From positions 356,001 through 420,000 of the forward strand of contig NZ_CP129236.1 of NCBI RefSeq assembly GCF_030413615.1: 64,000 bases of DNA. The letters are read 5' to 3'. Shown piece by piece: positions 1 through 64,000 of the stretch. The position numbers and the translations under genes are program-made. The number at the start of each line of letters is the position of its first letter. Position 1 is the stretch's first letter. The notes beneath the pieces were generated by a model. The model had not been told where the DNA came from. It saw nothing but the letters and a program-made list of their open reading frames with translations, and made no database searches. The stretch comes from Planococcus shixiaomingii. GTDB lineage: Bacteria > Bacillota > Bacilli > Bacillales_A > Planococcaceae.

Positions 1-59
1 AGAACAGCCCCCGCTAAGTGGGACAATGCGTTAAAAGGTTCTCGTATATAGGTTGTCAT
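1..59 (-). CDS. Hemolysin III-family membrane protein, N-terminal fragment
   Basis: The reverse strand has an ATG at 59-57 preceded at good spacing by an AAGAAGGG ribosome binding site. The reading frame gives MTTYIREPFNALSHLAGAV and runs off the window. The stretch 'REP.NALSHL.GA' is the usual beginning of hemolysin III/TrhA-type (PAQR-like) multi-pass membrane proteins of Bacillota. Only 19 complete codons are visible, so the assignment rests on this N-terminal motif alone. It is divergent from the DUF1836 gene, and the two share the roughly 140-bp gap between them. Confidence 0.6.
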   Translation of the reverse strand, partial: MTTYIREPFNALSHLAGAV

Positions 60-133
60 TTGATATGCCCTTCTTTCTATCTAGTTATTAAAACTACTTA
101 TAATGATATACGTGTTTATTTTGATAGTCAAGC

Positions 134-162
134 TTGGAAAATACAAAGTGTTAAGGTAAAAT
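134..162 (+). promoter_or_regulatory. Sigma-A-type promoter for the DUF1836-YqxD pair
   Basis: TTGGAA (134-139) and TAAAAT (157-162) are separated by 17 bp and lie 35 bp upstream of the TTG start at 198. They match the housekeeping consensus at 4/6 and 5/6 positions. Confidence 0.45.
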
Positions 163-197
163 GATGGGTATCAAGCAGTAAACAAGGAGGCGGGCAG

Positions 198-770
198 TTG
201 GAAAAACGCAGACCATTAATTGATAAGCAAATCTTGCAAAATCAGATCCAAGTAGAAGATATCCCAAAAATCGATTTGTATATCGATCAAGTGATTCAAT
301 TGTTCGAGACGGGATTCACCGAATCCAAACGAAACGACAAGGAAAAAATCCTTACTAAGACAATGATTAATAATTATGCTAAAGGAAAACTTTTTTACCC
401 GCTTCACAGTAAAAAATATTCCCGCAACCACGTTATGCTAATCTCATTGATTTATCAGATGAAAAGCGTGCTATCCATTAATGACATCAAACAAGTGCTG
501 GATGGCATCAATGAAAAAGCAGCTCAGCAGGATTTGGATCTGCAGCCTTTTTATACGAGCTACTTGCATATTCAAAAAGGCAATATTGAGAGTTTTGCAG
601 CAGAGTTGGAGCGCCAGGAAGAAGAGGTCGCCAAGCAAATGCAAAAAGCAGGAGACATGGAAGAATTCGAGCAAGTACTCCTGATTGCATCTCTCGTCCA
701 TACCAGCAATCTGTACAAGCGGGCGGCAGAAAAATTGCTCGATGGCATGAATGAAAGGGTGGAAAGCTAA
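198..770 (+). CDS. DUF1836 domain-containing protein
   Basis: A 190-residue soluble protein with a TTG start at 198, chosen because a strong AAGGAGG sits at 184-190. The segment 'ILTKTMINNYAKGKLF' followed by 'Y.R.H..LI.LIYQMK..LSI.DI' (about residues 50-100) is the recognisable DUF1836 signature of Bacillota. This part resembles a helix-turn-helix of the MerR kind, so a DNA-binding role is often supposed but is not shown here. The C-terminal half is a charged helical region. It overlaps the next gene by one base, so the two are probably translated together. Biochemical function is unknown. Confidence 0.75.
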   Translation: MEKRRPLIDKQILQNQIQVEDIPKIDLYIDQVIQLFETGFTESKRNDKEKILTKTMINNYAKGKLFYPLHSKKYSRNHVMLISLIYQMKSVLSINDIKQVLDGINEKAAQQDLDLQPFYTSYLHIQKGNIESFAAELERQEEEVAKQMQKAGDMEEFEQVLLIASLVHTSNLYKRAAEKLLDGMNERVES

Positions 771-1225
771 TGGCGAAATTACTAATTGATGCGGATGGCT
801 GTCCAGTAGTAGACTTGGCCATTGCGACAGCCCAACGCTTTCAACTTCCTATCTTATTGTTATGCGATACTGCCCATGATATGCAGCGGGAAGGGGCAGA
901 AACGATCACTGTTTCTAAAGGAGCGGATGCTGTCGACTTTGTTCTAGTCAACCGTGTTAAAAAAGGCGATGTGGTGATCACTCAGGATTACGGGTTAGCG
1001 GCTATGGTTTTAGCTAAACAAGGCTATCCCATCGATCAAAACGGGCGAATCTATTCAGCAGAAAACATTGACCAGCTGCTTCACGGGCGCCATGTGGCAA
1101 AAAAGATCCGTCAAGCGGGAGGCCGTATGAAAGGGCCAAAAAAGCGCCGTCCTGAAGATAATGAGAATTTCGAAAAAAACTTGGTGAATTTGCTGGAAAA
1201 GATAACTGCAAACAGTGAAAGATAG
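770..1225 (+). CDS. YaiI/YqxD family protein (DUF188)
   Basis: A 151-residue protein starting at the ATG that overlaps the stop codon of the gene before (TAATG). It begins 'KLLIDADGCPVVDLAI', the hallmark acidic N-terminus of the YaiI/YqxD family, and carries 'VVITQDYGLAAM' near residue 67, typical of the PIN-like fold with conserved aspartates. The C-terminal tail is rich in lysine and arginine ('GGRMKGPKKRRPEDN'), also usual for the family. A nuclease-like fold is proposed for the family, but no substrate is established. It is the last gene of the two-gene unit, with a terminator right after it. Confidence 0.85.
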   Translation: MAKLLIDADGCPVVDLAIATAQRFQLPILLLCDTAHDMQREGAETITVSKGADAVDFVLVNRVKKGDVVITQDYGLAAMVLAKQGYPIDQNGRIYSAENIDQLLHGRHVAKKIRQAGGRMKGPKKRRPEDNENFEKNLVNLLEKITANSER

Positions 1226-1257
1226 AGCCGGCATTCGCCTTGAACCTCTATCTTTTT
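1217..1257 (+). terminator. Intrinsic terminator after yqxD-like gene
   Basis: AAAGATAGAG (1218-1227) is complementary to CTCTATCTTT (1246-1255) and is followed by a T run. The stop codon of the gene lies inside the left arm. Confidence 0.75.
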
Positions 1258-1353
1258 TATATTGACGCAATCTTTGGTTGATGGTGTGACTAAATTCCAA
1301 CTTAAAGGGAATACGAATGAAAAGAAGACATACTCGGCTGAAAGGAGATCGAC

Positions 1354-2046
1354 ATGAAAAAGATCTTGATCGCGGTAACGAATCACCCATCACTGGGCGT
1401 GGAAGGGAAAGTGACAGGGCTTTGGTTGAGAGAACTGACGGATTTCTATCACGAAGTAAAAGATGAGTTTGAAGTCGATATTGTGAGCACCGCCCCAACA
1501 CGGGTGCCAATTGATCCAAGAAGCTTACTGGCGGTTTTGACAAATAAAAAAACACGCCATTATTACATGGATGATAGTTTAATGGATCGTCTGAAAGTGC
1601 CTCTCGTTCCGAGCCAGGTTGACGGCAAAGAATATGCAGCTATTTATTTTACCGGCGGCCATGGTACAATGTGGGATTTTCCACATAATGAAGGCCTCCA
1701 AGAATTGACTAGGACCATTTTTGACAACGGCGGAATTGTTTCAGCGGTATGCCATGGGCCAAGCGGCTTGCTGAATGTTCATCTGGCAGGTGAACGCCCG
1801 CTTCTTGCCGGTCATGTTGTCACCGGGTTTACAGACCGCGAAGAAAAAGTCATGGGATTATATAAGTACATTCCTTTCTCGCTTGAACAAGCCATGAAAG
1901 AACAAGGTGTTCTGTTTAAACAATCACCGCTGCCGCTGGGTGAATGTGTTGTAGTATCCGGGAAAATTGTCACTGGCCAGAATCCCGCTTCCGCTAAAGG
2001 TGTTGCGCTTAAAGTAATCGAACAGCTTCAAATAGAGACTGCTTAG
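1354..2046 (+). CDS. DJ-1/PfpI-family (class I glutamine amidotransferase-like) protein
   Basis: A 230-residue cytoplasmic protein. The motif 'GGIVSAVCHGPSGLLNV' (about residues 127-143) holds the nucleophile-elbow cysteine of the DJ-1/PfpI superfamily, and 'YFTGGHGTMWDFP' (about residues 97-109) holds the conserved glycine-rich turn and acidic pocket side. Length and layout match the Hsp31-like / ThiJ group, whose members act as glyoxalase III, deglycase or stress chaperones; which applies cannot be read here. The ATG at 1354 has an AAAGGAGAT site just upstream. It stands alone between a terminator and the bpsA leader. Confidence 0.85.
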   Translation: MKKILIAVTNHPSLGVEGKVTGLWLRELTDFYHEVKDEFEVDIVSTAPTRVPIDPRSLLAVLTNKKTRHYYMDDSLMDRLKVPLVPSQVDGKEYAAIYFTGGHGTMWDFPHNEGLQELTRTIFDNGGIVSAVCHGPSGLLNVHLAGERPLLAGHVVTGFTDREEKVMGLYKYIPFSLEQAMKEQGVLFKQSPLPLGECVVVSGKIVTGQNPASAKGVALKVIEQLQIETA

Positions 2047-2059
2047 GCGTTTAAGTTTT

Positions 2060-2212
2060 TTGTGAACAGGGTATTTTTGGAATAATAGTTTGCTGTTTCG
2101 AGAGCAAGGCAAAAAAACCTTAGTCCTATCGTTAAACATTGTAAAAAAGCGGAGAATCCGTTTTTATAAAAGTGAAACCGGAAAGCCATCCTCCCTGAAA
2201 GGATGGCTTTTA
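2060..2212 (+). promoter_or_regulatory. Putative promoter and hairpin-bearing leader of bpsAB
   Basis: TTGTGA (2060-2065) and TAATAG (2083-2088) form a possible promoter with a 17-bp spacer. The transcript would then contain a short hairpin with a T run (GCGGA/TCCG, about 2148-2167) and a longer perfect stem, AAAGCCATCC/GGATGGCTTT, at 2182-2210. Only 13 bases separate that stem from the bpsA ribosome binding site at 2224, so bpsA transcription must cross it. The hairpins could terminate the preceding gene, attenuate bpsA, or both. Confidence 0.4.
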
Positions 2213-2239
2213 AACAAGAGCCAAAAAGGAGGAAATCCG

Positions 2240-3310
2240 ATGTCATTGATCCGGAATGTAGTCATTGAAAATGCGCCCTATTATGTCGATCAAAAAGAAA
2301 CTGTCGGAGCGGTAAGAAATCTTTTTGGAGGAGATTACGAAGATATCGAAAGGTTATTGCGCGTATTTGGCAACGGTGAGATTAAAGGCCGTTATTTAGC
2401 AGCTCCACTAGACTGGTTTGAAAAAGAGCGCGGGCTTGAGGAGAAAAATCAGCGATATGTCGAAGAATCGGTGCGAATGGGAAGCCGCGCCGTTGCCCGT
2501 TGCCTTGAAGAGTCGGGCGTGAAAAAAGAAGAGATTGACGCCTTTATCTTTGTCTCAAGTTCCGGCATGTCGACGCCAACCATTGATGCACGGATCATGA
2601 ACGAGCTGCGCTTGCCTCCGCACATTAAACGCATTCCGCTATGGGGGTTGGGCTGTGCTGGTGGGGCATCCGGGATTAGCCGTGCTCACGATTACTGCCT
2701 TGCTTACCCGAAAGCGAAAGTGCTCGTGCTGTGCATTGAATTATGCAGTTTAACTTTCCAGCACACCGATAGATCCAAAAGTAACTTAATCGGCACATCT
2801 TTGTTTGCAGATGGTGCGGCGTGCGCTCTTGTAACAGGTGACCAAGTCCAAATGGCTGGTGCCGGGTTCTTCATCAAAGATACGCAATCCACGTTGATGC
2901 AGGATTCAGAAGATGTGATGGGGTGGGACGTGAAAGACCATGGTCTTCATGTGGTATTTTCGCGGGATATTCCGAAAATCATCGAAAAATGGCTGAAGCC
3001 GAATGTGGATTTATTTTTAGAGAAAATTGGAAAGACTTCTTCGGATATTATTCATTTTGTCGCTCATCCCGGAGGAAAGAAAGTGTTGGCCGCTTACGAA
3101 AAATCACTCGGTTTCTCCAACGAAAAAACGGAGATCTCCAGAAACGTATTGACGAATTACGGCAATATGTCTTCTCCAACGGTTCTTTATGTCTTAAAAG
3201 AATTTATGGAAACGCGGCCAAACCGAGGGGAAGAAGGGCTATTGACAGCGCTCGGCCCCGGTTTCAGCTCGGAAATGCTTTGGCTTGAATGGGGAGAAGT
3301 GAACCAATGA
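2240..3310 (+). CDS. bpsA: Type III polyketide synthase (alkylpyrone synthase)
   Basis: A 356-residue chalcone/stilbene-synthase-fold enzyme. The catalytic cysteine lies in 'LWGLGCAGGASG' (about residues 139-150), and the conserved His and Asn of the triad fit 'HFVAHPGGKKVL' and 'LTNYGNMSSPT'. In Bacillus, BpsA (BcsA) condenses long-chain acyl-CoA with malonyl-CoA to alkylpyrones. The start is set at the ATG at 2240 because AAAAGGAGG lies at 2224-2232; the frame remains open upstream, but that region is the leader. Its stop overlaps the start of the methyltransferase gene, so the two are one operon, as in Bacillus. Confidence 0.9.
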   Translation: MSLIRNVVIENAPYYVDQKETVGAVRNLFGGDYEDIERLLRVFGNGEIKGRYLAAPLDWFEKERGLEEKNQRYVEESVRMGSRAVARCLEESGVKKEEIDAFIFVSSSGMSTPTIDARIMNELRLPPHIKRIPLWGLGCAGGASGISRAHDYCLAYPKAKVLVLCIELCSLTFQHTDRSKSNLIGTSLFADGAACALVTGDQVQMAGAGFFIKDTQSTLMQDSEDVMGWDVKDHGLHVVFSRDIPKIIEKWLKPNVDLFLEKIGKTSSDIIHFVAHPGGKKVLAAYEKSLGFSNEKTEISRNVLTNYGNMSSPTVLYVLKEFMETRPNRGEEGLLTALGPGFSSEMLWLEWGEVNQ

Positions 3311-3819
3311 CCTTTTTTTGGATCGTTTTTGGATTTGTCATTTTACAACGCTTGCTTGAAGTCGTATACGCAAAGTCCAATGAGCGGCTCATGAAACAGC
3401 AAGGCGCCATCGAAGCAGGAGCTTCCCATTACAAATGGATTGTCTTGCTGCATGTCCTGTTTTTCGTTTCATTGTTAATAGAAGTAGTGGTTACAGGTGC
3501 TGACAGAGCAGGAGCATGGATCTTCTTTTTAGCCGTCTTTATCGTCGCGCAAGTTTTACGCGTGTGGGCATTGGCTTCCTTAGGTCGCTTCTGGAACACA
3601 AAAATTCTCGTGCTTCCAGGGGCTGATAAAGTGAAAAGTGGTCCGTACCGATGGATTCCACATCCCAATTACGTAGTCGTTGCCTTAGAAATCCTATCAT
3701 TGCCGCTGATTTTCGGGGCATGGCGAACCGCGCTGTTGTTCACCATTGCGAACGCGTTATTGCTGCTTTTGGTCCGGATTCCAGCCGAAGAAAAGGCGCT
3801 GCAACAATTAAAGGGATAA
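3307..3819 (+). CDS. bpsB: Isoprenylcysteine carboxyl methyltransferase-family protein (alkylpyrone O-methyltransferase)
   Basis: A 170-residue integral membrane protein with about four hydrophobic segments. The C-terminal part, 'GPYRWIPHPNYVVVALEILSLPL' region, carries the H-P-N-Y motif of the ICMT-like/PEMT methyltransferases that bind S-adenosylmethionine. Together with the polyketide synthase in front it matches the Bacillus bpsA-bpsB pair, in which BpsB methylates alkylpyrones to the ether. The ATG at 3307 overlaps the bpsA stop (ATGA), so translational coupling is likely. The membrane position fits lipid-like products. Confidence 0.88.
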   Translation: MTFFWIVFGFVILQRLLEVVYAKSNERLMKQQGAIEAGASHYKWIVLLHVLFFVSLLIEVVVTGADRAGAWIFFLAVFIVAQVLRVWALASLGRFWNTKILVLPGADKVKSGPYRWIPHPNYVVVALEILSLPLIFGAWRTALLFTIANALLLLLVRIPAEEKALQQLKG

Positions 3820-3846
3820 CTAAAGCTGAAAATCTTTTGCTTACGT

Positions 3847-3873
3847 GTAATTAAAAATAGGAATTTAGGGTAT
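3847..3873 (+). promoter_or_regulatory. Possible sigma-B-type promoter
   Basis: GGGTAT at 3868-3873 is an exact sigma-B -10 element. The -35 region GTAATT (3847-3852, 15-bp spacer) matches only partly. It would drive the small gene at 3921. Low certainty because the -35 is weak. Confidence 0.3.
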
Positions 3874-3920
3874 ACAAAAAAGAGAACAGATATAAAGTAA
3901 TTTTATTTGGAGGGATTTAG

Positions 3921-4202
3921 ATGAAGAGTTCAACGTTGAATACAATGGCGGGCAGCGTTTTGGCTGCAGCGGCTGGTTTTTTTGTTTTTAGAGCAGTTCG
4001 CGCAAAAAATGGAGTACAAGTCGCGGATGACGTAGATATGCGAAACAGCCAGACAGTCGATAAACGCGAAAGCCCGAATGCGGCAGTGGATCCGGCAGAA
4101 CAGGGGCTAACGCAATTAGACGCAGCCTACCGTGAAGAATGGCAAGCGAACGGATTCCCGCAAACACATAGAGAAATGCGTGAGTTAGAAGAAGATAAAT
4201 AA
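3921..4202 (+). CDS. Small membrane-anchored or secreted protein of unknown function
   Basis: A 93-residue protein starting at an ATG with TTGGAGGG upstream. Residues about 8-25 are hydrophobic and alanine/glycine rich ('MAGSVLAAAAGFFVFRAV') and could be a signal anchor; there is no lipobox cysteine. The rest is hydrophilic and acidic, ending 'HREMRELEEDK'. No family was recognised. It is monocistronic, with its own terminator. A possible sigma-B -10 upstream suggests a general-stress protein, but this is inference. Confidence 0.7.
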   Translation: MKSSTLNTMAGSVLAAAAGFFVFRAVRAKNGVQVADDVDMRNSQTVDKRESPNAAVDPAEQGLTQLDAAYREEWQANGFPQTHREMRELEEDK

Positions 4203-4215
4203 ACAACTAAAAAAG

Positions 4216-4250
4216 TGCGAAAGCAATGTCAGTCTTGCTTTCGCTCTTTT
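4216..4250 (+). terminator. Intrinsic terminator
   Basis: GCGAAAGCAA (4217-4226) pairs with TTGCTTTCGC (4235-4244), followed by TCTTTTTTT. Confidence 0.85.
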
Positions 4251-4297
4251 TTTGCTGAATTTTAATCAAGTAAATAGACAGAAATGGGGTGAATGAA

Positions 4298-5395
4298 ATG
4301 TGGTATAAGAAACCTTTTTTTGAATACGCAACTGGAATTTTGCTCATTGCCATTATTTTGTTTTTTCTAGGGAAAATTGATTACATCTGGTTGCCCTTTA
4401 AGATCATCATCACTACAATATTTGCTCCAATATTAATTGCCGGGCTTTTATATTACATAATCCGTCCTTTCCTCAAGCTGTTAATGCGTTATATGCCGAA
4501 AAACGCTGGAATTACAGTCGTTTTCTTGGGGATGGTATTGATGGTCACTACTCTTATTTATTTTGCCGGACCACTGATAAAAACTGAGATTGAAAGTTTA
4601 GCGGATCTTGCACCGGAACGGGTAGAAGAAGTGACCGAGGAATCGGAAAACGCTCTTTCCAAATTTCAATTTGGAGGGATTTCAGGGCAAGAGTTGAAAA
4701 ATCATATGCTTGGCTATGTTGAAAATTTGTCGAATAGATTGATGGAAAATGTGATGGGGATTGTGTCGATGGTCATGAATGTGGCAATCGTTCTGATCAT
4801 CGTCCCATTTATCTTGTTCTTTCTATTAAGAGATGACGACAAACTGATTCCCCATTTGATGAAATACTTGTCAGAAGACCGTAGGCCAGAAGGCAGAAAA
4901 GTTTTGCAAGACGCTGATCGGGCACTTTCAACTTACATTGTCAGTCAAGCTATTGTAGCTGGAGTTGTCGGAGTCTTAATGTTTATAGGCTATGTCATTA
5001 TTGGCCTGGATTACGCGTTAACGTTGGCTGTATTTGCGATGTTCCTCATTATTGTTCCATTCATCGGCCCGATGATTGGCGTTGTGCCGGCAATTTTTGT
5101 CGCATTGATCAGTCCGGAGCCTTTCATGGCGGTGAAAGTGCTGGTGGTGCTCTTTGTGGTTCAGCAGCTCGAAGGAAATTTGGTGACGCCAAATATAATG
5201 GGCAGCCGCCTGAATATCCATCCGCTGACCATTATCTTGCTGCTGTTAGTATCAGCTGCCCTTTATGGATTTGTGGGAATCTTAATCGCTATTCCAACTT
5301 ATGCAGTGCTGAAGACGTTGGTCCATAATTTCCGGATTTTTATGAGATTGCGTAAAAAACGTGAAATTGCAAATGGACTCGCTAATAAGACCTGA
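4298..5395 (+). CDS. AI-2E family transporter (PerM-type exporter), copy 1
   Basis: A 365-residue membrane protein of the UPF0118/AI-2E exporter family with around seven to eight transmembrane helices. The family's most conserved block is present near the C-terminus: 'NLVTPNIMGSRLNIHPLTIILLLL', and 'FIGPMIGVVPAIFVAL' lies just before it. Members have been linked to sodium/proton antiport and small-molecule export; the substrate cannot be read here. A GTG at 4289 is in frame, but the ATG at 4298 is preferred because GGGGTGA lies 6-7 bases before it. A paralogue sits at 29343 with the same C-terminal block. Confidence 0.85.
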   Translation: MWYKKPFFEYATGILLIAIILFFLGKIDYIWLPFKIIITTIFAPILIAGLLYYIIRPFLKLLMRYMPKNAGITVVFLGMVLMVTTLIYFAGPLIKTEIESLADLAPERVEEVTEESENALSKFQFGGISGQELKNHMLGYVENLSNRLMENVMGIVSMVMNVAIVLIIVPFILFFLLRDDDKLIPHLMKYLSEDRRPEGRKVLQDADRALSTYIVSQAIVAGVVGVLMFIGYVIIGLDYALTLAVFAMFLIIVPFIGPMIGVVPAIFVALISPEPFMAVKVLVVLFVVQQLEGNLVTPNIMGSRLNIHPLTIILLLLVSAALYGFVGILIAIPTYAVLKTLVHNFRIFMRLRKKREIANGLANKT

Positions 5396-5437
5396 TAAGC
5401 CAGTAAAATTCTCCATTTTATTTCTGTTATAGGATTT

Positions 5438-5465
5438 TTGTTCAAAGAACATTGTGATATAGTAT
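5438..5465 (+). promoter_or_regulatory. Promoter for amino-acid ABC importer
   Basis: TTGTTC (5438-5443), 16-bp spacer, TAGTAT (5460-5465), in the only gap between the transporter before and the binding-protein gene. Confidence 0.4.
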
Positions 5466-5503
5466 AAATGCAAACTAATAGTAAAAATCAAGGGGGAAAA
5501 GAA

Positions 5504-6283
5504 ATGAAAAAGTTTAGTTTTATCGCACTTTTAATGGCTGTTATGCTCTTAATTGCAGCATGTGGCGGCTCAGGCGGGGGGGACTCTTCTTCAGGTGAAG
5601 GTGGAGAGGACAAAACATATAAAGTGGGAATTGATACAACTTATCCGCCTTTCGAATTTGAAGAAAACGGCGAATACACTGGAATCGATATTGACATAAT
5701 CAATGCAATCGCTAAAAATCAAGGCTTTAAAATCGAATTCAACCCGATGGACTTCGGCGGGATTATTCCAGCACTGCAAGCAAACCAATTGGATATCGCT
5801 ATTGCTGGGATGAGCATTACAGATGAGCGCAAAAAAGTGGTGGATTTCTCGGATCCTTATTTTGATGCCGGTTTGACTCTTGTTGTAACATCAGAAAACA
5901 CTGATATTACATCGTTGGATGATTTGAAAGGAAAAACTGTAGCGGTTAAGAGCGGGACTACAGGAGCTGAGTTTGCTCGCGCAAACGAAGACAAATATGG
6001 TTATGAAGTGGCGCAATTTGAAGACAGCCCTTCTATGTTCCAAGAAGTTTCAAACGGCAACGCTGACGTATTGCTGGAAGACTACCCAGTCATCGCTTAT
6101 GCGATTGCTCAAAGTGGTTTAGATCTTAAAACAGTTGGCGAACGCTTGACTGGCGATCAGTACGGAATTGCTGTGCTTAAAGGCCAAAACGCTGAAGTAC
6201 TTGAAAAAATCAACACAGGTCTTCAAGAGCTTCGTGATAGCGGAGAGTACGATAAAATCATTAACAAGTACATCGGGGAATAA
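5504..6283 (+). CDS. Amino-acid ABC transporter substrate-binding lipoprotein
   Basis: A 259-residue lipoprotein. The signal peptide ends in the lipobox 'LIAAC' (Cys at residue 21), followed by a Gly/Ser-rich linker. The mature part is a family-3 solute-binding domain: 'GIDTTYPPFEF', 'PMDFGGIIPALQ', 'MSITDERKKVVDFSDPYF' and 'VAVKSGTTG' line up with glutamine-binding proteins such as GlnH of E. coli, so glutamine or another polar amino acid is the likely ligand. The ATG at 5504 is chosen over an upstream in-frame ATG because AGGGGG lies just before it and the signal peptide begins there. First gene of a three-gene importer operon. Confidence 0.9.
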   Translation: MKKFSFIALLMAVMLLIAACGGSGGGDSSSGEGGEDKTYKVGIDTTYPPFEFEENGEYTGIDIDIINAIAKNQGFKIEFNPMDFGGIIPALQANQLDIAIAGMSITDERKKVVDFSDPYFDAGLTLVVTSENTDITSLDDLKGKTVAVKSGTTGAEFARANEDKYGYEVAQFEDSPSMFQEVSNGNADVLLEDYPVIAYAIAQSGLDLKTVGERLTGDQYGIAVLKGQNAEVLEKINTGLQELRDSGEYDKIINKYIGE

Positions 6284-6292
6284 GAATTAAGT

Positions 6293-6322
6293 TGCAGCGC
6301 GCTGATGCGCGTTGCGTTTTTA
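6293..6322 (+). terminator. Hairpin between binding-protein and permease genes
   Basis: GCAGCGC (6294-6300) pairs with GCGTTGC (6309-6315, one G-T), followed by GTTTTTATTG. It sits inside the operon, so it would act as a partial terminator or 3'-end stabiliser giving more binding protein than permease. Confidence 0.6.
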
Positions 6323-6340
6323 TTGTGAAGGAGAGATGAG

Positions 6341-6985
6341 ATGGAGACGATTACAACCGCCTTGCCGTATTTAATGGAAGGTCTGCAAGTCACACTTTAC
6401 ATTTTTGTGATTGCAATTATTCTTGGGTTTATCATTGGGTTAGTTGTAGCTTTAATGCGCCTCGCGCCATTCAAAATCCTTAACTGGATTTCGAAATTCT
6501 TTGTTGACGCGATACGCGGGACACCATTTATTGTTCAGCTGTTCTTTATTTATTTTGGATTAAACTCATTAGGGTATTTCTCGATGGAAAACACAACAGC
6601 CGGAATTGTTACGGTGGCCCTTAACGCAGGAGCGTATTTCTCGGAAATTATCCGTGCTGGAATCCAGTCCATTGATAAAGGGCAAACAGAAGCGGCCCGT
6701 TCACTTGGATTGAATGCCACGCAAAATATGCGCTTTATTATTTTGCCGCAGGCATTCCGCAGAATGTTGCCGACTATCACGAACCAGGCAATCATTTCAT
6801 TAAAAGATACTTCGCTTCTATCGGTTATCGGAATCGCAGATTTGACCCAGGAAGGGCGTATTCAGGCAAATGCCACATTTGAAGCATTTACTATTTACTT
6901 AACCCTTGGTGTCATTTACTTTATTGTCATTTACTTGCTCTCCACATTAGCGAGCTTTGTAGAAAGGAAGTTTGTATTGCGATGA
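6341..6985 (+). CDS. Amino-acid ABC transporter permease
   Basis: A 214-residue inner-membrane permease of the HisM/GlnP family with about five transmembrane helices. The EAA loop that docks with the ATPase is visible as '[31 protein letters not shown]' region around residues 111-141. '[21 protein letters not shown]' is the family's typical N-terminal block. A GAAGGAGAG site precedes the ATG. Its stop overlaps the ATPase start (ATGA), so the permease and ATPase are co-translated; with the lipoprotein upstream they form a complete importer. Confidence 0.92.
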
Positions 6986-7710
6986 CTATGATTAGAGTTG
7001 AAAACTTAAAAAAATCCTTTGGCCCAATCGAAGTTTTGAAAGATATCAGCACTGTTGTTGAAGAAAAAGAAGTGGTTTGTGTCATCGGTCCTTCAGGTTC
7101 TGGTAAAAGTACATTCCTCCGCTGTTTAAACCGCTTGGAAGAAATTACGGGCGGCCATGTGTATATCGAAGGAACCGACATTACCGATCCAAAAGTGGAT
7201 ATTAACCAAGTCCGCCAAGACGTCGGAATGGTATTCCAGCAATTTAATTTGTTCCCGCATAAATCAGTTCTTGAAAACGTGACATTGGCACCGATGAAAT
7301 TGAAAAAGAACGACAAAAAAGCCATTACGGAAAAAGCTTACGAGTTGCTCGACAAAGTCGGCTTGCGTGAAAAAGCGAATGCGTATCCTGGTGAATTATC
7401 AGGAGGACAAAAACAGCGTGTCGCTATTGCGCGGGCACTTGCGATGGATCCGAAAATTATGCTCTTCGATGAGCCGACTTCAGCGCTCGACCCCGAAATG
7501 GTTGGAGATGTACTCGATGTAATGAAGCAGTTGGCAATCGAAGGAATGACAATGGTCATCGTGACCCACGAAATGGGCTTTGCCCGCGAAGTAGGGGATC
7601 GGGTTATATTCATCGACGGCGGCTTTATTGTCGAAGAAAACGTGCCTTCAGAAATTTTCAGCAATCCGCAGCATGATCGTACAAAGCTGTTCTTAAGTAA
7701 AGTGTTATAA
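6982..7710 (+). CDS. Amino-acid ABC transporter ATP-binding protein
   Basis: A 242-residue ATPase of the GlnQ/HisP family. Walker A 'GPSGSGKST' (about residues 34-42), Q-loop '[12 protein letters not shown]', signature '[15 protein letters not shown]', Walker B '[14 protein letters not shown]' and switch histidine '[10 protein letters not shown]' are all present in order. It powers the importer encoded by the two genes before it and probably also serves the orphan binding protein at 7946. The first ATG (6982) is chosen over the next (6988) because AAAGGAAG lies 11 bases upstream and the stop of the permease overlaps it. Confidence 0.93.
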
Positions 7711-7741
7711 AAAACGCCTATGGGCGTTTTTTTTTTTTTTT
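7710..7741 (+). terminator. Intrinsic terminator of the importer operon
   Basis: AACGCC (7713-7718) / GGGCGTT (7722-7728) stem with flanking A and T runs; the T run is unusually long (about 15). Confidence 0.85.
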
Positions 7742-7945
7742 GAGTAAATTAGAATAAGAAATCTTTCTAGTGGCGGCCATAACAGTTATTTTCTACTTAT
7801 AAATGTTAATTGAGCATAAACAACCATTAATTATAAAGGTTTCATATTGGCATATTAAATATAACTTTTTAGGTCAAAAAGCTGATTTAATGGTAAATTT
7901 ATGATATATTTAACAGGAGATAAATGACTACAAGGGGTGAGAAAG

Positions 7946-8773
7946 GTGAAAAAGTTCAGTTTCTTTTGGCTGCTTTTGACCCTGATTCTATTTGTAGTTG
8001 CGTGCGGACCAGAGAGCGGACAACCTCAGATGCAAGGAGGTGAAGACAAAGCAAGCGAAGGCACAAGAGAAAGTGGAGGAAGCAATGGAGGCGGAGCGTA
8101 TTTGGTAGGAATTGATACAACTTATCCGCCATTTGAATTTCAAGTAGGAGGCGAGTATACAGGAATTGATATTGAGATCATCAATGCAATTGCTGAAAGC
8201 CAAGACTTTGAAATTGAATTGCGGCCAATGGATTTCGTTGGTATCATACCTGCTTTAGAAGCTGGCGAATTGGACTTGGCTATTGCCGGAATGAGCATTA
8301 CGGATGAAAGAAAAGAAATCTTGGATTTCTCTGAACCGTATTTCGATGCAGGTTTGACTCTGGTAGTTAACGCGGATAACACGGAGGTTACTTCTTTAGA
8401 TGATTTGGACGGGAAAGTAGTCGCTGTAAAAAACGGAACTACAGGATCAAAATTTGCTCGTGAGAACCAGGAGCAATACGGCTACAGAATTGCTGATTTT
8501 GAAGATAGCCCGTCAATGTTCTTAGAAGTTGCAAATGGTCACGCAGATGTATTATTAGAGGATTACCCAGTAATAGCTTATGCCATCACTAGAAGGGATC
8601 TTGAACTGAAAACTGTAGGTGAACGTTTGACTGATGATCAATACGGTATTGCAGTGTTGAAAGGGAAGAACAGCGACTTGCTCGAAAAAATCAATGCAGG
8701 ACTCAAAGAGCTGCGAGACAGTGGTAAATACGACGAAATCTTGAAAAAGTACATTGATGACTCAGGTTTATGA
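7946..8773 (+). CDS. Amino-acid ABC transporter substrate-binding lipoprotein, orphan second copy
   Basis: A 275-residue lipoprotein closely similar along its length to the protein encoded at 5504: the same blocks 'GIDTTYPPFEF', 'PMDF.GIIPAL', 'MSITDERK', 'FEDSPSMF' and 'ADVLLEDYPVIAYAI'. The lipobox is 'FVVAC'. The linker after the cysteine is longer and Gly/Ser/Glu rich. The GTG at 7946 is favoured over the GTG at 7937, because AAGGGGTG lies at 7932-7939 and the signal then begins M-KKFSF as in the paralogue. It has its own promoter region and terminator and no permease of its own. Inference: a local duplication that feeds the same permease with a different ligand or affinity. Confidence 0.88.
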   Translation: MKKFSFFWLLLTLILFVVACGPESGQPQMQGGEDKASEGTRESGGSNGGGAYLVGIDTTYPPFEFQVGGEYTGIDIEIINAIAESQDFEIELRPMDFVGIIPALEAGELDLAIAGMSITDERKEILDFSEPYFDAGLTLVVNADNTEVTSLDDLDGKVVAVKNGTTGSKFARENQEQYGYRIADFEDSPSMFLEVANGHADVLLEDYPVIAYAITRRDLELKTVGERLTDDQYGIAVLKGKNSDLLEKINAGLKELRDSGKYDEILKKYIDDSGL

Positions 8774-8791
8774 CAACAGTTTGAAGCATAT

Positions 8792-8831
8792 AGAAAGCGG
8801 TTCAGATGCGGATCTGAACCGCTTTCTATAA
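8792..8831 (+). terminator. Intrinsic terminator, 16-bp perfect stem
   Basis: AGAAAGCGGTTCAGAT (8792-8807) pairs perfectly with 8812-8827. The following tail is A/T-rich without a long T run. Confidence 0.8.
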
Positions 8832-8852
8832 AAGAGTCATTTCGCTGGCAAT

Positions 8853-8932
8853 GATGCGTATTTAGAGAACTACTGAGCGTATTTACAGCATTACCGAGCG
8901 TATTTCTCGATCAACTGAGCGTATTCAAAAAA
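8853..8932. repeat. Phased short-repeat array A (4 units, 21-bp period)
   Basis: GCGTATT starts at 8856, 8877, 8898 and 8919, exactly 21 bp apart each time; the preceding bases are mostly CTGA/CCGA, giving a core like TGAGCGTATTT. The 10-11 bases between cores differ. The array fills the space between two facing terminators, downstream of the binding-protein gene (+) and of ppiB (-). On the minus strand the core reads AAATACGCTCAG, similar to the core of array F at 50589. Confidence 0.85.
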
Positions 8933-8940
8933 CCATATAA

Positions 8941-8972
8941 AAAACCGGCTTGAAATTCCAAGCCGGTTTTCT
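8941..8972 (-). terminator. Intrinsic terminator of ppiB
   Basis: AAAACCGGCTTG (8941-8952) pairs with CAAGCCGGTTTT (8959-8970); A and T runs on both sides make it usable in both directions, but it lies just after the ppiB stop. Confidence 0.85.
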
Positions 8973-8978
8973 TATTGC

Positions 8979-9419
8979 TTATTCTTCGTCGAATACATGG
9001 ACTTTCGTCATTTTGTCGCCATTTTTCATAGCTTTTGCCGCTTCAAGACCTGAAGTCACTTGGCCAAAAACTGTGTGGACGCCATCAAGATGCGGTTGTG
9101 GCGCGTGAACGATAAAGAACTGGCTAGATCCAGTATCTTTCCCAGCATGAGCCATTGATAGGCTTCCTGCTTGGTGTTTGTGCGGGTTGCCTTGAGTTTC
9201 GCACTTGATCGTTTTGCCGCTGCCGCCAGCTCCAGTGCCAGTCGGGTCGCCGCCTTGTGAGACGAAACCAGGAATAACGCGGTGGAATGTAACACCGTCA
9301 TAGAATCCAGAGTTTGCAAGATCCTCAAAGTTTTTAACTGTGTTTGGTGCTTCGTTCGGGAAAAGTTCGAATTCGATCTTTTCGCCGTTTTCCATATGGA
9401 TGTGCCCTTTTTTCGCCAT
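8979..9419 (-). CDS. ppiB: Peptidyl-prolyl cis-trans isomerase (cyclophilin type)
   Basis: A 146-residue cytoplasmic cyclophilin. '[15 protein letters not shown]' (about residues 46-60) carries the catalytic arginine and the Phe/Gln of the proline pocket; 'SLSMAH' and 'SSQFFI' follow as in PpiB of Bacillus. Length matches the bacterial single-domain form without signal peptide. AAAAGGAGA lies well placed before the ATG at 9419. It is followed by a strong terminator and stands alone. Confidence 0.94.
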
Positions 9420-9494
9420 CTAAAACATCTCCTTTTTATGTGGTTCATTTTCCAGTATATCGATTTTTCGCTTTTGTGTATAATTTTATGGCTA

Positions 9495-10286
9495 TTACAA
9501 AGCTTTTAATAACCCACCATCAATGACTAGTGATTGGCCGGTCAAATACGAATTTGCGGAAGAGGCAAGGAAGACCACGATTTTAGCGAATTCTTCCGGT
9601 TCGCCAAACCGGCCGATTGGAATTTCCGATTCGCTTTTTTGAATGATTTTTTCAATGGGAACTTGCTGACGATCTGCAGCGATTTGATTGAGTTCGGCTA
9701 TCCGATCGGTTGCAATGCGTCCCGGACCGATTGTGTTGACCATGATGTTATCACTTGCCACTTCGCGTGCCAGTGTTTTCGAGAAACCGACCATGCCAGC
9801 GCGGAATGTATTGGACAAGATCAAGCCGTCGATGACTTCTTTTGTAGAAGAGGAAGAGATGTTAATGATGCGCCCGAACTGCTGCTTTTTCATATGAGGC
9901 AAAACTGCGCGTGCTGTACGGATATAGCTCAAAAGGTTACGGTCAAATGCATTGTACCAGTCAGTGTCGTCGATGGAGCTGAATCCGCCGGCTTTCGGAC
10001 CGCCTGTATTGTTGATCAATACATCAATCCGCCCGAACTTCTGAATAACAAACTGGAAAAGTAATGTGATATCGCGTTCTTTTGCCATATCGCAAACGCG
10101 CACATGCACATCGTCGTTGCCGGTTCGCTGCTGAATTTCATTCTTTGTTTGCTCCAGCGCGTCTTGGCTGCGGCTAGAAATAATGACGGTTGCCCCTTCT
10201 TTTGCAAATTCCATTGCCGTTGCTTTGCCTAAGCCCTTGCTCGAAGCCATAACTACTACTACTTTTCCTTTTACTCCTAAGTCCAT
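9495..10286 (-). CDS. SDR-family oxidoreductase with altered catalytic residues
   Basis: A 263-residue Rossmann-fold protein: 'SKGLGKATAMEFAKEGATVIISSR' is the nucleotide-binding TGxxxGxG region and 'NNTGGPK' the NNAG equivalent. At the place of the usual Y-x-x-x-K catalytic motif, aligned through 'GFSKTLAREVAS', the sequence is S-N-T-F-R: Tyr is Ser and Lys is Arg. The C-terminus 'FLASSANSYLTGQSLVIDGGLL' is typical of 3-oxoacyl-reductase-like SDRs. The ATG at 10286 is preferred, since GAGGGG lies 9 bases before it and abuts the upstream in-frame ATG at 10295. Substrate unknown; activity may differ from classical SDRs. Confidence 0.85.
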   Translation of the reverse strand: MDLGVKGKVVVVMASSKGLGKATAMEFAKEGATVIISSRSQDALEQTKNEIQQRTGNDDVHVRVCDMAKERDITLLFQFVIQKFGRIDVLINNTGGPKAGGFSSIDDTDWYNAFDRNLLSYIRTARAVLPHMKKQQFGRIINISSSSTKEVIDGLILSNTFRAGMVGFSKTLAREVASDNIMVNTIGPGRIATDRIAELNQIAADRQQVPIEKIIQKSESEIPIGRFGEPEEFAKIVVFLASSANSYLTGQSLVIDGGLLKAL

Positions 10287-10463
10287 TGGATTCATCCCCT
10301 CATTCTTTCTCGTCTTCTTAGTTTACCGAAAGCCAGCACAACTTGCAGAAATTAAAGCTGAAATGTGAAAATTATTTTGCGATTTCCGCCATAAGTCCAA
10401 TAGCGTGAAATAGGGGGAATTATGATAGGATATAGGTATTGATTAAAATTAGGAGTGTTAAAA

Positions 10464-11450
10464 ATGGAAGAACGCGAAGTTTTTGATATTACAATTATCG
10501 GGGGCGGACCAACCGGCTTGTTCGCTTCTTTTTACGGCGGTATGCGCAAAATGAAAGTGAAGATTTTGGATAGCTTGCCACAGCTAGGCGGACAACTGAC
10601 AGAACTGTACCCGGACAAGTTCATCTACGATGTCGGCGGGTTCACTAAAGTGTTGGCGAAAGATCTTGTCGATAATTTAGTGTCTCAGGCAAATTACGGT
10701 GAACCTGCGATTTGTTTGGAAGAAACGGTGGCTACGGTTGAACGCAGCGAGGACATTTTTGTTATTGAAACAGACAAGGGCCAGCATTATACGAAAACTA
10801 TTTTGCTAACAGCGGGCGTTGGAGCTTTTCAACCACGTAAATTGGGCATTGAAGGATCCGAGCAATTCGAAGGCACAACACTTCACTATGGCGTAAAGGA
10901 TTTAACGATGTTCCATGATAAGAAAGTGGTTGTATTGGGCGGAGGAGATTCTGCAGTAGACTGGGCTATGATGCTTGAAAATGTTGCAGGCCAAGTAACT
11001 TTGAGCCATCGGCGCGACAAAATGACGGCACACGAAGCAAATATCGACGTGCTTATGCAATCAAAAGTGGAAGTTAAAAAACCATTCGGCGTAAAAGAGC
11101 TGGTTGGGGAGAACGGCCAAGTCCGTGAATTGGTTCTTATTGATAAAGAAGGAAACGAAGAGCGCTTGGAAGTCGATCATGTGATCGTCAATTACGGAAA
11201 CATCACTTCTCTTGGTCCGATTAAAGAGTGGGGCCTTGAAATGGAGAAAAATGCAGTCTTGGTCAACTCCAAAATGGAAACGAGTATTGAAGGGATTTAC
11301 GCAGCCGGCGACATTGCAACTTATGAAGGCAAAGTTAAACTGATTGCTGTCGGTTTTGGCGAAGCACCAACTGCCATCAACAACGCGAAAGCTTATCTCG
11401 ATCCGAAATCCAAGCTTCAGCCGCTTCACAGCACAAGCGTATTTAAATAA
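10464..11450 (+). CDS. Ferredoxin--NADP(+) reductase (thioredoxin-reductase-like, YumC type)
   Basis: A 328-residue flavoprotein. It has an FAD-binding '[17 protein letters not shown]' at residues 10-26, a second NADP-binding '[16 protein letters not shown]', and the C-terminal FAD motif '[16 protein letters not shown]'. The thioredoxin-reductase C-x-x-C pair is absent, which together with the length identifies the homodimeric YumC-type ferredoxin-NADP reductase of Bacillota that passes electrons from NADPH to ferredoxin or flavodoxin. The ATG at 10464 follows AGGAG at 10451-10455. It is divergent from the SDR gene and ends in a disrupted terminator (see 11460-11898). Confidence 0.9.
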
Positions 11451-11459
11451 GACGAAACC

Positions 11460-11492
11460 AAAGGCTCCTACAACTATGTAGGAGCCTTTGGG
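11460..11492 (+). terminator. Terminator stem, copy 1 (lacks T tract)
   Basis: AGGCTCCTACA/TGTAGGAGCCT stem right after the reductase gene. It is followed by TTTGGGCTTGG rather than a T run. The 29 bases 11461-11489 recur exactly at 11867-11895. Confidence 0.8.
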
Positions 11493-11493
11493 C

Positions 11494-11866
11494 TTGGATA
11501 CAAAAGAATAAGTAACTTTCTGAAGGAATAAATATACACATTTTATCAGAACCGTAACGGCACCTCCGCTTCAGCCGGGCGCTTTCCGCCGGCTTGCGCT
11601 CCGGTGCCTGAAGCAAGAAAAGAATACTCAGTACCTTGCGCCATCTCTACCCCATCCAGACACTCGGATGGAGGCAGTCGCCCTGATTTAAGAAGACGCC
11701 CAACCGGGCTGGCCACGCAGACTCCTGTGGGACAGCTCGAGCGGAAGACCCCGCAGTCACGGTAGTGACGAGGAGGCTGAAGCCGAGCCCACGGAAAGCG
11801 AAGTGGCCGGCCCGGTTAGTTTTAAGTATCCTTATTCAACTATCCTGCACTTTGTCTACAGTCTAC
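11494..11866. repeat. Inserted structured repeat between two terminator copies
   Basis: About 375 bp without a credible gene, more GC-rich than its surroundings. The left part (about 11552-11615) holds GGCACC...GGTGCC and GCTTCAG...CTGAAGC inverted repeats. The right part is bounded by AACCGGGCTGGCCAC (11702-11716) and its complement GTGGCCGGCCCGGTT (11803-11817), and contains GACTCCTGTGGGA, GAAGACCCCGCAG and GAGGAGGCTGAAGCC. From memory these blocks resemble a dispersed non-coding repeat found between genes in many Bacillaceae/Planococcaceae genomes; no transposase is present. Confidence 0.65.
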
Positions 11867-11898
11867 AAGGCTCCTACAACTATGTAGGAGCCTTTTTA
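11867..11898 (+). terminator. Terminator, copy 2 (with T tract)
   Basis: Exact second copy of the AAGGCTCCTACAACTATG... stem, here followed by TTTTTATT, so this copy is the complete terminator. Confidence 0.85.
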
Positions 11899-12074
11899 TT
11901 CATGAGAAAACTATTAGCTCATATGCGCTTTTAGAAGAAACAATAGGACATTAAGATTAAGGAAATTTAAAAAAGGATTTTGTTTGATTATTAAACAAGT
12001 ATTTCCAACTATATTACAGACCGTAATATTTGCTACTTTCACGTAACGTAATTGACAAGTTTAAACTGTCGTTC

Positions 12075-12107
12075 TGTCATGTTCCTGAAATGTTAAGGTG
12101 TTATGAT
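12075..12107 (+). promoter_or_regulatory. Possible WalR-type box and -10 of the LysM-3D gene
   Basis: TGTCAT (12075-12080), five bases, then TGAAAT (12086-12091) resembles the WalR direct repeat TGTWAH-N5-TGTWAH with a mismatch in the second half. A TATGAT -10 lies at 12102-12107 with no good -35, as expected for an activated promoter. Bacillus yocH is a known WalR target. Confidence 0.3.
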
Positions 12108-12142
12108 GCTTTACAGACAGTGAGAAGGAGGAATTTCATTTC

Positions 12143-12958
12143 ATGAAAAAACAAATTATCACGTTCACGGCAGTTGCGGCATTAAGTGTAGGGCTAGCGA
12201 GCCAAGCTAGCGCTAATTCAGCGTATAAAGTAGAATCCGGGGACACGCTTTGGAGTATTTCTCAAGAGCAGAACGTATCAGTGGATCAATTAAAAGGATG
12301 GAATGGTTTGTCATCGGACATCATCTATCCTAGTCAAGAGCTTGAAGTAGCAGGACAAGCAAAACAACAAGTAGCAGCGGAAAAATCTTCGTACATAGTA
12401 CAAAGTGGAGATACGCTATTTAAGATCGCTCAAGCACACGGCATTTCATTGGATGCATTAATGAGCTGGAACGGCATTACAGGGCATTGGATTTATCCAG
12501 GAGATAAATTAGTAGTTAAAGGTGGATCACCAATTTCGGTGCCGAAACCAGTTGAATCAGCAGCACCAGCAGAAAAAGTAGAAAAAGCAGCGGCTCCAGC
12601 TAAACAAGCGGCAGCAGCGCCGGCTAAAAAAGAAGCAGTGATAAAAGCATCTGCAGAACCGGTTTCTGGTAAAGAAATGACAGTAACTGCAACAGCTTAT
12701 ACAGCATTTTGTGCAGGTTGTTCAGGAATTACAGCTACAGGACAGGATCTTCGTTCAAATCCGAACCAAAAAGTAATCGCTGTAGACCCTACAGTTATTC
12801 CACTTGGCTCTAAAGTTTGGGTAGAAGGTTATGGAACAGCGATCGCTGGAGATACTGGCGGAGCAATCAAAGGAAACAAAATTGATTTGTTCATCCCATC
12901 ACAAGATGCAGCTATGGATTTTGGCCGCAAAACAGTTAAAATCAAAATTTTAAACTAA
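12143..12958 (+). CDS. Secreted cell wall protein, two LysM domains plus 3D domain (YocH-like)
   Basis: A 271-residue secreted protein with an N-terminal signal peptide (cleavage likely near 'ASANSA', residue 25). Two LysM repeats follow ('YKVESGDTLWSISQEQNVS...' and 'YIVQSGDTLFKIAQAHGIS...'), then an Ala/Lys/Pro linker and a C-terminal 3D domain with the three aspartates in 'VDPTVIPLGS', 'GDTGGAI' and 'KIDLF'. The 3D fold is shared with lytic transglycosylase-like enzymes, so muralytic action is likely. The order matches Bacillus YocH. Long AT-rich upstream region with a possible WalR site. Confidence 0.88.
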   Translation: MKKQIITFTAVAALSVGLASQASANSAYKVESGDTLWSISQEQNVSVDQLKGWNGLSSDIIYPSQELEVAGQAKQQVAAEKSSYIVQSGDTLFKIAQAHGISLDALMSWNGITGHWIYPGDKLVVKGGSPISVPKPVESAAPAEKVEKAAAPAKQAAAAPAKKEAVIKASAEPVSGKEMTVTATAYTAFCAGCSGITATGQDLRSNPNQKVIAVDPTVIPLGSKVWVEGYGTAIAGDTGGAIKGNKIDLFIPSQDAAMDFGRKTVKIKILN

Positions 12959-12972
12959 GTAAATAAAGCTAC

Positions 12973-13006
12973 AAAGCCGAGGTGTTCATTCCCTTGGCCT
13001 TTTTTT
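12973..13006 (+). terminator. Intrinsic terminator
   Basis: GCCGAGG (12976-12982) pairs with CCTTGGC (12992-12998), followed by seven Ts. Confidence 0.75.
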
Positions 13007-13020
13007 ATGTAGAAAAGAAA

Positions 13021-13048
13021 GAGGCAACCCTCAAAGGTTGCCTTTTTC
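13021..13048. terminator. Bidirectional terminator between convergent genes
   Basis: AGGCAACC (13022-13029) / GGTTGCCT (13036-13043) stem immediately after the minus-strand gene's stop; the better T run is on the plus strand. Confidence 0.7.
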
Positions 13049-13663
13049 TTATTTTCTTATCTCGACTACTGGTACAACAGAACCCTCTTCTAACCGAAAG
13101 CGCACAATATTTTCATTTCCTTTTGTGAAGTTTGGGTCGGTTATAAGGCCAATCCCTTCTTTATGGACCGTTGCTGCATTACCTTCGACTCGAACTTCAT
13201 TTTCGTGAAAAGGAATAGAACTGTTTTGAATCCTTTGTTCAATATTAAGTTCATCTTTTAATTGTTGTTGAAATTTATTCAAATACGCTTGGTTAAAGCA
13301 TTCTACGAGAAAAAACATTAAAAGTGAAAAAAGGATGCCGAAAACTAATGCAGTCAAACTATCACGGAAAAAATATAGCGCAATGCTTGGAAGCAAAATC
13401 AACAAAATCAAAAACATGACGTTTGCTATTCGATAAAAATAGACAGTGCGTTGGGCTTTTTCAATTTCAGTTGAATAATGTTTTTTTGCAGAATGCACGT
13501 TCATAATTCCAAAACGCTCAAGGTCTTCTTCAAGCTGAGGATCAAATAAGCGGGTCAGTGTATAATCGGCCGTATTTGAATCAAAGCGATAGCGTAAATC
13601 CAATAGCGAATCTTTCCATCTTAAATAGGAAGGAATTTCTTTGACCGATAGCTTAGTTTCCAT
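13049..13663 (-). CDS. Membrane protein of unknown function
   Basis: A 204-residue protein with two adjacent transmembrane helices in the middle (roughly residues 77-117, 'VMFLILLILLPSIALYFF' and 'LTALVFGILFSLLMFFLVE'), a charged N-terminal part and a C-terminal domain of about 85 residues ending 'VPVVEIRK'. No family was recognised. Several in-frame starts exist; the ATG at 13663 is chosen because AAAGGA lies 9 bases upstream, whereas the ATGs at 13672 and 13687 lack a well-spaced site. It is divergent from the Tat-targeted dehydrogenase operon. Confidence 0.7.
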   Translation of the reverse strand: METKLSVKEIPSYLRWKDSLLDLRYRFDSNTADYTLTRLFDPQLEEDLERFGIMNVHSAKKHYSTEIEKAQRTVYFYRIANVMFLILLILLPSIALYFFRDSLTALVFGILFSLLMFFLVECFNQAYLNKFQQQLKDELNIEQRIQNSSIPFHENEVRVEGNAATVHKEGIGLITDPNFTKGNENIVRFRLEEGSVVPVVEIRK

Positions 13664-13789
13664 CGTTCCCATCCTTTCTTTTTGCATTAAAATTCCCTTT
13701 CTTTTTAGGAATAAACCAAAATTAGTAGGGTATTGATTGTAATATTTCGATAATTCTAATATATTAGACAAAAAGGGGGGGACCGAACG

Positions 13790-14545
13790 ATGGCAAAGAA
13801 AGAAAAGAACTTCTCTAGACGCGACTTTTTGAAAACTTCCGGAATTGCCACAGGTGCTTTAATAGGCGGCGGTTTAATAGGCGGTTTGATCGGTTCGAAT
13901 GTTTCTGGCAATAGTGGCGCGGGCACAGCTTCGCCTGCTCCAGGAACTGCTAACCAAGGGCAAATGAGTGTGCGGGGACTTCAATTTTTCAAAAACGATG
14001 TTGAATTTCAGGTACTTTCGCAAGCGGCAGAGCGAATTTTTCCAGAAGATGATTTAGGGCCTGGAGCTATCGGGCTTGGGGTGCCGTATTTTATTGATCA
14101 GCAATTAGCCGGGGCTTATGGTGAAAATTCAAAAGAATACATGCAGGGTCCTTTTTTTGAAGGAGAAAGTACACAAGGTTATCAAAGTCGCCTGAAAAGA
14201 AATGAAATGTTCCGCCAGGGGCTTATCCTCATGCAAACAGAAGCACAACGGCGTTTCAATAAGGATTTTGTAGAACTTGATGGCGGACAAATGGATGAAA
14301 TTTTAACGGCTTTCCAAGAAGATGAATTAGAAATGAAAGGGGTTTCTTCTCTCTTCTTCTTCAGACTGTTCCGAATGGCTGTGTTAGAAGGAGCTTATGC
14401 AGACCCTATCTATGGCGGCAATCAGAATATGGATGGCTGGAGAATGAAAGGTTTTCCAGGTCATCAAGCATCTTATATCAATCAAATAGAAAGCGAAGAA
14501 TTTGCGGAGATAGAACCCAAATCGATTGGCAACATGAACCATTAA
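13790..14545 (+). CDS. Gluconate 2-dehydrogenase subunit 3-family protein, Tat-targeted
   Basis: A 251-residue protein with a twin-arginine signal 'SRRDFLKTSGIATGALIGGG' at residues 9-28. The mature part, 'FQVLSQAAERIFPEDDLGPGAIGLGVPYFIDQQL', is the start of the gluconate-2-dehydrogenase small-subunit (subunit 3) domain, which accompanies a GMC flavoprotein in membrane sugar or alcohol dehydrogenases. The partner flavoprotein, which has no signal of its own, is the next gene and would be carried across the membrane in complex with this subunit. TatA and TatC follow in the same operon. The start has AAGGGGGGG upstream. Confidence 0.88.
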   Translation: MAKKEKNFSRRDFLKTSGIATGALIGGGLIGGLIGSNVSGNSGAGTASPAPGTANQGQMSVRGLQFFKNDVEFQVLSQAAERIFPEDDLGPGAIGLGVPYFIDQQLAGAYGENSKEYMQGPFFEGESTQGYQSRLKRNEMFRQGLILMQTEAQRRFNKDFVELDGGQMDEILTAFQEDELEMKGVSSLFFFRLFRMAVLEGAYADPIYGGNQNMDGWRMKGFPGHQASYINQIESEEFAEIEPKSIGNMNH

Positions 14546-14559
14546 TAGGGGGAATTTGA

Positions 14560-16272
14560 ATGGTGACAACATTAGATAAAGTCGATGTAGTGACGGTAGG
14601 AGTGGGTTGGACGGGCGGAATCATTGCTGCTGAATGCGCAAAAGAAGGGCTTAAAGTAGTGGGGCTTGAACGCGGGCGCGAACGCAGCACACAAGATTTT
14701 TCAATGGTCCATGACGAATATCGGTACGCTATCCGGTATGAGCTGATGCAGGATTTGTCGAAAGAAACGGTGACCTTCCGAAATAACCGGAAACAGCGGG
14801 CATTGCCGATGCGGCAAATGGGATCATTTCTGCTTGGAGAAGGACTGGGCGGATCCGGGACTCACTGGAACGGGCAGAACTGGCGGTTTTTGCCTTATGA
14901 TTTTCAAATTAAATCAATGACTGAAGAAAAGTACGGAAAAAATAAACTTTCAGCAGACTACACTCTTCAGGATTGGGGAATTACGTATGATGAATTAGAG
15001 CCTTATTTTGACCGCTTTGAAAAAACGGCCGGAATTTCTGGCGAGGCCACAAATCCCTTTTGGGGACAGCGCTCTGCTGAGTACCCGACTCCTCCAATGA
15101 AAAAAACGCCAATCTTGCAGAGATTCGAAACGGCTTCGAAAAATCTTGGCTATTCACCTTTTATGTTGCCATCAGCAAACTTATCGGAAACGTATAAAAA
15201 TCCGGATGGAAAAACGATTAACGCTTGCCAATATTGCGGTTTCTGTGAACGCTTTGGCTGTGAATATGGAGCGAAGTCTTCTCCAGAAATCACCGTTGTT
15301 CCAACAGCTTTAGAAACGGGCAACTTTGAGATTAAATTTAATGCCAATGCCGTGGAAATCTTAAAAGAAGGCGATAAAGTAACGGGAGTCAAATACGTGG
15401 ATACCGTCACTTTTGAAGAATTCATTCAACCGGCAGAAGTGGTTGTGTTGACGAGTTACATGATGAATAACGCCAAACTTTTAATGGTCTCGAAAATTGG
15501 TGAACAATACGATCCGGAAACCGGACGCGGAACGTTGGGCAAGAATTATGCTTATCAAATTTTACCGGGCGCTTCTGGATTTTTTGATGAACAAATGAAT
15601 GTCTTTATGGGCGCTGGGGCGCTTGGCATGACAGTTGACGATTTTAACGGCGACAACTTTGACCATAATGACTTGGATTTTATCCATGGAGCTAGTTTGT
15701 CCATCACTCAAACAGGCCTTCGCCCAATCCTAACCAACCCGATTCCGCCTGATACCCCATCTTGGGGAGCGGATTTCAAAAAAGCTTCCATCCATAATTA
15801 CACAAGAACGTTAAGCGTCGGCGGACAAGGGGCTTCGATGCCACATAAAGAAAACTATATGTCCTTAGACGGCACATACAAAGACATTTACGGAGTGCCT
15901 TTACTGCAATTAACATACAACTTCACTGATCAGGATAGAGCATTGCACGCTTATTTAACTGAAAAAGCTGCAGGCATCATGCAGGAAATGGGAGCTAAAA
16001 CGGTAGTAGGCGGAAATCCGATTTCCGACTATGATATTGTCCCTTACCAGACCACACATAACACCGGTGGTACGATGATGGGCTCAAGCCGTGACGATAG
16101 TGTCGTCAACAACTATTTGCAGCACTGGGATGCTGAAAACTTATTTGTTGTAGGAGCCGGAAATTTTGCCCATAACGGTGGATACAATCCGACAGGAACG
16201 GTAGGAGCGCTTGCTTACCGGTGTGCAGAAGGAATCATTAAATACAGCAAAGACGGGGGAACCCTCGTTTAA
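14560..16272 (+). CDS. GMC-family FAD-dependent dehydrogenase (gluconate dehydrogenase-like large subunit)
   Basis: A 570-residue flavoprotein. The N-terminus '[24 protein letters not shown]' is the dinucleotide-binding fold; '[19 protein letters not shown]' (about residues 90-108) is the GMC signature, and the C-terminal '[11 protein letters not shown]' and '[23 protein letters not shown]' hold the catalytic His/Asn region. A cysteine cluster '[12 protein letters not shown]' sits near residue 220. It lacks a signal peptide, so export probably depends on the twin-arginine subunit encoded before it. No cytochrome c subunit gene is present, so the electron acceptor is unknown. AATAGGGGGAA lies before the ATG. 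Confidence 0.9.
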
Positions 16273-16291
16273 AAACAGGAGGTTATGCAGT

Positions 16292-16546
16292 ATGTTTTCA
16301 TCCATTGGAGTTCCAGGGTTAATCGTTATTTTAATTATTGTCCTTATTCTTTTCGGACCGAAAAAACTGCCGGAAATCGGTGGCGCTGTTGGAAAGACGC
16401 TAGCAGAATTCAAACGTTCCACAAAAGGGATTATGGATGATGACGAAACACCGGCACAGAAACCGGCACAAGCAACTATTCAACCGCCGCTGCCAACTCC
16501 TGTAGAGGTTACAGCAGCTGAAGAGAAAAAATCTGAAACATTATGA
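16292..16546 (+). CDS. tatA: Twin-arginine translocase subunit TatA
   Basis: An 84-residue protein: one transmembrane helix '[26 protein letters not shown]' including the conserved F-G-P-K-K-L-P hinge, an amphipathic helix, and an acidic/proline-rich tail. This is the TatA/E pore-forming component. The ATG at 16292 follows ACAGGAGG; an upstream in-frame extension overlaps the dehydrogenase gene and is not used. It sits between a twin-arginine substrate pair and tatC, as a dedicated translocase for them. Confidence 0.93.
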
Positions 16547-16556
16547 AGGTGGCTAA

Positions 16557-17405
16557 ATGGATCCGTATGGAGAGAAAAAACTCATAAGCCCGTTGCATAA
16601 AAAAGCGGCTCGGCCTGAAGAATCTGTAGAACAAATAAAGATGGAAACTCCACGACAACCAGAACCGCCAATGGTGCCTGCGGAAGAAGACACGCATTTG
16701 GAAACCTTGATTGATCATCTAGGAGAATTAAGGAAGCAGCTTATCAAAAGCGCTTTTGTTTTCTTATTCTTTTTAATCGTAGTATTTTCTACAATCAACT
16801 ACTGGTTTCCTTATGTTGTAAAAGGACATGATTTGGTCATTTTAGGACCCATGGAAGTTATCAGGTTTTATACATCTATATCCATGACATTGGCTCTTGG
16901 GCTTTCGTTGCCTTTCCTTTGCTATTTCTTATGGCAATTTGTGAAACCGGGATTAAAAGAGGAAGAATCGAAATTCATCGGCTTGTATTCGCCGGTTATG
17001 CTTTTCCTTTTTCTTATCGGTGTCGCTTTCGGCTATTTTGTGGTCAATCCACTGAGCTACAATTTTTTGCTTGGAATGGGAGCGGTCAATTTTGCGGTAA
17101 TGATTTCAGCGAGCGAATATATCCATTTCTTAATCATCACTACCGTTCCATTAGGCTTGATGTTTGAATTGCCGATTGTCGCTTTGTTTCTATCTTCAAT
17201 CGGATTGCTTACTTCAGCTAATATGAAAAAAATTCGAAAATGGTCCTATTTGGTTATCACAATCGTAGCTGCTGTCATCACACCACCTGACTTTCTTAGC
17301 CAATTTATTATTATGATTCCAATGATCATTTTATACGAAACAAGCATTTACTTGATCAAGCGCATTGAAACAAAAAAAGCGAATATGGAATCATCCGCTG
17401 TCTAA
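16557..17405 (+). CDS. tatC: Twin-arginine translocase subunit TatC, with N-terminal extension
   Basis: A 282-residue polytopic membrane protein with six helices. 'LIDHLGELRKQLIKSAFVF' marks the usual TatC N-terminus and 'FELPIVALFLSSIGLLTS' and 'AVITPPDFLSQFIIMIPMIILYE' are conserved family blocks. About 50 hydrophilic residues rich in Pro, Glu and Lys precede the usual start, making it longer than typical TatC (around 240-250). The ATG at 16557 has AAGGTGG in front of it and lies 10 bases after tatA, so the extension appears to be translated. Final gene of the four-gene operon. Confidence 0.92.
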   Translation: MDPYGEKKLISPLHKKAARPEESVEQIKMETPRQPEPPMVPAEEDTHLETLIDHLGELRKQLIKSAFVFLFFLIVVFSTINYWFPYVVKGHDLVILGPMEVIRFYTSISMTLALGLSLPFLCYFLWQFVKPGLKEEESKFIGLYSPVMLFLFLIGVAFGYFVVNPLSYNFLLGMGAVNFAVMISASEYIHFLIITTVPLGLMFELPIVALFLSSIGLLTSANMKKIRKWSYLVITIVAAVITPPDFLSQFIIMIPMIILYETSIYLIKRIETKKANMESSAV

Positions 17406-17410
17406 AGGAA

Positions 17411-17449
17411 GAAAGAGGCTGTGCAATTACACAGTCTCTTTCTCTTTTT
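17411..17449 (+). terminator. Terminator of the Tat/dehydrogenase operon
   Basis: AAAGAGGCTGTG (17412-17423) pairs with CACAGTCTCTTT (17430-17441), followed by CTCTTTTT. Confidence 0.85.
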
Positions 17450-17566
17450 GAAAGAAAATTCCGATTATAAAGTGGAATTCGTTAGGAAACTCCTATACAC
17501 TGAAAAAGAACACGAAGAAATTAACGATAATCAGCAAACTACATACCATAATGAGGAGGCTACAAA

Positions 17567-18040
17567 ATGACCGTAAAATTAAGGGAAATCAAAGATTTAA
17601 CAACGGTAGATGTCTCGAATTTAGTGGAGGAAAGCGAAGCTGAAGGATATCGTTTTCTTAAGCGATTGGTCAGCCAATATGAAGATGGCACCAATACGTT
17701 CAATAAAGCAGGAGAAGTGCTATATGGTGTGTGGGATGACAAAGAACAGTTAGTAGCCATCGGCGGTTTAAACCGCGATCCTTATTCAACTAAAGGCGGC
17801 ATCGGAAGGCTTCGCCGGTTCTATATTTCGCAGCATGTACGCAGGCAAGGCATCGGCACAATGCTGTTAAAAGCAATCGTCGATCATGGCCGCGGCCATT
17901 TTAACGAAGTTGTGGTGCGGACGGATTCTGCTACTGCAGATGCTTTTTACCGGGCCAATGGATTTTCTGCAGACCTTGGACTGCCGGAAGCCACGCATAG
18001 TCTTCGGTTAGATGACGCTTACAGTAAAGCAGCTGAATAA
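17567..18040 (+). CDS. GNAT-family N-acetyltransferase
   Basis: A 157-residue acetyltransferase. 'LRRFYISQHVRRQGIGTMLLKAIVDHGR' (about residues 84-111) contains the acetyl-CoA-binding R-x-x-G-x-G/A loop, followed by 'VVVRTDSATADAFYRANGF', the typical last strand and helix. Substrate cannot be predicted. GAGGAGG precedes the ATG. Monocistronic with a terminator. Confidence 0.85.
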   Translation: MTVKLREIKDLTTVDVSNLVEESEAEGYRFLKRLVSQYEDGTNTFNKAGEVLYGVWDDKEQLVAIGGLNRDPYSTKGGIGRLRRFYISQHVRRQGIGTMLLKAIVDHGRGHFNEVVVRTDSATADAFYRANGFSADLGLPEATHSLRLDDAYSKAAE

Positions 18041-18063
18041 AAATAAAATAAATAGATGGAACT

Positions 18064-18091
18064 AGCGGTTTGCAATGGCAAGCCGTTTTTT
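18064..18091 (+). terminator. Intrinsic terminator
   Basis: AGCGGTTTGC (18064-18073) pairs with GCAAGCCGTT (18079-18088) including G-T pairs, then a T run. Confidence 0.75.
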
Positions 18092-18119
18092 CTCGTGAAG
18101 ATAACAGGGGGAACGACAG

Positions 18120-18626
18120 ATGAGAAGAGTGACTGTGACTGACTATAACCCGGAGTGGGAAACCCAATTTGAATTAGCCGCAGCTGAAATTCGAAAAGTT
18201 TTGGGTGAAGAATGCGTGGCAGTTTATCATATTGGCAGCACCTCGGTTCAAGGACTGGCCGCAAAACCGGTAATTGATTTGATGCCAGTGGTAAGAGACA
18301 TTCAAAAAATCGATCGTTTCAATGAAGAAATGGCTAAAATCGGCTTTGTTGCCAAAGGGGAAAATGGGCTTACGGGCAGGCGGTATTTCCAAAAAGGCGG
18401 GGATGAGCGAACACATCACGTTCACGTATATCAAGAAGGGAACAAAGAAATAGCACGCCATTTGGTTTTCTGTAATTATCTTAGAGAAAACCCCCGGGTA
18501 GCAGAAGAATATGGTACGTTAAAAAAGAAATTAGCTAAAGAGCATCCTTATGATATTCAGAAGTATATTGAAGGAAAAGAGCCGTTAGTGATTCAAATTG
18601 AAAAACGAGCAATGGGAGAGATTTGA
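18120..18626 (+). CDS. GrpB-family protein (UPF0157, nucleotidyltransferase fold)
   Basis: A 168-residue protein. 'VTDYNPEWETQFELAAAEI' at the start, 'VYHIGSTSVQGLAAKPVIDLMPVV' (about residues 39-62) and 'HHVHVYQEG' are the three diagnostic blocks of the GrpB family, whose fold is that of minimal nucleotidyltransferases (GS-T-S and D-x-D-like residues). Cellular role is not established for the family. Its stop overlaps the NUDIX start, so both are translated together. Confidence 0.88.
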   Translation: MRRVTVTDYNPEWETQFELAAAEIRKVLGEECVAVYHIGSTSVQGLAAKPVIDLMPVVRDIQKIDRFNEEMAKIGFVAKGENGLTGRRYFQKGGDERTHHVHVYQEGNKEIARHLVFCNYLRENPRVAEEYGTLKKKLAKEHPYDIQKYIEGKEPLVIQIEKRAMGEI

Positions 18627-19039
18627 TGGAAATGTCGAACTGGAAAGGCGCGGCAGGCGTCTGCGTCAACGAAAAAAACGAAGTATTGCTAGTGCTGCAA
18701 GGGCCTCCTGGAGAAGAGAAAAAATGGGGAGTGCCATCAGGGGGACAAGAAGCGGGAGAAACGCTACAAGAAAGCTGCGAGCGGGAATTCGCGGAGGAAA
18801 CAGGTTTGACGGTTCGGGCTCTTGAAGAACTTATGGTGAAAAGCGGAACTTATGAAGATGCCGCTGTATCGTTTGAGCTCCATTATTTTGAAGTGGAAGT
18901 GACGGGCGGAGAAATTACTTTACTTGAAGGCGATGAATGGATTGCGGAGGTCGCCTGGAAACCGATTAGTGAACTTTCGGAGTTGGATTTGGCTTATCCG
19001 GACGATATTCCGCTAATCCAATCGCTAGTCAAAAACTAA
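18626..19039 (+). CDS. NUDIX hydrolase
   Basis: A 137-residue hydrolase. The Nudix box is clear: 'GGQEAGETLQESCEREFAEETGL' (G-x5-E-x7-R-E-x-x-E-E-x-G), about residues 38-60, binding a divalent cation for cleavage of nucleoside diphosphates linked to another moiety. The ATG at 18626 overlaps the GrpB stop by one base and has GGGAGAG upstream; a TTG three bases earlier is less likely. Substrate is unknown. Confidence 0.88.
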   Translation: MEMSNWKGAAGVCVNEKNEVLLVLQGPPGEEKKWGVPSGGQEAGETLQESCEREFAEETGLTVRALEELMVKSGTYEDAAVSFELHYFEVEVTGGEITLLEGDEWIAEVAWKPISELSELDLAYPDDIPLIQSLVKN

Positions 19040-19129
19040 GGAGAATGAAAAACTGCACTTTATTCGCAAGATTATAATAAAAGAAAAGCGGGTATTTAAA
19101 GAGTAACCACATTTCTAGGAGGAGCACCA

Positions 19130-19306
19130 ATGAAGAAAGACGATCATGAAGGCGAAGAGCTGATTCCGAGAGTTGAGCCGCATCGAGATACGCCGCCACA
19201 GCCTGAAAAGGATTTTGAATTGTTGCCGGACAAAGACCTGGAGTATAGAGAAAATTCGAATCAAAAGTATAGAGACACTGGCCAAAGTGACGATAGCGAT
19301 AAGTAA
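19130..19306 (+). CDS. Small hydrophilic protein, 58 residues
   Basis: An open frame of 58 codons with a strong AGGAGGA site 6 bases before the ATG and a terminator abutting its stop. The product is highly charged and proline-containing (MKKDDHEGEELIPRVEPHRD...), without a membrane segment or cysteine. No family was recognised. A TATAAT element lies about 60 bases upstream. The start signal and terminator make it a likely real gene despite its length. Confidence 0.6.
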   Translation: MKKDDHEGEELIPRVEPHRDTPPQPEKDFELLPDKDLEYRENSNQKYRDTGQSDDSDK

Positions 19307-19333
19307 AGCAAGCCTGCGGCGGCTTGCTTTTTC
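19305..19333 (+). terminator. Intrinsic terminator
   Basis: AAAGCAAGCC (19305-19314) pairs with GGCTTGCTTT (19321-19330). Confidence 0.8.
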
Positions 19334-19354
19334 GATATTGAAAAGGGGTGATTC

Positions 19355-20296
19355 ATGATGCCACAGCACGCATTCAAAGATGCAATTTGGCAAGAAGGGG
19401 ATTTAGATGAACTGAATTTCCAGACTTTCATGCCGACAAATAAGGTAATGCATTCATGGATTAAGGAATGCGGAGAAATTACAGTCAACGTTTTACATAC
19501 TGAAACTTCCAATCCTGGCCATGAAGCTATTTGGGGCTCGTTAGTATTCAGGCAAAGCCAGCAGCAGCGAAGTGCCAAAGATGTCTTTCATTTTTACTTA
19601 TCCAGGGAGGCATTGGTGACGAACGAACTGGCTTTTGAAACAGACGAAGACCTGGACGAAGAAGCCATTCTTAGGCAAATGCAAAATGCTTCTTCTTCAA
19701 TCGAACTTATGATGATTATGCTTGGGAAAATGTCCAATGCCATCCTGCGGAAAATTGACCTTTTCGAAGAACGGCTCCACAATTTATTGTGGGCAATCGA
19801 AGAAAAAAACAATAGACAGACATTTGAGGAAATCCAGAGCGTCCGCCATGAGATTTTTTTGTGGAAACATCTTGTTATTGGCTTTTTGGAAATTAAAATG
19901 GCTATACCGGAAGTGTTTGGAAAAGCGGTGCAAGAAGAGCCGGAATTTTACCGCACATCTACGCGAATAGACCGTTGCTCAATGTTGGTCGAGTCATATG
20001 AAGATGAAATCAATAACTTGGTTGACATGGAAAACGTACTTGCCAGTTATCGAGGAAATGAAATTGCTAAAACGTTGACAGTCTTGGCGACCCTGTTCAC
20101 TCCCCTCATGGCATTTGGTGGATTATGGGGGATGAATTTCATTAATATGCCGGAACTGCAGTTGTCATTTGGTTACCCCATTGCTCTTACCATTATTATC
20201 ACAACAACTGTAGTTTTGTATCTTTACTTGAAGAGACGCGGCTGGATCGGCGATGTCTTGAAAACTGCCGATCCGAAGTCGAAATACAACGCTTAG
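19355..20296 (+). CDS. CorA-family divalent cation transporter
   Basis: A 313-residue protein with a large N-terminal cytosolic domain and two C-terminal transmembrane helices. The pore signature G-M-N lies in 'GGLWGMNFINMPEL' (around residue 263), with 'LTVLATLFTPLMAFG' as the first pore helix. This is the CorA family of magnesium (or cobalt/nickel) channels; the second helix ends in 'YLKRRGWI' as usual. AAAAGGGGTG precedes the double ATG (19355/19358). Monocistronic. Confidence 0.9.
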   Translation: MMPQHAFKDAIWQEGDLDELNFQTFMPTNKVMHSWIKECGEITVNVLHTETSNPGHEAIWGSLVFRQSQQQRSAKDVFHFYLSREALVTNELAFETDEDLDEEAILRQMQNASSSIELMMIMLGKMSNAILRKIDLFEERLHNLLWAIEEKNNRQTFEEIQSVRHEIFLWKHLVIGFLEIKMAIPEVFGKAVQEEPEFYRTSTRIDRCSMLVESYEDEINNLVDMENVLASYRGNEIAKTLTVLATLFTPLMAFGGLWGMNFINMPELQLSFGYPIALTIIITTTVVLYLYLKRRGWIGDVLKTADPKSKYNA

Positions 20297-20303
20297 TAAC
20301 AGG

Positions 20304-20330
20304 AAAACGGGAATCAGCATTCCCGTTTTT
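20304..20330 (+). terminator. Intrinsic terminator
   Basis: AAAACGGGAAT / ATTCCCGTTTT perfect stem with a four-base loop and T run. Confidence 0.85.
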
Positions 20331-20373
20331 GCTGTCTTTTTTGTTTTTAAACAAAAGAATATTCTGATTTCTA

Positions 20374-20402
20374 TTGACTGCTTTCTTCGCTTCGCCTATT
20401 AT
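20374..20402 (+). promoter_or_regulatory. Promoter of the ABC-F leader transcript
   Basis: TTGACT (20374-20379) and TATTAT (20397-20402) with a 17-bp spacer, 30 bp upstream of the leader peptide start. Confidence 0.65.
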
Positions 20403-20431
20403 AAAAGAAATGAACGAAGGAGGTGGGTAAG

Positions 20432-20569
20432 ATGAATCATACTGGTAAGCGCATGACGGATTGCGAAGAATATTTGTACATCCTTCATGGCGTCTTTTTC
20501 ACTGGAGTAGCTGCAAGGGACAAGTCTGTCCTTTTTCAGACAACTGCATGGAGTGAAAATAACCAGTAA
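20432..20569 (+). CDS. Leader peptide of the ABC-F gene (45 residues)
   Basis: ATG at 20432 with a near-perfect AAGGAGGTG site at 20418-20425. The 45-residue product starts MNHTGKRMTDCEEYLYIL and has no recognisable domain. Its coding sequence holds the RNA segments that can pair with each other (AGTCTG 20523-20528 with CAGAC 20537-20541) or with the downstream terminator (CAGAC and GCATG 20546-20550 with 20604-20613). Together with the terminator before the ABC-F gene this is the layout of a translation-dependent attenuator. The peptide's sequence itself is not a known stalling motif to me. Confidence 0.6.
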   Translation: MNHTGKRMTDCEEYLYILHGVFFTGVAARDKSVLFQTTAWSENNQ

Positions 20570-20596
20570 GAGACATCTGCCTACGAACGGATTTAC

Positions 20597-20629
20597 AAAA
20601 GGGCATGCGTCTGTGCATGCTCTTTTTTG
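20597..20629 (+). terminator. Attenuator terminator in front of the ABC-F gene
   Basis: AAAAGGGCATGC (20597-20608) pairs with GCATGCTCTTTT (20615-20626), then Ts. It lies between the leader peptide and the ABC-F start at 20665, so it must be bypassed for expression. Loop and left arm (CATGCGTCTG, 20604-20613) can instead pair with the leader coding region. Confidence 0.75.
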
Positions 20630-20664
20630 TATGGCTACGTCTCTTCAACGAAAGGGAGAGAACG

Positions 20665-22299
20665 ATGATTATTAGCCAATTTCAACAAATTATGTGCCAT
20701 TTCGCAACACAAAAATTATTCAACCATATAAAAGGAGAAGTTGCGGAAGGGCAGCGGATCGGCTTGGTAGGGCGCAATGGCGAAGGGAAAACAACCTTGC
20801 TGAATGTGCTGGCCGGCAATTTGCAGCCGACTGAAGGATCAGTGACCTGGAAAAAAGGAAGTGCTATCGGATTATTAAAGCAATCTCCAGACGAAGCGGG
20901 AGAGTTGACGGTTTACGAATTGCTTTCGGCTGTCTTTTCAGAACTTGCGGCTATCCAAGACCAGTTGGCAACTATGGAAAAGGGGATGGCAACAGCTTCT
21001 CCGGAAGAAATGGAACGGCTGCTCTTACGTTACGGTAAGGTTCAGGATGACTTTATTCAGCGGGGCGGTTATGAAATCGACGTCCGAATCGATCAAGTGC
21101 TGAATGGGTTGAAAATCAAACAATTGAAGTTCGAGGAGTGGCGGTATTTAAGCGGAGGCGAACGCACGAAGGTAGGTCTCGCCAAGTTGCTGCTGCAAGA
21201 ACCGGATTTGCTGTTGCTTGATGAACCGACCAACCATTTGGATTTGGAAGCTATTGAGTGGCTTGCAGGGTTTATTGCCCATTATAAAGGGACAATTGTG
21301 CTGGTTTCGCATGACCGCTACTTCCTTGATGAAACGGTGACCCACATTTGGGAGCTCGATCAAGGGGATTTGATCCAATACAAAGGAAATTATTCAGCTT
21401 ACGTCAAAGAACGTGAGGCCCGACTGTTGGTTGAATTCCAGCAGTATCAAGACCAGCAAAAGAAAATCCAGAAAATGAAAGAAACAATCAAGCGGCTGAA
21501 AGAATGGGCGAACCGGGCGAATCCGCCAAACGCGGGAATGCACAGAAGAGCCAAGAGTATGGAGAAAGCACTGGCGCGAATCGAAGTGCTGGATCGGCCT
21601 GTGTTGTCGAAAAAACAGATGGCGCTTGATTTTCAAACGAAAGACCGAAGCGGTAAAGATGTGGTGCGGATGGAAGATGTGTGGAAAGAGTTCGGTGATC
21701 GGATTTTATTCCATGATGTTTCCCTGCATATCCGCTATGGAGAACGCGTGGCGATTGTCGGATCCAACGGAACGGGGAAAACTACGCTGCTGAATATGAT
21801 TTTGGGTAGGGAATCTGTGGATGCGGGAGAAATTCGGCTTGGCAGTGGCCTGTCGATCGGCTATTTGTCTCAACATACGCTCGAAATGGACAATGACCGG
21901 ACAATCATCCAAGAATTTCGAGATGTCGTTCCGGTTTCCGAGTATGATGCCCGGCCGCTGTTGGCGAAATTTTTGTTTTTTGGCAATATGGTGTTTCAAC
22001 CGGTCCGACAATTAAGCGGTGGAGAGCGGATGCGGCTCAGATTGGCCCAGCTGATGCATATGAACCACAACTTGCTTGTTTTAGACGAACCGACCAACCA
22101 TCTAGATTTAGAAGCGAAAGAAGTTATGGAAGAAGCACTCGCTGATTTTCCGGGAACCATCATTTCAGTCTCGCATGACCGCTATTTCCTGGACAAACTT
22201 TTTCCTGTAACCTATTGGCTGCATAACGAAACGATCGAGCGCTTTGACGGAAACTACACTTTTGCGAGAGAAAAGAAAAAAGCGGTAGCGGTCAAGTAA
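20665..22299 (+). CDS. ABC-F family ATPase, probable ribosomal-protection (antibiotic resistance) type
   Basis: A 544-residue soluble protein with two ABC ATPase domains and no membrane segments. Domain 1: Walker A 'GRNGEGKTT', signature 'LSGGERTK', Walker B 'LLLDEPTNHLDLE'. A charged, coiled linker follows ('QQKKIQKMKETIKRLKEWANRANPP'), then domain 2 with 'GSNGTGKTT', 'LSGGERMRLRLAQ' and 'LVLDEPTNHLDLEAK'. Tandem NBDs with a long interdomain linker define ABC-F translation factors, which bind the ribosomal E site. The drug-attenuator-like leader favours a resistance role (lincosamide/pleuromutilin/macrolide type) over housekeeping, but the subfamily is not settled. The ATG at 20665 follows AAAGGGAGAG. 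Confidence 0.85.
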   Translation: MIISQFQQIMCHFATQKLFNHIKGEVAEGQRIGLVGRNGEGKTTLLNVLAGNLQPTEGSVTWKKGSAIGLLKQSPDEAGELTVYELLSAVFSELAAIQDQLATMEKGMATASPEEMERLLLRYGKVQDDFIQRGGYEIDVRIDQVLNGLKIKQLKFEEWRYLSGGERTKVGLAKLLLQEPDLLLLDEPTNHLDLEAIEWLAGFIAHYKGTIVLVSHDRYFLDETVTHIWELDQGDLIQYKGNYSAYVKEREARLLVEFQQYQDQQKKIQKMKETIKRLKEWANRANPPNAGMHRRAKSMEKALARIEVLDRPVLSKKQMALDFQTKDRSGKDVVRMEDVWKEFGDRILFHDVSLHIRYGERVAIVGSNGTGKTTLLNMILGRESVDAGEIRLGSGLSIGYLSQHTLEMDNDRTIIQEFRDVVPVSEYDARPLLAKFLFFGNMVFQPVRQLSGGERMRLRLAQLMHMNHNLLVLDEPTNHLDLEAKEVMEEALADFPGTIISVSHDRYFLDKLFPVTYWLHNETIERFDGNYTFAREKKKAVAVK

Positions 22300-22385
22300 G
22301 CCTAAATTAAAAAAGCGGCAGGAATACTTTTGTGCAATAATGGGTATAGAGTAAACACTAAAATTGACTAATAAGGTGGAACGCT

Positions 22386-23147
22386 ATGCCCGCATTAGGA
22401 ACGATACCCCAGAACATTTCGCTGTTGAACGCATTGGATTATATTGGTGAAACCATAATAATCGCGGACAACTCATATGCAATAAGATGGATGAATTCAG
22501 AGGCCTGCAGATTGCTGTCTGAAGTTGTGCCATTATTCGGTTTGAAGGATTGCCAGGAGCTTATCGGCATGAACATGGATGCGTTCCATAAACAGCCGGA
22601 GCACCAACGACAGCTCATGGAAAAGCTGGATGATGTCCATCGTTCACGGATTAATATTCGCAATGAATTTGTGACGGACATTATTGTCACGCCGATTAAA
22701 AACGCTGAAAAAGAAATCGAAGGCTATATAGTCATGTTAATGGATGTCACGACACAGGCAGAAGAGCAAAAGCGCAGTGAAAAGCTTATCAAACAATTGT
22801 CCATTCCCATCCTTCATATATGGGAGAAAACCATTGCGTTGCCTCTTATCGGAGAGTTCGACAAATACCGATCGGACCAGCTGCTGGCAACGGTATTGAT
22901 GGAGTGCTCAGAAAAAGGCATTGAACATGTGCTTGTCGATTTGAGCGGGATAACAGAATTTGAAGATCAGGTCCATTATCAGATCCAAATGCTGACAGAC
23001 AGTTTGAAACTGATAGGAACCGATTGCATCCTGGTCGGCATCAGCCCTAAACTTGCAATGTCCATTGTGTCGCTTGAAAGCAATACAAAAACGTTCAGTA
23101 CGGCATATCAAGGATTAAAGTATATTATCAACCAAAAAGAAAAATAA
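22386..23147 (+). CDS. PAS-STAS domain protein (RsbR-like)
   Basis: A 253-residue cytosolic protein. The N-terminal half is a PAS domain ('GETIIIADNSYAIRWMNSEACRLL' ... 'PIKNAEKEIEGYIVMLMDVT'). After a helical linker, 'QLSIPILHIWEKTIALPLIGEFD' opens a STAS domain like those of the RsbR stressosome proteins. The first regulatory Ser/Thr position is Ser in 'VDLSGITEFEDQV', but the usual following D-T is changed to E-D. No kinase or phosphatase partner lies nearby. A sensor feeding the stress response is the likely role. GGTGGA precedes the ATG. Confidence 0.75.
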   Translation: MPALGTIPQNISLLNALDYIGETIIIADNSYAIRWMNSEACRLLSEVVPLFGLKDCQELIGMNMDAFHKQPEHQRQLMEKLDDVHRSRINIRNEFVTDIIVTPIKNAEKEIEGYIVMLMDVTTQAEEQKRSEKLIKQLSIPILHIWEKTIALPLIGEFDKYRSDQLLATVLMECSEKGIEHVLVDLSGITEFEDQVHYQIQMLTDSLKLIGTDCILVGISPKLAMSIVSLESNTKTFSTAYQGLKYIINQKEK

Positions 23148-23182
23148 AAAAGCTTATCCATTAAAACGGATAAGCTTTTATT
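23147..23182. terminator. Bidirectional terminator
   Basis: AAAAGCTTATCC (23148-23159) pairs with GGATAAGCTTTT (23168-23179) between convergent genes, with A and T runs on both sides. Confidence 0.85.
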
Positions 23183-23501
23183 TTGTTTGGATTGGTTCCA
23201 CCCAAACTTGGGACCAGTTTTGGATTTCATCCATTACAGGTTTTAAGGAAATGCCTTTTTCGGTTAATTGATACTCAATCCGTACGGGTGTTTCAGGATA
23301 AACAGTGCGGGTAACAAGGCCACTCGTTTCTAAATTCTTCAATCGTTCTGACAAGAGGCGGCCGCTTATTCCAATGGCTTCGGTTAATTGGCTAAAGCGC
23401 TGAGGCCCGGACAATAATTGATATATGATTAAGCCGGTCCAACGCTGGCTCAAAATTGAAATTGCACTTTCAAATCTCGGACAAATAACGGAAGTATCCA
23501 T
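23178..23501 (-). CDS. HxlR/DUF24-family redox-sensing repressor (YodB/CatR-like)
   Basis: A 107-residue winged-helix protein. The N-terminal 'SVICPRFESAISILSQRWTGLIIYQLL' includes a cysteine at residue 7 in the same place as the redox-active cysteine of Bacillus YodB and CatR, and 'GRLLSERLKNLETSGLVTRTVYPETPVRIEYQLTEKG' is the wing region. Such proteins repress quinone/catechol-detoxification genes until the cysteine is alkylated or oxidised. The catE-like gene is divergently placed next to it, with dyad sites between. The ATG at 23501 is preferred to one upstream because AAAGGAGTGA lies before it. Confidence 0.85.
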   Translation of the reverse strand: MDTSVICPRFESAISILSQRWTGLIIYQLLSGPQRFSQLTEAIGISGRLLSERLKNLETSGLVTRTVYPETPVRIEYQLTEKGISLKPVMDEIQNWSQVWVEPIQTK

Positions 23502-23562
23502 TTTTATCACTCCTTTCTTATATAATAGCAAAAACTATTGTAAATTAAAAGAATATAGTTAC

Positions 23563-23610
23563 TTGACAACCTGATGTTATTAAAATATCATAGGTTACAT
23601 AAAGTAACTA
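23563..23610 (+). promoter_or_regulatory. catE promoter with TTAC-N5-GTAA operator
   Basis: TTGACA (23563-23568) and TATCAT (23586-23591) with a 17-bp spacer form a near-consensus promoter. A dyad GTTAC-ATAAA-GTAAC (about 23594-23608) covers the transcription start. A further TAGTTACTT at 23556-23564, overlapping the -35, is an inverted copy of AAGTAACTA at 23602-23610. The sites fit binding by the divergent HxlR-family repressor. Confidence 0.7.
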
Positions 23611-23631
23611 AAGAGAAAAGAGGAATTGCAT

Positions 23632-24483
23632 ATGAACTTTCATCAAAAACCAGTTACTCATGTGAGTGAAGTGGGATTAAAAGTACTGGACCTAAACAAG
23701 ATGATTCAATTTTATACAGAAACGATTGGATTTGACTTAATTGCTAAAACGGACAAGAAAGCTGAACTTGGCGCAGGAGGCACCACGCTATTAGTATTGG
23801 AAACGATCGATGGATTAACGCCGAAACGTGAGCGTTATGCGGGGCTTTATCATTTTGCCATTTTGCTCCCGGACCGGAAAGAACTCGGGAAAATCTTGCT
23901 TCACCTTCATCAGCGCGGGATTCAACTCGGCTCTTCAGACCACTTAGTAAGCGAAGCGCTGTACTTATCAGACCCTGAAGATAACGGCATTGAAATTTAC
24001 CGTGACCGTGAAGCGGAAGAATGGGATTGGAACAACGACGAAGTCAAGATGGCTGTCGATCCATTAGATGCAGAGGGCGTTGTTAGAGCGGCGCAGGAAT
24101 CTGGAGAAACGTGGCAAGGCATGCCGGCTAATACCGTGATGGGGCATATTCATTTGCACGTGTCGGACTTAGCGCAGGCGGAACGTTTCTATATGGAAGG
24201 TCTTGGATTTGAAGTTGTAACAACAATGGGGCGCCAGGCATTGTTTATCGCCGATCAAAAATATCATCACCATATCGGCTTGAATATTTGGAACGGCGTC
24301 GGCATTCCAGCACTTCCGGAAAAAACAGCCGGGTTGAATTACTACACCCTCAAATTTGATGACGAAAACAAACGAAACGCTGTAACGGCACAGCTGCGTG
24401 AAATCGGCGCAGAAGTGGCAGAGGAAAGCGATTATCTAGTAACAAAAGATCCAGCAGGAAATGCGATCCGTTTGGTCGTTTAA
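23632..24483 (+). CDS. catE: Catechol-2,3-dioxygenase (VOC family)
   Basis: A 283-residue two-module vicinal-oxygen-chelate enzyme. 'YHFAILLPDRKELGKIL', 'SEALYLSDPEDNGIEIYRDR' and 'MGHIHLHVSDLAQAERFY' with 'YHHHIGLNIW' match Bacillus CatE closely, including metal-ligand His and Glu positions. It opens catechol rings and protects against quinone stress. Start at the ATG 23632 (AGAGGA upstream); an in-frame TTG two codons earlier is less likely. The divergent repressor and dyad operators support quinone/thiol-stress control, as in the Bacillus catDE operon, though no catD is adjacent. Confidence 0.9.
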   Translation: MNFHQKPVTHVSEVGLKVLDLNKMIQFYTETIGFDLIAKTDKKAELGAGGTTLLVLETIDGLTPKRERYAGLYHFAILLPDRKELGKILLHLHQRGIQLGSSDHLVSEALYLSDPEDNGIEIYRDREAEEWDWNNDEVKMAVDPLDAEGVVRAAQESGETWQGMPANTVMGHIHLHVSDLAQAERFYMEGLGFEVVTTMGRQALFIADQKYHHHIGLNIWNGVGIPALPEKTAGLNYYTLKFDDENKRNAVTAQLREIGAEVAEESDYLVTKDPAGNAIRLVV

Positions 24484-24499
24484 TTGAACAAATTGAAAT

Positions 24500-24542
24500 A
24501 AGAGCGGCCCTATCGTTTTCTAACGATGGGGCCGCTCTTTTA
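24500..24542. terminator. Bidirectional terminator
   Basis: A 17-bp stem, AGAGCGGCC... / ...GGCCGCTCT with AACGAT/ATCGTT inside, separating catE from the minus-strand gene at 24545. Confidence 0.85.
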
Positions 24543-24544
24543 TG

Positions 24545-24808
24545 TTAATCACGCAGCGGTTTTTCACAGCTGCTGTCCATGTTCATGTAAAAGTTTGTCA
24601 CTTTGTGCGTTGTGGCAATCATCGGTTCTGTAGCAGACGCGTTTTGTGTGGTTATTTCTGCCGAGTGGTTTTGGCGTGTTTCGATATAAGCGTACATTTT
24701 TTCATCGCTTTTCCATTCCTCAAGAGGGTTGTCGATGAAAATAAAAAGAATCAATCCGAATGCACCGACGATCAAAGTGATGCCTAAAAGTGAAAGGAAT
24801 CCCTTCAT
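24545..24808 (-). CDS. Small single-pass membrane protein, unknown function
   Basis: An 87-residue protein with one N-terminal transmembrane helix (about residues 3-25, 'GFLSLLGITLIVGAFGLILFIFI') and a hydrophilic, probably extracytoplasmic remainder with a cysteine near the end ('MDSSCEKPLRD'). AAGGCGGG lies upstream of the ATG. The bidirectional terminator right after its stop supports expression. No family recognised. Confidence 0.6.
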   Translation of the reverse strand: MKGFLSLLGITLIVGAFGLILFIFIDNPLEEWKSDEKMYAYIETRQNHSAEITTQNASATEPMIATTHKVTNFYMNMDSSCEKPLRD

Positions 24809-24940
24809 AATAGTAATCCCGCCTTCTTGTGTTTGCTTTTAAATTAGAACGCCAAATGAAATGAAAAGTTCCCGGTTGAAGGAATTTGCTGGCTAATGGA
24901 TACTGTAGAAAGAAACCAATTAAGGGCAGGAGGAGAAACA

Positions 24941-26017
24941 ATGATTTCATTAAACACATCAGTTTGCAAATTAATAGGCATTGATTATCCGATTATTCAA
25001 GCGGGTATGGCTGGCGGACCGACTACCGTGGAGTTAGTCGTAGCGGTCAGCGAAGCAGGCGGCCTTGGTACGCTTGGGGCTGCTTATATGGAGCCGGAAG
25101 CTTTACGGAACGCCATAACCGAAATTAAAAATCGGACATCAAAGCCATACGCAGTTAATTTTTTTGCGGTGGAAATGAAAGATGATTTTTCACGGCTGGA
25201 AGAAGTACAGCCACTTTTGGCGCCTTTTCGGACGGAACTGGGGCTTGGCGAGGAGCCTTCTGCCTTATCGTCTTCTGACTGGAGCAATGAACAATTCGAA
25301 ATTTGCTTGGAGCTAGAAGTGCCGGTCGTCAGTACCGCTTTCGGGTGCCTGTCTCCTGAACAGATGAAGCGTGCTAAAAACCAGGGCATCAAAACTATTG
25401 CAATGGCAACTACTGTGGAAGAAGCGAAGATGGCAGAACGGACAGGTGTAGATGCGATTGTCGCACAAGGCAGTGAAGCAGGCGGGCATCGCAGCACGTT
25501 CTCACTTGATAGACATCCTTATGGCGCACAAATCGGCACAATATCACTCGTGCCGCAGATGGTGGATGCAGTTGGCATTCCCGTCATTGCGGCAGGCGGG
25601 ATTGTGGATGGGCGTGGACTTGTAGCATCGCTTGTTCTTGGCGCGCAAGCAGTTCAGATTGGAACGCGTTTTCTTTCATCAAAAGAATCGGCTGCGCATG
25701 ACGTTTACAAGCAAGCCTTATTCGCCAGCACGGAAGAAAGCACGGTCATCACGAAAAGTTTTTCAGGGCGTCCGGCTCGCGGCATCAAAAACCGGTTTAT
25801 CGAAGAGTTTGAACGGGCTAAAGTTGAACCGCTGCCGTTCCCTTCGCAAAATACTGCAACAAAAGACATCCGGGCAGCGGCGGCGAAGGCAGGAAACCCT
25901 CAATTCATGTCTCTATGGGCCGGCCAGACGACCCGCATGCTGAAAAGCGAGATGGCATCAGCTGACATTGTCCGGGCGATTATGGAAGAAGCGGAACAGC
26001 TTTGTTCCATAAATTAA
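24941..26017 (+). CDS. Nitronate monooxygenase-family flavoprotein
   Basis: A 358-residue TIM-barrel FMN enzyme: 'YPIIQAGMAGGPTTVELVVAVSEAGGLGTLGA' at the N-terminus, 'VDAIVAQGSEAGGHRST' (FMN phosphate loop and the conserved His) and 'IPVIAAGGIVDGRGLVASLVLGAQAVQIGTRFL'. These define the NAD(P)H-dependent flavin oxidoreductase / nitronate monooxygenase (2-nitropropane dioxygenase) family; FabK-like enoyl reductase is a close alternative but is usually shorter and linked to fab genes. The ATG at 24941 follows GGAGGAG. Monocistronic. Confidence 0.88.
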   Translation: MISLNTSVCKLIGIDYPIIQAGMAGGPTTVELVVAVSEAGGLGTLGAAYMEPEALRNAITEIKNRTSKPYAVNFFAVEMKDDFSRLEEVQPLLAPFRTELGLGEEPSALSSSDWSNEQFEICLELEVPVVSTAFGCLSPEQMKRAKNQGIKTIAMATTVEEAKMAERTGVDAIVAQGSEAGGHRSTFSLDRHPYGAQIGTISLVPQMVDAVGIPVIAAGGIVDGRGLVASLVLGAQAVQIGTRFLSSKESAAHDVYKQALFASTEESTVITKSFSGRPARGIKNRFIEEFERAKVEPLPFPSQNTATKDIRAAAAKAGNPQFMSLWAGQTTRMLKSEMASADIVRAIMEEAEQLCSIN

Positions 26018-26021
26018 ATCA

Positions 26022-26064
26022 GAAAAAGCCGGCTCTTGATTTGCTATAAGACCAGCTTTTTTAT
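26022..26064 (+). terminator. Probable intrinsic terminator
   Basis: AAAAAGCCGGCTCTT pairs imperfectly with AAGACCAGCTTTTTT; T run follows. Confidence 0.65.
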
Positions 26065-26079
26065 TTTCAACCAATTGGA

Positions 26080-26176
26080 TATACTTCGCGAAAAGGCTTC
26101 AATACTTTCTGTGTCGGCTGCAATACTTTCCGAATCATCAGCATTACTTTCCAAAATCTCCATTTTACTTTCCCTT
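26080..26176. repeat. Phased short-repeat array B (5 units, 21-bp period)
   Basis: TACTT starts at 26082, 26103, 26124, 26145 and 26166, exactly 21 bp apart. The fuller core in the middle units is CAATACTTTCC; the remaining 10-11 bases differ between units. On the minus strand the core reads GGAAAGTATTG. The array follows the terminator of the flavoprotein gene and precedes the 563-residue membrane protein gene; no reading frame is supported in it. Confidence 0.8.
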
Positions 26177-26262
26177 GGCGAAAAGCGCCAGATGAAACTT
26201 CTCCTCTAGTTATCCGTATACATAATATAGAGAATTAATCAGGAAATAAAGGGGAATCCATT

Positions 26263-27954
26263 ATGGGAAGCATTATTTTGTTTGCAGCTGTTGTTGCACT
26301 TGTAGCAGCTTTAATCGTTTCGCCGCTGACAGAGGGTAAGGTTGAAAGACGTGCTAAAGAGAAGAGTGCGGTATCGACAAGGGTTGTGGGACTGGTAATT
26401 ACGCTGATCTTTTTTACGGCGTTGATCACCGGCTATTATTATTTTACAAACCTGGATCGTAATTTCTTAGCGCTTTGGCCATTGCTGATTGTGGCAACAG
26501 GCCTCGGAGCTTTTGCATCTAGTGGCATTGAACAAAAAGTGAAAGGGCTGTTGTTTGCAGCATCACTGGTTTTGGGAGCTTACGTCCTGTCCGCGCCGCT
26601 ATTTAATGCGACGGAAAAATTTGAGGCAGTGGAAATGGATGAACAGATGGAAATCACTGCGTTCGACGAGACGCAGACACCAGCGAGTGTACCGCCTCAA
26701 TTCGCACGCAATAAGATGAAAAAGGCGTTCGGCCAAGTGCCGAACACGAGCTATTACGAGCTTGGCAATTTGCAGATCCAAAAAGTGGACGGAGAATATG
26801 TCTACATTGCACCGGTTGAGTTTTCAGGTTTCTTCAAATGGCGGAATGCGGATGTAACGCCTGGTTATTTCACAATGAGCGCGACCGATGCGGCAGCCAA
26901 TCCGAAATTTATTGAAGCTGAAATGGCTTATACGCCTTCTTCTTATTTTAATAAAAACATTGAGCGCCATATGCGCATGAAAAAACCGGATGCAATCTTT
27001 TACGGAGAGCCTCAGCTTGAAGTGGATGACAGCGGCAAACCGTTCTATATTCGCTCTTACGGCGATTTTATTTCCGCGCGCAATGGCTTTGACGTAAAAG
27101 GAATCGTTGCCGTCGACGCAGCATCCGGAGCGACAGCGACGTACCCATTAGCTGAAGTTCCCGCATTTATCGACGGAGCGGTTTCTCCGGAATCGGTCAG
27201 TCTGGAAAATGACTATTACGGCGAATATGTGCACGGATTCTGGAACAGCATTTTCGGTAAAAAAGACGTGAAATTGCCATCCAATGAAGGGACAGAAGCT
27301 AATGTCAGCCCGATATTTGATGCAGAAGGCGACATGATGTATTTTACGGACTTTACCAGCCCGAAAGAAGGCGTGGATTCCATGCTTGGCTATTCCTTGA
27401 CGAATGCACGGACCGGAGAATCTACTTATTTCACCGGCAACATGGAAGATTCCTACATGGATTCACGCGGGAATCTGCAGATTATCGAGAAGCAGTTTAT
27501 CGAGAAAGAATGGTCTGGCAAAATGCCGGTGCTTTATAACTTCTATGGTGAAACAAGCTGGTTGACGCCAGTTCTCGATTCTAACGGATTCTTGCAAAAC
27601 TACTTTATCGTTTCGGCAGCCAACCCGGAAATTTCCGTCTATGCTGCAACGCCGAATGATGCGCTGCGCCTGTATAAAACGGCTTTGCAACGTGGTGGAA
27701 GTACAGTTGACGGCACCTCGGATGCGGAAGAGGCGGAAGCTTCCGGCATTGTCGAACGGGTCTTTAAAGAAAAAGCAGGAGACTTTACGGTCGTGTCGTT
27801 CTTATTGGAAGACGGAACCAATTACATTGTGTCTTCTGAAAATGTGCCATTGGCCATCTACTTGCAAGAGGGCGATAACGTTACGCTAACCTATTCGCAA
27901 ACCGGGGAATTGTTCTTGCCGGTCAAAGCATTAACCATCAAAGAAATCGAATAA
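26263..27954 (+). CDS. Large membrane protein of unknown function
   Basis: A 563-residue protein with four hydrophobic segments in the first 115 residues (about 3-20, 43-62, 68-85 and 94-112) followed by some 450 residues that read as a soluble, mostly beta-rich domain with many aromatic and Asp/Glu residues, e.g. 'YVYIAPVEFSGFFKWRNADVTPGYFTM'. A last small domain ('VFKEKAGDFTVVSFLLEDGTNYIVSS') near residue 495 looks like an OB-type barrel. No known family was recognised. The start ATG has AAAGGGGAA upstream; a terminator closes the gene. It stands alone. Confidence 0.75.
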   Translation: MGSIILFAAVVALVAALIVSPLTEGKVERRAKEKSAVSTRVVGLVITLIFFTALITGYYYFTNLDRNFLALWPLLIVATGLGAFASSGIEQKVKGLLFAASLVLGAYVLSAPLFNATEKFEAVEMDEQMEITAFDETQTPASVPPQFARNKMKKAFGQVPNTSYYELGNLQIQKVDGEYVYIAPVEFSGFFKWRNADVTPGYFTMSATDAAANPKFIEAEMAYTPSSYFNKNIERHMRMKKPDAIFYGEPQLEVDDSGKPFYIRSYGDFISARNGFDVKGIVAVDAASGATATYPLAEVPAFIDGAVSPESVSLENDYYGEYVHGFWNSIFGKKDVKLPSNEGTEANVSPIFDAEGDMMYFTDFTSPKEGVDSMLGYSLTNARTGESTYFTGNMEDSYMDSRGNLQIIEKQFIEKEWSGKMPVLYNFYGETSWLTPVLDSNGFLQNYFIVSAANPEISVYAATPNDALRLYKTALQRGGSTVDGTSDAEEAEASGIVERVFKEKAGDFTVVSFLLEDGTNYIVSSENVPLAIYLQEGDNVTLTYSQTGELFLPVKALTIKEIE

Positions 27955-27960
27955 GCAGAG

Positions 27961-27998
27961 AGAAAGCCCTAGTGCATAGCTGTACGGGGCTTTCTTTG
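27961..27998 (+). terminator. Intrinsic terminator
   Basis: AGAAAGCCC (27961-27969) pairs with GGGCTTTCT (27987-27995), T-rich tail. Confidence 0.75.
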
Positions 27999-28063
27999 TA
28001 ATCATTTAAGCGTTATTGCTTTGAAGATGCAGAGGCGGCACTTAAAATGAAGGAGAAGAGGTG

Positions 28064-29197
28064 ATGCACTTGCGTAAAATATTTTGGCTTTTGCTCCTGC
28101 TTGTGCTTGTGTATATGGCAAGGCCGCTATGGGAAGAAAAAGCCAGTGAATACGTAGATTTGAGTTTTTTAGACACGATAGATCAAGCCGTTGAAAGCAT
28201 CTCGGAAAGTCCGGAAGTTGAAAAAGCTCTAGGAAGTGCGAAAGATTTCACTATTCGCATTGGAGGGGAGCTTCAATCACTGGTTTCCGACCAGGCACTT
28301 GATATTCCGAAAGCTGTAGCAAAGCCGGAAATCACAGAAACGGATTCATTGTTTGCTGTTCATAATATAACGATCGGCATGGCGAAAGAAGAAGCGCAGG
28401 CGAAAGTAGGACTGCCTTTGCGTTTGATGCAAAACGAGTATGGAACCGATTGGCATAGTTACCACAAAGATTATCAAAACTACGTCTTGCTTTCGTATGA
28501 CAAGGACGGCAACGTCAATGGGTTGTATACCAATCAGGACATCATTTCCTCGACTAAAAACTTGACGATGGACTCCACGAAAGAGGAAGTGCGAAAAGCG
28601 TTAGGAGCGCCGCTAAAATATCTTCAAAAAGGCAATGTTCAGTATATATTGGACACTCGGGACGAGTATGATCTGTATAAAATCGATGATATTTATGTAA
28701 CGGTTTTTTACGACATCCATGAAAAAGATACCGTCACAGCCATCCAAATCATCCATGAGGATCTGGAAGAACAGCGGCCGAGCATTTACGCAGAGCCGAG
28801 CGACGAGTTTCGCAAAGGATCGGAATTTTTATTGTTTGAGTTGACCAATTCAGCACGCATTCAACGAAACTTGCCGATTTTAAAATGGGACGAAGAAGCA
28901 GCGAAAACTGCCCGGAAACACAGCGTAGATATGGCTGAAAATAATTACTTTAGCCATACGAACCAACAAGGAAAATCTCCTTTTGACCGAATGGAAGATG
29001 ATGGTATCCGATTTTTTGTGGCCGGTGAAAACTTAGCTTATGGCCAGTACAGCAGCATCTATGCACACGAAGGCTTAATGAATTCCATGGGCCACAGAGA
29101 AAACATTGTGAAAGCGGATTATGGCTATCTAGGCGTCGGAGCAGCATTCAATTCGGAAAATCAACCGTATTTTACGGAAACTTTCTTTAATCGCTAA
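28064..29197 (+). CDS. CAP-domain (SCP-like) extracellular protein, YlbC-like
   Basis: A 377-residue protein with an N-terminal signal anchor ('IFWLLLLLVLVYMARPLW'). The middle holds two similar CAP-associated repeats ('ITIGMAKEEAQAKVGLPLRLMQNEYG' and 'LTMDSTKEEVRKALGAPLKYLQKG'). The C-terminus is a bacterial CAP domain: 'LTNSARIQRNLPILKWDEEAAKTARKHSVDMAENNYFSHTN', 'AGENLAYG' and 'GHRENI'. The same order is seen in Bacillus YlbC. CAP proteins lack an agreed activity. An in-frame GTG lies just before; the ATG at 28064 suits the AAGGAGAAGAG site. Confidence 0.85.
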   Translation: MHLRKIFWLLLLLVLVYMARPLWEEKASEYVDLSFLDTIDQAVESISESPEVEKALGSAKDFTIRIGGELQSLVSDQALDIPKAVAKPEITETDSLFAVHNITIGMAKEEAQAKVGLPLRLMQNEYGTDWHSYHKDYQNYVLLSYDKDGNVNGLYTNQDIISSTKNLTMDSTKEEVRKALGAPLKYLQKGNVQYILDTRDEYDLYKIDDIYVTVFYDIHEKDTVTAIQIIHEDLEEQRPSIYAEPSDEFRKGSEFLLFELTNSARIQRNLPILKWDEEAAKTARKHSVDMAENNYFSHTNQQGKSPFDRMEDDGIRFFVAGENLAYGQYSSIYAHEGLMNSMGHRENIVKADYGYLGVGAAFNSENQPYFTETFFNR

Positions 29198-29198
29198 C

Positions 29199-29229
29199 AA
29201 GCATCTGCAGAATCTGCGGATGCTTTTTT
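29199..29229 (+). terminator. Intrinsic terminator
   Basis: AAGCATC-TGCAG / CTGCG-GATGCTT stem followed by six Ts. Confidence 0.85.
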
Positions 29230-29342
29230 CGTTCAAATCTATTTTCTTCTAGTGATTAAGCTGGAATTCAGTGAATGAAGTTAGAACTTGCCGCTTTCGT
29301 GGTAAACTACATTTATATTCGAAAAGAGGGGAAGTGCGTGAG

Positions 29343-30425
29343 TTGACGAGTAAACTTTGGTTTCAAGCGGGCGTCGGAATTATACTTGCTTTAATTATTA
29401 TCCGTTTATTCATAGAAGTCCAAGCAATATTCGATCCTTTGTTTATCATTGCACAAACAATTTTTGTGCCATTACTGCTTGGTGGGGTGCTGTTTTATTT
29501 AACACGGCCGATTCTTTATTTTTTGGAGAAGAGAAAATTTCCGAAGTGGGCCGGCATTTTAAGCATCGTGCTGATTATTGTTTTTGTCTTGTGGCTGTTT
29601 TATACCATGATTGGGCCGATCGTTACAGAACAAATCAATGCATTAGTCGCCAATGCTCCGGAAATAATTGAAGGCACTCAAGGCTACATCCAGTATATAT
29701 TGGATCAGCGCGACCGCTTGCCAGCTTCGTTTGAAGAGCAGCTTAATAGTATAACCGAGCAATTTGGTTCAATAGCTACAGGAGTAGGGACATGGGTGCT
29801 ATCATTCTTGACGAGTTTTATATCTGGATTGTTTACGCTAGTGTTAGTTCCGTTCTTCCTGATTTACCTGCTTGTGGACCATCACAAATTCGTACCGTTC
29901 ATTTCGGGGTTCTTTGCAGGTCCGCGAAACAGATGGATCCGCAAAACGATGCATGACATTGACCACACGCTGCAAGCGTATATTCAAGGACAGTTGTTCG
30001 TCAGTTTTCTAGTTGGCGTTATGCTGTTGATCGGGTATTTGATCATCGGTCTTGAGTATGCCTTGTTGCTCGCAATTATCGGTATGGCAACAAATGTAAT
30101 TCCGTTTTTAGGGCCATATATCGCCGTTATTCCAGCAATTATCATTGCGTTGGTACAAGATCCGATTAAGGCGGTATATGTCGGCATCATCATGCTGGTT
30201 GCCCAGCAAATTGAAAGCAATTTAATCTCGCCGAACGTCATGGGCAATGCGTTGGATGTTCATCCGTTGACCGTCATCACCCTCATTTTGGCGGCGGGGA
30301 ACATTGCTGGCCTTTGGGGTATCATCCTTGCCATTCCGGTCTATGCGGTGCTCAAAACAATAGCTAAAAATGTTTATGCACGGCGCCAGGAAATTGGCCA
30401 TACAGTTGTAAAAGATGTAGATTAA
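29343..30425 (+). CDS. AI-2E family transporter, copy 2
   Basis: A 360-residue membrane protein of the same family as the one at 4298: 'NLISPNVMGNALDVHPLTVITLILAAGNIAGLWG' is the conserved C-terminal block, with 'VIPFLGPYIAVIPAIIIALVQ' before it. Seven to eight helices, with a soluble segment between helices three and four. Start placed at the TTG at 29343 because AGAGGGGA lies about ten bases before it; GTG at 29334 and further upstream codons are in frame but too close to or before that site. Substrate unknown. Confidence 0.85.
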   Translation: MTSKLWFQAGVGIILALIIIRLFIEVQAIFDPLFIIAQTIFVPLLLGGVLFYLTRPILYFLEKRKFPKWAGILSIVLIIVFVLWLFYTMIGPIVTEQINALVANAPEIIEGTQGYIQYILDQRDRLPASFEEQLNSITEQFGSIATGVGTWVLSFLTSFISGLFTLVLVPFFLIYLLVDHHKFVPFISGFFAGPRNRWIRKTMHDIDHTLQAYIQGQLFVSFLVGVMLLIGYLIIGLEYALLLAIIGMATNVIPFLGPYIAVIPAIIIALVQDPIKAVYVGIIMLVAQQIESNLISPNVMGNALDVHPLTVITLILAAGNIAGLWGIILAIPVYAVLKTIAKNVYARRQEIGHTVVKDVD

Positions 30426-30459
30426 AAAAACCTGTGGACTTGTTCCACAGGTTTTTTTC
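30425..30459 (+). terminator. Intrinsic terminator
   Basis: AAACCTGTGG / CCACAGGTTT perfect stem, seven Ts. Confidence 0.9.
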
Positions 30460-30476
30460 TATAAAAAGCGAATTGC

Positions 30477-30531
30477 TTGACGAAGGAAAGTATACCCCCT
30501 AAACTATAAAATAGTTTAGGGGGTATACTTT
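30477..30531 (+). promoter_or_regulatory. Promoter and perfect 21-bp dyad operator of the marR-mmpL operon
   Basis: The arms 30487-30507 and 30511-30531 are exact reverse complements (AAAGTATACCCCCTAAACTAT) around a 3-base AAA centre. The right arm ends at the base before the ATG and contains the GGGGG ribosome binding site. A promoter TTGACG (30477-30482) with TAAACT (30500-30505) at 17-bp spacing lies across the left arm, so a bound repressor would cover the -10, start site and binding site. Confidence 0.85.
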
Positions 30532-30975
30532 ATGGATGACAGGTTAAAAGAAGCAGTGGATTTATTTCAGGAAGTGATGTTTTTTGGAACAGAGCGGGTT
30601 ATACGCGCGGTGGACAATCCGCTTTGGACGGAGTTTTCGCCTGAACAGATTCAAACATTGAAACTGATCAGCACGGAAAGCCATATTACCTCAAGCCGGT
30701 TGGCTCTTTTGCAATCCGTTCACAAAAGCGCAATTTCCAGCCGAATCAAGAAGTTGCTGCAAAAAGATTTAATCCGGATTGTTCAAACCGAGGATCGCAG
30801 GGAAAAAATGCTGGAATTGACGGACGCAGGCAAAGAAGTGCTCGAGCAGTCTGATAAAGTGTTGACGGACTATCTTGAAAAGCTGTTGTCGGAACAGATA
30901 AATGACGAAGAAATCGAGCAGTTTTTAACGTTCTTCCGAAAGTTGAAAAATATTATAAAAACGGATGGAGTGTAA
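30532..30975 (+). CDS. MarR-family transcriptional regulator
   Basis: A 147-residue winged-helix regulator. 'SSRLALLQSVHKSAISSRIKKLLQKDLIRIVQTEDRREKMLELTDAGKEVLEQ' holds the recognition helix and the wing with its D-R-R motif, diagnostic for MarR. It lies 3 bases before the MMPL transporter gene and just after a perfect dyad, so autoregulation together with control of the exporter is expected. Regulators in this setting usually release DNA on binding the exported or a related compound. Confidence 0.9.
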   Translation: MDDRLKEAVDLFQEVMFFGTERVIRAVDNPLWTEFSPEQIQTLKLISTESHITSSRLALLQSVHKSAISSRIKKLLQKDLIRIVQTEDRREKMLELTDAGKEVLEQSDKVLTDYLEKLLSEQINDEEIEQFLTFFRKLKNIIKTDGV

Positions 30976-30978
30976 GGC

Positions 30979-33606
30979 ATGCGTACAGTGTTGAAGTTGA
31001 AATGGCCGATTACGATTGGCTTGCTTGTGATTACAGTTGCCTTGTTTTTACTGGCTCCTAATTTGACGGAACAAGCAGAACAAGCAGGATCGTTCCAGCT
31101 TTCAGAGGAAGCATCTTCCCAGCTAGCAGCCACGATTTTGAGTGATGCCGATGCCGCCGAGCAAACCATTTCCCTCGTTATTCCACTCGAAAGTGGAATT
31201 GATGATGCGGAGCGTGATGTATTCAAGCAAATGGCGGGAGACATTGAGGCTCTAGGAGACCCAATCACTAGTGTGCTCAATCCAGTTGAAAGCAAAGAGC
31301 TGGAGGAACAGCTGATTTCAGAAGATAAGAAAACAGTCCTCATGCCGATTATGGTCGATGGTACAGATGAAGAAGTAAACGAAGTGGCCGACGAAATTCG
31401 GAGCAGCATCATTCCGGAAGACATGACAGCTTACATAACTGGTGAAGCTATCATCAACAACGATGTCAATATCAGTGCGCAAGAAGGTTTGAAACGCACG
31501 GAAATTATTACGGTCATGTTGATTTTCGCCTTGCTTTTGGCGGTTTTCCGTTCCATCGTTACACCGTTCATCCCACTCATTGCTGTGGGAATTTCATATT
31601 TACTGAGCCAATCAATCGTAGCGTATTTCATCGATTGGTTCGGATTCCCGGTCTCGAATTATACCCAAATATTCCTGGTAGCCATATTGTTTGGAATTGG
31701 GACCGATTACTGTATTTTGTTGCTGAGCCGCTATAAAGAAGAGCTGTCGGCTGGACACGATACGGTTGAAGCCATTGTCAACACATATAAAACAGCGGGC
31801 AGAACGCTTCTAATCAGCGGGATTGCTGTATTTATCGGCTTTTTCGCCATAGGATTTGCAGAATTCCCGATTTTCAAATCGGCTGTTGCTGTTGCCGTTG
31901 GGATATTTGTCCTGTTGCTCGTTTTGTTTACAGTTGTGCCGTTCTTCATGGCGCTGCTGAAAGAAAAACTATTTTGGCCGGCGAAAAAATCGGCTTCGCA
32001 CAGTGACAGCAAACTGTGGATTGGGATGAGCAAGCTGTCCATCAACCGTCCGTTATTGTCGATGCTAGTTGTCGCGATCATCACCGTGCCTCTCTTATTC
32101 ACCTATAACAATTCGCTTTCTTTCAATACAGTCGATGAAATCGGATCTGAGTACGAATCGGTCAAAGGGCTTCGCGCCATTGAAGCCGGTTTCGGGAAAG
32201 GCGATTCGCTGCCGGTGCAAGTGATTGTAAAATCGGATGATTCCCTTACTGAAGAAGAAGTTGTCCCGTATTTCGAAGCGCTCAGCCGCGAAATTGAAAA
32301 AATTGAAGGAGTCGAAGCGGTCCGTACGGTTACCCGCCCGACAGGCGACGTAATTGAAGACTTGTACGTCGACAAACAAATCGGCTTGCTGGCTGACGGC
32401 ATTACCGATGCACGTGATGGGCTCGGCGAAGTCCAGGACGGCTTGAACGAAATTGAAACCAACCTTTCCGGGGTCAGTGCCCAGACTAACGGCGCCGGCG
32501 GGTTGGGTGAAGCTGCTGCCAGTCTTTCTCAAATCAACCAGCAGCTTGCTTTAACTTCGCAAGGATTGCAGCAAACGGGCAATGTCCAGCAAACAGTGGG
32601 CGCATTGACTGGCATTAGCGGAGGGCTTACGCAAATTCAGCAAGGATTGAGCGGAGCAGCTGGGCAAACCGGTGAACTTGGTGCCGGCCTTTCGCAGCTG
32701 GCTGACGGAGTCGGCGCTTCAAATGAAGGAATCGTCCAAATACAGGATGGACTGACCCAAGCAACAGATATGATGCAGGAAATGAGCGATAGCCAAGCGG
32801 CAAGCGATACCGGGCTTTTCATTCCCGAAGGTACACTTGAAGGGGATGAATTTGCTCAAGTGCTTGACCGCTATGCGTTTGCAGACGGCACAGGCATGAA
32901 GCTGGAAGTGGTCTTAGCTGAAGACCCGTATTCGCCAGAAGCGATTGGCATTACTGCGGACATTAAAGAAGCGGTAGATCGCACAGTCCTTTCTACTCCG
33001 CTTGAAGATGCGGAAATTGCCTACAGCGGAATTTCAAGCATCAATAATGATTTGCAGGAAGTGTCATCAAGCGACTTTACCAAAACGGTAACAATTATGT
33101 TGGTGAGTTTGTTCATCGTCTTGGCAATTTTGTTCCGGTCGTTGATCATGCCGCTTTATATGATCGGTTCGCTATTATTAACGTATTACACATCGATTTC
33201 AATTGCAGAATTGATTTTCGTTAATATGCTTGGCTATGACGGAATCAGCTGGGCTGTGCCGTTCTTCGGTTTCGTCATGCTGGTTGCACTCGGCGTCGAT
33301 TACTCGATTTTCCTTCTTGACCGCTTTCGTGAAGAAGCGTCCCGAGGCATCAGCGTTCGTGAAGCGATGAGCATCTCGATGGCGAAGATGGGAACTGTCA
33401 TCATTACCGCTGCCATTATTTTAGCGGGAACATTCGGTGCCATGATGCCATCCGGTGTTTTGAGCCTTGTGCAGATTGCAACGATTGTCATTACAGGTCT
33501 TTTGCTTTATGGTTTAATCGTCTTGCCATTATTGATCCCGGCGATTTCTGTGTCGTTCGACCGCGGCGTTTGGTGGCCATTCGTCCATAAAAAAGTGAAG
33601 AATTAA
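30979..33606 (+). CDS. MMPL/RND-family exporter
   Basis: An 875-residue transporter with two repeated halves, each one helix, an extracytoplasmic domain and five more helices. 'FLVAILFGIGTDYCILLLSRYKEE' and 'FVMLVALGVDYSIFLLDRFREE' are the paired G-x-x-x-D-Y blocks of MMPL proteins that take part in proton relay. The second extracytoplasmic region has a long Gln/Gly/Leu-rich helical repeat ('GLGEVQDGLNEI', 'GGLTQIQQGLSG'), seen in YdgH/YdfJ-type proteins. With the MarR gene it forms a likely drug- or lipid-efflux operon. Confidence 0.9.
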   Translation: MRTVLKLKWPITIGLLVITVALFLLAPNLTEQAEQAGSFQLSEEASSQLAATILSDADAAEQTISLVIPLESGIDDAERDVFKQMAGDIEALGDPITSVLNPVESKELEEQLISEDKKTVLMPIMVDGTDEEVNEVADEIRSSIIPEDMTAYITGEAIINNDVNISAQEGLKRTEIITVMLIFALLLAVFRSIVTPFIPLIAVGISYLLSQSIVAYFIDWFGFPVSNYTQIFLVAILFGIGTDYCILLLSRYKEELSAGHDTVEAIVNTYKTAGRTLLISGIAVFIGFFAIGFAEFPIFKSAVAVAVGIFVLLLVLFTVVPFFMALLKEKLFWPAKKSASHSDSKLWIGMSKLSINRPLLSMLVVAIITVPLLFTYNNSLSFNTVDEIGSEYESVKGLRAIEAGFGKGDSLPVQVIVKSDDSLTEEEVVPYFEALSREIEKIEGVEAVRTVTRPTGDVIEDLYVDKQIGLLADGITDARDGLGEVQDGLNEIETNLSGVSAQTNGAGGLGEAAASLSQINQQLALTSQGLQQTGNVQQTVGALTGISGGLTQIQQGLSGAAGQTGELGAGLSQLADGVGASNEGIVQIQDGLTQATDMMQEMSDSQAASDTGLFIPEGTLEGDEFAQVLDRYAFADGTGMKLEVVLAEDPYSPEAIGITADIKEAVDRTVLSTPLEDAEIAYSGISSINNDLQEVSSSDFTKTVTIMLVSLFIVLAILFRSLIMPLYMIGSLLLTYYTSISIAELIFVNMLGYDGISWAVPFFGFVMLVALGVDYSIFLLDRFREEASRGISVREAMSISMAKMGTVIITAAIILAGTFGAMMPSGVLSLVQIATIVITGLLLYGLIVLPLLIPAISVSFDRGVWWPFVHKKVKN

Positions 33607-33607
33607 C

Positions 33608-33636
33608 AAAAAGCTGCGTCCGCGCAGCTTTTTTTC
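33608..33636 (+). terminator. Intrinsic terminator
   Basis: AAAAAGCTGCG / CGCAGCTTTTT stem with a T run. Confidence 0.9.
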
Positions 33637-33654
33637 TTTAGGGTGAGTTTCCAG

Positions 33655-33776
33655 AATTTACTTCATGAAGTTTTGAAGCTCTTACATGAACTTTTTTGAG
33701 CCTTTACATGAACATTGAATGTTCTTACATGGCTATTCAAGTGTTCTACCTGCATTTCGACGTGTTCTACATGACA
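33655..33776. repeat. Phased short-repeat array C (6 units, 21-22-bp period)
   Basis: The CATG (once CCTG) of a TTCTTACATGAAC-like core starts at 33664, 33685, 33707, 33728, 33749 and 33770: spacings 21, 22, 21, 21, 21. The segment before each core tends to be GTGTTC or GAGCCT; the rest varies. It follows the terminator of the exporter operon. No gene is seen in it. Confidence 0.75.
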
Positions 33777-33871
33777 AAGTCCAATGCAGCCGCTTTTCTT
33801 CCCGTGTGGCAACTAAACAAGCATGCTATAATGTTGTTAGGATGAACCATATGAAACGGGCTTAAAACAGA

Positions 33872-34072
33872 CACTTGCTGCACGCAGCAAATTTAGTTGG
33901 TTGAAACAAAATATGGGATTATGCAAAGTGAACTTGAATATACGAAACGGGGTAATAATATGCTCCTGCATCGCTGCGCTAGCTTCGTCGCAGCAAAACG
34001 ATTTGGTTGAAATATAGTTATTGAGGCTATGCAAAGTGAACTTGAAAATACGAAACGGGGTAATAATATGCT
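33872..34072 (+). repeat. Duplicated 5' region with GC hairpins and mini-ORF
   Basis: The 44 bases 33921-33964 recur at 34029-34072 with one difference (108-bp offset), including the ACGGGGTAATAAT binding site and the ATG. The bases before each copy also match (GCAGCAAA...GTTGAAA). Each copy is preceded by a hairpin: TTGCTGC/GCAGCAA at about 33875-33890 and GCTGCG/CGCAGC at about 33973-33994. The first copy's ATG (33960) opens a 16-codon frame ending at 34010. A TATAAT lies near 33826. Confidence 0.75.
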
Positions 34073-34520
34073 AACATTTGAACAAAAACTGGAAATCATT
34101 GAAACGTTCCCAGAACTGACGCGCAAAGACGTATCGATGAAGCGAGTGAATTTTCATTTTGAAGAAAGCTTGTATGATAAAAAAATAGTGGTCTACCATT
34201 TGCATCCAAACGGCAACGGCTTTGTTTATGTAGGCAACTTGCCGCAATACGAAGCGGACAATAAAGGTTTCGTCAATATCCGCGATTTTTCTGAGAAGCA
34301 ATTGCGCAGCGTCCTTGGAGATGCTATCGACTATTTGTCGCTTGAACCAGAGCCGCCATATGACAAAACGTGGGTAAACCGCGATAACGAGAAATTGGAC
34401 TTAGTATACGAAGAGCCATTCTGGAATGTGTATACGGGGAAAAACTTAGAAGAGAGCTTCGGCACTTTCGACAATGCAGAAGACTATTTAATTGACCAAG
34501 GATTTAAAGAAAAGAAATAA
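34068..34520 (+). CDS. Conserved-looking cytosolic protein of unknown function
   Basis: A 150-residue acidic, soluble protein beginning MLTFEQKLEIIETFPEL. No catalytic motif or known domain was recognised; aromatic-rich segments ('YHLHPNGNGFVYVGNLPQY') suggest a small compact fold. The ATG at 34068 is used because ACGGGG lies before it, and an identical binding site and ATG occur in the duplicated copy 108 bp upstream. Its stop overlaps the start of the next GNAT gene by one base, so the two are co-translated. Confidence 0.7.
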   Translation: MLTFEQKLEIIETFPELTRKDVSMKRVNFHFEESLYDKKIVVYHLHPNGNGFVYVGNLPQYEADNKGFVNIRDFSEKQLRSVLGDAIDYLSLEPEPPYDKTWVNRDNEKLDLVYEEPFWNVYTGKNLEESFGTFDNAEDYLIDQGFKEKK

Positions 34521-34987
34521 TGGATATTCGCCAACTGCAGAAAAACGAAGCTTTGCCAATGGGCTTGCTGCTTGAAGCCGATCCGTCTAAAGAGCTGATA
34601 CAGGAGTATGCAGCAAATGGTTTTTGCTATGTGGCACAGCAACAAGGTGAGAGCATCGGCGCGTATATCCTCTTGCCGCTGAATACAACTACCATTGAAA
34701 TAAAAAACATCGCCATAGCTGCTTCCCAAAGAGGCAAAGGCTTTGGCAAAAAACTTGTAGAGCACGCCCTTTCGGAAGCGGCACGCATGCGGTATAAAAC
34801 CGTGGAAATTGGAACAGGAAATTCAAGTTTGGACCAGCTTGCCCTGTATCAGAAATGTGGTTTTCGCGTATTGGGCATTGACCGGGATTTTTTTATCCGA
34901 AATTACCCGGAACCAATTTTCGAAAATGGCATCCAGTGCCGGGACATGATTCGACTTGAATATAAAACTGAAACCTCCTTCATTTGA
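34520..34987 (+). CDS. GNAT-family N-acetyltransferase
   Basis: A 155-residue acetyltransferase. 'IKNIAIAASQRGKGFGKKLVEHALSEAARM' (about residues 56-85) holds the Q-R-G-K-G-F-G acetyl-CoA loop, and 'LDQLALYQKCGFRVLGIDRDFF' the closing strand. The C-terminal 'FFIRNYPEPIFENGIQCRDMIRLEY' is typical of a common Bacillus GNAT group. It shares a TAATG overlap with the gene before; its stop codon lies in the loop of the terminator. Confidence 0.85.
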   Translation: MDIRQLQKNEALPMGLLLEADPSKELIQEYAANGFCYVAQQQGESIGAYILLPLNTTTIEIKNIAIAASQRGKGFGKKLVEHALSEAARMRYKTVEIGTGNSSLDQLALYQKCGFRVLGIDRDFFIRNYPEPIFENGIQCRDMIRLEYKTETSFI

Positions 34988-34999
34988 AGGAGGTTTTTT
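34971..34999 (+). terminator. Intrinsic terminator overlapping the stop codon
   Basis: AAACCTCCTTC (34971-34981) pairs with GAAGGAGGTTT (34986-34996), then Ts. Confidence 0.9.
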
Positions 35000-35060
35000 A
35001 TTAGGTTAATAGAGGAAAATCTTCCGAACTTTCGGTATGCTTGTCATAAGGGGTGAGGAC

Positions 35061-36716
35061 ATGTTTAAGAAAGTGACCTTATACACAAATCGCTTGGACG
35101 AATTAAAAGGGTTTTATGAATACCAACTGGGTTTTCGCATTGTGGAAGAAGACGATGCAAGCTTTACGATGGCGATCGGCGACTCGCAGCTGGTTTTTAA
35201 AGCATCCGGCCGAAACGCGTTTTATCATTTCGCATTTAACATTCCGGGCAATCAATTCACGCTCGCGAAAAGCTGGGCAAATTCCCGCGTAACTTTAAAT
35301 CGGCAAGAGGGAATGGATGAAATCTATTATGCCAACTTCAACGCCGATGCTTTTTACTTTCAAGATCCGGCAGGCAACGTTATTGAGTTTATCGCCCGGC
35401 GCAATGTGGACCGAATGGGCGATTTTACCGTCGATTCGCTTTTGAACATCAGCGAAATCAGCATCACCTCATCGCATGTCGAAGAAATTGGCGGCCGTTT
35501 AGAAGAGATGGACATTCCTGTCCGAGGCAACAAAGGTGTGGATCCGAATACCTTGAATTTCCTTGGAAGCGGCGATACTTTTTTGCTTCTTGTACCGCCA
35601 AAACGTGTCTGGTATTTTTCGAAACAAAAAAGCGAAATCCATCCGCTATCGATCGAACTGACAGATGGACGCCAAATCGACATTACAGAAGAAGGCGAGT
35701 TTCGTGAAACCACCGCATCGAGTCCGATAGCAGACAAGCTAGAGGAAATGGAATTTTCAGGAGTCGTTTTATTAAAACAGAGGGATACGTGGTCCTTGGC
35801 GAAAGGAATGGCAGACCGGGCCAATGCGCGTCCGAATGCCATAGCTACGCGGTTTGGCATCGCGTCAGGAAGCAAAATTTTTACGGCTGTCGTCATTTGC
35901 CAGCTCGTGGAAGAAGGGCTACTATCTTTTGATGCGATGTTGTCAGAGCTTTTGCCGGATAGTTTTCCGGATTTTCCGGTGACAATCCACCAATTGCTGA
36001 CGCATACCTCAGGAATGCCGGATTATTTTGATGAAGAAACGATGAATGATTTTGAAGAGCTTTGGCAAGAATTGCCTATGTACAGAATGAAAACGGCCAG
36101 CGATTTTTTGCCGCTGTTCCAAAATAAGCCGATGCTGTTCGAACCCGGTGAACGCTTCAAGTACAACAATGCCGGTTTTATCGCTCTTGGGCTTGTGGTG
36201 GAGAAAATAACGGGCCAGCCTTTTATAGAAGCAGTAAAAGAGCGGGTTTTTGCGCGTGCACAAATGGTGGATTCCGGCTATTTTTCACTGGATCGACTTC
36301 CCGCGCAAACAGCTTACGGCTATATTGAAGAAGAAAATGGATGGCGGACCAACCACTATGCGCTTCCGATCCTTGGAGGAGCTGATGGCGGAGCTTTCGT
36401 TACAGCAAATGATATGGTACATTTTTGGGAGCGTTTAATGGATTACTCGCTGCTGTCGAAAGACATGACCGAGCGCATGCTGACTTCCCATGTTACGCAT
36501 GAGGAGCACGATTACGGCTATGGGGTGTGGATCCGACGCCAGGATGAAACTGTCACTAAATACCATGTTATGGGTTATGATCCCGGTGTTAACTTTCATT
36601 CTGGCTATTACCCGGAAGATGGGGCTGTACTGACTGTCTTATCGAACAATAGCGGTGGCGCTTTCGATATCATGAAATTAATTGAAAGTACAACGGATGC
36701 CAACAAGTTTGGCTGA
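35061..36716 (+). CDS. Fusion of a VOC (glyoxalase-like) domain to a beta-lactamase-family serine hydrolase
   Basis: A 551-residue protein without a signal peptide. Residues 1 to about 210 form a VOC module: 'KVTLYTNRLDELKGFYEYQLGFRIV' and 'FYFQDPAGNVIEFIARR'. From about residue 225 a class C beta-lactamase-like domain follows, with S-x-x-K in 'GIASGSKIFTAVVICQLVEEG', 'HQLLTHTSGMPDYFDEE', Y-x-N in 'FKYNNAGFIALG', and a late H-x-x-G-Y block ('KYHVMGYDPG') at the K-T-G position. Such hydrolases are often esterases or D-amino peptidases. The continuous frame and lack of internal binding site support a true fusion. The ATG at 35061 follows AAGGGGTGAGG. Confidence 0.8.
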   Translation: MFKKVTLYTNRLDELKGFYEYQLGFRIVEEDDASFTMAIGDSQLVFKASGRNAFYHFAFNIPGNQFTLAKSWANSRVTLNRQEGMDEIYYANFNADAFYFQDPAGNVIEFIARRNVDRMGDFTVDSLLNISEISITSSHVEEIGGRLEEMDIPVRGNKGVDPNTLNFLGSGDTFLLLVPPKRVWYFSKQKSEIHPLSIELTDGRQIDITEEGEFRETTASSPIADKLEEMEFSGVVLLKQRDTWSLAKGMADRANARPNAIATRFGIASGSKIFTAVVICQLVEEGLLSFDAMLSELLPDSFPDFPVTIHQLLTHTSGMPDYFDEETMNDFEELWQELPMYRMKTASDFLPLFQNKPMLFEPGERFKYNNAGFIALGLVVEKITGQPFIEAVKERVFARAQMVDSGYFSLDRLPAQTAYGYIEEENGWRTNHYALPILGGADGGAFVTANDMVHFWERLMDYSLLSKDMTERMLTSHVTHEEHDYGYGVWIRRQDETVTKYHVMGYDPGVNFHSGYYPEDGAVLTVLSNNSGGAFDIMKLIESTTDANKFG

Positions 36717-36743
36717 AGAGATTTGAGAAGAAGGAGTGACGGC

Positions 36744-36851
36744 ATGGACGGAAAGAAGCTGGCAATAATTATCGGCATCGGCACTCTTGCGGCATGTGTT
36801 TTGATTTATTTAGTTTTCCAACTGTATTTCATGATGAATCCTCAACAGTGA
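36744..36851 (+). CDS. Small single-pass membrane protein, 35 residues
   Basis: A 35-codon frame with AGAAGGAGTG 6-8 bases before the ATG. The product has one transmembrane helix ('LAIIIGIGTLAACVLIYLVF') with a short charged N-terminus and a 'MMNPQQ' tail. It lies 27 bases after the fusion gene and before a terminator, so it is probably co-transcribed with it. Function unknown. Confidence 0.55.
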   Translation: MDGKKLAIIIGIGTLAACVLIYLVFQLYFMMNPQQ

Positions 36852-36881
36852 GCAAGAAAAGTTAAAGCAAACCGATGAACA

Positions 36882-36914
36882 AAAAAAGCGCAGCTTAAAC
36901 TGTGCTTTTTTGTT
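36882..36914 (+). terminator. Intrinsic terminator
   Basis: AAAAGCGCAG / CTGTGCTTTT stem with one G-T pair and six Ts. Confidence 0.8.
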
Positions 36915-36932
36915 TGGAGGAGAAATGAACAC

Positions 36933-36966
36933 AAAAAAATGAGTTCCTCCGAAGAGGAACTCATTA
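36933..36966 (-). terminator. Terminator of the cold-shock gene
   Basis: On the minus strand ATGAGTTCCTC-TTCG-GAGGAACTCAT is followed by seven Ts; 11-bp stem with a UUCG tetraloop. Confidence 0.9.
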
Positions 36967-36982
36967 AATAGTTAGTTTTAGA

Positions 36983-37183
36983 TTAAGCTTTAGTTACGTT
37001 AGTAGCTTGAAGACCGCGTTGGCCTTGCTCGATGTCAAAAGTAACTTCTTGACCTTCGTCTAGTGATTTGAAGCCTTCGCTTTGGATTGCAGAGAAATGT
37101 ACGAATACATCGTCGCCGCCTTCGCGTTCGATGAAGCCAAATCCTTTTTCTGAGTTAAACCATTTTACTTTACCGTGTTCCAT
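36983..37183 (-). CDS. Cold-shock protein (CspA/CspB family)
   Basis: A 66-residue single-stranded nucleic-acid-binding protein. '[31 protein letters not shown]' contains RNP1 (KGFGFI) and RNP2 (VFVHF). Length and sequence match the Bacillus CspB/C/D group of RNA chaperones. The ATG at 37183 follows GAGGAGGAAA; the frame is open further upstream but that region is the untranslated leader. A strong TTCG-loop terminator follows. Confidence 0.95.
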
Positions 37184-37328
37184 GTGTGTTTCCTCCTCGT
37201 ATGCGTGAGCATACATTGTATTACTATCCTTGCTCAAATCTTGCAGATATACATCTGACACTTTTAAAAAAGTTATCCGAACAAAAATAATTCTTCCTTA
37301 GAATAACATGGGTTTACAGAAATTGCAA
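37184..37328 (-). promoter_or_regulatory. Promoter and long 5' leader of the cold-shock gene
   Basis: On the minus strand TTGCAA (37328-37323) and TATTCT (37305-37300) are spaced by 17 bp. The transcript would have a leader of about 110 bases, typical for cold-shock genes, with a hairpin GTATGC-GTGA-GCATAC (about 37199-37214) directly before the ribosome binding site. Confidence 0.6.
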
Positions 37329-37433
37329 CCCATATCTTTAGATTGTCTAAATTATTTTATAGCTTGTCTATTATAGTTAGGAGTAAAATCAAAATAAGAA
37401 ACAAAAAGCTGAAGCAAAAGGGAACGGTGGAAC

Positions 37434-37958
37434 ATGAAAAAGATCGTGATAATGGGTGTGTCTGCAGGGGTGGGAAAGTCAACATTTGCCGTTAAACTCG
37501 GTAAGGAGTTGTCTTTGCCGGTTTATCATCTTGATGCTTATTATTGGAAACCGGGATGGGTTGAAGCAGAGCCGGAAGAATTCCGATCCGTTCAAGAAAG
37601 TATCGTCAAAACTGATAAATGGATCGTTGAAGGAAATTACACTGCAACTGCTGACATACGCTTGTCAGAAGCAGATACAATGATTTATTTAGAACTGCCC
37701 TTAATTGTTTGTGTCTACCGGGTATTGAAACGCTGGCTGACAAACCTTGGAAGAACACGGGCTGATGTAGGGGAAGACTGCCCTGAAAAAATGGACGCAG
37801 CATTTCTAAAGTTTATCTTTACCACCTATTCAAAGCGAAAAGTGAAAATGCGAGAACGGATGCGCTCGTTTCAAAATGCTCGGCCTGAGAATACGGTTAT
37901 TTTCTTGGCATCTCAAAAACAAATTGATAGCTTCTTCAATAAGAAGCAAGAAAATTAG
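37434..37958 (+). CDS. P-loop kinase-like protein (FlaR / 'topology modulation' family)
   Basis: A 174-residue protein with Walker A 'GVSAGVGKST' at residues 8-17, then 'LPVYHLDAYYWKPGWVEAEPEEF' and 'DKWIVEGNYTATADIRLSEADTMIYLELP'. This layout is shared with adenylate-kinase-like proteins annotated as FlaR or DNA topology modulation protein; a role in topology is only a historical label. The last part is basic ('YSKRKVKMRERM'). Likely a small nucleotide or metabolite kinase. ATG preceded by GGTGG. Confidence 0.8.
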   Translation: MKKIVIMGVSAGVGKSTFAVKLGKELSLPVYHLDAYYWKPGWVEAEPEEFRSVQESIVKTDKWIVEGNYTATADIRLSEADTMIYLELPLIVCVYRVLKRWLTNLGRTRADVGEDCPEKMDAAFLKFIFTTYSKRKVKMRERMRSFQNARPENTVIFLASQKQIDSFFNKKQEN

Positions 37959-38073
37959 CGGCTTATAAAAAAAGGGGGAAATGCATGAATATTTGTTAAA
38001 CTTGCAGACGAGCTCTTTTTCAAATGGTATGCTAATTTACATAAGCTACATAAATTAATTTTTAGGAGAATGC

Positions 38074-38790
38074 ATGATGGAGTTCTTGTATGAAGGAACT
38101 ATAACCAACCAAGTGCTTCATAAAAAACAGCCCATGTATATAAAGCGCCTGTATTTGGAAGATTTGCCGATTATCGAACATGTTCAGGAGACCGTCATCG
38201 AATCGCTCGCTGATAAGGAATCACTCCAGCCACTGTCGACAGAAGAATATCTATTTATTCTAAATGAGCGGGGAGTTGTAGTAGGCGCGTTTGCGGATCA
38301 TCAGTTAATCGGATTCCGTGCTTTGCTGATACCAGAAATCGACGAAGAGCATTTGGGCCGTGATATCGGGCTAGCGGAAGAGGAGCTTTCCAAAGTCATC
38401 TACCAGGAAATCTCTGTGGTGCTTCCTGAATATCGAGGCAATCGGCTCCAGCAAACTCTAGCGGAAGTGGTTATGAAAGAACTGCCGCATTTGAAAGAAC
38501 ACTTTCGCTATGTTTGTTGCACGGTAGCGCCGATGAACATTCCAAGTTTGAAAGACAAGTTTTCCCAACATATGTACATTAAAGCGTTTAAAACTAAGTA
38601 CAGTAACATGGAACGCTATATTTTTGTAAAGGATTTAGTAGATCCTCCACTTCGGTACACGGATTACATCAGTGTGAAACTCGATGACTTCGATAAACAG
38701 CGACAATTGCTGGATGAAGGATATGTGGGGCTAGGCTTCCAGCTTGTTAAAGGCTTTCACGAATTTCAATTTGCAAAACCCGTTCTTTAA
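38074..38790 (+). CDS. GNAT-like acetyltransferase
   Basis: A 238-residue protein. 'EISVVLPEYRGNRLQQTLAEVVMKELP' (about residues 109-135) is a GNAT acetyl-CoA-binding segment (R-G-N-R-L in place of R-G-x-G-x), following 'GVVVGAFADHQLIGFRAL'. The N- and C-terminal parts are less typical. TAGGAGAA lies before two adjacent ATGs (38074, 38077). Substrate unknown. Monocistronic with a terminator and then a phased repeat array. Confidence 0.7.
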   Translation: MMEFLYEGTITNQVLHKKQPMYIKRLYLEDLPIIEHVQETVIESLADKESLQPLSTEEYLFILNERGVVVGAFADHQLIGFRALLIPEIDEEHLGRDIGLAEEELSKVIYQEISVVLPEYRGNRLQQTLAEVVMKELPHLKEHFRYVCCTVAPMNIPSLKDKFSQHMYIKAFKTKYSNMERYIFVKDLVDPPLRYTDYISVKLDDFDKQRQLLDEGYVGLGFQLVKGFHEFQFAKPVL

Positions 38791-38812
38791 AATGAATATG
38801 CGTTAAGTGAGA

Positions 38813-38845
38813 GGATAGCTGTCTTATGACGGCTGTCCTTTTTTG
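38813..38845 (+). terminator. Intrinsic terminator
   Basis: GGATAGCTGTC / GACGGCTGTCC stem with two G-T pairs, six Ts. Confidence 0.8.
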
Positions 38846-38860
38846 ATGGCCAAAAGGGAG

Positions 38861-39000
38861 AAGCACAAGTAAAGCTCGAGAAGCGCAAGTAAAGCTCGAG
38901 AAGCGCAAGTAAAGCTCGAGGAACGCAAGTAAGGCTCCGGGAACGCAAGTAAACGACAAGAATCGCAAGTAAAACCCATTAACCGCAAGTACCGCTAAAA
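38861..39000 (+). repeat. Phased short-repeat array D (7 units, 20-bp period)
   Basis: CAAGT starts at 38866, 38886, 38906, 38926, 38946, 38966 and 38986, exactly 20 bp apart. Core GAA(C/G)CGCAAGTAAA; the first three units are nearly identical (AAGCTCGAG between cores), later ones diverge outside the core. Same core, period and copy number as array E. Located between a terminator and the sigma-W promoter of yuaF-floT. Confidence 0.9.
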
Positions 39001-39055
39001 AGCTGATCACCCAGTCCAATAAAAGAAGAAACTTTTTAATTAAAATGTATTTTTC

Positions 39056-39083
39056 TGAAACTTTATACACCTTTCGTCGTATA
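39056..39083 (+). promoter_or_regulatory. Sigma-W-type promoter of yuaF-floT
   Basis: TGAAAC (39056-39061), 16 bp, CGTATA (39078-39083) is an exact match to the sigma-W consensus TGAAAC-N16-CGTA. It lies 41 bp before the yuaF start. In Bacillus yuaF-floT is a sigma-W operon. Confidence 0.85.
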
Positions 39084-39124
39084 TTAAGTATGGTAAAAAA
39101 ATAACTGGAATGGGAGGTTTTAGG

Positions 39125-39664
39125 ATGGAGCTGTTTGGGTTGGCCATGGAGCAACTGTATTTGTCTACCCTGATTATTGCTGGAGCTTTGACAGTGCTTT
39201 ACGTGTTTTTTGGCGATATTGCTGACGGGGGAGAAGGGTTGCCTTTCTTCAACCCAACAGTTATCTTGGCATTTTTCACTTTGGCGGCTGCGACAGGGTA
39301 TTTGCTGGAAATTGGAACAGGTTTAAGTGATATGGCGATTATCGGAATTTCTTTAGCGACAGCGGTACTCTTGGACTTTTTGCTTTATTTCTTTGTATTA
39401 TTGCCGCTGTCCTCTGCAGAAGCATCGATTGCGTATACAGAAGAATCGCTTCTGGGGCAAGTCGCTCGGGTTATCATTCCGATACCGGTAAATGGCTACG
39501 GTGAAGTCGTTATGGAAACGTATGGCGGAATGATTGCCAAGCGGGCGACAGGATATGACAACGAAGCGATCGGCCAAGACGAGCAAGTACTGGTCATCGA
39601 TGTCAAAGATAATACGCTTTATGTAAGGGCTTATGAACCGGTAAATTTCGGCGATAAAAAATGA
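39125..39664 (+). CDS. yuaF: NfeD-like membrane protein YuaF
   Basis: A 179-residue protein with three to four N-terminal transmembrane helices and a C-terminal beta-barrel (OB-like) domain ('LLGQVARVIIPIPVNGYGEVVMET...QVLVIDVKDNTLYVRAYEP'). This is the NfeD short form that accompanies flotillins in membrane microdomains. The ATG at 39125 has GGGAGG eight bases upstream; the ATG at 39110 has none. It overlaps or abuts floT and has a sigma-W promoter, so it belongs to the envelope-stress response. Confidence 0.88.
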   Translation: MELFGLAMEQLYLSTLIIAGALTVLYVFFGDIADGGEGLPFFNPTVILAFFTLAAATGYLLEIGTGLSDMAIIGISLATAVLLDFLLYFFVLLPLSSAEASIAYTEESLLGQVARVIIPIPVNGYGEVVMETYGGMIAKRATGYDNEAIGQDEQVLVIDVKDNTLYVRAYEPVNFGDKK

Positions 39665-39678
39665 ATGGGGGATTAGAT

Positions 39679-41199
39679 ATGGAAATTGGAATGGGTTTGA
39701 TTGCAGTGGGAATTGCGGCATTTGTGTTATTGGCGATTATTGGGGTTTATATTACGAAATACAAGACGGTGGGGCCGGACGAAGCGTTGATTGTAACGGG
39801 CAGTTATTTAGGAAAGAAAAATGTTCACACCGACGATTCTGGAAACCGCATTAAAATTATTAGAGGGGGCGGGACGTTCTTGCTTCCGGTTTTCCAGCAG
39901 GCAGCGCCGCTCAGCTTGCTTTCAAGCAAGCTGGAAGTGACGACGCCGGAAGTATATACCGAGCAAGGCGTTCCTGTCATGGCGGATGGCACGGCCATCA
40001 TCAAAATCGGCGGTTCGATTTCTGAAATTGCCACAGCAGCGGAACAGTTTCTAGGAAAAACAAAAGAAGACCGGGAAAATGAAGCAAAAGAAGTGCTAGA
40101 AGGGCATTTGCGTTCGATTCTTGGGTCGATGACTGTTGAAGAAATCTACAAGAACCGCGATAAATTCTCCCAAGAAGTGCAACGCGTCGCTTCACACGAT
40201 TTGGCGAAAATGGGCTTGATCATCGTCTCTTTCACCATCAAAGATGTGCGCGACAAAAATGGATACTTGGATTCACTTGGTAAAGCGCGGATTGCGCAAG
40301 TTAAACGGGATGCCGATATCGCGACGGCGGAGTCGGAAATGCAAACGCGCATCAAACGGGCAGAAGCCGGAAAAGATGCACAGCGCGCTGAAATTGAGCG
40401 TGCCACTGAAATTGCGGAAGCGGAAAAAGAGAATTTGCTGAAGGTCGCAGAATATAAGCGCGAACAAGACAGTGCGAAAGCGCGTGCCGACCAGGCGTAC
40501 GAACTTGAAACGGCGCGCTCGAAACAGGAAGTTGTAGAACAGGAAATGCAGATCCGCATCATTGAGCGTCAGAAGCAGATCGAACTTGAAGAAAAAGAAA
40601 TTCAGCGCCGTGAGCGCCAGTACGATTCCGAAGTGAAGAAAAAAGCCGATGCGGACCGTTATGCGGTTGAACAAGCAGCGGCAGCAGAAAAGTCAAAACA
40701 GTTGACGATTGCAGATGCGCAGAAATACAGCGTCGAAGCGATGGCAAAAGCGGACGCCGAAAAAGTGCGCCTGGACGGTTTGGCGAAAGCTGATTCTCTT
40801 CGAGCACAGGGTGAATCGGAAGCGGATATCATCCGTATGAAAGGTTTGGCAGAAGCGGAAGCGAAACGCAAAATTGCGGAAGCGTTTGAAATGTACGGAA
40901 AAGCTGCGACTCTCGACATGATTGTGAAGATGTTGCCGGAATATGCAAGAGAAATTGCCAGCCCGCTTTCCAACATCGACAAAATTACTGTAGTGGATAC
41001 AGGCAGCGGCGAAGGTGGCGGCGCGAATAAAGTCACGGCGTATGCAACCAATTTGATGTCATCTTTGCAAGAGACTTTGAAAGAGTCTTCAGGCATTGAC
41101 GTACGGGATATGCTGGAAAATTTAACAGGAAAAAATGATTACGCAGCGACAATTGAACAGCTTCGTTATGAATTGGCTGACAAAAAGACGGGGGAGTAA
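39679..41199 (+). CDS. floT: Flotillin-like protein FloT (YuaG)
   Basis: A 506-residue membrane-anchored SPFH protein. One N-terminal hairpin helix ('MGLIAVGIAAFVLLAIIGVYI') precedes the SPFH domain ('EVLEGHLRSILGSMTVEEIYKNRDKFSQEV'), then a long coiled coil rich in Ala/Glu/Lys with E-A-like repeats (about residues 215-410), and a C-terminal tail. It organises functional membrane microdomains in Bacillus. The ATG at 39679 (TGGGGGA upstream) is preferred over the ATG at 39661 that overlaps the yuaF stop. Length matches Bacillus YuaG (about 509). Confidence 0.92.
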   Translation: MEIGMGLIAVGIAAFVLLAIIGVYITKYKTVGPDEALIVTGSYLGKKNVHTDDSGNRIKIIRGGGTFLLPVFQQAAPLSLLSSKLEVTTPEVYTEQGVPVMADGTAIIKIGGSISEIATAAEQFLGKTKEDRENEAKEVLEGHLRSILGSMTVEEIYKNRDKFSQEVQRVASHDLAKMGLIIVSFTIKDVRDKNGYLDSLGKARIAQVKRDADIATAESEMQTRIKRAEAGKDAQRAEIERATEIAEAEKENLLKVAEYKREQDSAKARADQAYELETARSKQEVVEQEMQIRIIERQKQIELEEKEIQRRERQYDSEVKKKADADRYAVEQAAAAEKSKQLTIADAQKYSVEAMAKADAEKVRLDGLAKADSLRAQGESEADIIRMKGLAEAEAKRKIAEAFEMYGKAATLDMIVKMLPEYAREIASPLSNIDKITVVDTGSGEGGGANKVTAYATNLMSSLQETLKESSGIDVRDMLENLTGKNDYAATIEQLRYELADKKTGE

Positions 41200-41221
41200 A
41201 AAGGTTCAAAACAACATAATT

Positions 41222-41256
41222 TGGCACACAGGCTTTCAGCTTGTGTGCCTTTTTAT
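41222..41256 (+). terminator. Intrinsic terminator
   Basis: GGCACACA-GGCT / AGCT-TGTGTGCC stem, then TTTTTATTTT. The remaining 250 bases to 41509 are AT-rich with no gene seen. Confidence 0.85.
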
Positions 41257-41509
41257 TTTGCTCAAAATTTTTTCAAATATTTTTTCCATAAATGGGTTTC
41301 CCTTTCCATTAAATCATAGCTATTGGCTAAAAATAATCCAAAAACCGATAAGAAAAAATATCTGACTAGTCGAATAGTACGAAAATACGGCATATTGGCT
41401 AAATGAGTTCCAGAAACGGTTCTCTGCCCTCTGTTAAAATGATAGAATAATGGTAATCAAAGGATAATTTTATCTATTCAATGAGCTATTTTTTTAAAAG
41501 GAGCAACCC

Positions 41510-43000
41510 ATGAATATACAATTCAACCAAATTCCACAAATTTCGCTTATTGCCAGCTACGGTCCCGAAACACAGGAAATCAGTTCCATTGTATATAACT
41601 CCCAGGAAGTTACAGCCGGTTCTGCATTCTTTTGTGTGTCTGGCGAAAATACGGACGGACACCTTTATATCGAAGAAGCCATTGAAAAAGGAGCTGCGGC
41701 AATAATAGGGTCAGACCCGCAAGTATTGCAAACGCACGCCCAAAAACACAGAACATTAACTTTTGCTGTAGTGGAAGATTCTCGCTCCGCATTGGCCTAT
41801 GCCTCTATACACTTTTATAGAAACGTGCAAAATCAGTTGATAAAAGTTGGTGTAACAGGCACAAACGGCAAAACAACAACGGCCACTTACGTCTACCATC
41901 TGTTTAACTTGTTAGGCGTTCCATGCGGCTTTCTGGGAACGACCGGAATTTGGAATTCGGCCGGCAAAATTGCTTATAAAAAAAGCACCCCAACCACCCC
42001 GATTTCTTCAGATATCCATAAAGTTTTTTCGGAACTTGCCGCTGCAGGAAATCAAGCTGCATCGATGGAAGTTTCGTCAATCGCATTGGATCAAAAACGA
42101 GTTGAAGGCATTCTGTTTGATGTAGCTATCCACACTAATATTTCTGAAGAACATATGGAATACCATAAAGTATTTGAGCATTATTTGCAGTGCAAGCTCC
42201 AATTGTTTTCACAAGCGAAAAGTGCGGTCATCAATTTGGATGATAAAGGAATGGCAAAGGAAATTTTAGAAGTTGTCGATTATCCTTCACTTACTTACAG
42301 CCGGTTCTTGGAGTCCGGAGCTGATTTGATCTGGGCTCATTGCAAAAGCTTGAATGATGGATTGTCATTTGATTTACTGCATGAAGGACAAACGTATCCG
42401 GTGAAGGTTCCGCTTTATGGTGAATATAATGCCAGCAATTTAACGGCCGCAATTGGCGCCGCGCTGCTTTCTGGCTTCCCGATGGAGCAAATTTTGGCCG
42501 TGCTTCCAAAGATGCCGCAAGTAGAAGGGCGTTTCCAAGTGATTAAAGGGCCGGAAGACCGGAAAATCATTCTGGATTATGCCCATACGCCAGTCGCTTT
42601 GGATTTGGTTTTAAAAGCAGTAAAGAAATTGCCGCATAACCGGTTAATCGCGTTAATCGCAGGAGTGGGCATCCGTGATTTTGGCAAAATGCCAAAAATG
42701 GCAAAAACCGCTGAAGGCCAGGCGGATGTGCTGGTAGTGACGGTGGACCATCCAGGTTTTCATGATCCACAGGACATTGTCAACGAAGTGCTAAAGGGAC
42801 TGACTGTGCCGTACAAACAAACGGTGCGGACAGCTCCTTCGCGCCGTGAAGGCGTAATTGAAGCATTAAAAGAAAGTGGGCCAAATGATATCATTCTGCT
42901 ATCCAGCGGGAATATCAACGGGGCCCAAATTGTTAAAGGCGAATCTATCCCGCATTCGGATGAAGAAGTCATCGAAAGCTTTTTTATGCAGCAAAATTAG
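41510..43000 (+). CDS. MurE-like Mur ligase (UDP-MurNAc-tripeptide synthetase paralogue)
   Basis: A 496-residue Mur ligase with all three domains: N-terminal UDP-substrate domain, central ATPase domain with 'GVTGTNGKTTTATYVYHLF' (about residues 112-130) and 'HTNISEEHMEYH', and C-terminal domain 'RIIL/KIILDYAHTPVALDLVLKAV'. 'PTTP' and 'MEVSSIALDQKRVEG' are the carbamylated-lysine/substrate region of MurE. The D-N-P-R motif that selects diaminopimelate is here D-H-P-G, so DAP is unlikely; lysine or another amine is possible. It lies outside any cell-division/wall cluster, next to floT and fumC. Confidence 0.85.
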   Translation: MNIQFNQIPQISLIASYGPETQEISSIVYNSQEVTAGSAFFCVSGENTDGHLYIEEAIEKGAAAIIGSDPQVLQTHAQKHRTLTFAVVEDSRSALAYASIHFYRNVQNQLIKVGVTGTNGKTTTATYVYHLFNLLGVPCGFLGTTGIWNSAGKIAYKKSTPTTPISSDIHKVFSELAAAGNQAASMEVSSIALDQKRVEGILFDVAIHTNISEEHMEYHKVFEHYLQCKLQLFSQAKSAVINLDDKGMAKEILEVVDYPSLTYSRFLESGADLIWAHCKSLNDGLSFDLLHEGQTYPVKVPLYGEYNASNLTAAIGAALLSGFPMEQILAVLPKMPQVEGRFQVIKGPEDRKIILDYAHTPVALDLVLKAVKKLPHNRLIALIAGVGIRDFGKMPKMAKTAEGQADVLVVTVDHPGFHDPQDIVNEVLKGLTVPYKQTVRTAPSRREGVIEALKESGPNDIILLSSGNINGAQIVKGESIPHSDEEVIESFFMQQN

Positions 43001-43093
43001 TGTGTTTTTGGACTGGAAAGGTCGCTTTTTTCGGGCCGCTTGTGTTTAATAGAAGAGAAGGTTACATAACGACTATGAATTGGAGTGAATGGA

Positions 43094-44476
43094 ATGCAAT
43101 ATCGTACAGAGAAAGACACGATGGGCGAAATTCAAGTAGAAGCAGACAAAATGTGGGCGGCACAAACGCAGCGCAGTCTCCAGAACTTTGCTATTGGCAC
43201 AGAGCGCATGCCGCATGAAGTGGTCATGGCGTTTGCCCAATTGAAAAAAGCGGCAGCGAAAGCAAACCACAAACTTGGCAAATTGTCTGAAGCGAAGATG
43301 AAGGCGATCGAAGCAGCTGCAAACGAAGTAGTCGAAGGCAAATGGAACGACCATTTCCCATTAGTCGTTTGGCAAACAGGCAGCGGCACACAATCGAACA
43401 TGAATATGAATGAAGTACTGGCACGCCGAGGCAACGAAATTTTGGCTGAGCAATCTTCTGAAGAGAAATTGCATCCGAATGATGATGTCAATATGTCGCA
43501 AAGCTCGAACGATACATATCCGACAGCTATGCACGTAGCGGGCGTTTTAGCAGTGACAGAGAACTTGCTTCCAGCCATCCAGCAACTAAAAGCAACGCTT
43601 GATGAAAAATCGAAGAAATTTGATGACATCATTAAAATCGGCCGTACGCACCTGCAAGATGCGACGCCATTGACACTTGGGCAGGAAATCAGCGGTTGGA
43701 GACATATGCTTGAGAAAAGCGAGCGCATGATCCGAGCGAGCGTTGAAGAAATGCGTGAGTTGGCAATCGGTGGCACGGCGGTAGGGACAGGCATCAACGC
43801 TGACCCGACATTCGGTCCATCTGTTGCAGAATTTATTTCAGAAGCAGTCGGTTCCCAATTTACTTCTGCTGAAAACAAATTCCATGCACTGACAAGCCAT
43901 GACGAAATGGTATACACGCACGGCGCTATCAAAGCACTAGCGGCTGATGCTATGAAAATTGCCAACGATGTTCGCTGGTTGGCAAGCGGCCCGCGCAGTG
44001 GAATCGGCGAAATTACAATTCCTGAAAATGAGCCAGGCAGCTCCATCATGCCAGGTAAAGTCAACCCGACACAAAGTGAAGCTTTGACAATGGTAGCTGT
44101 TCAAGTGATGGGCAACGACGCAGCAATCGGATTTGCGGCGAGCCAAGGAAACTTCGAGCTGAACGTCTTCAAACCGGTGATCGCTTATAACTTCCTGCAG
44201 TCTGTGCGGTTGTTGACAGACAGCCTAATCAGCTTTGATGACAATTGCGCAGTAGGAATTGAAGCGAACCTTGACGTGATCCAAAACCACGTTGGCAATT
44301 CATTGATGCTAGTAACGTCATTGAACCCGCATATCGGTTACGAAAAAGCGGCAGCAATCGCGAAACAAGCGCATAAAGAAGGCACAACGTTGAAAGAATC
44401 TGCAGTGAAAAGCGGACATTTAACAGCCGATCAGTTTGACGAATGGGTACGCCCTGAAAACATGGTTGGAAAATAA
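43094..44476 (+). CDS. fumC: Class II fumarate hydratase
   Basis: A 460-residue enzyme of the fumarase/aspartase superfamily, reversibly hydrating fumarate to malate in the citric acid cycle. The signature '[15 protein letters not shown]' (about residues 316-330) with catalytic Ser, '[14 protein letters not shown]' and '[16 protein letters not shown]' are all present. The length matches FumC/CitG. The ATG at 43094 follows TTGGAGTGA; a GTG three codons earlier lies within the binding site and is not used. Confidence 0.95.
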
Positions 44477-44487
44477 TCAATGATCAC

Positions 44488-44523
44488 AGAACGGCCAAGA
44501 CCTGTCTTGGCCGTTCTTTTTTC
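44488..44523 (+). terminator. Intrinsic terminator of fumC
   Basis: AGAACGGCCAAG / CTTGGCCGTTCT perfect 12-bp stem, six Ts. Confidence 0.9.
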
Positions 44524-44533
44524 CGTAAAAGTG

Positions 44534-44670
44534 CGGAACGCAAGTAAACCGGGAGAAGCGCAAGTAAATATTGAAGAACGCAAGTAAACATTGAGGAACA
44601 CAAGTAAACTTAAATGAACGCAAGTAAACTTGAAAAAGCGCAAGTAAACGAGGAGGAACGCAAGTTGCAT
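44534..44670 (+). repeat. Phased short-repeat array E (7 units, 20-bp period)
   Basis: CAAGT starts at 44541, 44561, 44581, 44601, 44621, 44641 and 44661, exactly 20 bp apart. Core GAACGCAAGTAAA (once GAACACAAGTAAA), with variable AT-rich filler such as TATTGAA or CTTGAAA. Same core, orientation and copy number as array D. It starts 12 bases after the fumC terminator. The rest of the gap to 44797 shows nothing definite. Confidence 0.9.
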
Positions 44671-44797
44671 CAAGAGACCGAACAACAAGTGGCATTTTGC
44701 GAACTATGCCACGGATTGGGAAATACTGCGGACAAAGGAATTTATTTGCCTGTCGTCGAATTCTAGAATAAGAACCATTAAGCAAAAGAGGTGCCAA

Positions 44798-45460
44798 ATG
44801 CAAAAATCATTTTTTATGTCATGGAGTGGCGGGAAAGATTCTGCGCTCGCTTATTACCGGGCAGTAATGGAAGGCCATGTTCCGGTTGCCTTATTTACGA
44901 TGTTTGAGAAAGATGGATCGAAATCGCGTTCGCATGGCTTGTCGTTGGATGTCATGGAAGCGCAGGCCGAACGGATGGGGCTGCCTCTAGTTATCGGCAA
45001 AGCTGATTGGGCAGGATATGAAGAAGAATTTATTGAACAATTAAAGAGTTTTCAAAAAGAAGGCATTCATATGGGGGTATACGGCGATATCGACTTGGAA
45101 GCCCATTTGGAATGGGTGGAAAAAGTGAGTGCGGAAGCGGGGATGAAAGTGTATCATCCGCTATGGCAAGAACCGAGAAAAGATTTACTGAAGGAATTGG
45201 TGGACGAAGGATTCAAGGCGGTCATTACTGTGGTCGACACAGGCCGTTTGGACGAACGATTTTTAGGCCGGGAGTTCACGCACGAATTGATTGCTGAACT
45301 GGAAGCGCTCGGCATTGATGCATGCGGAGAAGAAGGGGAATTTCATACCGTCATCATTGATGGACCAATTTTTGTTGAACCGGTTCCCGTTGTTTTTGGC
45401 AAGAAAATAAAAGCAGACCAATACCGGATCTTGGAAGTGAAACTTCAGTCGGAGGAGTGA
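44798..45460 (+). CDS. Dph6-related ATP pyrophosphatase (PP-loop ATPase)
   Basis: A 220-residue protein. The N-terminal 'FFMSWSGGKDSALAYYRAV' is the PP-loop S-G-G-K-D-S motif, and 'GVYGDIDLEAHLEWVEKV', 'HPLWQEPRKDLLKELVDEGFKAVI' and 'ACGEEGEFHTVIIDGP' are conserved in the diphthine-ammonia ligase-like family. Bacteria lack diphthamide, so the substrate is unknown; ATP-dependent amidation or adenylation is likely. It ends six bases before the next acetyltransferase gene. Confidence 0.85.
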   Translation: MQKSFFMSWSGGKDSALAYYRAVMEGHVPVALFTMFEKDGSKSRSHGLSLDVMEAQAERMGLPLVIGKADWAGYEEEFIEQLKSFQKEGIHMGVYGDIDLEAHLEWVEKVSAEAGMKVYHPLWQEPRKDLLKELVDEGFKAVITVVDTGRLDERFLGREFTHELIAELEALGIDACGEEGEFHTVIIDGPIFVEPVPVVFGKKIKADQYRILEVKLQSEE

Positions 45461-45466
45461 TTAGCG

Positions 45467-46462
45467 ATGATTCAATTTATGGGAGTAGAAGAGAACCATA
45501 TTCGTCAAATGGCTACACTATTAGCGAAACGGCATGAACGGGAACGGAAAAGCTTTCAGTTTCTTCCTTCCGAATTTGAAGAAATTGACGAATCGGAAAA
45601 CGTCATCCGGAAAATGCTGGAGCGCCCATATATTAGCGGCATTGTGGCAGTCAGAGGGATTGAAGTCATCGGATATTTGCTATATGAATTCAAAGAAGAA
45701 GCTGAACGCGGACGCTATGTTTGGATGGATTACGAATCGATTGCCATCAGCGAAAAAGAAAATCCAAGCTTGCTGCGCTTGTTGTATGCCGATGCAGGAG
45801 CGGAATGGATCAAGCACGGCTACTTCCATCATGTGCTGATGGTGCCGCTTGGAAATCCGGCGATAGTAGAGCAGTGGCTGAACCAATCGTTCTATTATGA
45901 ACAAAAATACGCAGTTTTGCCGCTGCATGATTTTGAAGCGAAAGAGCCTGCGCAAAAACCGAATTTGTCTTTTCGGCGAGGAGGCAAAGAAGATGCTCCG
46001 CTCCTGAAGAAAATGGCGCTCTGGAACAGTATCCACCAAGCTGCTGCTCCGTCATGGCTGCCGATTACGAAAGAAACGATGCATGACATCAAAAATGCAT
46101 ATGCAGCTTTGTCGGAAGATCAGGAAGCTTATTTGTGGCTGGCTCAACAAGGTGAACGGGTTGCGGGGTTTCACGTATACTACCGGAAAGACAACCCGCT
46201 CAGCCTAGTGACTCCTGCTAATTGCGTGGAATTGCCGGCAGCTTCAACAAACCCGGACCTTCGCGGTAGAGGAATTGGGCGGGCACTCGCCAATTATTGT
46301 TTCTTGGAACTAAAAAATGAAGGATTCGATTTTGTTTTTGCCGATTGGCATACACCCAATCATTTGGCTTCATCGTTCTGGCCGCGGCTTGGTTTTAAGC
46401 CGGTGATGGTGCGCATGTCCAGGCAAATCGATCCGCGCATTGCATGGGCGCGAGGACAATAA
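45467..46462 (+). CDS. Two-domain GNAT-family acetyltransferase
   Basis: A 331-residue protein made of two GNAT-like halves. The first (about 1-150) is degenerate at the acetyl-CoA loop. The second is complete: 'AASTNPDLRGRGIGRALANYCFLELKNEGFDFVFADWHTPNHLASSFWPRLGF', with R-G-R-G-I-G for acetyl-CoA. Such tandem enzymes often have one catalytic and one structural half. It follows the PP-loop gene closely (GGAGGAG overlapping that gene's end), so the two are likely one operon. Substrate unknown. Confidence 0.82.
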   Translation: MIQFMGVEENHIRQMATLLAKRHERERKSFQFLPSEFEEIDESENVIRKMLERPYISGIVAVRGIEVIGYLLYEFKEEAERGRYVWMDYESIAISEKENPSLLRLLYADAGAEWIKHGYFHHVLMVPLGNPAIVEQWLNQSFYYEQKYAVLPLHDFEAKEPAQKPNLSFRRGGKEDAPLLKKMALWNSIHQAAAPSWLPITKETMHDIKNAYAALSEDQEAYLWLAQQGERVAGFHVYYRKDNPLSLVTPANCVELPAASTNPDLRGRGIGRALANYCFLELKNEGFDFVFADWHTPNHLASSFWPRLGFKPVMVRMSRQIDPRIAWARGQ

Positions 46463-46516
46463 TAAAAACTGGGTTAATAACTGAAGCTTTAACTTGAAAT
46501 AAGGAGGAACCAGTCT

Positions 46517-46885
46517 ATGAAATGGATTGTTCGAATTATTCAAGGATTGCTAATGGTTATCTATTTTATGACAGGCTTTTTGAAGTTGAGCGGTGATCCG
46601 ACACAAGAGCAAGCCTTTGCAGAAATCTACGGTTATGGCGCCGGGTTTATGTATGTTGTGGGGGTTCTGGAAATACTTGCAGCGCTTGGCCTGTTGATCG
46701 GTTTTTGGAACAGGAAATGGGCCATTGCCGCAAGTGCTTTAATCATTGTTATCATGGCGGGCGCCGTATTCACGCATTTGCAGGCAGGACAAGGTTTTAG
46801 TGTAGCTTCGTTTCCATTTATTCTTTTGCTGTTCGCTGCGGCCGTGTTTTTTGGGCAAAAACGTTTTAACACCCAGCCTGAATGA
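46517..46885 (+). CDS. DoxX-family membrane protein
   Basis: A 122-residue protein with four transmembrane helices. 'IIQGLLMVIYFMTGFLKLSGDP' and 'YVVGVLEILAALGLLIGFW' are the DoxX/DUF4870-type conserved helices with their Lys/Leu and Glu. The family is loosely linked to quinone and thiol stress; no direct function can be read here. AAGGAGGA precedes the ATG. Confidence 0.8.
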   Translation: MKWIVRIIQGLLMVIYFMTGFLKLSGDPTQEQAFAEIYGYGAGFMYVVGVLEILAALGLLIGFWNRKWAIAASALIIVIMAGAVFTHLQAGQGFSVASFPFILLLFAAAVFFGQKRFNTQPE

Positions 46886-46954
46886 ATGAGTCTGTATTTT
46901 CTGTTAATTACGCGCTATAATGGTTGTAACTTTTAAGGAGCGGAGGTTTTTCTA

Positions 46955-46996
46955 ATGGCATCTGTCAGATTGCGTTCCCTTGCTTTGAATCGTTAA
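46955..46996 (+). CDS. Macrolide-sensing-type leader peptide upstream of MFS exporter
   Basis: A 13-codon frame, MASVRLRSLALNR, with GGAGG eight bases before its ATG. It resembles the ErmD leader peptide (MTHSMRLRFPTLNQ) in order: Ser, one residue, Arg-Leu-Arg, then Leu-Asn near the end. The R-L-R is a '+x+' motif at which macrolide-bound ribosomes are known to stall. A TATAAT (46916-46921) is a possible -10. Followed by RNA segments able to form alternative pairings and a terminator before the MFS gene. Confidence 0.75.
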   Translation: MASVRLRSLALNR

Positions 46997-47178
46997 TTAA
47001 ATACGATTAAGGCTTTGCTTAAAAGCGAAGTAAATGGAATGAGTCTGCTTATTTATAGAGAAACCCCGATTACACAGAATTAGAAAGTAAGAGCAATGCA
47101 GCATCCAGCAAAAGAAACTTTTTTCGCATTTCTCGCATCCATTTACTTTAAGCATAGGCCGGTTGCCTATGCTTTTTT
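46997..47178 (+). promoter_or_regulatory. Attenuator: antiterminator and terminator pairing before MFS gene
   Basis: Terminator: AAGCATAGGC (47150-47159) with GCCTATGCTT (47165-47174), then Ts. Competing pairing: AAGTAAATGG (47028-47037) with CCATTTACTT (47139-47148), extended by TGCTTA (47016-47021) with TAAGCA (47149-47154), which uses the left terminator arm. The end of the leader ORF (AATCG 46988-46992) can pair with CGATT (47004-47008). Only one of terminator and antiterminator can form, as expected for drug-dependent readthrough. Confidence 0.7.
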
Positions 47179-47220
47179 GCTTTTTAAACCAAGCCCGAAT
47201 AAAGCAAAGGGTGGACTAAG

Positions 47221-48477
47221 ATGAAACTACTTAAAGCTCTTGATGAAAAATGGAAAAAGAACATCGCGCTCTTTTTAGCTGGGCAAACATTCACGCTTTT
47301 TGGTTCTTCATTAGTGCAATACGCGATTCTCTGGTACATTACTTTGACAACAGAGTCGGGACTCATGATGACGCTTTCGGTCATTTGCGGATTTTTGCCT
47401 ACTTTTGTTTTATCTCCATTTGCGGGTGTGTGGGCAGACCGCTACAACCGGAAAATGCTCATCATTTTATCAGACGCGCTTGTTGCGATTCCTACTTTGA
47501 TCCTTGCTCTGCTTTTTCTGGCAGGTTATGACGCCATTTGGCTGCTATTTGTTGTATCGGCGATACGTGCTGTCGGCACGGGAATCCAAACGCCGGCTGT
47601 TGGGGCAATTCTTCCACAAATTGTACCGGCAGAGCAACTGATGAGAGTCAACGGCATCAATAGCGGCATCCAGGCATTTATCATGCTTGTGTCGCCCGCT
47701 GCGAGTGGGGCTTTACTGACGATGGCTTCGATCGAAACAATCTTCTTTATTGATGTCATTACGGCAGCCATTTCTATTTTCACATTATTTTTCTTTTTGG
47801 ATGTCCCAACTCATGCAAAAGCATTGGGGCAGCAAACGGCGAGTTATTTCAGCGATATGAAAGCGGGCTATGTTTATATCCAAAACCATGCCTTCGTAAA
47901 AGCGCTGTTCATCTTCTACGCCATCTTTTTTGTATTGATTTCACCAGCTGCATTTTTGACTCCGCTGCTGGTCGTCAGAAGTTTCGGGAATGAAGTGTGG
48001 CGGCTGACAGCAAATGAAATCGCCTTCGCTTTAGGCATGATGGCCGGAGGCGCGCTGATTGCTTATTGGAGCGGCTTTAAAAATAAAATCCATACGATGG
48101 CTTTAGCAACGCTGATCATCGGGATCAGTACTTTGGCGCTCGGGGCTATACCTAATTTCATCTTGTATTTGATTTTTATGGGAGTGATTGGTGTAGCAGT
48201 GCCAGTCTTTAATGCGCCTTCCACAGTGCTGCTGCAGGAAAAAGTTGAAGAGGATTTCCTGGGACGCGTATTCGGCGTTCTAGTCATGATTTCGACTTCC
48301 ATGATGCCCCTCGGGATGCTTATTTTCGGACCATTGGCAGATATTATTAAAATTGAATGGCTGCTGGTTGGTACCGGCTTTTTCATGCTGGTCCAAGGCT
48401 TGCTCCTTGTGCAAAATAAAATATTAGTAGAAGCAGGGAAACCTGAAGAGAAAGAGCCGATTGATGAATTAGAATAG
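47221..48477 (+). CDS. MFS transporter (MFS_3 / MefA-like exporter)
   Basis: A 418-residue protein with about twelve transmembrane helices. 'GVWADRYNRKMLIILSD' is the family's loop 2-3 motif (D-R-x-x-R-K), and the order of blocks ('FLPTFVLSPFAG', 'RAVGTGIQTPAVGAILPQIVPAEQLMRVNGINSGIQ', 'GVIGVAVPVFNAPSTVLLQEKVEEDFLGRVFGV') is that of the MFS_3 group containing macrolide exporter Mef(A). With the ErmD-like leader peptide and attenuator in front, inducible macrolide export is the best guess. AAAGGGTGG precedes the ATG. Confidence 0.85.
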   Translation: MKLLKALDEKWKKNIALFLAGQTFTLFGSSLVQYAILWYITLTTESGLMMTLSVICGFLPTFVLSPFAGVWADRYNRKMLIILSDALVAIPTLILALLFLAGYDAIWLLFVVSAIRAVGTGIQTPAVGAILPQIVPAEQLMRVNGINSGIQAFIMLVSPAASGALLTMASIETIFFIDVITAAISIFTLFFFLDVPTHAKALGQQTASYFSDMKAGYVYIQNHAFVKALFIFYAIFFVLISPAAFLTPLLVVRSFGNEVWRLTANEIAFALGMMAGGALIAYWSGFKNKIHTMALATLIIGISTLALGAIPNFILYLIFMGVIGVAVPVFNAPSTVLLQEKVEEDFLGRVFGVLVMISTSMMPLGMLIFGPLADIIKIEWLLVGTGFFMLVQGLLLVQNKILVEAGKPEEKEPIDELE

Positions 48478-48484
48478 CGTGGCA

Positions 48485-48518
48485 GAAAAGGGGTCCTTAT
48501 GGGGCTCTTTTTTTTGCA
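48485..48518 (+). terminator. Probable intrinsic terminator
   Basis: GAAAAGGGGTCC pairs imperfectly with GGGGCTCTTTT; eight Ts follow. Confidence 0.6.
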
Positions 48519-48613
48519 GGGACATCTTAAGATTTTCTTCATAAAACCTCTTGCTAATTGTTAAGATTTGGCGGCTATACTAAAGCCATGAAAGAGGAGA
48601 GAGGGGCAGTAAG

Positions 48614-49312
48614 ATGATTAAAATTCAAAATTTACACCATACGTTCGCGATTGGGAAAAAAGGAAAAGAGCGCCGTATTCCCGTATTAAAAGGCGTGACA
48701 TTAGAAGTGGCGAAAGGCGAAATTGTAGCGATTCTCGGAAAAAGCGGTTCAGGAAAATCGACATTATTGAACGTTTTAGCCGGCTTCATGGCGCCGGAAT
48801 CCGGGTCAGTAAAAGTGGGAACCCAAGAAACCACGGCATTGAAAGAAGCTCAAATGGCCGATTTTCGGTTAGCGAATTTCGGTTTTATTTTTCAGAACTT
48901 CCAGTTGATGCCGGGGTTGACCGCTTTTGAGAATGTAGAATTGCCACTGAAAATTAAAGGAGTGGCTGCAGAAGAAAGACGGACAAAAGTGAAGCGGCTG
49001 CTAGAAGAAGTAGGGCTTGTGGAAGTTGCGGACCATTATCCGAACGAATTATCTGGAGGCCAGCAACAGCGCGTCAGCATTGCCCGTGCTTTAATCACCG
49101 ATCCGCCGATTTTATTGGCAGATGAGCCGACCGGAAGTTTGGACTCTGAAACGGAAGAAGAAATTTTAACGCTGATCCAATCATTGAATCAATCTCTTGG
49201 ATTGACGTTTGTCATTATCACACACGACGAAGAAGTTGCCAATGTGGCGCATCGCCGATACCGGCTGCATGACGGCGAATTGGTCAAGGGGGACAAGCGC
49301 CATGCGGTTTAA
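48614..49312 (+). CDS. ABC transporter ATP-binding protein (MacB/LolD type)
   Basis: A 232-residue ATPase: Walker A 'GKSGSGKST', Q-loop '[22 protein letters not shown]', signature '[16 protein letters not shown]', Walker B '[14 protein letters not shown]' and '[24 protein letters not shown]'. The '[20 protein letters not shown]' and 'ADEPTGSLD' wording is typical for MacB-type mechanotransmission exporters. It overlaps the FtsX-domain permease gene by 11 bases and forms a transporter with it. Confidence 0.92.
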
Positions 49313-50573
49313 TGACCAAATCGATTTTATCAGGCAGCATATGAAACGCAATAAGCTTCGAGTAGCGACGACAATTCTTGCGGCAATGATGGGCTGTGCT
49401 TTTTTGATCGTCCTTGCCTCCGTTGGTTTCGGCCTACATAAAACAATTACCGATGACGTATTAGACAACAATATGGTGACGGAAATTCAAGTAGCCGGGA
49501 AAGAAAGTTCGGATGAAAAGATCAGCGATGAAGAAATCAGCAAAATGCGAGAGATGGCAAACGTCATAGCGGCTGTGAAGCGCAGCACACCGAATGCGGA
49601 TGGCACCGCAAAACTTGGGGAAAGAAACGGGTATGTCGCAACAACGCTGGTGGATTTTAATGAAGAACAAAAAGCGGGATTGGTGTTATCGGATGGGGAA
49701 ATGCCAAAAGCGAAAGACGAAGTGTTGGTGGGCTATCATTTTGCGCAAAGTTTGTTGACGGAAGAAGAAGTTAAAAATGCGGAAGATGATCAAGAGCCAA
49801 AAGGTTTTAAGGGCAGCGTCATCGGCCAGACTTTTGAGCTGGAATTGGCTCCATTTGATGGCGAGACGGAAACCGCAACATGGAAATTTACGGTCTCCGG
49901 CATTATGGAGGAGCCGGCAAAAGACTGGATTATCAACAATAAAGTGTATATTGCTGATTCTTGGGGGCCGGTTTTTAGCGATGAGTTGGGCGTTGAAGAA
50001 AGCTTCCCAGAAGTACTGGTTTATGCAGACGATCTTCAAAATGTAGGAAGCATCACAAAACTGCTGAAAGACGAAGGGTACTACGTTTACTCGGTAACCG
50101 AAGAGCTGGGCTCGATGGATATGTTTTTCACGGCATTGAAGGCAGGATTAATTTTTGTTGGGACGATTGCAGTGTTGATTGCCTCGATCGGCATTTTCAA
50201 TACGATGACGATGGCCGTCACTGAGCGGACGCGTGAAATCGGAGTTATGAAGGCCATTGGGGCCCAGCCGAAATTGATTCAAAAGCTTTTCCTGATGGAA
50301 AGCGCCGCAATCGGAATTATCGGCACCGTGCTTGCCGTTGCTATTTCATACGGCATAAGTATCTTGGCCAATTGGCTTGTGCCAATTATCATCATGAGTT
50401 CGTTAGCGGAAGAAGGAGGCGACGATTTCACAATTTTAATTTCCGTCATTCCGTGGCAGCTCGTAGTCATCGCCTCGGTTATCAGCATCAGCGTTGCCAT
50501 GATCTCTGGCTGGCGGCCGGCACGCAAAGCGACGAAAATTGACGTTATCCAAGCGCTGCGGCAAGAGCTTTAA
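49302..50573 (+). CDS. ABC transporter permease (MacB/FtsX type)
   Basis: A 423-residue permease: one N-terminal helix ('VATTILAAMMGCAFLIVLASVGFG'), a long extracytoplasmic domain (about residues 45-275), then three C-terminal helices forming the FtsX domain ('IGIFNTMTMAVTERTREIGVMKAIGAQPKLIQKLFLMESAAIGIIG'). It ends with the usual 'WRPARKATKIDVIQALRQEL'. The ATG at 49302, with AAGGGGGAC upstream, lies inside the end of the ATPase gene. The pair probably exports peptides, lipids or antimicrobials, or senses envelope stress. Confidence 0.9.
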   Translation: MRFNDQIDFIRQHMKRNKLRVATTILAAMMGCAFLIVLASVGFGLHKTITDDVLDNNMVTEIQVAGKESSDEKISDEEISKMREMANVIAAVKRSTPNADGTAKLGERNGYVATTLVDFNEEQKAGLVLSDGEMPKAKDEVLVGYHFAQSLLTEEEVKNAEDDQEPKGFKGSVIGQTFELELAPFDGETETATWKFTVSGIMEEPAKDWIINNKVYIADSWGPVFSDELGVEESFPEVLVYADDLQNVGSITKLLKDEGYYVYSVTEELGSMDMFFTALKAGLIFVGTIAVLIASIGIFNTMTMAVTERTREIGVMKAIGAQPKLIQKLFLMESAAIGIIGTVLAVAISYGISILANWLVPIIIMSSLAEEGGDDFTILISVIPWQLVVIASVISISVAMISGWRPARKATKIDVIQALRQEL

Positions 50574-50587
50574 GTAAGATTTGCGGT

Positions 50588-50830
50588 TTATGCACGCTCA
50601 GGAGAAAATACGCACGCTCGGCGAGAAATACGCACGCTCGGGGGGAAATACGCACGTTCGGCGAGAAATATGCACGCTCGGGGGAAAATACGCACGCTTA
50701 GCGGGAAATATGCACGCTCAACGAAGAATATGCACGCTCAACGAAGAATACGCACGTTCAGCGGAGAATATGCACGCTCAACAAGAAATACCCACGTTCA
50801 AAAAGAATCTAAGCGTTCGCCGAACTCTAG
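50588..50830 (+). repeat. Phased short-repeat array F (11-12 units, 20-bp period)
   Basis: GCACG (once CCACG) starts at 50592, 50612, 50632, 50652, 50672, 50692, 50712, 50732, 50752, 50772 and 50792, exactly 20 bp apart; a degenerate twelfth unit (AAGCGTTCG) follows. Core AAATACGCACGCTC with T/C alternation at ATGCACG/ACGCACG; the 6-7 bases after it vary (GGCGAG, AACGAAG, AGGAGA). Units 7 and 8 are identical (50708-50747). It lies right after the permease stop and before a terminator. Confidence 0.92.
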
Positions 50831-50845
50831 CAGCGCAGATCATAG

Positions 50846-50876
50846 AAAAGAGCACCCCAAGAGGGTGCTCTTTTCT
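50846..50876. terminator. Bidirectional terminator
   Basis: AAAAGAGCACCC (50846-50857) pairs with GGGTGCTCTTTT (50863-50874). It closes the permease/array transcript and the minus-strand peptidase gene. Confidence 0.85.
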
Positions 50877-50877
50877 C

Positions 50878-51432
50878 TCATTCCATGACGTCTTCGGGAC
50901 GCCATCCTTTTTGCAGTTCATCAATCGACAAACCAAAGTTCATTTCCAAATGGGGATAATCTTTAAAGTGGCGCCAGTCGCCGCCCCACGAAAAGCCGAG
51001 TTCTTTGGCGATGTCGGCTACTTCAAACCAATCAGCTTTTCCGTTGCCATTGCCATCGCGCTTTATATCCCATACGACATCTCCGTTTGCCAGGCGCAAA
51101 GCAAAGTCAATGGCAAGGCCGTAATTGTGATAAGATTCCCCGCCTTTTGCATGCGTGACAATCTGTCCGGGTTCGGTGCGTCCTTGGCTGTGCAAATTGT
51201 CTTGCGCATTAATGGAACGGAAATCATCAGTAATGAGAATGTCGATGCCAATGTCTGCAGCTTTCTCAATCAACTCATTCTTTTTTTCTTCAACTATGGG
51301 ATGAAGGCCGGAAGGCGCGGGCCGTTCCTTCAATTCTTCCCTGAATTCCAATTCGTTATGGATCCAGATAAATAAAAAACCGCCGAGCACCAATAAGAAA
51401 ATGACGGAAAAAGCGGTCTTCATATGTTTCAA
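50878..51432 (-). CDS. M15-family peptidoglycan peptidase (CwlK/VanY-like)
   Basis: A 184-residue protein with an N-terminal signal anchor ('TAFSVIFLLVLGGFLFIWI'). The zinc site is visible as 'SYHNYGLAIDF' (H-x6-D) and 'WGGDWRHFKDYPHLEM' (final His), as in M15B/C L-alanyl-D-glutamate or D,D-carboxypeptidases; 'DDFRSINAQDNLHSQGR' is the upstream substrate loop. Start at the TTG at 51432, which has GAGGTGA six bases before it; the next ATG (51423) is too far. It trims cell wall peptides outside the membrane. Confidence 0.88.
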   Translation of the reverse strand: MKHMKTAFSVIFLLVLGGFLFIWIHNELEFREELKERPAPSGLHPIVEEKKNELIEKAADIGIDILITDDFRSINAQDNLHSQGRTEPGQIVTHAKGGESYHNYGLAIDFALRLANGDVVWDIKRDGNGNGKADWFEVADIAKELGFSWGGDWRHFKDYPHLEMNFGLSIDELQKGWRPEDVME

Positions 51433-51535
51433 ATCGATTCACCTCTATTCGTTTATTGTAGCAAAAATCGTGGAAAGAGTATCCTCACAAAGTTTTTGAT
51501 AGGATAGAAGAAAGAACAGGAAGGAGACAGGTTCA

Positions 51536-52267
51536 ATGGTCATCAACATTATGAAATCCCACGCATCGGTGCGTGATTATCAAGAAAAACAATTATCGCG
51601 GGAAGAAGTCAGCGAATTGATCGAGGCGGCCCAACACGCAGCGAGCTCCCATTTTGTGCAAGCTTACTCTATTGTCTGGGTCACCGATCCCGAGAAGCGC
51701 AAAAAGCTGGGGGAGCTGTCCAGCAATCCTCAGCAAATGGAAGGGGCAGGTGCTGTGTTTTTAATGTGCGCTGATTACAATCGCTTGAAGCACGCATCAG
51801 AAATGCAAGGCGAACCGATCGTTTTTGATCAGGCTGAGAACTTGATTGTAGCGGTTACAGACGTCGGCTTATTGGCACAGAACCTGGCTCTTGCGGCCGA
51901 ATCGAAAGGCTACGGCATTTGCTATATTGGCGGAGTACGCAACAACCTTGAAGCAATCAGTGAACTGGTCGGCTTGCCAGAAGGCGTTTTCCCGGTATAC
52001 GGCTTGACCGTCGGCGTTCCAAACGAAGCAAATGAAGTGAAACCGCGCTTGCCGGTGGAAGCGATTTTGCATGAAAACGACTACGACGAGGCGAAATACG
52101 AAACGTTGTTGCCGGAATACGACAAAACCATATCGACCTATTACCAAAACCGTTCGTCCAATCAAAAAGTGAGCACCTGGACACAGCAAATGGCTCATTT
52201 CTTGAAAAAGCCGCATCGGCAGGATATCCGGGAGTTTTTAGTGAAAAAGGGCTTCCTTTTCAAATAA
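51536..52267 (+). CDS. NADPH-dependent nitroreductase/flavin oxidoreductase (NfsA/NfrA type)
   Basis: A 243-residue FMN enzyme of the oxygen-insensitive nitroreductase family: 'MKSHASVRDYQEKQLSREEVSELIEAAQHAASSHFVQAYSIVWV' (FMN-binding R and S/H), 'GYGICYIGGVRNNLEAISELVGLPEGVFPVYGLTVGVP' and a C-terminal basic tail typical of the NfsA/NfrA (YcnD) group. It reduces quinones, nitro compounds or free flavin. AAGGAGAC precedes the ATG. Confidence 0.9.
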   Translation: MVINIMKSHASVRDYQEKQLSREEVSELIEAAQHAASSHFVQAYSIVWVTDPEKRKKLGELSSNPQQMEGAGAVFLMCADYNRLKHASEMQGEPIVFDQAENLIVAVTDVGLLAQNLALAAESKGYGICYIGGVRNNLEAISELVGLPEGVFPVYGLTVGVPNEANEVKPRLPVEAILHENDYDEAKYETLLPEYDKTISTYYQNRSSNQKVSTWTQQMAHFLKKPHRQDIREFLVKKGFLFK

Positions 52268-52356
52268 AAGACGAACCCTTTCGTTGCGCAATGAAAAAGA
52301 GGCGTTTCGAGTTCTTATTTCTATTATAATTAACGACATTGTAAAGGAGGCAAAGC

Positions 52357-52971
52357 ATGAAAATTGCATTGTTTGGAGCTACAGGACGTGTGGGGCAAAA
52401 TATTTTGGAATCTGCTTTAAATGACGGGCATCAAGTAAAAGCGCTCGTCCGCTCAAAACTGCCGATCAGCCATCCCGACTTGGAAGTGATTGTTGGTGAT
52501 ATTCGGAAAGCGGAAGATGTTGAAAAGACGCTCCAGGGAACAGAAGCTGTTTTTAGCGCAATCGGAACCGACCGGACAACCACTTTAACCGAAGCGATGC
52601 CGCTAGTGATCAAAACGATGAAGGCGAATGGTATTCGGCGCATCATTACCATTGGCACAGCAGGAATATTGAATAGCCGGATGACGCCGGGGGTGCTGCG
52701 TTTCCAAGGAGGCGATTCCAACCGCAAGTTGACGTTCGCTGCGGAAGAGCACGCTGCCGTGTTTCGTTTATTGGAAAAAACCGATCTTGAGTGGACCATT
52801 GTGTGCCCAACCTATCTGCCGGATGGAAAGGCGTACGGTGATTATCGGGTCGAAAAAGATTATTTGCCGGAAGGCGGCAAGGAAATCACTGTTGGTGACA
52901 CAGCCGAATTTGCTTATAAGCAATTGGAGAATCCTGAGTTTATTGGCAGCAGAGTTGGCATTGCCTATTAA
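52357..52971 (+). CDS. NAD(P)-binding protein (atypical SDR, YwnB-like)
   Basis: A 204-residue protein: 'IALFGATGRVGQNILESALNDGHQVKALVRS' is the Rossmann G-A-T-G-x-x-G motif, 'VFSAIGTDRTTTLTEA' and 'TIGTAGILNSRM' follow as in NAD(P)H-binding atypical SDRs related to flavin reductase/biliverdin reductase B. The usual Tyr-Lys pair is not present, as is common for this group. AAAGGAGG precedes the ATG. The hydrolase gene lies 23 bases downstream, probably co-transcribed. Confidence 0.85.
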   Translation: MKIALFGATGRVGQNILESALNDGHQVKALVRSKLPISHPDLEVIVGDIRKAEDVEKTLQGTEAVFSAIGTDRTTTLTEAMPLVIKTMKANGIRRIITIGTAGILNSRMTPGVLRFQGGDSNRKLTFAAEEHAAVFRLLEKTDLEWTIVCPTYLPDGKAYGDYRVEKDYLPEGGKEITVGDTAEFAYKQLENPEFIGSRVGIAY

Positions 52972-52994
52972 AAAGTGAACATAGGAGCAAAGAA

Positions 52995-53717
52995 ATGAAA
53001 AAATGGAGTATCCGTATTTTCTTAGTGCTCGCCGGAATGCTCGTTTTAGGAGCCGCTGCTTTTTTGATTTATGCGCAATTTCAATATAGTCCAAGTTCAG
53101 TTTTAAAAGAGCAAGTGGACCTTGCTAGTATTGAAACGAAGGAAGAAGGCCTTTTGTTCCAGCCGGATGAGCCGAACGGCAAAGGCGTAATCTTTTATCA
53201 AGGCGCTAAAGTACAAGAAGAAGCCTACGCTTACTTGGCGGAAAAGTTGAGCGCAGAAGGCTTTCTAGTCGTAATTCCGCAGTTGCCGCTGAACTTTGGC
53301 ATCTTAGATGTGAATAAAGCCGACGCTGCAATTGACAGCCATCCGGAAATTGAGGAGTGGTTTATCGGCGGCCATTCGCTTGGAGGCGTCGCGGCTGCTA
53401 TGTACGCGGAAAACAAAGAGGACAAAGTGGCTGGCCTCTATTTTCTGGCTTCCTATCCTGCAGGAGATTTTTCTTCAACAGAGCTGCCGATGCTTTCAAT
53501 TTATGCTGAGAAAGATGGCTTGTTGACAACTGCCGATATTGAAAAGAACCGCAAAGGGTTTTCACCTGACAGCCGTTTCGTGGAAATAGCAGGCGGCAAT
53601 CACGCTCAATTCGGGTTATACGGAAAACAAAAAGGCGATAACGAGGCAACTATTGCGCCCCTCGATCAGCAAAACCAAGTGGCAGAAGCACTGCTCGCGT
53701 GGATGAACGAAAATTAA
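52995..53717 (+). CDS. Membrane-anchored alpha/beta hydrolase
   Basis: A 240-residue protein with an N-terminal signal anchor ('IFLVLAGMLVLGAAAFLIYAQF'). The nucleophile elbow G-H-S-L-G-G lies in 'EEWFIGGHSLGGVAAAMYAE' (around residue 123); the acid and His are in 'LSIYAEKDGLLT' and 'GGNHAQFGLYG'. This is the alpha/beta hydrolase fold that begins 'VIFYQGAKVQEEAYAYLAEKL', seen in a common Bacillota carboxylesterase-like group. Acts outside the membrane. AGGAGCAAAG precedes the ATG. Confidence 0.88.
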   Translation: MKKWSIRIFLVLAGMLVLGAAAFLIYAQFQYSPSSVLKEQVDLASIETKEEGLLFQPDEPNGKGVIFYQGAKVQEEAYAYLAEKLSAEGFLVVIPQLPLNFGILDVNKADAAIDSHPEIEEWFIGGHSLGGVAAAMYAENKEDKVAGLYFLASYPAGDFSSTELPMLSIYAEKDGLLTTADIEKNRKGFSPDSRFVEIAGGNHAQFGLYGKQKGDNEATIAPLDQQNQVAEALLAWMNEN

Positions 53718-53726
53718 GCAACACAA

Positions 53727-53758
53727 AAAAACCGCCAGCACAATCGCTGGCGGTTTTT
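53727..53758. terminator. Bidirectional terminator
   Basis: AAAACCGCCAGC / GCTGGCGGTTTT stem with A and T flanks between convergent genes. Confidence 0.9.
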
Positions 53759-53761
53759 AGT

Positions 53762-54706
53762 TTAAGCTGTAATGTCGCGTTTGGAAAACGTCCAGTAACT
53801 GATAGCCAAAAAAATCAAGAAATACACAGCTAAAACAGTTAGCGACATCGCCATCGTAATGTCTGGGACCAGCATAAGACCGGTGTAAAACTGGGTCAAG
53901 TCGGTATGCGTAAACAAATAATAGTTGACGATTTCATAATTTCTCAGCAAGAAGACGGCTTGGATGCCGGTGAACATCAGGAAAATCGATAGCCCGATTG
54001 CGAGTGAGCTTGAACGGAAGACGGTGCCCAACATGAAAGCGAAAGTTCCGATCATCCAAACGCTTGCGAAACCAAGAATGGATAATTTAATGCCTTCGAT
54101 CCAATAAGACCCCTCAACCACTTCCGAGCCGTTCCATTGAAGAAACGTCCCTTCTCCGATGCCAAAAAAGATCAAGCCTGCCAAAGCGGTAGCCAGTAAG
54201 GTGATGATGGACATTAGAACAGCAAAAACCATCGTAGTTACGTATTTGGACGTCAGCACTTTCCACCTCTTTACGGGGCGGGTCAACAGCATCTTAATGG
54301 TGCCTTGGGAAAATTCAGAAGCCGTAATGCCAGCGGCGACAATGACGGTAAACAACGTAACGAGTGAGAGCATCTCATGTGTTCCGATGACGCCTTGCTG
54401 CATGCTGGTAAATTCAAAAGGCTGCACATCATTTTCGAGGCGATGTTCCGCAATGGCAATTTGTCCTTCGTAATATTCTTTTTGCTCTTCGCCGATAGTT
54501 GGATCCATAAGCATAGCTTGATTGGCTTCCAGTTGGACAGCGGTAGTTTCTTGCCACGTTTCTTCGATGCCTTCATTCGCCGTCGAATTGACGTACTTGG
54601 TGATGGCAGCTGAAGCGAAAAGAATCAAAATCAGCAGGAAGACCATGATCCAACTCGCCTTTTTACTCCATAATTTCATCCATTCATTTTGCATGAGCTT
54701 GAGCAA
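53762..54706 (-). CDS. ABC-2 type transporter permease
   Basis: A 314-residue permease with six transmembrane helices: one at residues 18-38, a long extracytoplasmic loop with many Glu/Gln, then five more. 'SEFSQGTIKMLLTRPVKRWKVLTSKYVTTM' is the E-F-x-x-G-T-I-K-x-L-L-x-R-P block of ABC-2 exporters (YhcI/BcrB-like). The TTG at 54706 with GGAGG nine bases before it is the probable start; its first bases overlap the end of the ATPase gene. Exports an unknown substrate, possibly an antimicrobial peptide or lipid-linked drug. Confidence 0.88.
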   Translation of the reverse strand: MLKLMQNEWMKLWSKKASWIMVFLLILILFASAAITKYVNSTANEGIEETWQETTAVQLEANQAMLMDPTIGEEQKEYYEGQIAIAEHRLENDVQPFEFTSMQQGVIGTHEMLSLVTLFTVIVAAGITASEFSQGTIKMLLTRPVKRWKVLTSKYVTTMVFAVLMSIITLLATALAGLIFFGIGEGTFLQWNGSEVVEGSYWIEGIKLSILGFASVWMIGTFAFMLGTVFRSSSLAIGLSIFLMFTGIQAVFLLRNYEIVNYYLFTHTDLTQFYTGLMLVPDITMAMSLTVLAVYFLIFLAISYWTFSKRDITA

Positions 54707-55607
54707 TTTGTCCGCCTCCAGTCATTTCAAGGAATTGGTCTTCAAGCGTCGCCCGGTAAGGCTGGACGGTATAAATTTTGGCGCCGGCCGAAACAAGCAG
54801 CTGGATGGCACCCGGAATGTGCTGTTCTTCTGTATCAATAAGCAAGCCTTTATCGTGTCTGGCAAGAGGGAAGCCGATACTGGACAGCACTTCTTCTGCA
54901 AGCTCTACTGGTTCAGCTTGGATGTAATACTGGGAATGGTGAAGTTCGTTGACGTTTTTAATGTCAATTAGTTCGCCGTTTTGGATGACGGCAATCCGGT
55001 CGCACAACAATTCGATTTCAGACAGCAAATGGCTCGACACAAAAACGGCGACGCCGCTTTCACTGGCGACTTTCTGCAAATACAGCCGGAACTCCCGGAT
55101 GCCTGCCGGATCCAGCCCGTTAGTCGGCTCGTCCAGAATCAAAAATTTCGGATTGTGGAGAAGTGCTTGGGCAAGACCCAGGCGCTGCCGCATGCCGAGC
55201 GAATAGGAACTGACTTTTTCGTTGATGCGGTTTTGCATTCCTACTTGCCTGATGACTTCATCGATTCGCTGTTTTGAAACTCCTTTATGCATTCGGGAAA
55301 AATGCAGCAAGTTTTTGTAGCCGGTCATGTACTTGTACATTTCGGGATTTTCAACGATGACGCCCACTTTTTGGATGCTTTCTTCAAAATGGGCTTGAAT
55401 CGATTGCCCATCGATGATTACGTCTCCAGAAGTCGGCTTCATGAGCCCGACCATCATGCGGATTGTCGTAGTTTTCCCGGCGCCATTCGGTCCAAGAAAC
55501 CCGGTGATTTGGCCGGGATATAAATCCAGACTCAAATTTTTAATGATTTTCTTTTTGCCGATAGTCTTGGAAAGGTTCTTTAATTGAACAATCGGTTTTC
55601 CGTCCAT
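54684..55607 (-). CDS. ABC transporter ATP-binding protein (BcrA/YhcH-like)
   Basis: A 307-residue ATPase: Walker A 'GPNGAGKTTTIRMM', 'VGVIVENPEMYKYMTGYKNL', signature 'YSLGMRQRLGLAQALL', Walker B 'FLILDEPTNGLDPAGI', and 'FVSSHLLSEIELLCDRIAVI'. A C-terminal domain of about 80 residues follows, as in BcrA-type exporters of bacitracin and lantibiotic immunity; the group is broad, so resistance is only one possibility. It overlaps the permease gene by 23 bases and is the first gene of the pair. Confidence 0.9.
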   Translation of the reverse strand: MDGKPIVQLKNLSKTIGKKKIIKNLSLDLYPGQITGFLGPNGAGKTTTIRMMVGLMKPTSGDVIIDGQSIQAHFEESIQKVGVIVENPEMYKYMTGYKNLLHFSRMHKGVSKQRIDEVIRQVGMQNRINEKVSSYSLGMRQRLGLAQALLHNPKFLILDEPTNGLDPAGIREFRLYLQKVASESGVAVFVSSHLLSEIELLCDRIAVIQNGELIDIKNVNELHHSQYYIQAEPVELAEEVLSSIGFPLARHDKGLLIDTEEQHIPGAIQLLVSAGAKIYTVQPYRATLEDQFLEMTGGGQIAQAHAK

Positions 55608-55796
55608 GGTTTTACACCCGCTTTCAGTAATGAGATTTGTTCCTTAATTAGTAATAACGAATGGAGCAGCTTAAAGTTTCGAATTTTATTTCCATAGCTT
55701 GGGATAAAAAGGAATCGGCATTTTAAAGAAGATGCATATTAGAAGGAGAATCAGGGAATACGAAAACAAAGACCAGCAAAAAATGGAGGGATGGCA

Positions 55797-56216
55797 ATGG
55801 CAGCATTTCAAGATAAAGAACAAATTTTAATGGCTTATTATGCGCAATATTACCGTGGGGCTACAATAGATGACGTGAAGGCGCTTGATGAGCGCCTGCG
55901 AAATGGAATAGGCGAGGAACGCTACAACCAAGCGATGAACGATTTGGCCGAACGGGGATTGGCTCTCGGAATCGACCAAGTGGAAGAGCGCGAAAAAGCG
56001 GGGATGGATGCCCCAATGGCTACCAGCGAAGGAATGCTTTACATTAACAATGTACTCGGGCTCCAATCAGACGCGGTAGAAGAAACCATTTTGACTTATT
56101 TGGAGCAGCACCTTGAAACTGGCGGTGTCGAACTGACACTGCCACCCGTGAAAGACTATATCAATGAATCGATCCAAGAACATAAAAAAGAAAAACCGAA
56201 CTCCAATCAACCTTAA
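55797..56216 (+). CDS. Cytosolic protein of unknown function
   Basis: A 139-residue, acidic, mostly helical protein beginning MAAFQDKEQILMAYYAQYY. The repeated Glu/Gln/Ala helices and the absence of cysteines, signal or known motif leave its role open; the C-terminus is 'HKKEKPNSNQP'. The ATG at 55797 is chosen because GGAGGG (55785-55790) gives six-base spacing; the ATG at 55791 abuts that site. Monocistronic, with a terminator. Confidence 0.65.
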   Translation: MAAFQDKEQILMAYYAQYYRGATIDDVKALDERLRNGIGEERYNQAMNDLAERGLALGIDQVEEREKAGMDAPMATSEGMLYINNVLGLQSDAVEETILTYLEQHLETGGVELTLPPVKDYINESIQEHKKEKPNSNQP

Positions 56217-56221
56217 TAAAA

Positions 56222-56252
56222 AGAAAAGCCCGCAAAAGTTTGCGGGCTTTTA
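56222..56252. terminator. Bidirectional terminator
   Basis: AAAAGCCCGCAAA / TTTGCGGGCTTTT 13-bp perfect stem between convergent genes; the minus-strand gene ends in its right flank. Confidence 0.9.
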
Positions 56253-56504
56253 ACGTTCCAAAACAAAATAAGACAATGCCAGCATCAGGATGACTGCAGA
56301 GTTGATGAGCAGCGATGTACGCCTGCTTACGGTTTCCTCTAAAGAACCAGAGCGAGAGGCGAGCTTCATCAATCCGGCAATCAATCCAATGATCAGTAAG
56401 ATCATCAGGACCGGATGCATATCGTAGACACGAACGTCGATAAAGCGGACAAAGATGACCGAAAACGCGAGAATAATGCCGTTTATCAGCTTTCGCTTTG
56501 TCAT
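56250..56504 (-). CDS. Small membrane protein of unknown function
   Basis: An 84-residue protein with three hydrophobic helices ('GIILAFSVIFVRFI', 'PVLMILLIIGLIAGLMKLA', 'LLINSAVILMLALSYFVL'). It starts at an ATG that overlaps the stop of the methyltransferase gene (ATGA), so it is translated after that gene. No family recognised. Confidence 0.65.
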   Translation of the reverse strand: MTKRKLINGIILAFSVIFVRFIDVRVYDMHPVLMILLIIGLIAGLMKLASRSGSLEETVSRRTSLLINSAVILMLALSYFVLER

Positions 56505-57658
56505 AGCAAGTGCTTCAATTCGTTTTCTAGAAATGGCTGGGCAGACAAAAGTTGAGTAAATGCTTTGTAGCGGTCAAACTGTCCGGTTGCCGGCTTTTTG
56601 CCGGTTTTGTATGCGCGGATCAAAATGTTTTTCGGCGTATTTTCCAAGTCGATGAATTCCATCAGCTGTGTTTCATAGCCGACGAGCGATAAAATTTCAG
56701 CGCGGATGGAATCGGTCGCAAGTGCACTGAAGCGCTCCTTGATCAAACCGTGCTGCAGCATAAGCCCGAGTTCCGGTGCGTCAATTTGGCTGTTCAATTC
56801 ATGCTGGCAGCAAGGGACGCTTAAGATGACGCTGGCGTTCCATTTTACTGCCCGGGAAAGGGCCATATCGGTTGCCGTATCGCACGCATGGAGTGTCACG
56901 ACCATATCAACCGCTGATTCTTCATTGTACTCATTAATGTCTCCGACTAAAAATTCCAGCTGATCGTACCCTAAATCTTCGGCGATTTTTTGGCATTCTT
57001 CAATAACTTCTTTTTTCAAGTCAAGGCCAGTGACACGCAAGTCCAAACCTTTTTCAATTCGCAAGTAATGATACAGCGCGAACGTCAAATAAGATTTGCC
57101 CGATCCGAAGTCGAGAATCCGCACTGTCCGGCCTTTCGGTAAATGCTCCAGCGCATCATCGATAAATTCAATAAAGCGATTGATTTGGCGGAACTTATCG
57201 TATTTCTGCTTTTTCACTTGGCCATCTGCACTTTGGACGCCGAGACGAACCAAAAACGGATAAGGGATGCCATCCTCGAGCAAGTATTGCTTTTTGCGGT
57301 TATGGGAGAGCTCTGCAGTTTTCGCTTCTGTTTCTTCGGACTTCCAAGAAACTTTAAATTTCTTGGAAAGTTGAATTTGGACTTTTTCTTCTGCAAATTG
57401 AAACAACGCCTGGCGGAAGTCGCCAAAGATGGCTTCCAGTTTCGCTGCAGCTTCATCTACAGCAAGGTTTTCGTGTTTTAAAACATGTTCGTGCTGGTAT
57501 TCAAATTGAATGCGGTAATCGTTCTTTATGGTGACAGGCTTGAGTTTTATGCGTTTGATATCATTTGATTTTAACCGGGGCTGGCTGATAGTCGCGGACA
57601 CAAGTTCGCGGCCTCCTAAGCGTTCGGTAAGTTGGGTGTGCATTGTTTGGAGTTCCAT
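56501..57658 (-). CDS. SAM-dependent methyltransferase (Methyltransf_32-like)
   Basis: A 385-residue protein. The class I methyltransferase core is in the C-terminal half: motif I 'VRILDFGSGKSYLTFALYHYL' (about residues 185-205), 'VTGLDLKKEVIEECQKIAEDLGYDQLEFLVGDI' and 'VDMVVTLHACDTATDMALSRA', then 'VPCCQHEL'. The H-A-C-D-T and P-C-C-Q-H motifs are those of the METTL25-like/Methyltransf_32 group, whose substrate is thought to be RNA or ribosomal protein. The N-terminal 150 residues are a specific extension. Start at the ATG 57658 with AAAGGA six bases before it. Confidence 0.82.
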   Translation of the reverse strand: MELQTMHTQLTERLGGRELVSATISQPRLKSNDIKRIKLKPVTIKNDYRIQFEYQHEHVLKHENLAVDEAAAKLEAIFGDFRQALFQFAEEKVQIQLSKKFKVSWKSEETEAKTAELSHNRKKQYLLEDGIPYPFLVRLGVQSADGQVKKQKYDKFRQINRFIEFIDDALEHLPKGRTVRILDFGSGKSYLTFALYHYLRIEKGLDLRVTGLDLKKEVIEECQKIAEDLGYDQLEFLVGDINEYNEESAVDMVVTLHACDTATDMALSRAVKWNASVILSVPCCQHELNSQIDAPELGLMLQHGLIKERFSALATDSIRAEILSLVGYETQLMEFIDLENTPKNILIRAYKTGKKPATGQFDRYKAFTQLLSAQPFLENELKHLL

Positions 57659-57818
57659 TGCAAATCCTTTCATTAAACCAGAATAGCCTTATTTTATCAC
57701 GTTTTCGGAAAAAAGAGTGACTGAACAGTCCAGGGGTAAATTGTTCCCTCGTCCCTTTATTCGAAATTTTATGATAATATGGAAGGGACATTAAAAGTTA
57801 CATATTGGGGGTATGGTG

Positions 57819-59462
57819 ATGGCAATTTTGCAAAAAACAGTGGGGCAGATCGTGCGCGAACAAGCCTCCAAGAATCCGGAGACGGAAGCTTATGTCTATC
57901 CGGAGCATGGCATCCGCAAAACGTATAAAGAGTTTGACGAAGAGACGGATCGATTGGCAAAAGCATTTATCGGAATGGGCATCGAAAAAGGCGAGCATGT
58001 TGCAATCTGGTCGGACAATAAACGCGAATGGCTGTTGAGCCAATATGCAACCGGTAAAATGGGGGCCGTCTTGGTAACGGTAAATACCAACTACCAGGCA
58101 AGCGAACTGGAATACTTGCTTAGCCAATCAGATGCGACGACGTTGATACTTGGGGAAGAATTTAAAGGAACAAGCTATATAGATATTCTCAACACCGTCT
58201 GCCCGGAGTTGAAAACCGCTCAAAAAGGTGCCATCAAAAGCAGTAAACTGCCGCATTTTAAACGGGTCATCCTGATGGGGGAAAACAGCTATGCTGGCAT
58301 TTTTACTTGGAGTGAATTGGAAGCGTTTGCAGATGCGGTGTCGGATGAACAGTTGGAAGAGCGTTTCCAATCGATGGACCCGGATGATGTGATCAATATT
58401 CAATACACATCTGGAACGACTGGTTTTCCGAAAGGGGTCATGCTGACGCATATCAACGTTGTCAATAACGGCAGATTGGTTGGAGACACGATGAATTTGA
58501 CGGAGCGGGACCGCTTATGCATTCCGGTGCCATTTTTCCATTGTTTCGGCTGCGTGCTCGGTACAATGGCGGCCGTAACGCATTCGACGACGATGGTCAT
58601 TGCGGAGCAGTTCGACGCCAAACGTGTCCTGCAGATGGTGGAAGATGAAAAATGCACGGGGCTTCACGGTGTTCCAACGATGTTTATCGCGGAACTCAAC
58701 CATCCGGACTTTGCAACGTTCGACACTTCCACATTAAGGACCGGTATCATGGCAGGATCTCCTTGCCCGATCGAAGTGATGAAAAAAGTCATCAACGATA
58801 TGGGCGCATCGGAAATTACGATAGCTTATGGGCAAACAGAATCTTCGCCGGTCATTACACAAACACGTTCGGATGATGCCATTGAAAAGCGTGTAGCGAC
58901 AGTCGGCAAACCGCATGCCGAAGTGGAAGTGAAAATTGTTGATCCGGTTACAAATAAAACAGTGCCGGTGGGAGTGCCGGGGGAACTTTGTACGCGGGGC
59001 TACCATATCATGAAAGGTTACTATAAAAACGAAGAAGCGACCAAGAACGCTATAGATGAAGAGGGCTGGCTCCATACGGGAGATATTGCGGTCGAAGATG
59101 AAGACGGCTATATTGCCATCACTGGCCGCATTAAAGATATGGTTATCCGCGGAGGAGAGAACATCTATCCGCGTGAAATCGAAGAATTTTTGTACAGCCA
59201 TCCAGCCATTCAGGACGTGCAAGTAGTAGGTGTGCCGGATCCGAAGTACGGAGAAGAGTTGATGGCATGGATCATTTTGAAAGAAGGGCAATCGCTGGAT
59301 GCGGAAGAGCTGCGTGCCTACTGCAACGGCAAGATTTCGCGCCATAAGATTCCGCGCTATATCGAATTTACAAAAGAATACCCGATGACGGCATCCGGAA
59401 AAATACAGAAATTCAAGCTTCGTGAACTGGCAGTCGAACTTAGCCGAAAAACGGAAGTTTAA
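57819..59462 (+). CDS. Acyl-CoA synthetase (AMP-forming, YngI-like)
   Basis: A 547-residue adenylate-forming ligase. The ATP-binding 'IQYTSGTTGFPKGVMLTH' (about residues 190-207), 'YGQTESSPVITQT', 'GWLHTGDIAVEDEDGYIAITGRIKDMVIRGGENIYPREIEEFL' and the C-terminal lysine region 'PMTASGKIQKFKLRE' are complete. The sequence is of the fatty-acyl-CoA synthetase type seen in Bacillus YngI. Start at the ATG 57819, for which GGGGG at 57807-57811 gives seven-base spacing; the ATG at 57813 is too close. Monocistronic. Confidence 0.9.
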   Translation: MAILQKTVGQIVREQASKNPETEAYVYPEHGIRKTYKEFDEETDRLAKAFIGMGIEKGEHVAIWSDNKREWLLSQYATGKMGAVLVTVNTNYQASELEYLLSQSDATTLILGEEFKGTSYIDILNTVCPELKTAQKGAIKSSKLPHFKRVILMGENSYAGIFTWSELEAFADAVSDEQLEERFQSMDPDDVINIQYTSGTTGFPKGVMLTHINVVNNGRLVGDTMNLTERDRLCIPVPFFHCFGCVLGTMAAVTHSTTMVIAEQFDAKRVLQMVEDEKCTGLHGVPTMFIAELNHPDFATFDTSTLRTGIMAGSPCPIEVMKKVINDMGASEITIAYGQTESSPVITQTRSDDAIEKRVATVGKPHAEVEVKIVDPVTNKTVPVGVPGELCTRGYHIMKGYYKNEEATKNAIDEEGWLHTGDIAVEDEDGYIAITGRIKDMVIRGGENIYPREIEEFLYSHPAIQDVQVVGVPDPKYGEELMAWIILKEGQSLDAEELRAYCNGKISRHKIPRYIEFTKEYPMTASGKIQKFKLRELAVELSRKTEV

Positions 59463-59507
59463 CTTTGTCGCGAAAGAATGCTTGCGAATACGAAATGAAA
59501 ATCCAAA

Positions 59508-59537
59508 AGAGAAAGCGCCTAAATGGCGCTTTTTCTA
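59508..59537 (+). terminator. Intrinsic terminator
   Basis: AGAAAGCGCC / GGCGCTTTTTCT stem, T-rich. Confidence 0.85.
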
Positions 59538-59593
59538 GTTGCGGAATCAATCTTTTCTATAAAAAATGAAAAAGGAAGTGCAACCATCTTGTT

Positions 59594-59619
59594 GTTTAGC
59601 AAAACTTGATAACGGGGAA
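59594..59619 (+). promoter_or_regulatory. Possible sigma-B-type promoter of wrbA
   Basis: GTTTAG (59594-59599), 14 bp, GGGGAA (59614-59619) resembles the sigma-B consensus GTTTAA-N12-14-GGGTAT at 5/6 and 4/6 positions. It lies about 90 bp before wrbA. Confidence 0.3.
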
Positions 59620-59707
59620 ATGAGTAAAGTAAATAAAATCTTCAATTTAAGATATTTTGGGCTCTGGCAACTGTCATGGAATTTCTAGTAAAAGGAGAGA
59701 ACTAACA

Positions 59708-60322
59708 ATGGCGAATGTTAAGTTAGCGATCATTTACTATAGTTCTACAGGAACCAATTACCAAATGGCAAGATGGGCAGAGGAAGCGGCAACTGAGGTT
59801 GGCGTTGAAGTGAGAGTGGCAAAAGTAAGTGAAAACGCATCGCCGCAAGCAATCGCAGAAAACCCAGCATGGCAGGCTCATATGGATGCGACTCAAGATG
59901 TTCCAGTGGCAGAAGTAGACTTGCTAGAATGGGCAGATGCCATCATCTTCAGTTTCCCAACACGGTACGGCCATATCCCTTCCCAGGCTCAACAATTCTT
60001 TGATATTACCGGTGGTGCATGGGCGCAAGGTAAATTGGCAAACAAGGTAGTCAGTGCCATGTCTTCTGCGCAAAATCCGCACGGCGGACAAGAAACCACT
60101 GTTTTGGCTATTTATACGTCGGTGTTTCATTGGGGAGCTATTGTTGCTGCTCCGGGTTACAGAGAGCCAGCGTTGTTCAAAGCGGGCGGAAATCCTTATG
60201 GAACAAGTGTCTCCGTTGATCAGCAAAACCAGATGGTGGAAGACGTTGAAGACGCGGTGAAATTGCAATCACGGCATACTGTTGAAGTGGCTGGCTGGGT
60301 GAAAAATGGACAAAGCCAGTAA
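59708..60322 (+). CDS. wrbA: NAD(P)H:quinone oxidoreductase WrbA
   Basis: A 204-residue flavodoxin-fold enzyme: 'LAIIYYSSTGTNYQMARWAEEAATEVG' is the FMN-phosphate loop, 'DAIIFSFPTRYGHIPSQAQQFFDITGGAWAQGKLANKV' holds the P-T-R-Y/F-G block of WrbA, and 'HGGQETTVLAIYTSVFHWGAIVAAPGY' is also typical. It reduces quinones by two electrons and tends to be a stress protein. The ATG at 59708 has AAAGGAGAG upstream; the frame is open further but unsupported. Confidence 0.93.
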   Translation: MANVKLAIIYYSSTGTNYQMARWAEEAATEVGVEVRVAKVSENASPQAIAENPAWQAHMDATQDVPVAEVDLLEWADAIIFSFPTRYGHIPSQAQQFFDITGGAWAQGKLANKVVSAMSSAQNPHGGQETTVLAIYTSVFHWGAIVAAPGYREPALFKAGGNPYGTSVSVDQQNQMVEDVEDAVKLQSRHTVEVAGWVKNGQSQ

Positions 60323-60339
60323 ACGTTTCTGGATAAACA

Positions 60340-60376
60340 AAGCAGGTGAGCGGGAGATTCCTCACCTGTTTTTGTA
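60340..60376 (+). terminator. Intrinsic terminator of wrbA
   Basis: GCAGGTGAG / CTCACCTGT stem followed by TTTTTG. Confidence 0.75.
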
Positions 60377-60399
60377 CTTTAAATAAAGGAGAAATAATT

Positions 60400-61134
60400 A
60401 TGGCATTCTGGCTCAGTTTTATATTTATTATTGGGTTTGTTCTTATCCATATTTTTTCCAAAAACATGAAGTTTTTAAAAGCTGTACCACGCAGCCGGCT
60501 TTTATCCATTGCCGGTGGAATCTCGGTGGCGTATGTTTTTCTTCTTTTATTGCCAGAGCTGGGCGACTTCCAAGCGGAATTACAAGAAGAATTGGAAGCT
60601 GGGTTCTGGAAATTCCTAGAAAGCCATATTTACGTGGTGGCAATGATCGGCCTTGCCTTGTTTTATGGATTGGAACAAATGGTTATGTCCGCTCGGCGCC
60701 GAAAAAGAAAAGGGCTGGAAGAAAGGTCATCAACGGGTGTCTTTTGGGTTCATATCGGTTCTTTTGCTTTATACAATGCAATGATTGGCTACATTCTTAT
60801 TCGCGGGGAATACGAAAGCCTGTGGGGGATGGTATTTTACTTTATTGCCATGGGCGTTCACTTTATCACAAATGACAAAGGGCTTCGTGCTACGCATAAA
60901 GAAGATTATGACAAATATGGACGCTGGTTGCTGGCAGCAGCTATTTTCCTGGGCTGGGCATTGGGGGCCGTTACGCGAATAGAAGAGCTGTTCGTTTCTT
61001 TTCTTATCGCCCTTCTTGCCGGAGGGATTGTTTTAAACGTATTGAAAGAGGAATTGCCTGAAGAACGTGAAAGCAGCTTTGGTGCTTTTTGCCTTGGTTT
61101 GATCGGTTATTCATTTCTATTGCTTTTGCTGTGA
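60400..61134 (+). CDS. Multi-pass membrane protein of unknown function
   Basis: A 244-residue protein with about seven transmembrane helices. 'LLSIAGGISVAYVFLLLLPELGDFQ' recalls the first helices of ZIP metal transporters, and 'FYFIAMGVHFITNDKGLRATH' has a His-rich membrane motif, but the full ZIP signature is not present. Family therefore left open. The ATG at 60400 follows AAAGGAGAAA; it lies right after the wrbA terminator and is otherwise alone. Confidence 0.7.
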   Translation: MAFWLSFIFIIGFVLIHIFSKNMKFLKAVPRSRLLSIAGGISVAYVFLLLLPELGDFQAELQEELEAGFWKFLESHIYVVAMIGLALFYGLEQMVMSARRRKRKGLEERSSTGVFWVHIGSFALYNAMIGYILIRGEYESLWGMVFYFIAMGVHFITNDKGLRATHKEDYDKYGRWLLAAAIFLGWALGAVTRIEELFVSFLIALLAGGIVLNVLKEELPEERESSFGAFCLGLIGYSFLLLLL

Positions 61135-61242
61135 TAAATGTTCTATTGATGTAGATATTTCTTATCACGCCTGCTATACTAATGAATAATATAGGTAAAA
61201 AGATATGAGTCTTTAAAACTACGATTCTTTGAGGTGAGCAGC

Positions 61243-61401
61243 TTGGCTACAAAAGAAGAACGAGTTGTTTTCGAATCTGAACTCCATAAACTTTACCGTG
61301 AATACCGAAAATGTGCGAGTATGTCTATGAAGCTGCAGATTGAAAAAGATATCACTTTGATAAGATCGGCGATTTCAATAATCCATGAACAGAAAATTTA
61401 A
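61243..61401 (+). CDS. Small protein, 52 residues, TTG start
   Basis: An open frame with TTG at 61243 preceded by GAGGTGA at six-base spacing, and followed by a strong terminator. The product (MATKEERVVFESELHKLYREYRK...) is a charged, probably single-helix or helical-hairpin protein with one cysteine, ending 'AISIIHEQKI'. It resembles in size and character the small Spo0E-like or DUF-type helical-hairpin proteins of Bacillota, but their S-x-x-x-D motif is missing. Function unknown. Confidence 0.55.
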   Translation: MATKEERVVFESELHKLYREYRKCASMSMKLQIEKDITLIRSAISIIHEQKI

Positions 61402-61417
61402 TTCTAGCCAGTTGATA

Positions 61418-61450
61418 TGGGACCCGTGAGTTTTTCTCGCGGGTCTTTTT
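61418..61450 (+). terminator. Intrinsic terminator
   Basis: GACCCGTGAG / CTCGCGGGTC stem with one G-T pair, five Ts. Confidence 0.85.
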
Positions 61451-61621
61451 GTTTTCAACTAAGTTGTTCGGCAAGCTGCAGATTTAACAGGATATTGTGA
61501 ACAGAGCTGTAACAAACGCTGCTGGAAAAGCAAAGAGGCGGGGCAACTGTAAAGGGTTTTAAGTAGGGATGCTTTATAATGGGGGTATGAGCGACAACGC
61601 GCAACAAAAGGAGAGAACGGC

Positions 61622-63346
61622 ATGATTGATCTGAAAAAAATGGCGTTTGAACGGAAAAATACCACGGCATTGCTAGCGGCAGCTTCTGTTTTAAAAGGAG
61701 TAGCTATCATCCTGCAAGCCTTGTTTTTTGTCTGGATTGTTGATGGTGTTTTTCTTAAGGGGGATACTTTTGAGACTATTCTTCCTTTGCTCGCCGGTTT
61801 GCTTGGAGCAGTGTTGCTTCGGGTAGCTTGCGGTTATGTACTTGGAAGAACAGGCGTCCACCTTGCTACTACAGTAAAAAGCGAATTACGGAAAAAGTTA
61901 ATCGGCTCATTCGCAACAAATCCGCTTCAGGCAGCAGCTCAAGGCCAATCCGGCCAAAAAGTGAGCTTGTTGATGGATGCGGTGGATGAAGTGGATGGCT
62001 TTTTCAGCAAATATATTCCTCAAATGATGCAAACTTATACAATTCCTTTAATGCTCTTGGCAGTAATCTTTTATCAGCATTGGGTAACGGGTGTCATTAT
62101 TTTAATTACGGCGCCATTTATTCCAGTTTTCATGGCAATCGTCGGAAAACGGACAAAAGTGAAAGCCGATGAAAAAATGGGGCAGCTTAGCCAATTCTCA
62201 GGGACGTTTTTAGATGTGCTGCAAGGATTGACCACCCTTAACCTTTTTGGTCAAGCGGGCAAACAAAAGCAGCTCATCCAAAAAAATAGTATGGCTTTCC
62301 GAGATGCCACGATGGATGTTTTAAAGTCGGCTTTTTTATCATCGCTTATGCTCGAGTATATTTCGATGCTCGGCATCGGAATCATCGCTCTCGAAATTGG
62401 CCTGCGTCTCGTTGTGTTTCAAAATATTACATTCGCTACCGCCTTTTTCATGATGCTTTTAGTCCCGGACTTTTTTAATATGCTGAAAGATTTCGGGAGC
62501 GCGTTCCATACAGCGCGGGGCAGCATGTCTGCAGCCAATCTGTTGTCAGAGGAATTTGCCAAAGAAGACCGTAAAGTGGAATGGGGAGAAGAGCGCCTAG
62601 CTTCTGGGCCCCCTCATATCCAGCTTGATGGATTAGCGTTTCAATACGGAGAGGGTTTTGCTTTGCACCCGGTACAAGCAGAAATTCCGCCCTATAGCCA
62701 AGTAGCAATTATCGGCAAAAGCGGTTCAGGAAAAACGACGCTCATGCATTTAATAGCAGGGCTCTTACCCGCAAGCGAAGGAACTATGAAAATCAACGGC
62801 GTTCCTAGAGAAACCGTTAGTGAAAAATCTTGGTTCGACCAATTAAGTTATATCTCTCAAACTCCTTACCTGTTTGCTGGAACCATTAAAGAGAACATTG
62901 TTATCGGGGCAAACAGAGACGTGACTCACGAAGAAGTGATGGAAGCCGCGAAAAAAGCGGGAATTGAGGAACTGGTGGCTTCTCTTAAACAGGGATTTGA
63001 TACACCGGTAGGTGAAGCCGGACGCGGGTTGTCTGGCGGAGAAAAACAACGAATTGCCTTAGCGCGTGCCTTTTTGAAAAAGCCGTCTATCATCCTGTTT
63101 GACGAGCCAACTACCGGCCTGGACTTGCAGACTGAACGGATTCTGCAAGATTCCATGACTGAACTTGCTAAAACTTCCACGGTTATTACGATCGCCCACC
63201 GACTTCATACGATCAGCCGGTCGGATCTAATCTTTTTCCTTTCAGACGGCCGTCTTTCAGCTGTAGGCGGTCACAAGGATTTGATGGAAAACCATAGTCC
63301 ATATCGCGAAATGGTTGCCGTCCAGCAAGGAGGCGTTACTAGATGA
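61622..63346 (+). CDS. cydD: Thiol reductant ABC exporter subunit CydD
   Basis: A 574-residue half-transporter: six-helix exporter domain (about residues 15-310; 'LMLLVPDFFNMLKDFGSAFHTARGSMSAANLL' is a CydD block) fused to an ATPase with Walker A 'GKSGSGKTT', 'YISQTPYLFAGTIKENI', signature 'LSGGEKQRIALARAFL', Walker B 'IILFDEPTTGLDLQ' and 'IAHRLHTISRSD'. CydD pairs with CydC to export cysteine/glutathione and allow cytochrome bd assembly. AAAGGAGAG precedes the ATG; a TATAAT lies at 61575-61580. Confidence 0.92.
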   Translation: MIDLKKMAFERKNTTALLAAASVLKGVAIILQALFFVWIVDGVFLKGDTFETILPLLAGLLGAVLLRVACGYVLGRTGVHLATTVKSELRKKLIGSFATNPLQAAAQGQSGQKVSLLMDAVDEVDGFFSKYIPQMMQTYTIPLMLLAVIFYQHWVTGVIILITAPFIPVFMAIVGKRTKVKADEKMGQLSQFSGTFLDVLQGLTTLNLFGQAGKQKQLIQKNSMAFRDATMDVLKSAFLSSLMLEYISMLGIGIIALEIGLRLVVFQNITFATAFFMMLLVPDFFNMLKDFGSAFHTARGSMSAANLLSEEFAKEDRKVEWGEERLASGPPHIQLDGLAFQYGEGFALHPVQAEIPPYSQVAIIGKSGSGKTTLMHLIAGLLPASEGTMKINGVPRETVSEKSWFDQLSYISQTPYLFAGTIKENIVIGANRDVTHEEVMEAAKKAGIEELVASLKQGFDTPVGEAGRGLSGGEKQRIALARAFLKKPSIILFDEPTTGLDLQTERILQDSMTELAKTSTVITIAHRLHTISRSDLIFFLSDGRLSAVGGHKDLMENHSPYREMVAVQQGGVTR

Positions 63347-64000
63347 AAGAACTTAAACATATTTTCAAGTTGACGATTATGGAAAAAAGAGATGTCGCAC
63401 TTGCGATTTTCTTTGGCTTTATAGCCGGCATAGCTGGGGTGGCGCTTCTTGCCTCAAGCGGTTACCTGATTTCAAAAGCAGCGTTGACCACTCAAATGAC
63501 GACGTTGGTCGTAATGGCCGCTTGTTTGAAGCTATTCGGCTTTGCCTCTGCACTCAGCCGCTACGCGGAACGGCTTTATTCGCATAGAGCGACTTTTACT
63601 ATGCTGAGCAACTTGCGGGTATCGTTTTTTGAGAGGTTGTCTCCCCTTGCCCCAAACTTGTTTCAGCGTTACCGAAGCGGTGACTTGCTGGCTCGCATTG
63701 TTGGAGACGTGGAAAGCTTGCAAAACTTTTTGCTGCGAGTTTTTTACCCGCCGATTGTGCTGGCAATTGTCTTTTTAAGCACCATTTTCTTCGCTTCTTT
63801 CTTTTCAATGTCGATTGCTTTTGTGTTGCTGGCAGGATGGCTGCTGACTGTTGTAATAGTGCCCGCTTTGTTTGCATGGCAAAAGCGAAAAATCAATTCA
63901 AAGACAAGAGCGAGCCGGGGTACGCTGTCAACGGAAGCTACGGAATTTTTGTATGGCTTTCGCGATTTGAAAATCTATCAACAGCTGGAACAAAAAGAGC
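63343..64000 (+). CDS. cydC: Thiol reductant ABC exporter subunit CydC, 5' part
   Basis: The frame starts at an ATG overlapping the cydD stop (ATGA), with AAGGAGG at 63328-63334, and runs off the window end after about 219 codons. 'SSGYLISKAALTTQ', 'RYAERLYSHRATFTMLSNLRVSFFERLSPLAP' and 'YRSGDLLARIVGDVESLQNFLLRVFYPP' are typical of the CydC transmembrane domain. It forms the heterodimer with CydD. The ATPase part lies beyond the window. Confidence 0.92.
   Translation, partial: MKELKHIFKLTIMEKRDVALAIFFGFIAGIAGVALLASSGYLISKAALTTQMTTLVVMAACLKLFGFASALSRYAERLYSHRATFTMLSNLRVSFFERLSPLAPNLFQRYRSGDLLARIVGDVESLQNFLLRVFYPPIVLAIVFLSTIFFASFFSMSIAFVLLAGWLLTVVIVPALFAWQKRKINSKTRASRGTLSTEATEFLYGFRDLKIYQQLEQKE

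Follow-up and report, generated by a model that had tools for sequence, protein, structure and literature searches.

In the literature examined here, inducible macrolide resistance has so far been described mostly gene by gene (papers are cited below for the passages that treat the systems concerned). In Bacillus licheniformis, the leader peptide of erm(D)/erm(K) is MTHSMRLRFPTLNQ. ErmDL, with Arg6-Leu7-Arg8, arrests ribosomes in the presence of telithromycin and of erythromycin, the motif being needed with telithromycin and dispensable with erythromycin (PMC8298421), and for erm(K) transcription attenuation and two adjacent terminators have been reported (PMC4335068). The same paper describes transcription attenuation of mef(E), with the leader MTASMRLR, and holds a table of similar leaders. 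MefAL and ErmDL are both named in PMC10314930, and erm leaders are treated in PMC11264731, from which the term 'mph' is absent. In Listeria monocytogenes, hflXr (rli80) lies under a 14-aa ORF with RLR and is governed by alternative terminator and antiterminator structures, with induction by erythromycin and lincomycin (PMC6310831). The tlrB (yxjB) gene of B. subtilis has the leader MIIQFIRYR, a terminator, and a hairpin that also shuts down leader translation; the passages concerned add that a +x+ motif is not sufficient, since only part of such motifs stall ribosomes (PMC6851288). The vmlR attenuator of B. subtilis likewise consists of a leader peptide and a terminator (PMC9226507).

The locus described here lies in a stretch of 64,000 nucleotides from Planococcus shixiaomingii, referred to as the window. 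We read it, with a probability of roughly 0.8, as a transcription attenuator that is operated by the ribosome and controls a chromosomal Mef-like exporter. Its features are listed in Table 1. Judged on the leader peptide, it resembles erm(D)/erm(K), with which it shares R-L-R and a tail of L-N-Q/R, but the gene it serves encodes an exporter and not a methyltransferase, and it has one terminator only, although some of its relatives also carry a second, earlier one. With the mef(E)/mel attenuator of pneumococcal Mega and Tn1207 it has in common a leader peptide, a terminator, a Mef-type MFS protein and, putatively, transcription attenuation (PMC4335068); there msr(D) follows mef, whereas the window exporter is without msr(D). 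The rli80, tlrB and vmlR systems are likened to it by description, rli80 fronting a different gene and the tlrB leader differing from that of the window, MASVRLRSLALNR.

Table 1. Features of the leader and exporter locus, in window coordinates.
Feature	Position	Strand	Remarks and basis
Stretch absent from relative G032 between the same flanks (DoxX-like ORF, leader, exporter)	46470..48590, approximate	+	flank spacing
TATAAT, possible -10 box of leader promoter	46916..46921	+	read directly, weak
Helix P1, 5' strand, covering the leader Shine-Dalgarno site	46941..46954	+	pairs with 47056-47068; covariation
Shine-Dalgarno site GGAGG of leader ORF	46942..46946	+	read from sequence
Leader ORF MASVRLRSLALNR, 13 codons	46955..46996	+	sequence and comparison
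Hairpin A, 5' strand in last leader codons (46983-46993), 3' strand past the stop (47003-47012)	46983..47012	+	covariation
Hairpin B, CTTTGC / GCGAAG, competing with the antiterminator	47013..47030	+	covariation
Antiterminator, 5' strand	47016..47038 (47016-47021 and 47028-47038)	+	duplex z-score, covariation, folding
Helix P1, 3' strand TAGAGAAACCCCG	47056..47068	+	covariation, folding
Antiterminator, 3' strand TCCATTTACTT-TAAGCA, overlapping the terminator foot	47138..47154	+	conserved; covariation
Intrinsic terminator, 10-bp stem, 5-nt loop, T run	47150..47181	+	terminator scans; relatives
DHA3-type MFS exporter, 418 aa, Mef-like	47221..48477	+	NCBIfam hits

An earlier, sequence-only reading of this DNA had proposed the leader ORF, the terminator and a 16-bp pairing that competes with it, and all are found at their places by direct reading of the sequence. 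The ORF starts with the ATG at 46955, spaced 8 nt from GGAGG, and ends with the stop codon at 46994-46996; its R-L-R (+x+) motif occupies codons 5-7. It has the form of a short leader, a predicted ORF with a drug-stall motif behind a Shine-Dalgarno site. The Shine-Dalgarno columns and the first Arg codon, AGA, are invariant or nearly so in an alignment of 62 related elements, and 46955-46996 is supported as a leader ORF on these comparative grounds. The likeness to the ErmD leader remarked on previously is real, and in form the window leader is nearer to MASVRLRFQTLNR (Niallia sp., L082) and MASIRLRFQTLSR (L019). The TATAAT box is a weak candidate, because a promoter scan of 46700-47260 returned 0 sites by its rule where 1.0 was expected.

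The exporter was previously described as MefA-like. This holds in so far as it is a Mef-like MFS protein of the DHA3 type, but membership of Mef(A) or Mef(B) is rejected, its best NCBIfam matches lying far below the curated cut-offs (2A0121, 230.5 bits against 319.6; MefB, 212.7 against 800; MefA, 194.1 against 675), and it is only 29% identical over 381 residues to Mef(A) of phage phi1207.3. The companion claim, that no erm or msr gene is present, proved correct for the whole genome by curated cut-offs. The best Erm score is 158.6 bits against a cut-off of 212, at the presumed KsgA (PF00398), and the best Msr score is 301.8 bits against 680. The latter belongs to an ABC-F protein (G000:C1:446842-448272), which could be an ABC-F protection factor of another type. 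The gene following the exporter encodes another ABC ATPase, whose nearest models are LolD and MacB, with all scores under their cut-offs. The locus is thus neither a mef/msr operon, which would require msr(D) to follow the exporter and the leader RNA to be the same, nor an erm(D) system, the downstream gene encoding an MFS protein and not an Erm methyltransferase.

At E <= 1e-60 the window's own genome is the only one among 46 of the genus with the exporter; across the family, 70 of 250 genomes have it at E <= 1e-110. Rare as it is in the genus, the protein is not unique: the entries listed by a protein search include one on another contig that is 100% identical and a pair with 83% identity, of which one comes from Planococcus sp. 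YIM B11945. In five relatives the surroundings of the neighbouring GNAT gene were compared. The exporter is missing from that place in all five, and three have both flanking genes (GNAT and ABC). In G032 (L171) these two genes are about 154 nt apart, as against about 2150 nt in the window, their proteins being 95% and 87% identical; in L168 and L169 they are separated by about 2100 and 1330 nt of different content, and in L170 and L172 the ABC gene is missing from the stretch compared. The DoxX-like ORF, directly upstream of the leader at 46517-46885, is within the stretch that G032 lacks. A gain of the DoxX-like ORF, leader and exporter together is favoured, because the exporter is absent from the other 45 genomes of the genus, although one tight pair of flanking genes is no proof. 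It is worth adding that the sole Rfam match in the window at the gathering threshold is a cspA thermoregulator RNA (RF01766) at 36935-37308 on the minus strand, with 95.6 bits.

The exporter family was assembled from 80 named and 69 unnamed loci and the window, giving 150 loci, or 132 after removal of 18 with identical proteins. Leaders were sought as ORFs of 6-22 codons with a Shine-Dalgarno-like site and the motif R-[LFIMVWY]-R, within 900 nt upstream (less at contig or stretch ends). Loss of the R-L-R codons from orthologous leaders would have told against the sequence-only reading. In fact an R-x-R leader is kept in 68 of the 132 loci, far above the controls, which gave 3 on the reverse strand, 0 in the first 900 nt of genes, and a mean of 4.15 with a maximum of 8 in shuffles. 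Typical leader peptides are MTASMRLRFPALNN, MTFIRLRFQSLNR and MASVRLRFQTLNR, and many begin with MTASMRLR, as does the mef(E) leader. A terminator scoring at least 18 lies between leader and gene in 60 of the 68. Two kinds of terminator can be told apart: T1 lies about 130 nt past the start of the leader, and T2 (AAACACAGGC..GCCTGTGTTT) is closer to the gene. The two occur together in some loci; the window carries T2 only. Where T1 occurs in relatives (for example L070 and L050) it has the form AAAAGAGGG..CCCTCTTTT and constitutes an earlier second terminator; among candidate alternative pairings for the T1 of relatives nothing stood out (z about -1.2 to 1.6).

Elements of the exporter family, that of the window among them, were used to build R1, a covariance model of the leader element. 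Its E-values are rough, and its matches within the family are there by construction. By R1, 68 of the 132 family loci have the element, and 62 of these built the model. The set differs slightly from that of the ORF rule, adding L015, L080 and L084 and omitting L044, L061 and L139. In L015 (1491-1639) the element scores 148.8 bits and yet has an ORF M-T-F-I-R-L-E that runs on, a natural exception to R-L-R, while in L080 and L084 the ORF rule finds no start codon (ATG, GTG or TTG) for the leader frame where one is usually located. The other 64 family loci lack the element, and on the tree of exporter proteins (131 rows) the leader trait has to change 16 times, from which it follows that the exporter can live without it. 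A copy of the exporter with 66.7% identity, the leader MTASMRLRFSPFIR and an R1 match is present on the Niallia taxi plasmid pMEGANia (L167).

In the window's own genome, R1 places the window in the family with 114 bits and an E-value of 2.2e-21, the window sequence having helped to build the model; one other place is matched, with an E-value of 0.8. Six element loci gave no Rfam match at E <= 0.1. R1 found no match in the mef(A) leader region of phage phi1207.3 (L166), and a kinship of that leader RNA with the window element was accordingly not seen. More widely, R1 matches at E <= 0.001 occur in 81 of 261 genomes at the level of the order, and in 100 of 398 genomes (48 of 145 genera) at the level of the class.

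A subset of the order- and class-level matches, 124 loci, was used to identify the genes downstream, and 120 remained when 4 duplicates had been removed. Grouped by BLAST, these genes are ABC-F (27), HflX (25), Mph (20), Erm (17), DHA2 (11), a second Mef-like clade (8), RlmA-like (6), SDR oxidoreductase (2) and single cases (4). One representative of each group was scanned with curated models. The Msr-type ABC-F (770 bits, cut-off 680), HflX (457, cut-off 216.75), Erm (222.6, cut-off 212), SDR (PRK08263, 435, cut-off 290) and DHA2 (EmrB family, 343, cut-off 230.2) representatives all exceed their cut-offs. The DHA2 representative reaches 516 of the 800 bits set for LmrB, Mph 563 of 612 for MphL, the second Mef-like clade 304 of 800 for MefB, and the RlmA-like representative 163 of 303 for RlmA and 114 of 550 for Erm(32). 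Since the element fronts Msr-type ABC-F, HflX, Mph, Erm, LmrB-like, Mef-like and RlmA-like genes, a role in macrolide or MLS resistance is supported. The 25 elements before HflX-like genes are those that bear on rli80.

Among single loci, L319 is a Tet(A)-like MFS gene (188 of 475 bits), and L228 has a leader frame identical to the printed ErmDL before a Mef-like gene, with a start two codons earlier also possible. Four other genomes of the genus (G003, G014, G042, G043) have the element before an Mph-like gene; at L204-L207, from four genomes of the genus, it stands with the leader MTHSMKLRFPTLNQ before an MphL-like phosphotransferase. L219 and L225 have the element before a short-chain dehydrogenase, with the leaders MIDILTLNR and MIDILSLNR, which lack +x+, and with a hairpin of the T2 kind.

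The +x+ frame is present in 92 of 116 leaders outside the exporter's own clade, by a rule that favours such frames where several exist and some of whose misses are limits of the rule. It is found before HflX in 24 of 25, Erm in 16 of 17, RlmA-like genes in 6 of 6, the second Mef-like clade in 7 of 8 and ABC-F in 22 of 27, and less often before Mph (14 of 20), DHA2 (3 of 11) and SDR (0 of 2). The sensor peptide thus seems to change with the gene, as the low count for DHA2 indicates. Four LmrB-like DHA2 pumps (L217, L218, L221, L223) stand behind the leaders MTLRFPTLNQ or MTLRFQTLNQ, which are without +x+; perhaps such a sensor is tuned to lincosamides.

This raises the question of the drug that the window leader would sense. 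It may respond mainly to ribosome inhibitors other than the classical macrolides, such as lincosamides, 16-membered macrolides or another exit-tunnel drug, the pump exporting something else. The frequent lack of +x+ before LmrB-like genes would fit this, as would the low identity of the exporter to Mef(A), the response of hflXr to both lincomycin and erythromycin (PMC6310831), and the toeprint reported for the RYR leader of tlrB with tylosin and not with erythromycin (PMC6851288). However, the window itself retains R-L-R, and so do most elements outside its clade have +x+, bearing in mind the preference built into the rule. Moreover, macrolides or the site where they bind are the targets of the Mph, Erm and RlmA-type partners. 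We regard a chiefly non-macrolide signal as possible but rather unlikely, and retain a macrolide-responsive attenuator as the preferred reading.

Such an attenuator needs a terminator and a structure that competes with it. The terminator stem is formed by AAGCATAGGC (47150-47159) and GCCTATGCTT (47165-47174), with the loop CGGTT, followed by TTTTTTG. It qualifies as a Rho-independent terminator between leader and gene and is kept in relatives, which have terminators of the AAACACAGGC / GCCTGTGTTT type at the corresponding place; a scan of 46700-47260 found two terminator-like sites including this one, where 0.8 were expected. The antiterminator has a core of 11 bp, AAGTAAATGGA (47028-47038) with TCCATTTACTT (47138-47148), and a second part of 6 bp, TGCTTA (47016-47021) with TAAGCA (47149-47154), the 16 bp noted earlier being 10 and 6 of these. 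Its duplex z-score is -4.3 against shuffles. The fold of 46938-47188 has a z-score of -3.7, equalled by none of 200 shuffles. In relatives the 3' strand is conserved ahead of the T2-type terminator, and an alternative pairing for T2 has a z-score below -2 in 14 of 17 stretches.

The antiterminator was tested on the 84 of 178 elements whose terminator carries a CA-type motif in its 5' arm, chosen blind to upstream pairing. The mean energy with the own partner is -19.95 kcal/mol, as against -16.72 (sd 0.32) with swapped partners and -17.99 (sd 0.31) with partners swapped within gene families, and 0 of 2000 permutations reached it in either case; some 5' stretches are visibly mis-cut, which weakens the test, and permutations control incompletely for relatedness. 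The signal is a shift of the mean, because the own partner is the best one in only 4 of the 84 and in the top tenth in 26. Full compensation is seen in single cases, for example GAGGACTCAGGA with TCTGAGTCCTC before HflX genes (L301 and L302, where no T run was seen in the stretch examined). A freer search for partners gave z <= -2 in 76 of 167 elements, with a T run behind in 50 of the 167 (11 of the 178 were skipped).

Comparison with related elements adds further helices. For P1, which could be cut from 140 of the 178 elements, the own pairs average -16.0 kcal/mol. Exchanging partners between loci raises the mean to -10.6 (sd 0.28), and exchanging them within a gene family raises it to -12.8 (sd 0.22); 0 of 300 permutations were as good in each case. 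The hairpins were examined in alignment A1, which holds 62 distinct elements out of 68, L061, L044, L139, L142 and two identical rows having been removed by hand. In A1 alone, 81.0% of the P1 cells pair, and 2 of 9 pairs are changed on both sides. Hairpin A has changes on both sides in 6 of 10 pairs, and hairpin B in 3 of 6. RNAalifold on the raw A1 gave only 7 pairs and no covariation; hairpin B slips by one column between groups in A1, and the hairpins were for this reason named by hand and then counted. Counted in this way, 84.6% of the cells of hairpins A and B pair, as against 78.9% in shuffles, and 78 cells are changed on both sides, as against 34; none of 500 shuffles was as high in either respect, and slid versions of the hairpins pair in only 34.5-48.0% of cells. 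Two further measures, pairs changed on both sides (9 vs 8.2) and pair types (26 vs 24.9), do not rise above the shuffles. Similarly, the structure extended by P1 and by a helix over the R-L-R codons surpasses all 500 shuffles in cells paired (85.0 vs 81.8%), in cells changed on both sides (95 vs 46.7) and in score, and does not do so in pairs changed on both sides (11 vs 11.9) or in pair types (41 vs 41.5). Variation in the helix over the R-L-R codons is very slight, and this helix has no independent support.

The covariation check suggested for the pairings therefore comes out in favour of the antiterminator, P1 and hairpins A and B, and the predicted leader RNA is richer than the sequence-only reading had it, with a long-range helix over the Shine-Dalgarno site and two hairpins inside it. 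The ORF with its +x+ motif, P1, the two hairpins, the antiterminator and the terminator are all supported as predicted parts of the element. The earlier interpretation as a macrolide-inducible switch likewise gains support as a prediction, because R-x-R is kept across the family, the pairings covary, and the element is found before MLS genes such as Msr-type ABC-F, Erm and Mph.

Folding runs were used to examine how these parts might interact. In the free leader RNA, P1 forms with probability 1.0, the antiterminator with 0 and the terminator with 1.0. Masking the footprint of a stalled ribosome alone (46957-46986) leaves the antiterminator at 0 and P1 at 0.99-1.0. When the Shine-Dalgarno region is masked as well (46940-46986), the antiterminator rises to 1.0 and hairpin B falls to 0, at transcript ends 47159 and 47164. 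With the same mask and a transcript to 47188, the terminator forms with probability 1.0, and the 11-bp antiterminator core forms next to it (0.94-0.95). In folding, the antiterminator thus wins only when the Shine-Dalgarno region is also masked and before the terminator is complete. The claim that terminator and competing pairing exclude each other has to be qualified accordingly: the pairing is present and covaries, but exclusion is partial at equilibrium, because only the 6-bp part overlaps the terminator stem. In these models, a simple scheme in which the stall frees the antiterminator does not follow from equilibrium folding unless the Shine-Dalgarno region is masked. The masked runs suggest that the switch would depend on timing and on an occupied initiation region, and that read-through would need a kinetic step, since the terminator still forms at equilibrium in the longest transcript.

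We infer the following order of events for drug stalling, read-through and macrolide efflux. Without drug, the ribosome would translate the 13-codon leader and depart; P1 would close over the leader Shine-Dalgarno site, hairpins A and B would form within it, and the downstream terminator would end transcription. A macrolide or ketolide bound in the exit tunnel would make the ribosome stall at Arg-Leu|Arg. The stalled ribosome, together with an engaged initiation region (for example, a following ribosome), would prevent P1 from closing, so that 47016-47038 could pair with 47138-47154 ahead of completion of the terminator, and polymerase would read through into the exporter.

As P1 hides the Shine-Dalgarno site, the helices could instead act mainly on leader translation or on RNA stability, a stalled ribosome protecting the transcript, with the terminator only part of the control. 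P1 does show the largest difference between own and swapped partners, but the terminator with its T run and the antiterminator strand that precedes it are conserved too, and we consider this improbable next to a transcription attenuator. Coincidence, with a short ORF and some structures that merely happen to lie in an ordinary terminator-bearing 5' region, is rejected as highly implausible: short ORFs and hairpins are common, and the promoter and terminator scans returned numbers not far from expectation, but the family leader counts, the covariation of hairpins A and B, the antiterminator and P1, and the genome-wide R1 score (the window being in the model) all speak against it.

The presence of one element before so many genes leads to the question of its history. 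The best match of an element lies before a gene of another family in 32 of the 178 elements, the best such pair (Mph L205 and Mef-like L214) being 97.2% identical over 141 nt. A tree of the elements has 34 changes of gene label, where the minimum is 8 and the shuffled mean 105.8, and its well supported branches alone force at least 4 changes for ABC-F, at least 3 each for Mph and Erm, and at least 2 each for DHA2 and RlmA-like genes. The near identity of elements before different genes indicates that the switch has moved between genes; how often is uncertain, because this is a quick tree of short sequences in which 76 of 175 inner branches are weak. We hypothesise, with slightly better than even confidence, that a single homologous attenuator, consisting of the sensor peptide, the P1 domain with hairpins A and B, the antiterminator and the terminator, has been repeatedly transplanted among unrelated MLS-resistance genes (Mef-like and LmrB-like pumps, Msr-type ABC-F, Erm, RlmA-like, Mph and HflX) in the window's class (Bacilli, judged by its relatives) and, together with the exporter, in hosts of the Clostridia type. 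On this view it would act as a drug-sensing module, a cassette whose peptide has been retuned to match the drug class of whichever gene it serves. Among titles and the openings of abstracts in the open-licence literature, no paper on an attenuator family shared by these gene classes was found, which speaks weakly for novelty.

If one RNA family does front many classes of MLS-resistance gene, then a single sequence model would find resistance genes through their drug sensor, including those that are unannotated, and uncharacterised exporters such as that of the window would acquire a substrate that can be tested. Leaders with and without +x+ form a natural series that would reveal how sensor peptides are matched to drugs, and the conserved helix over the leader's own Shine-Dalgarno site provides a concrete hypothesis for how a stalled ribosome may set the switch.
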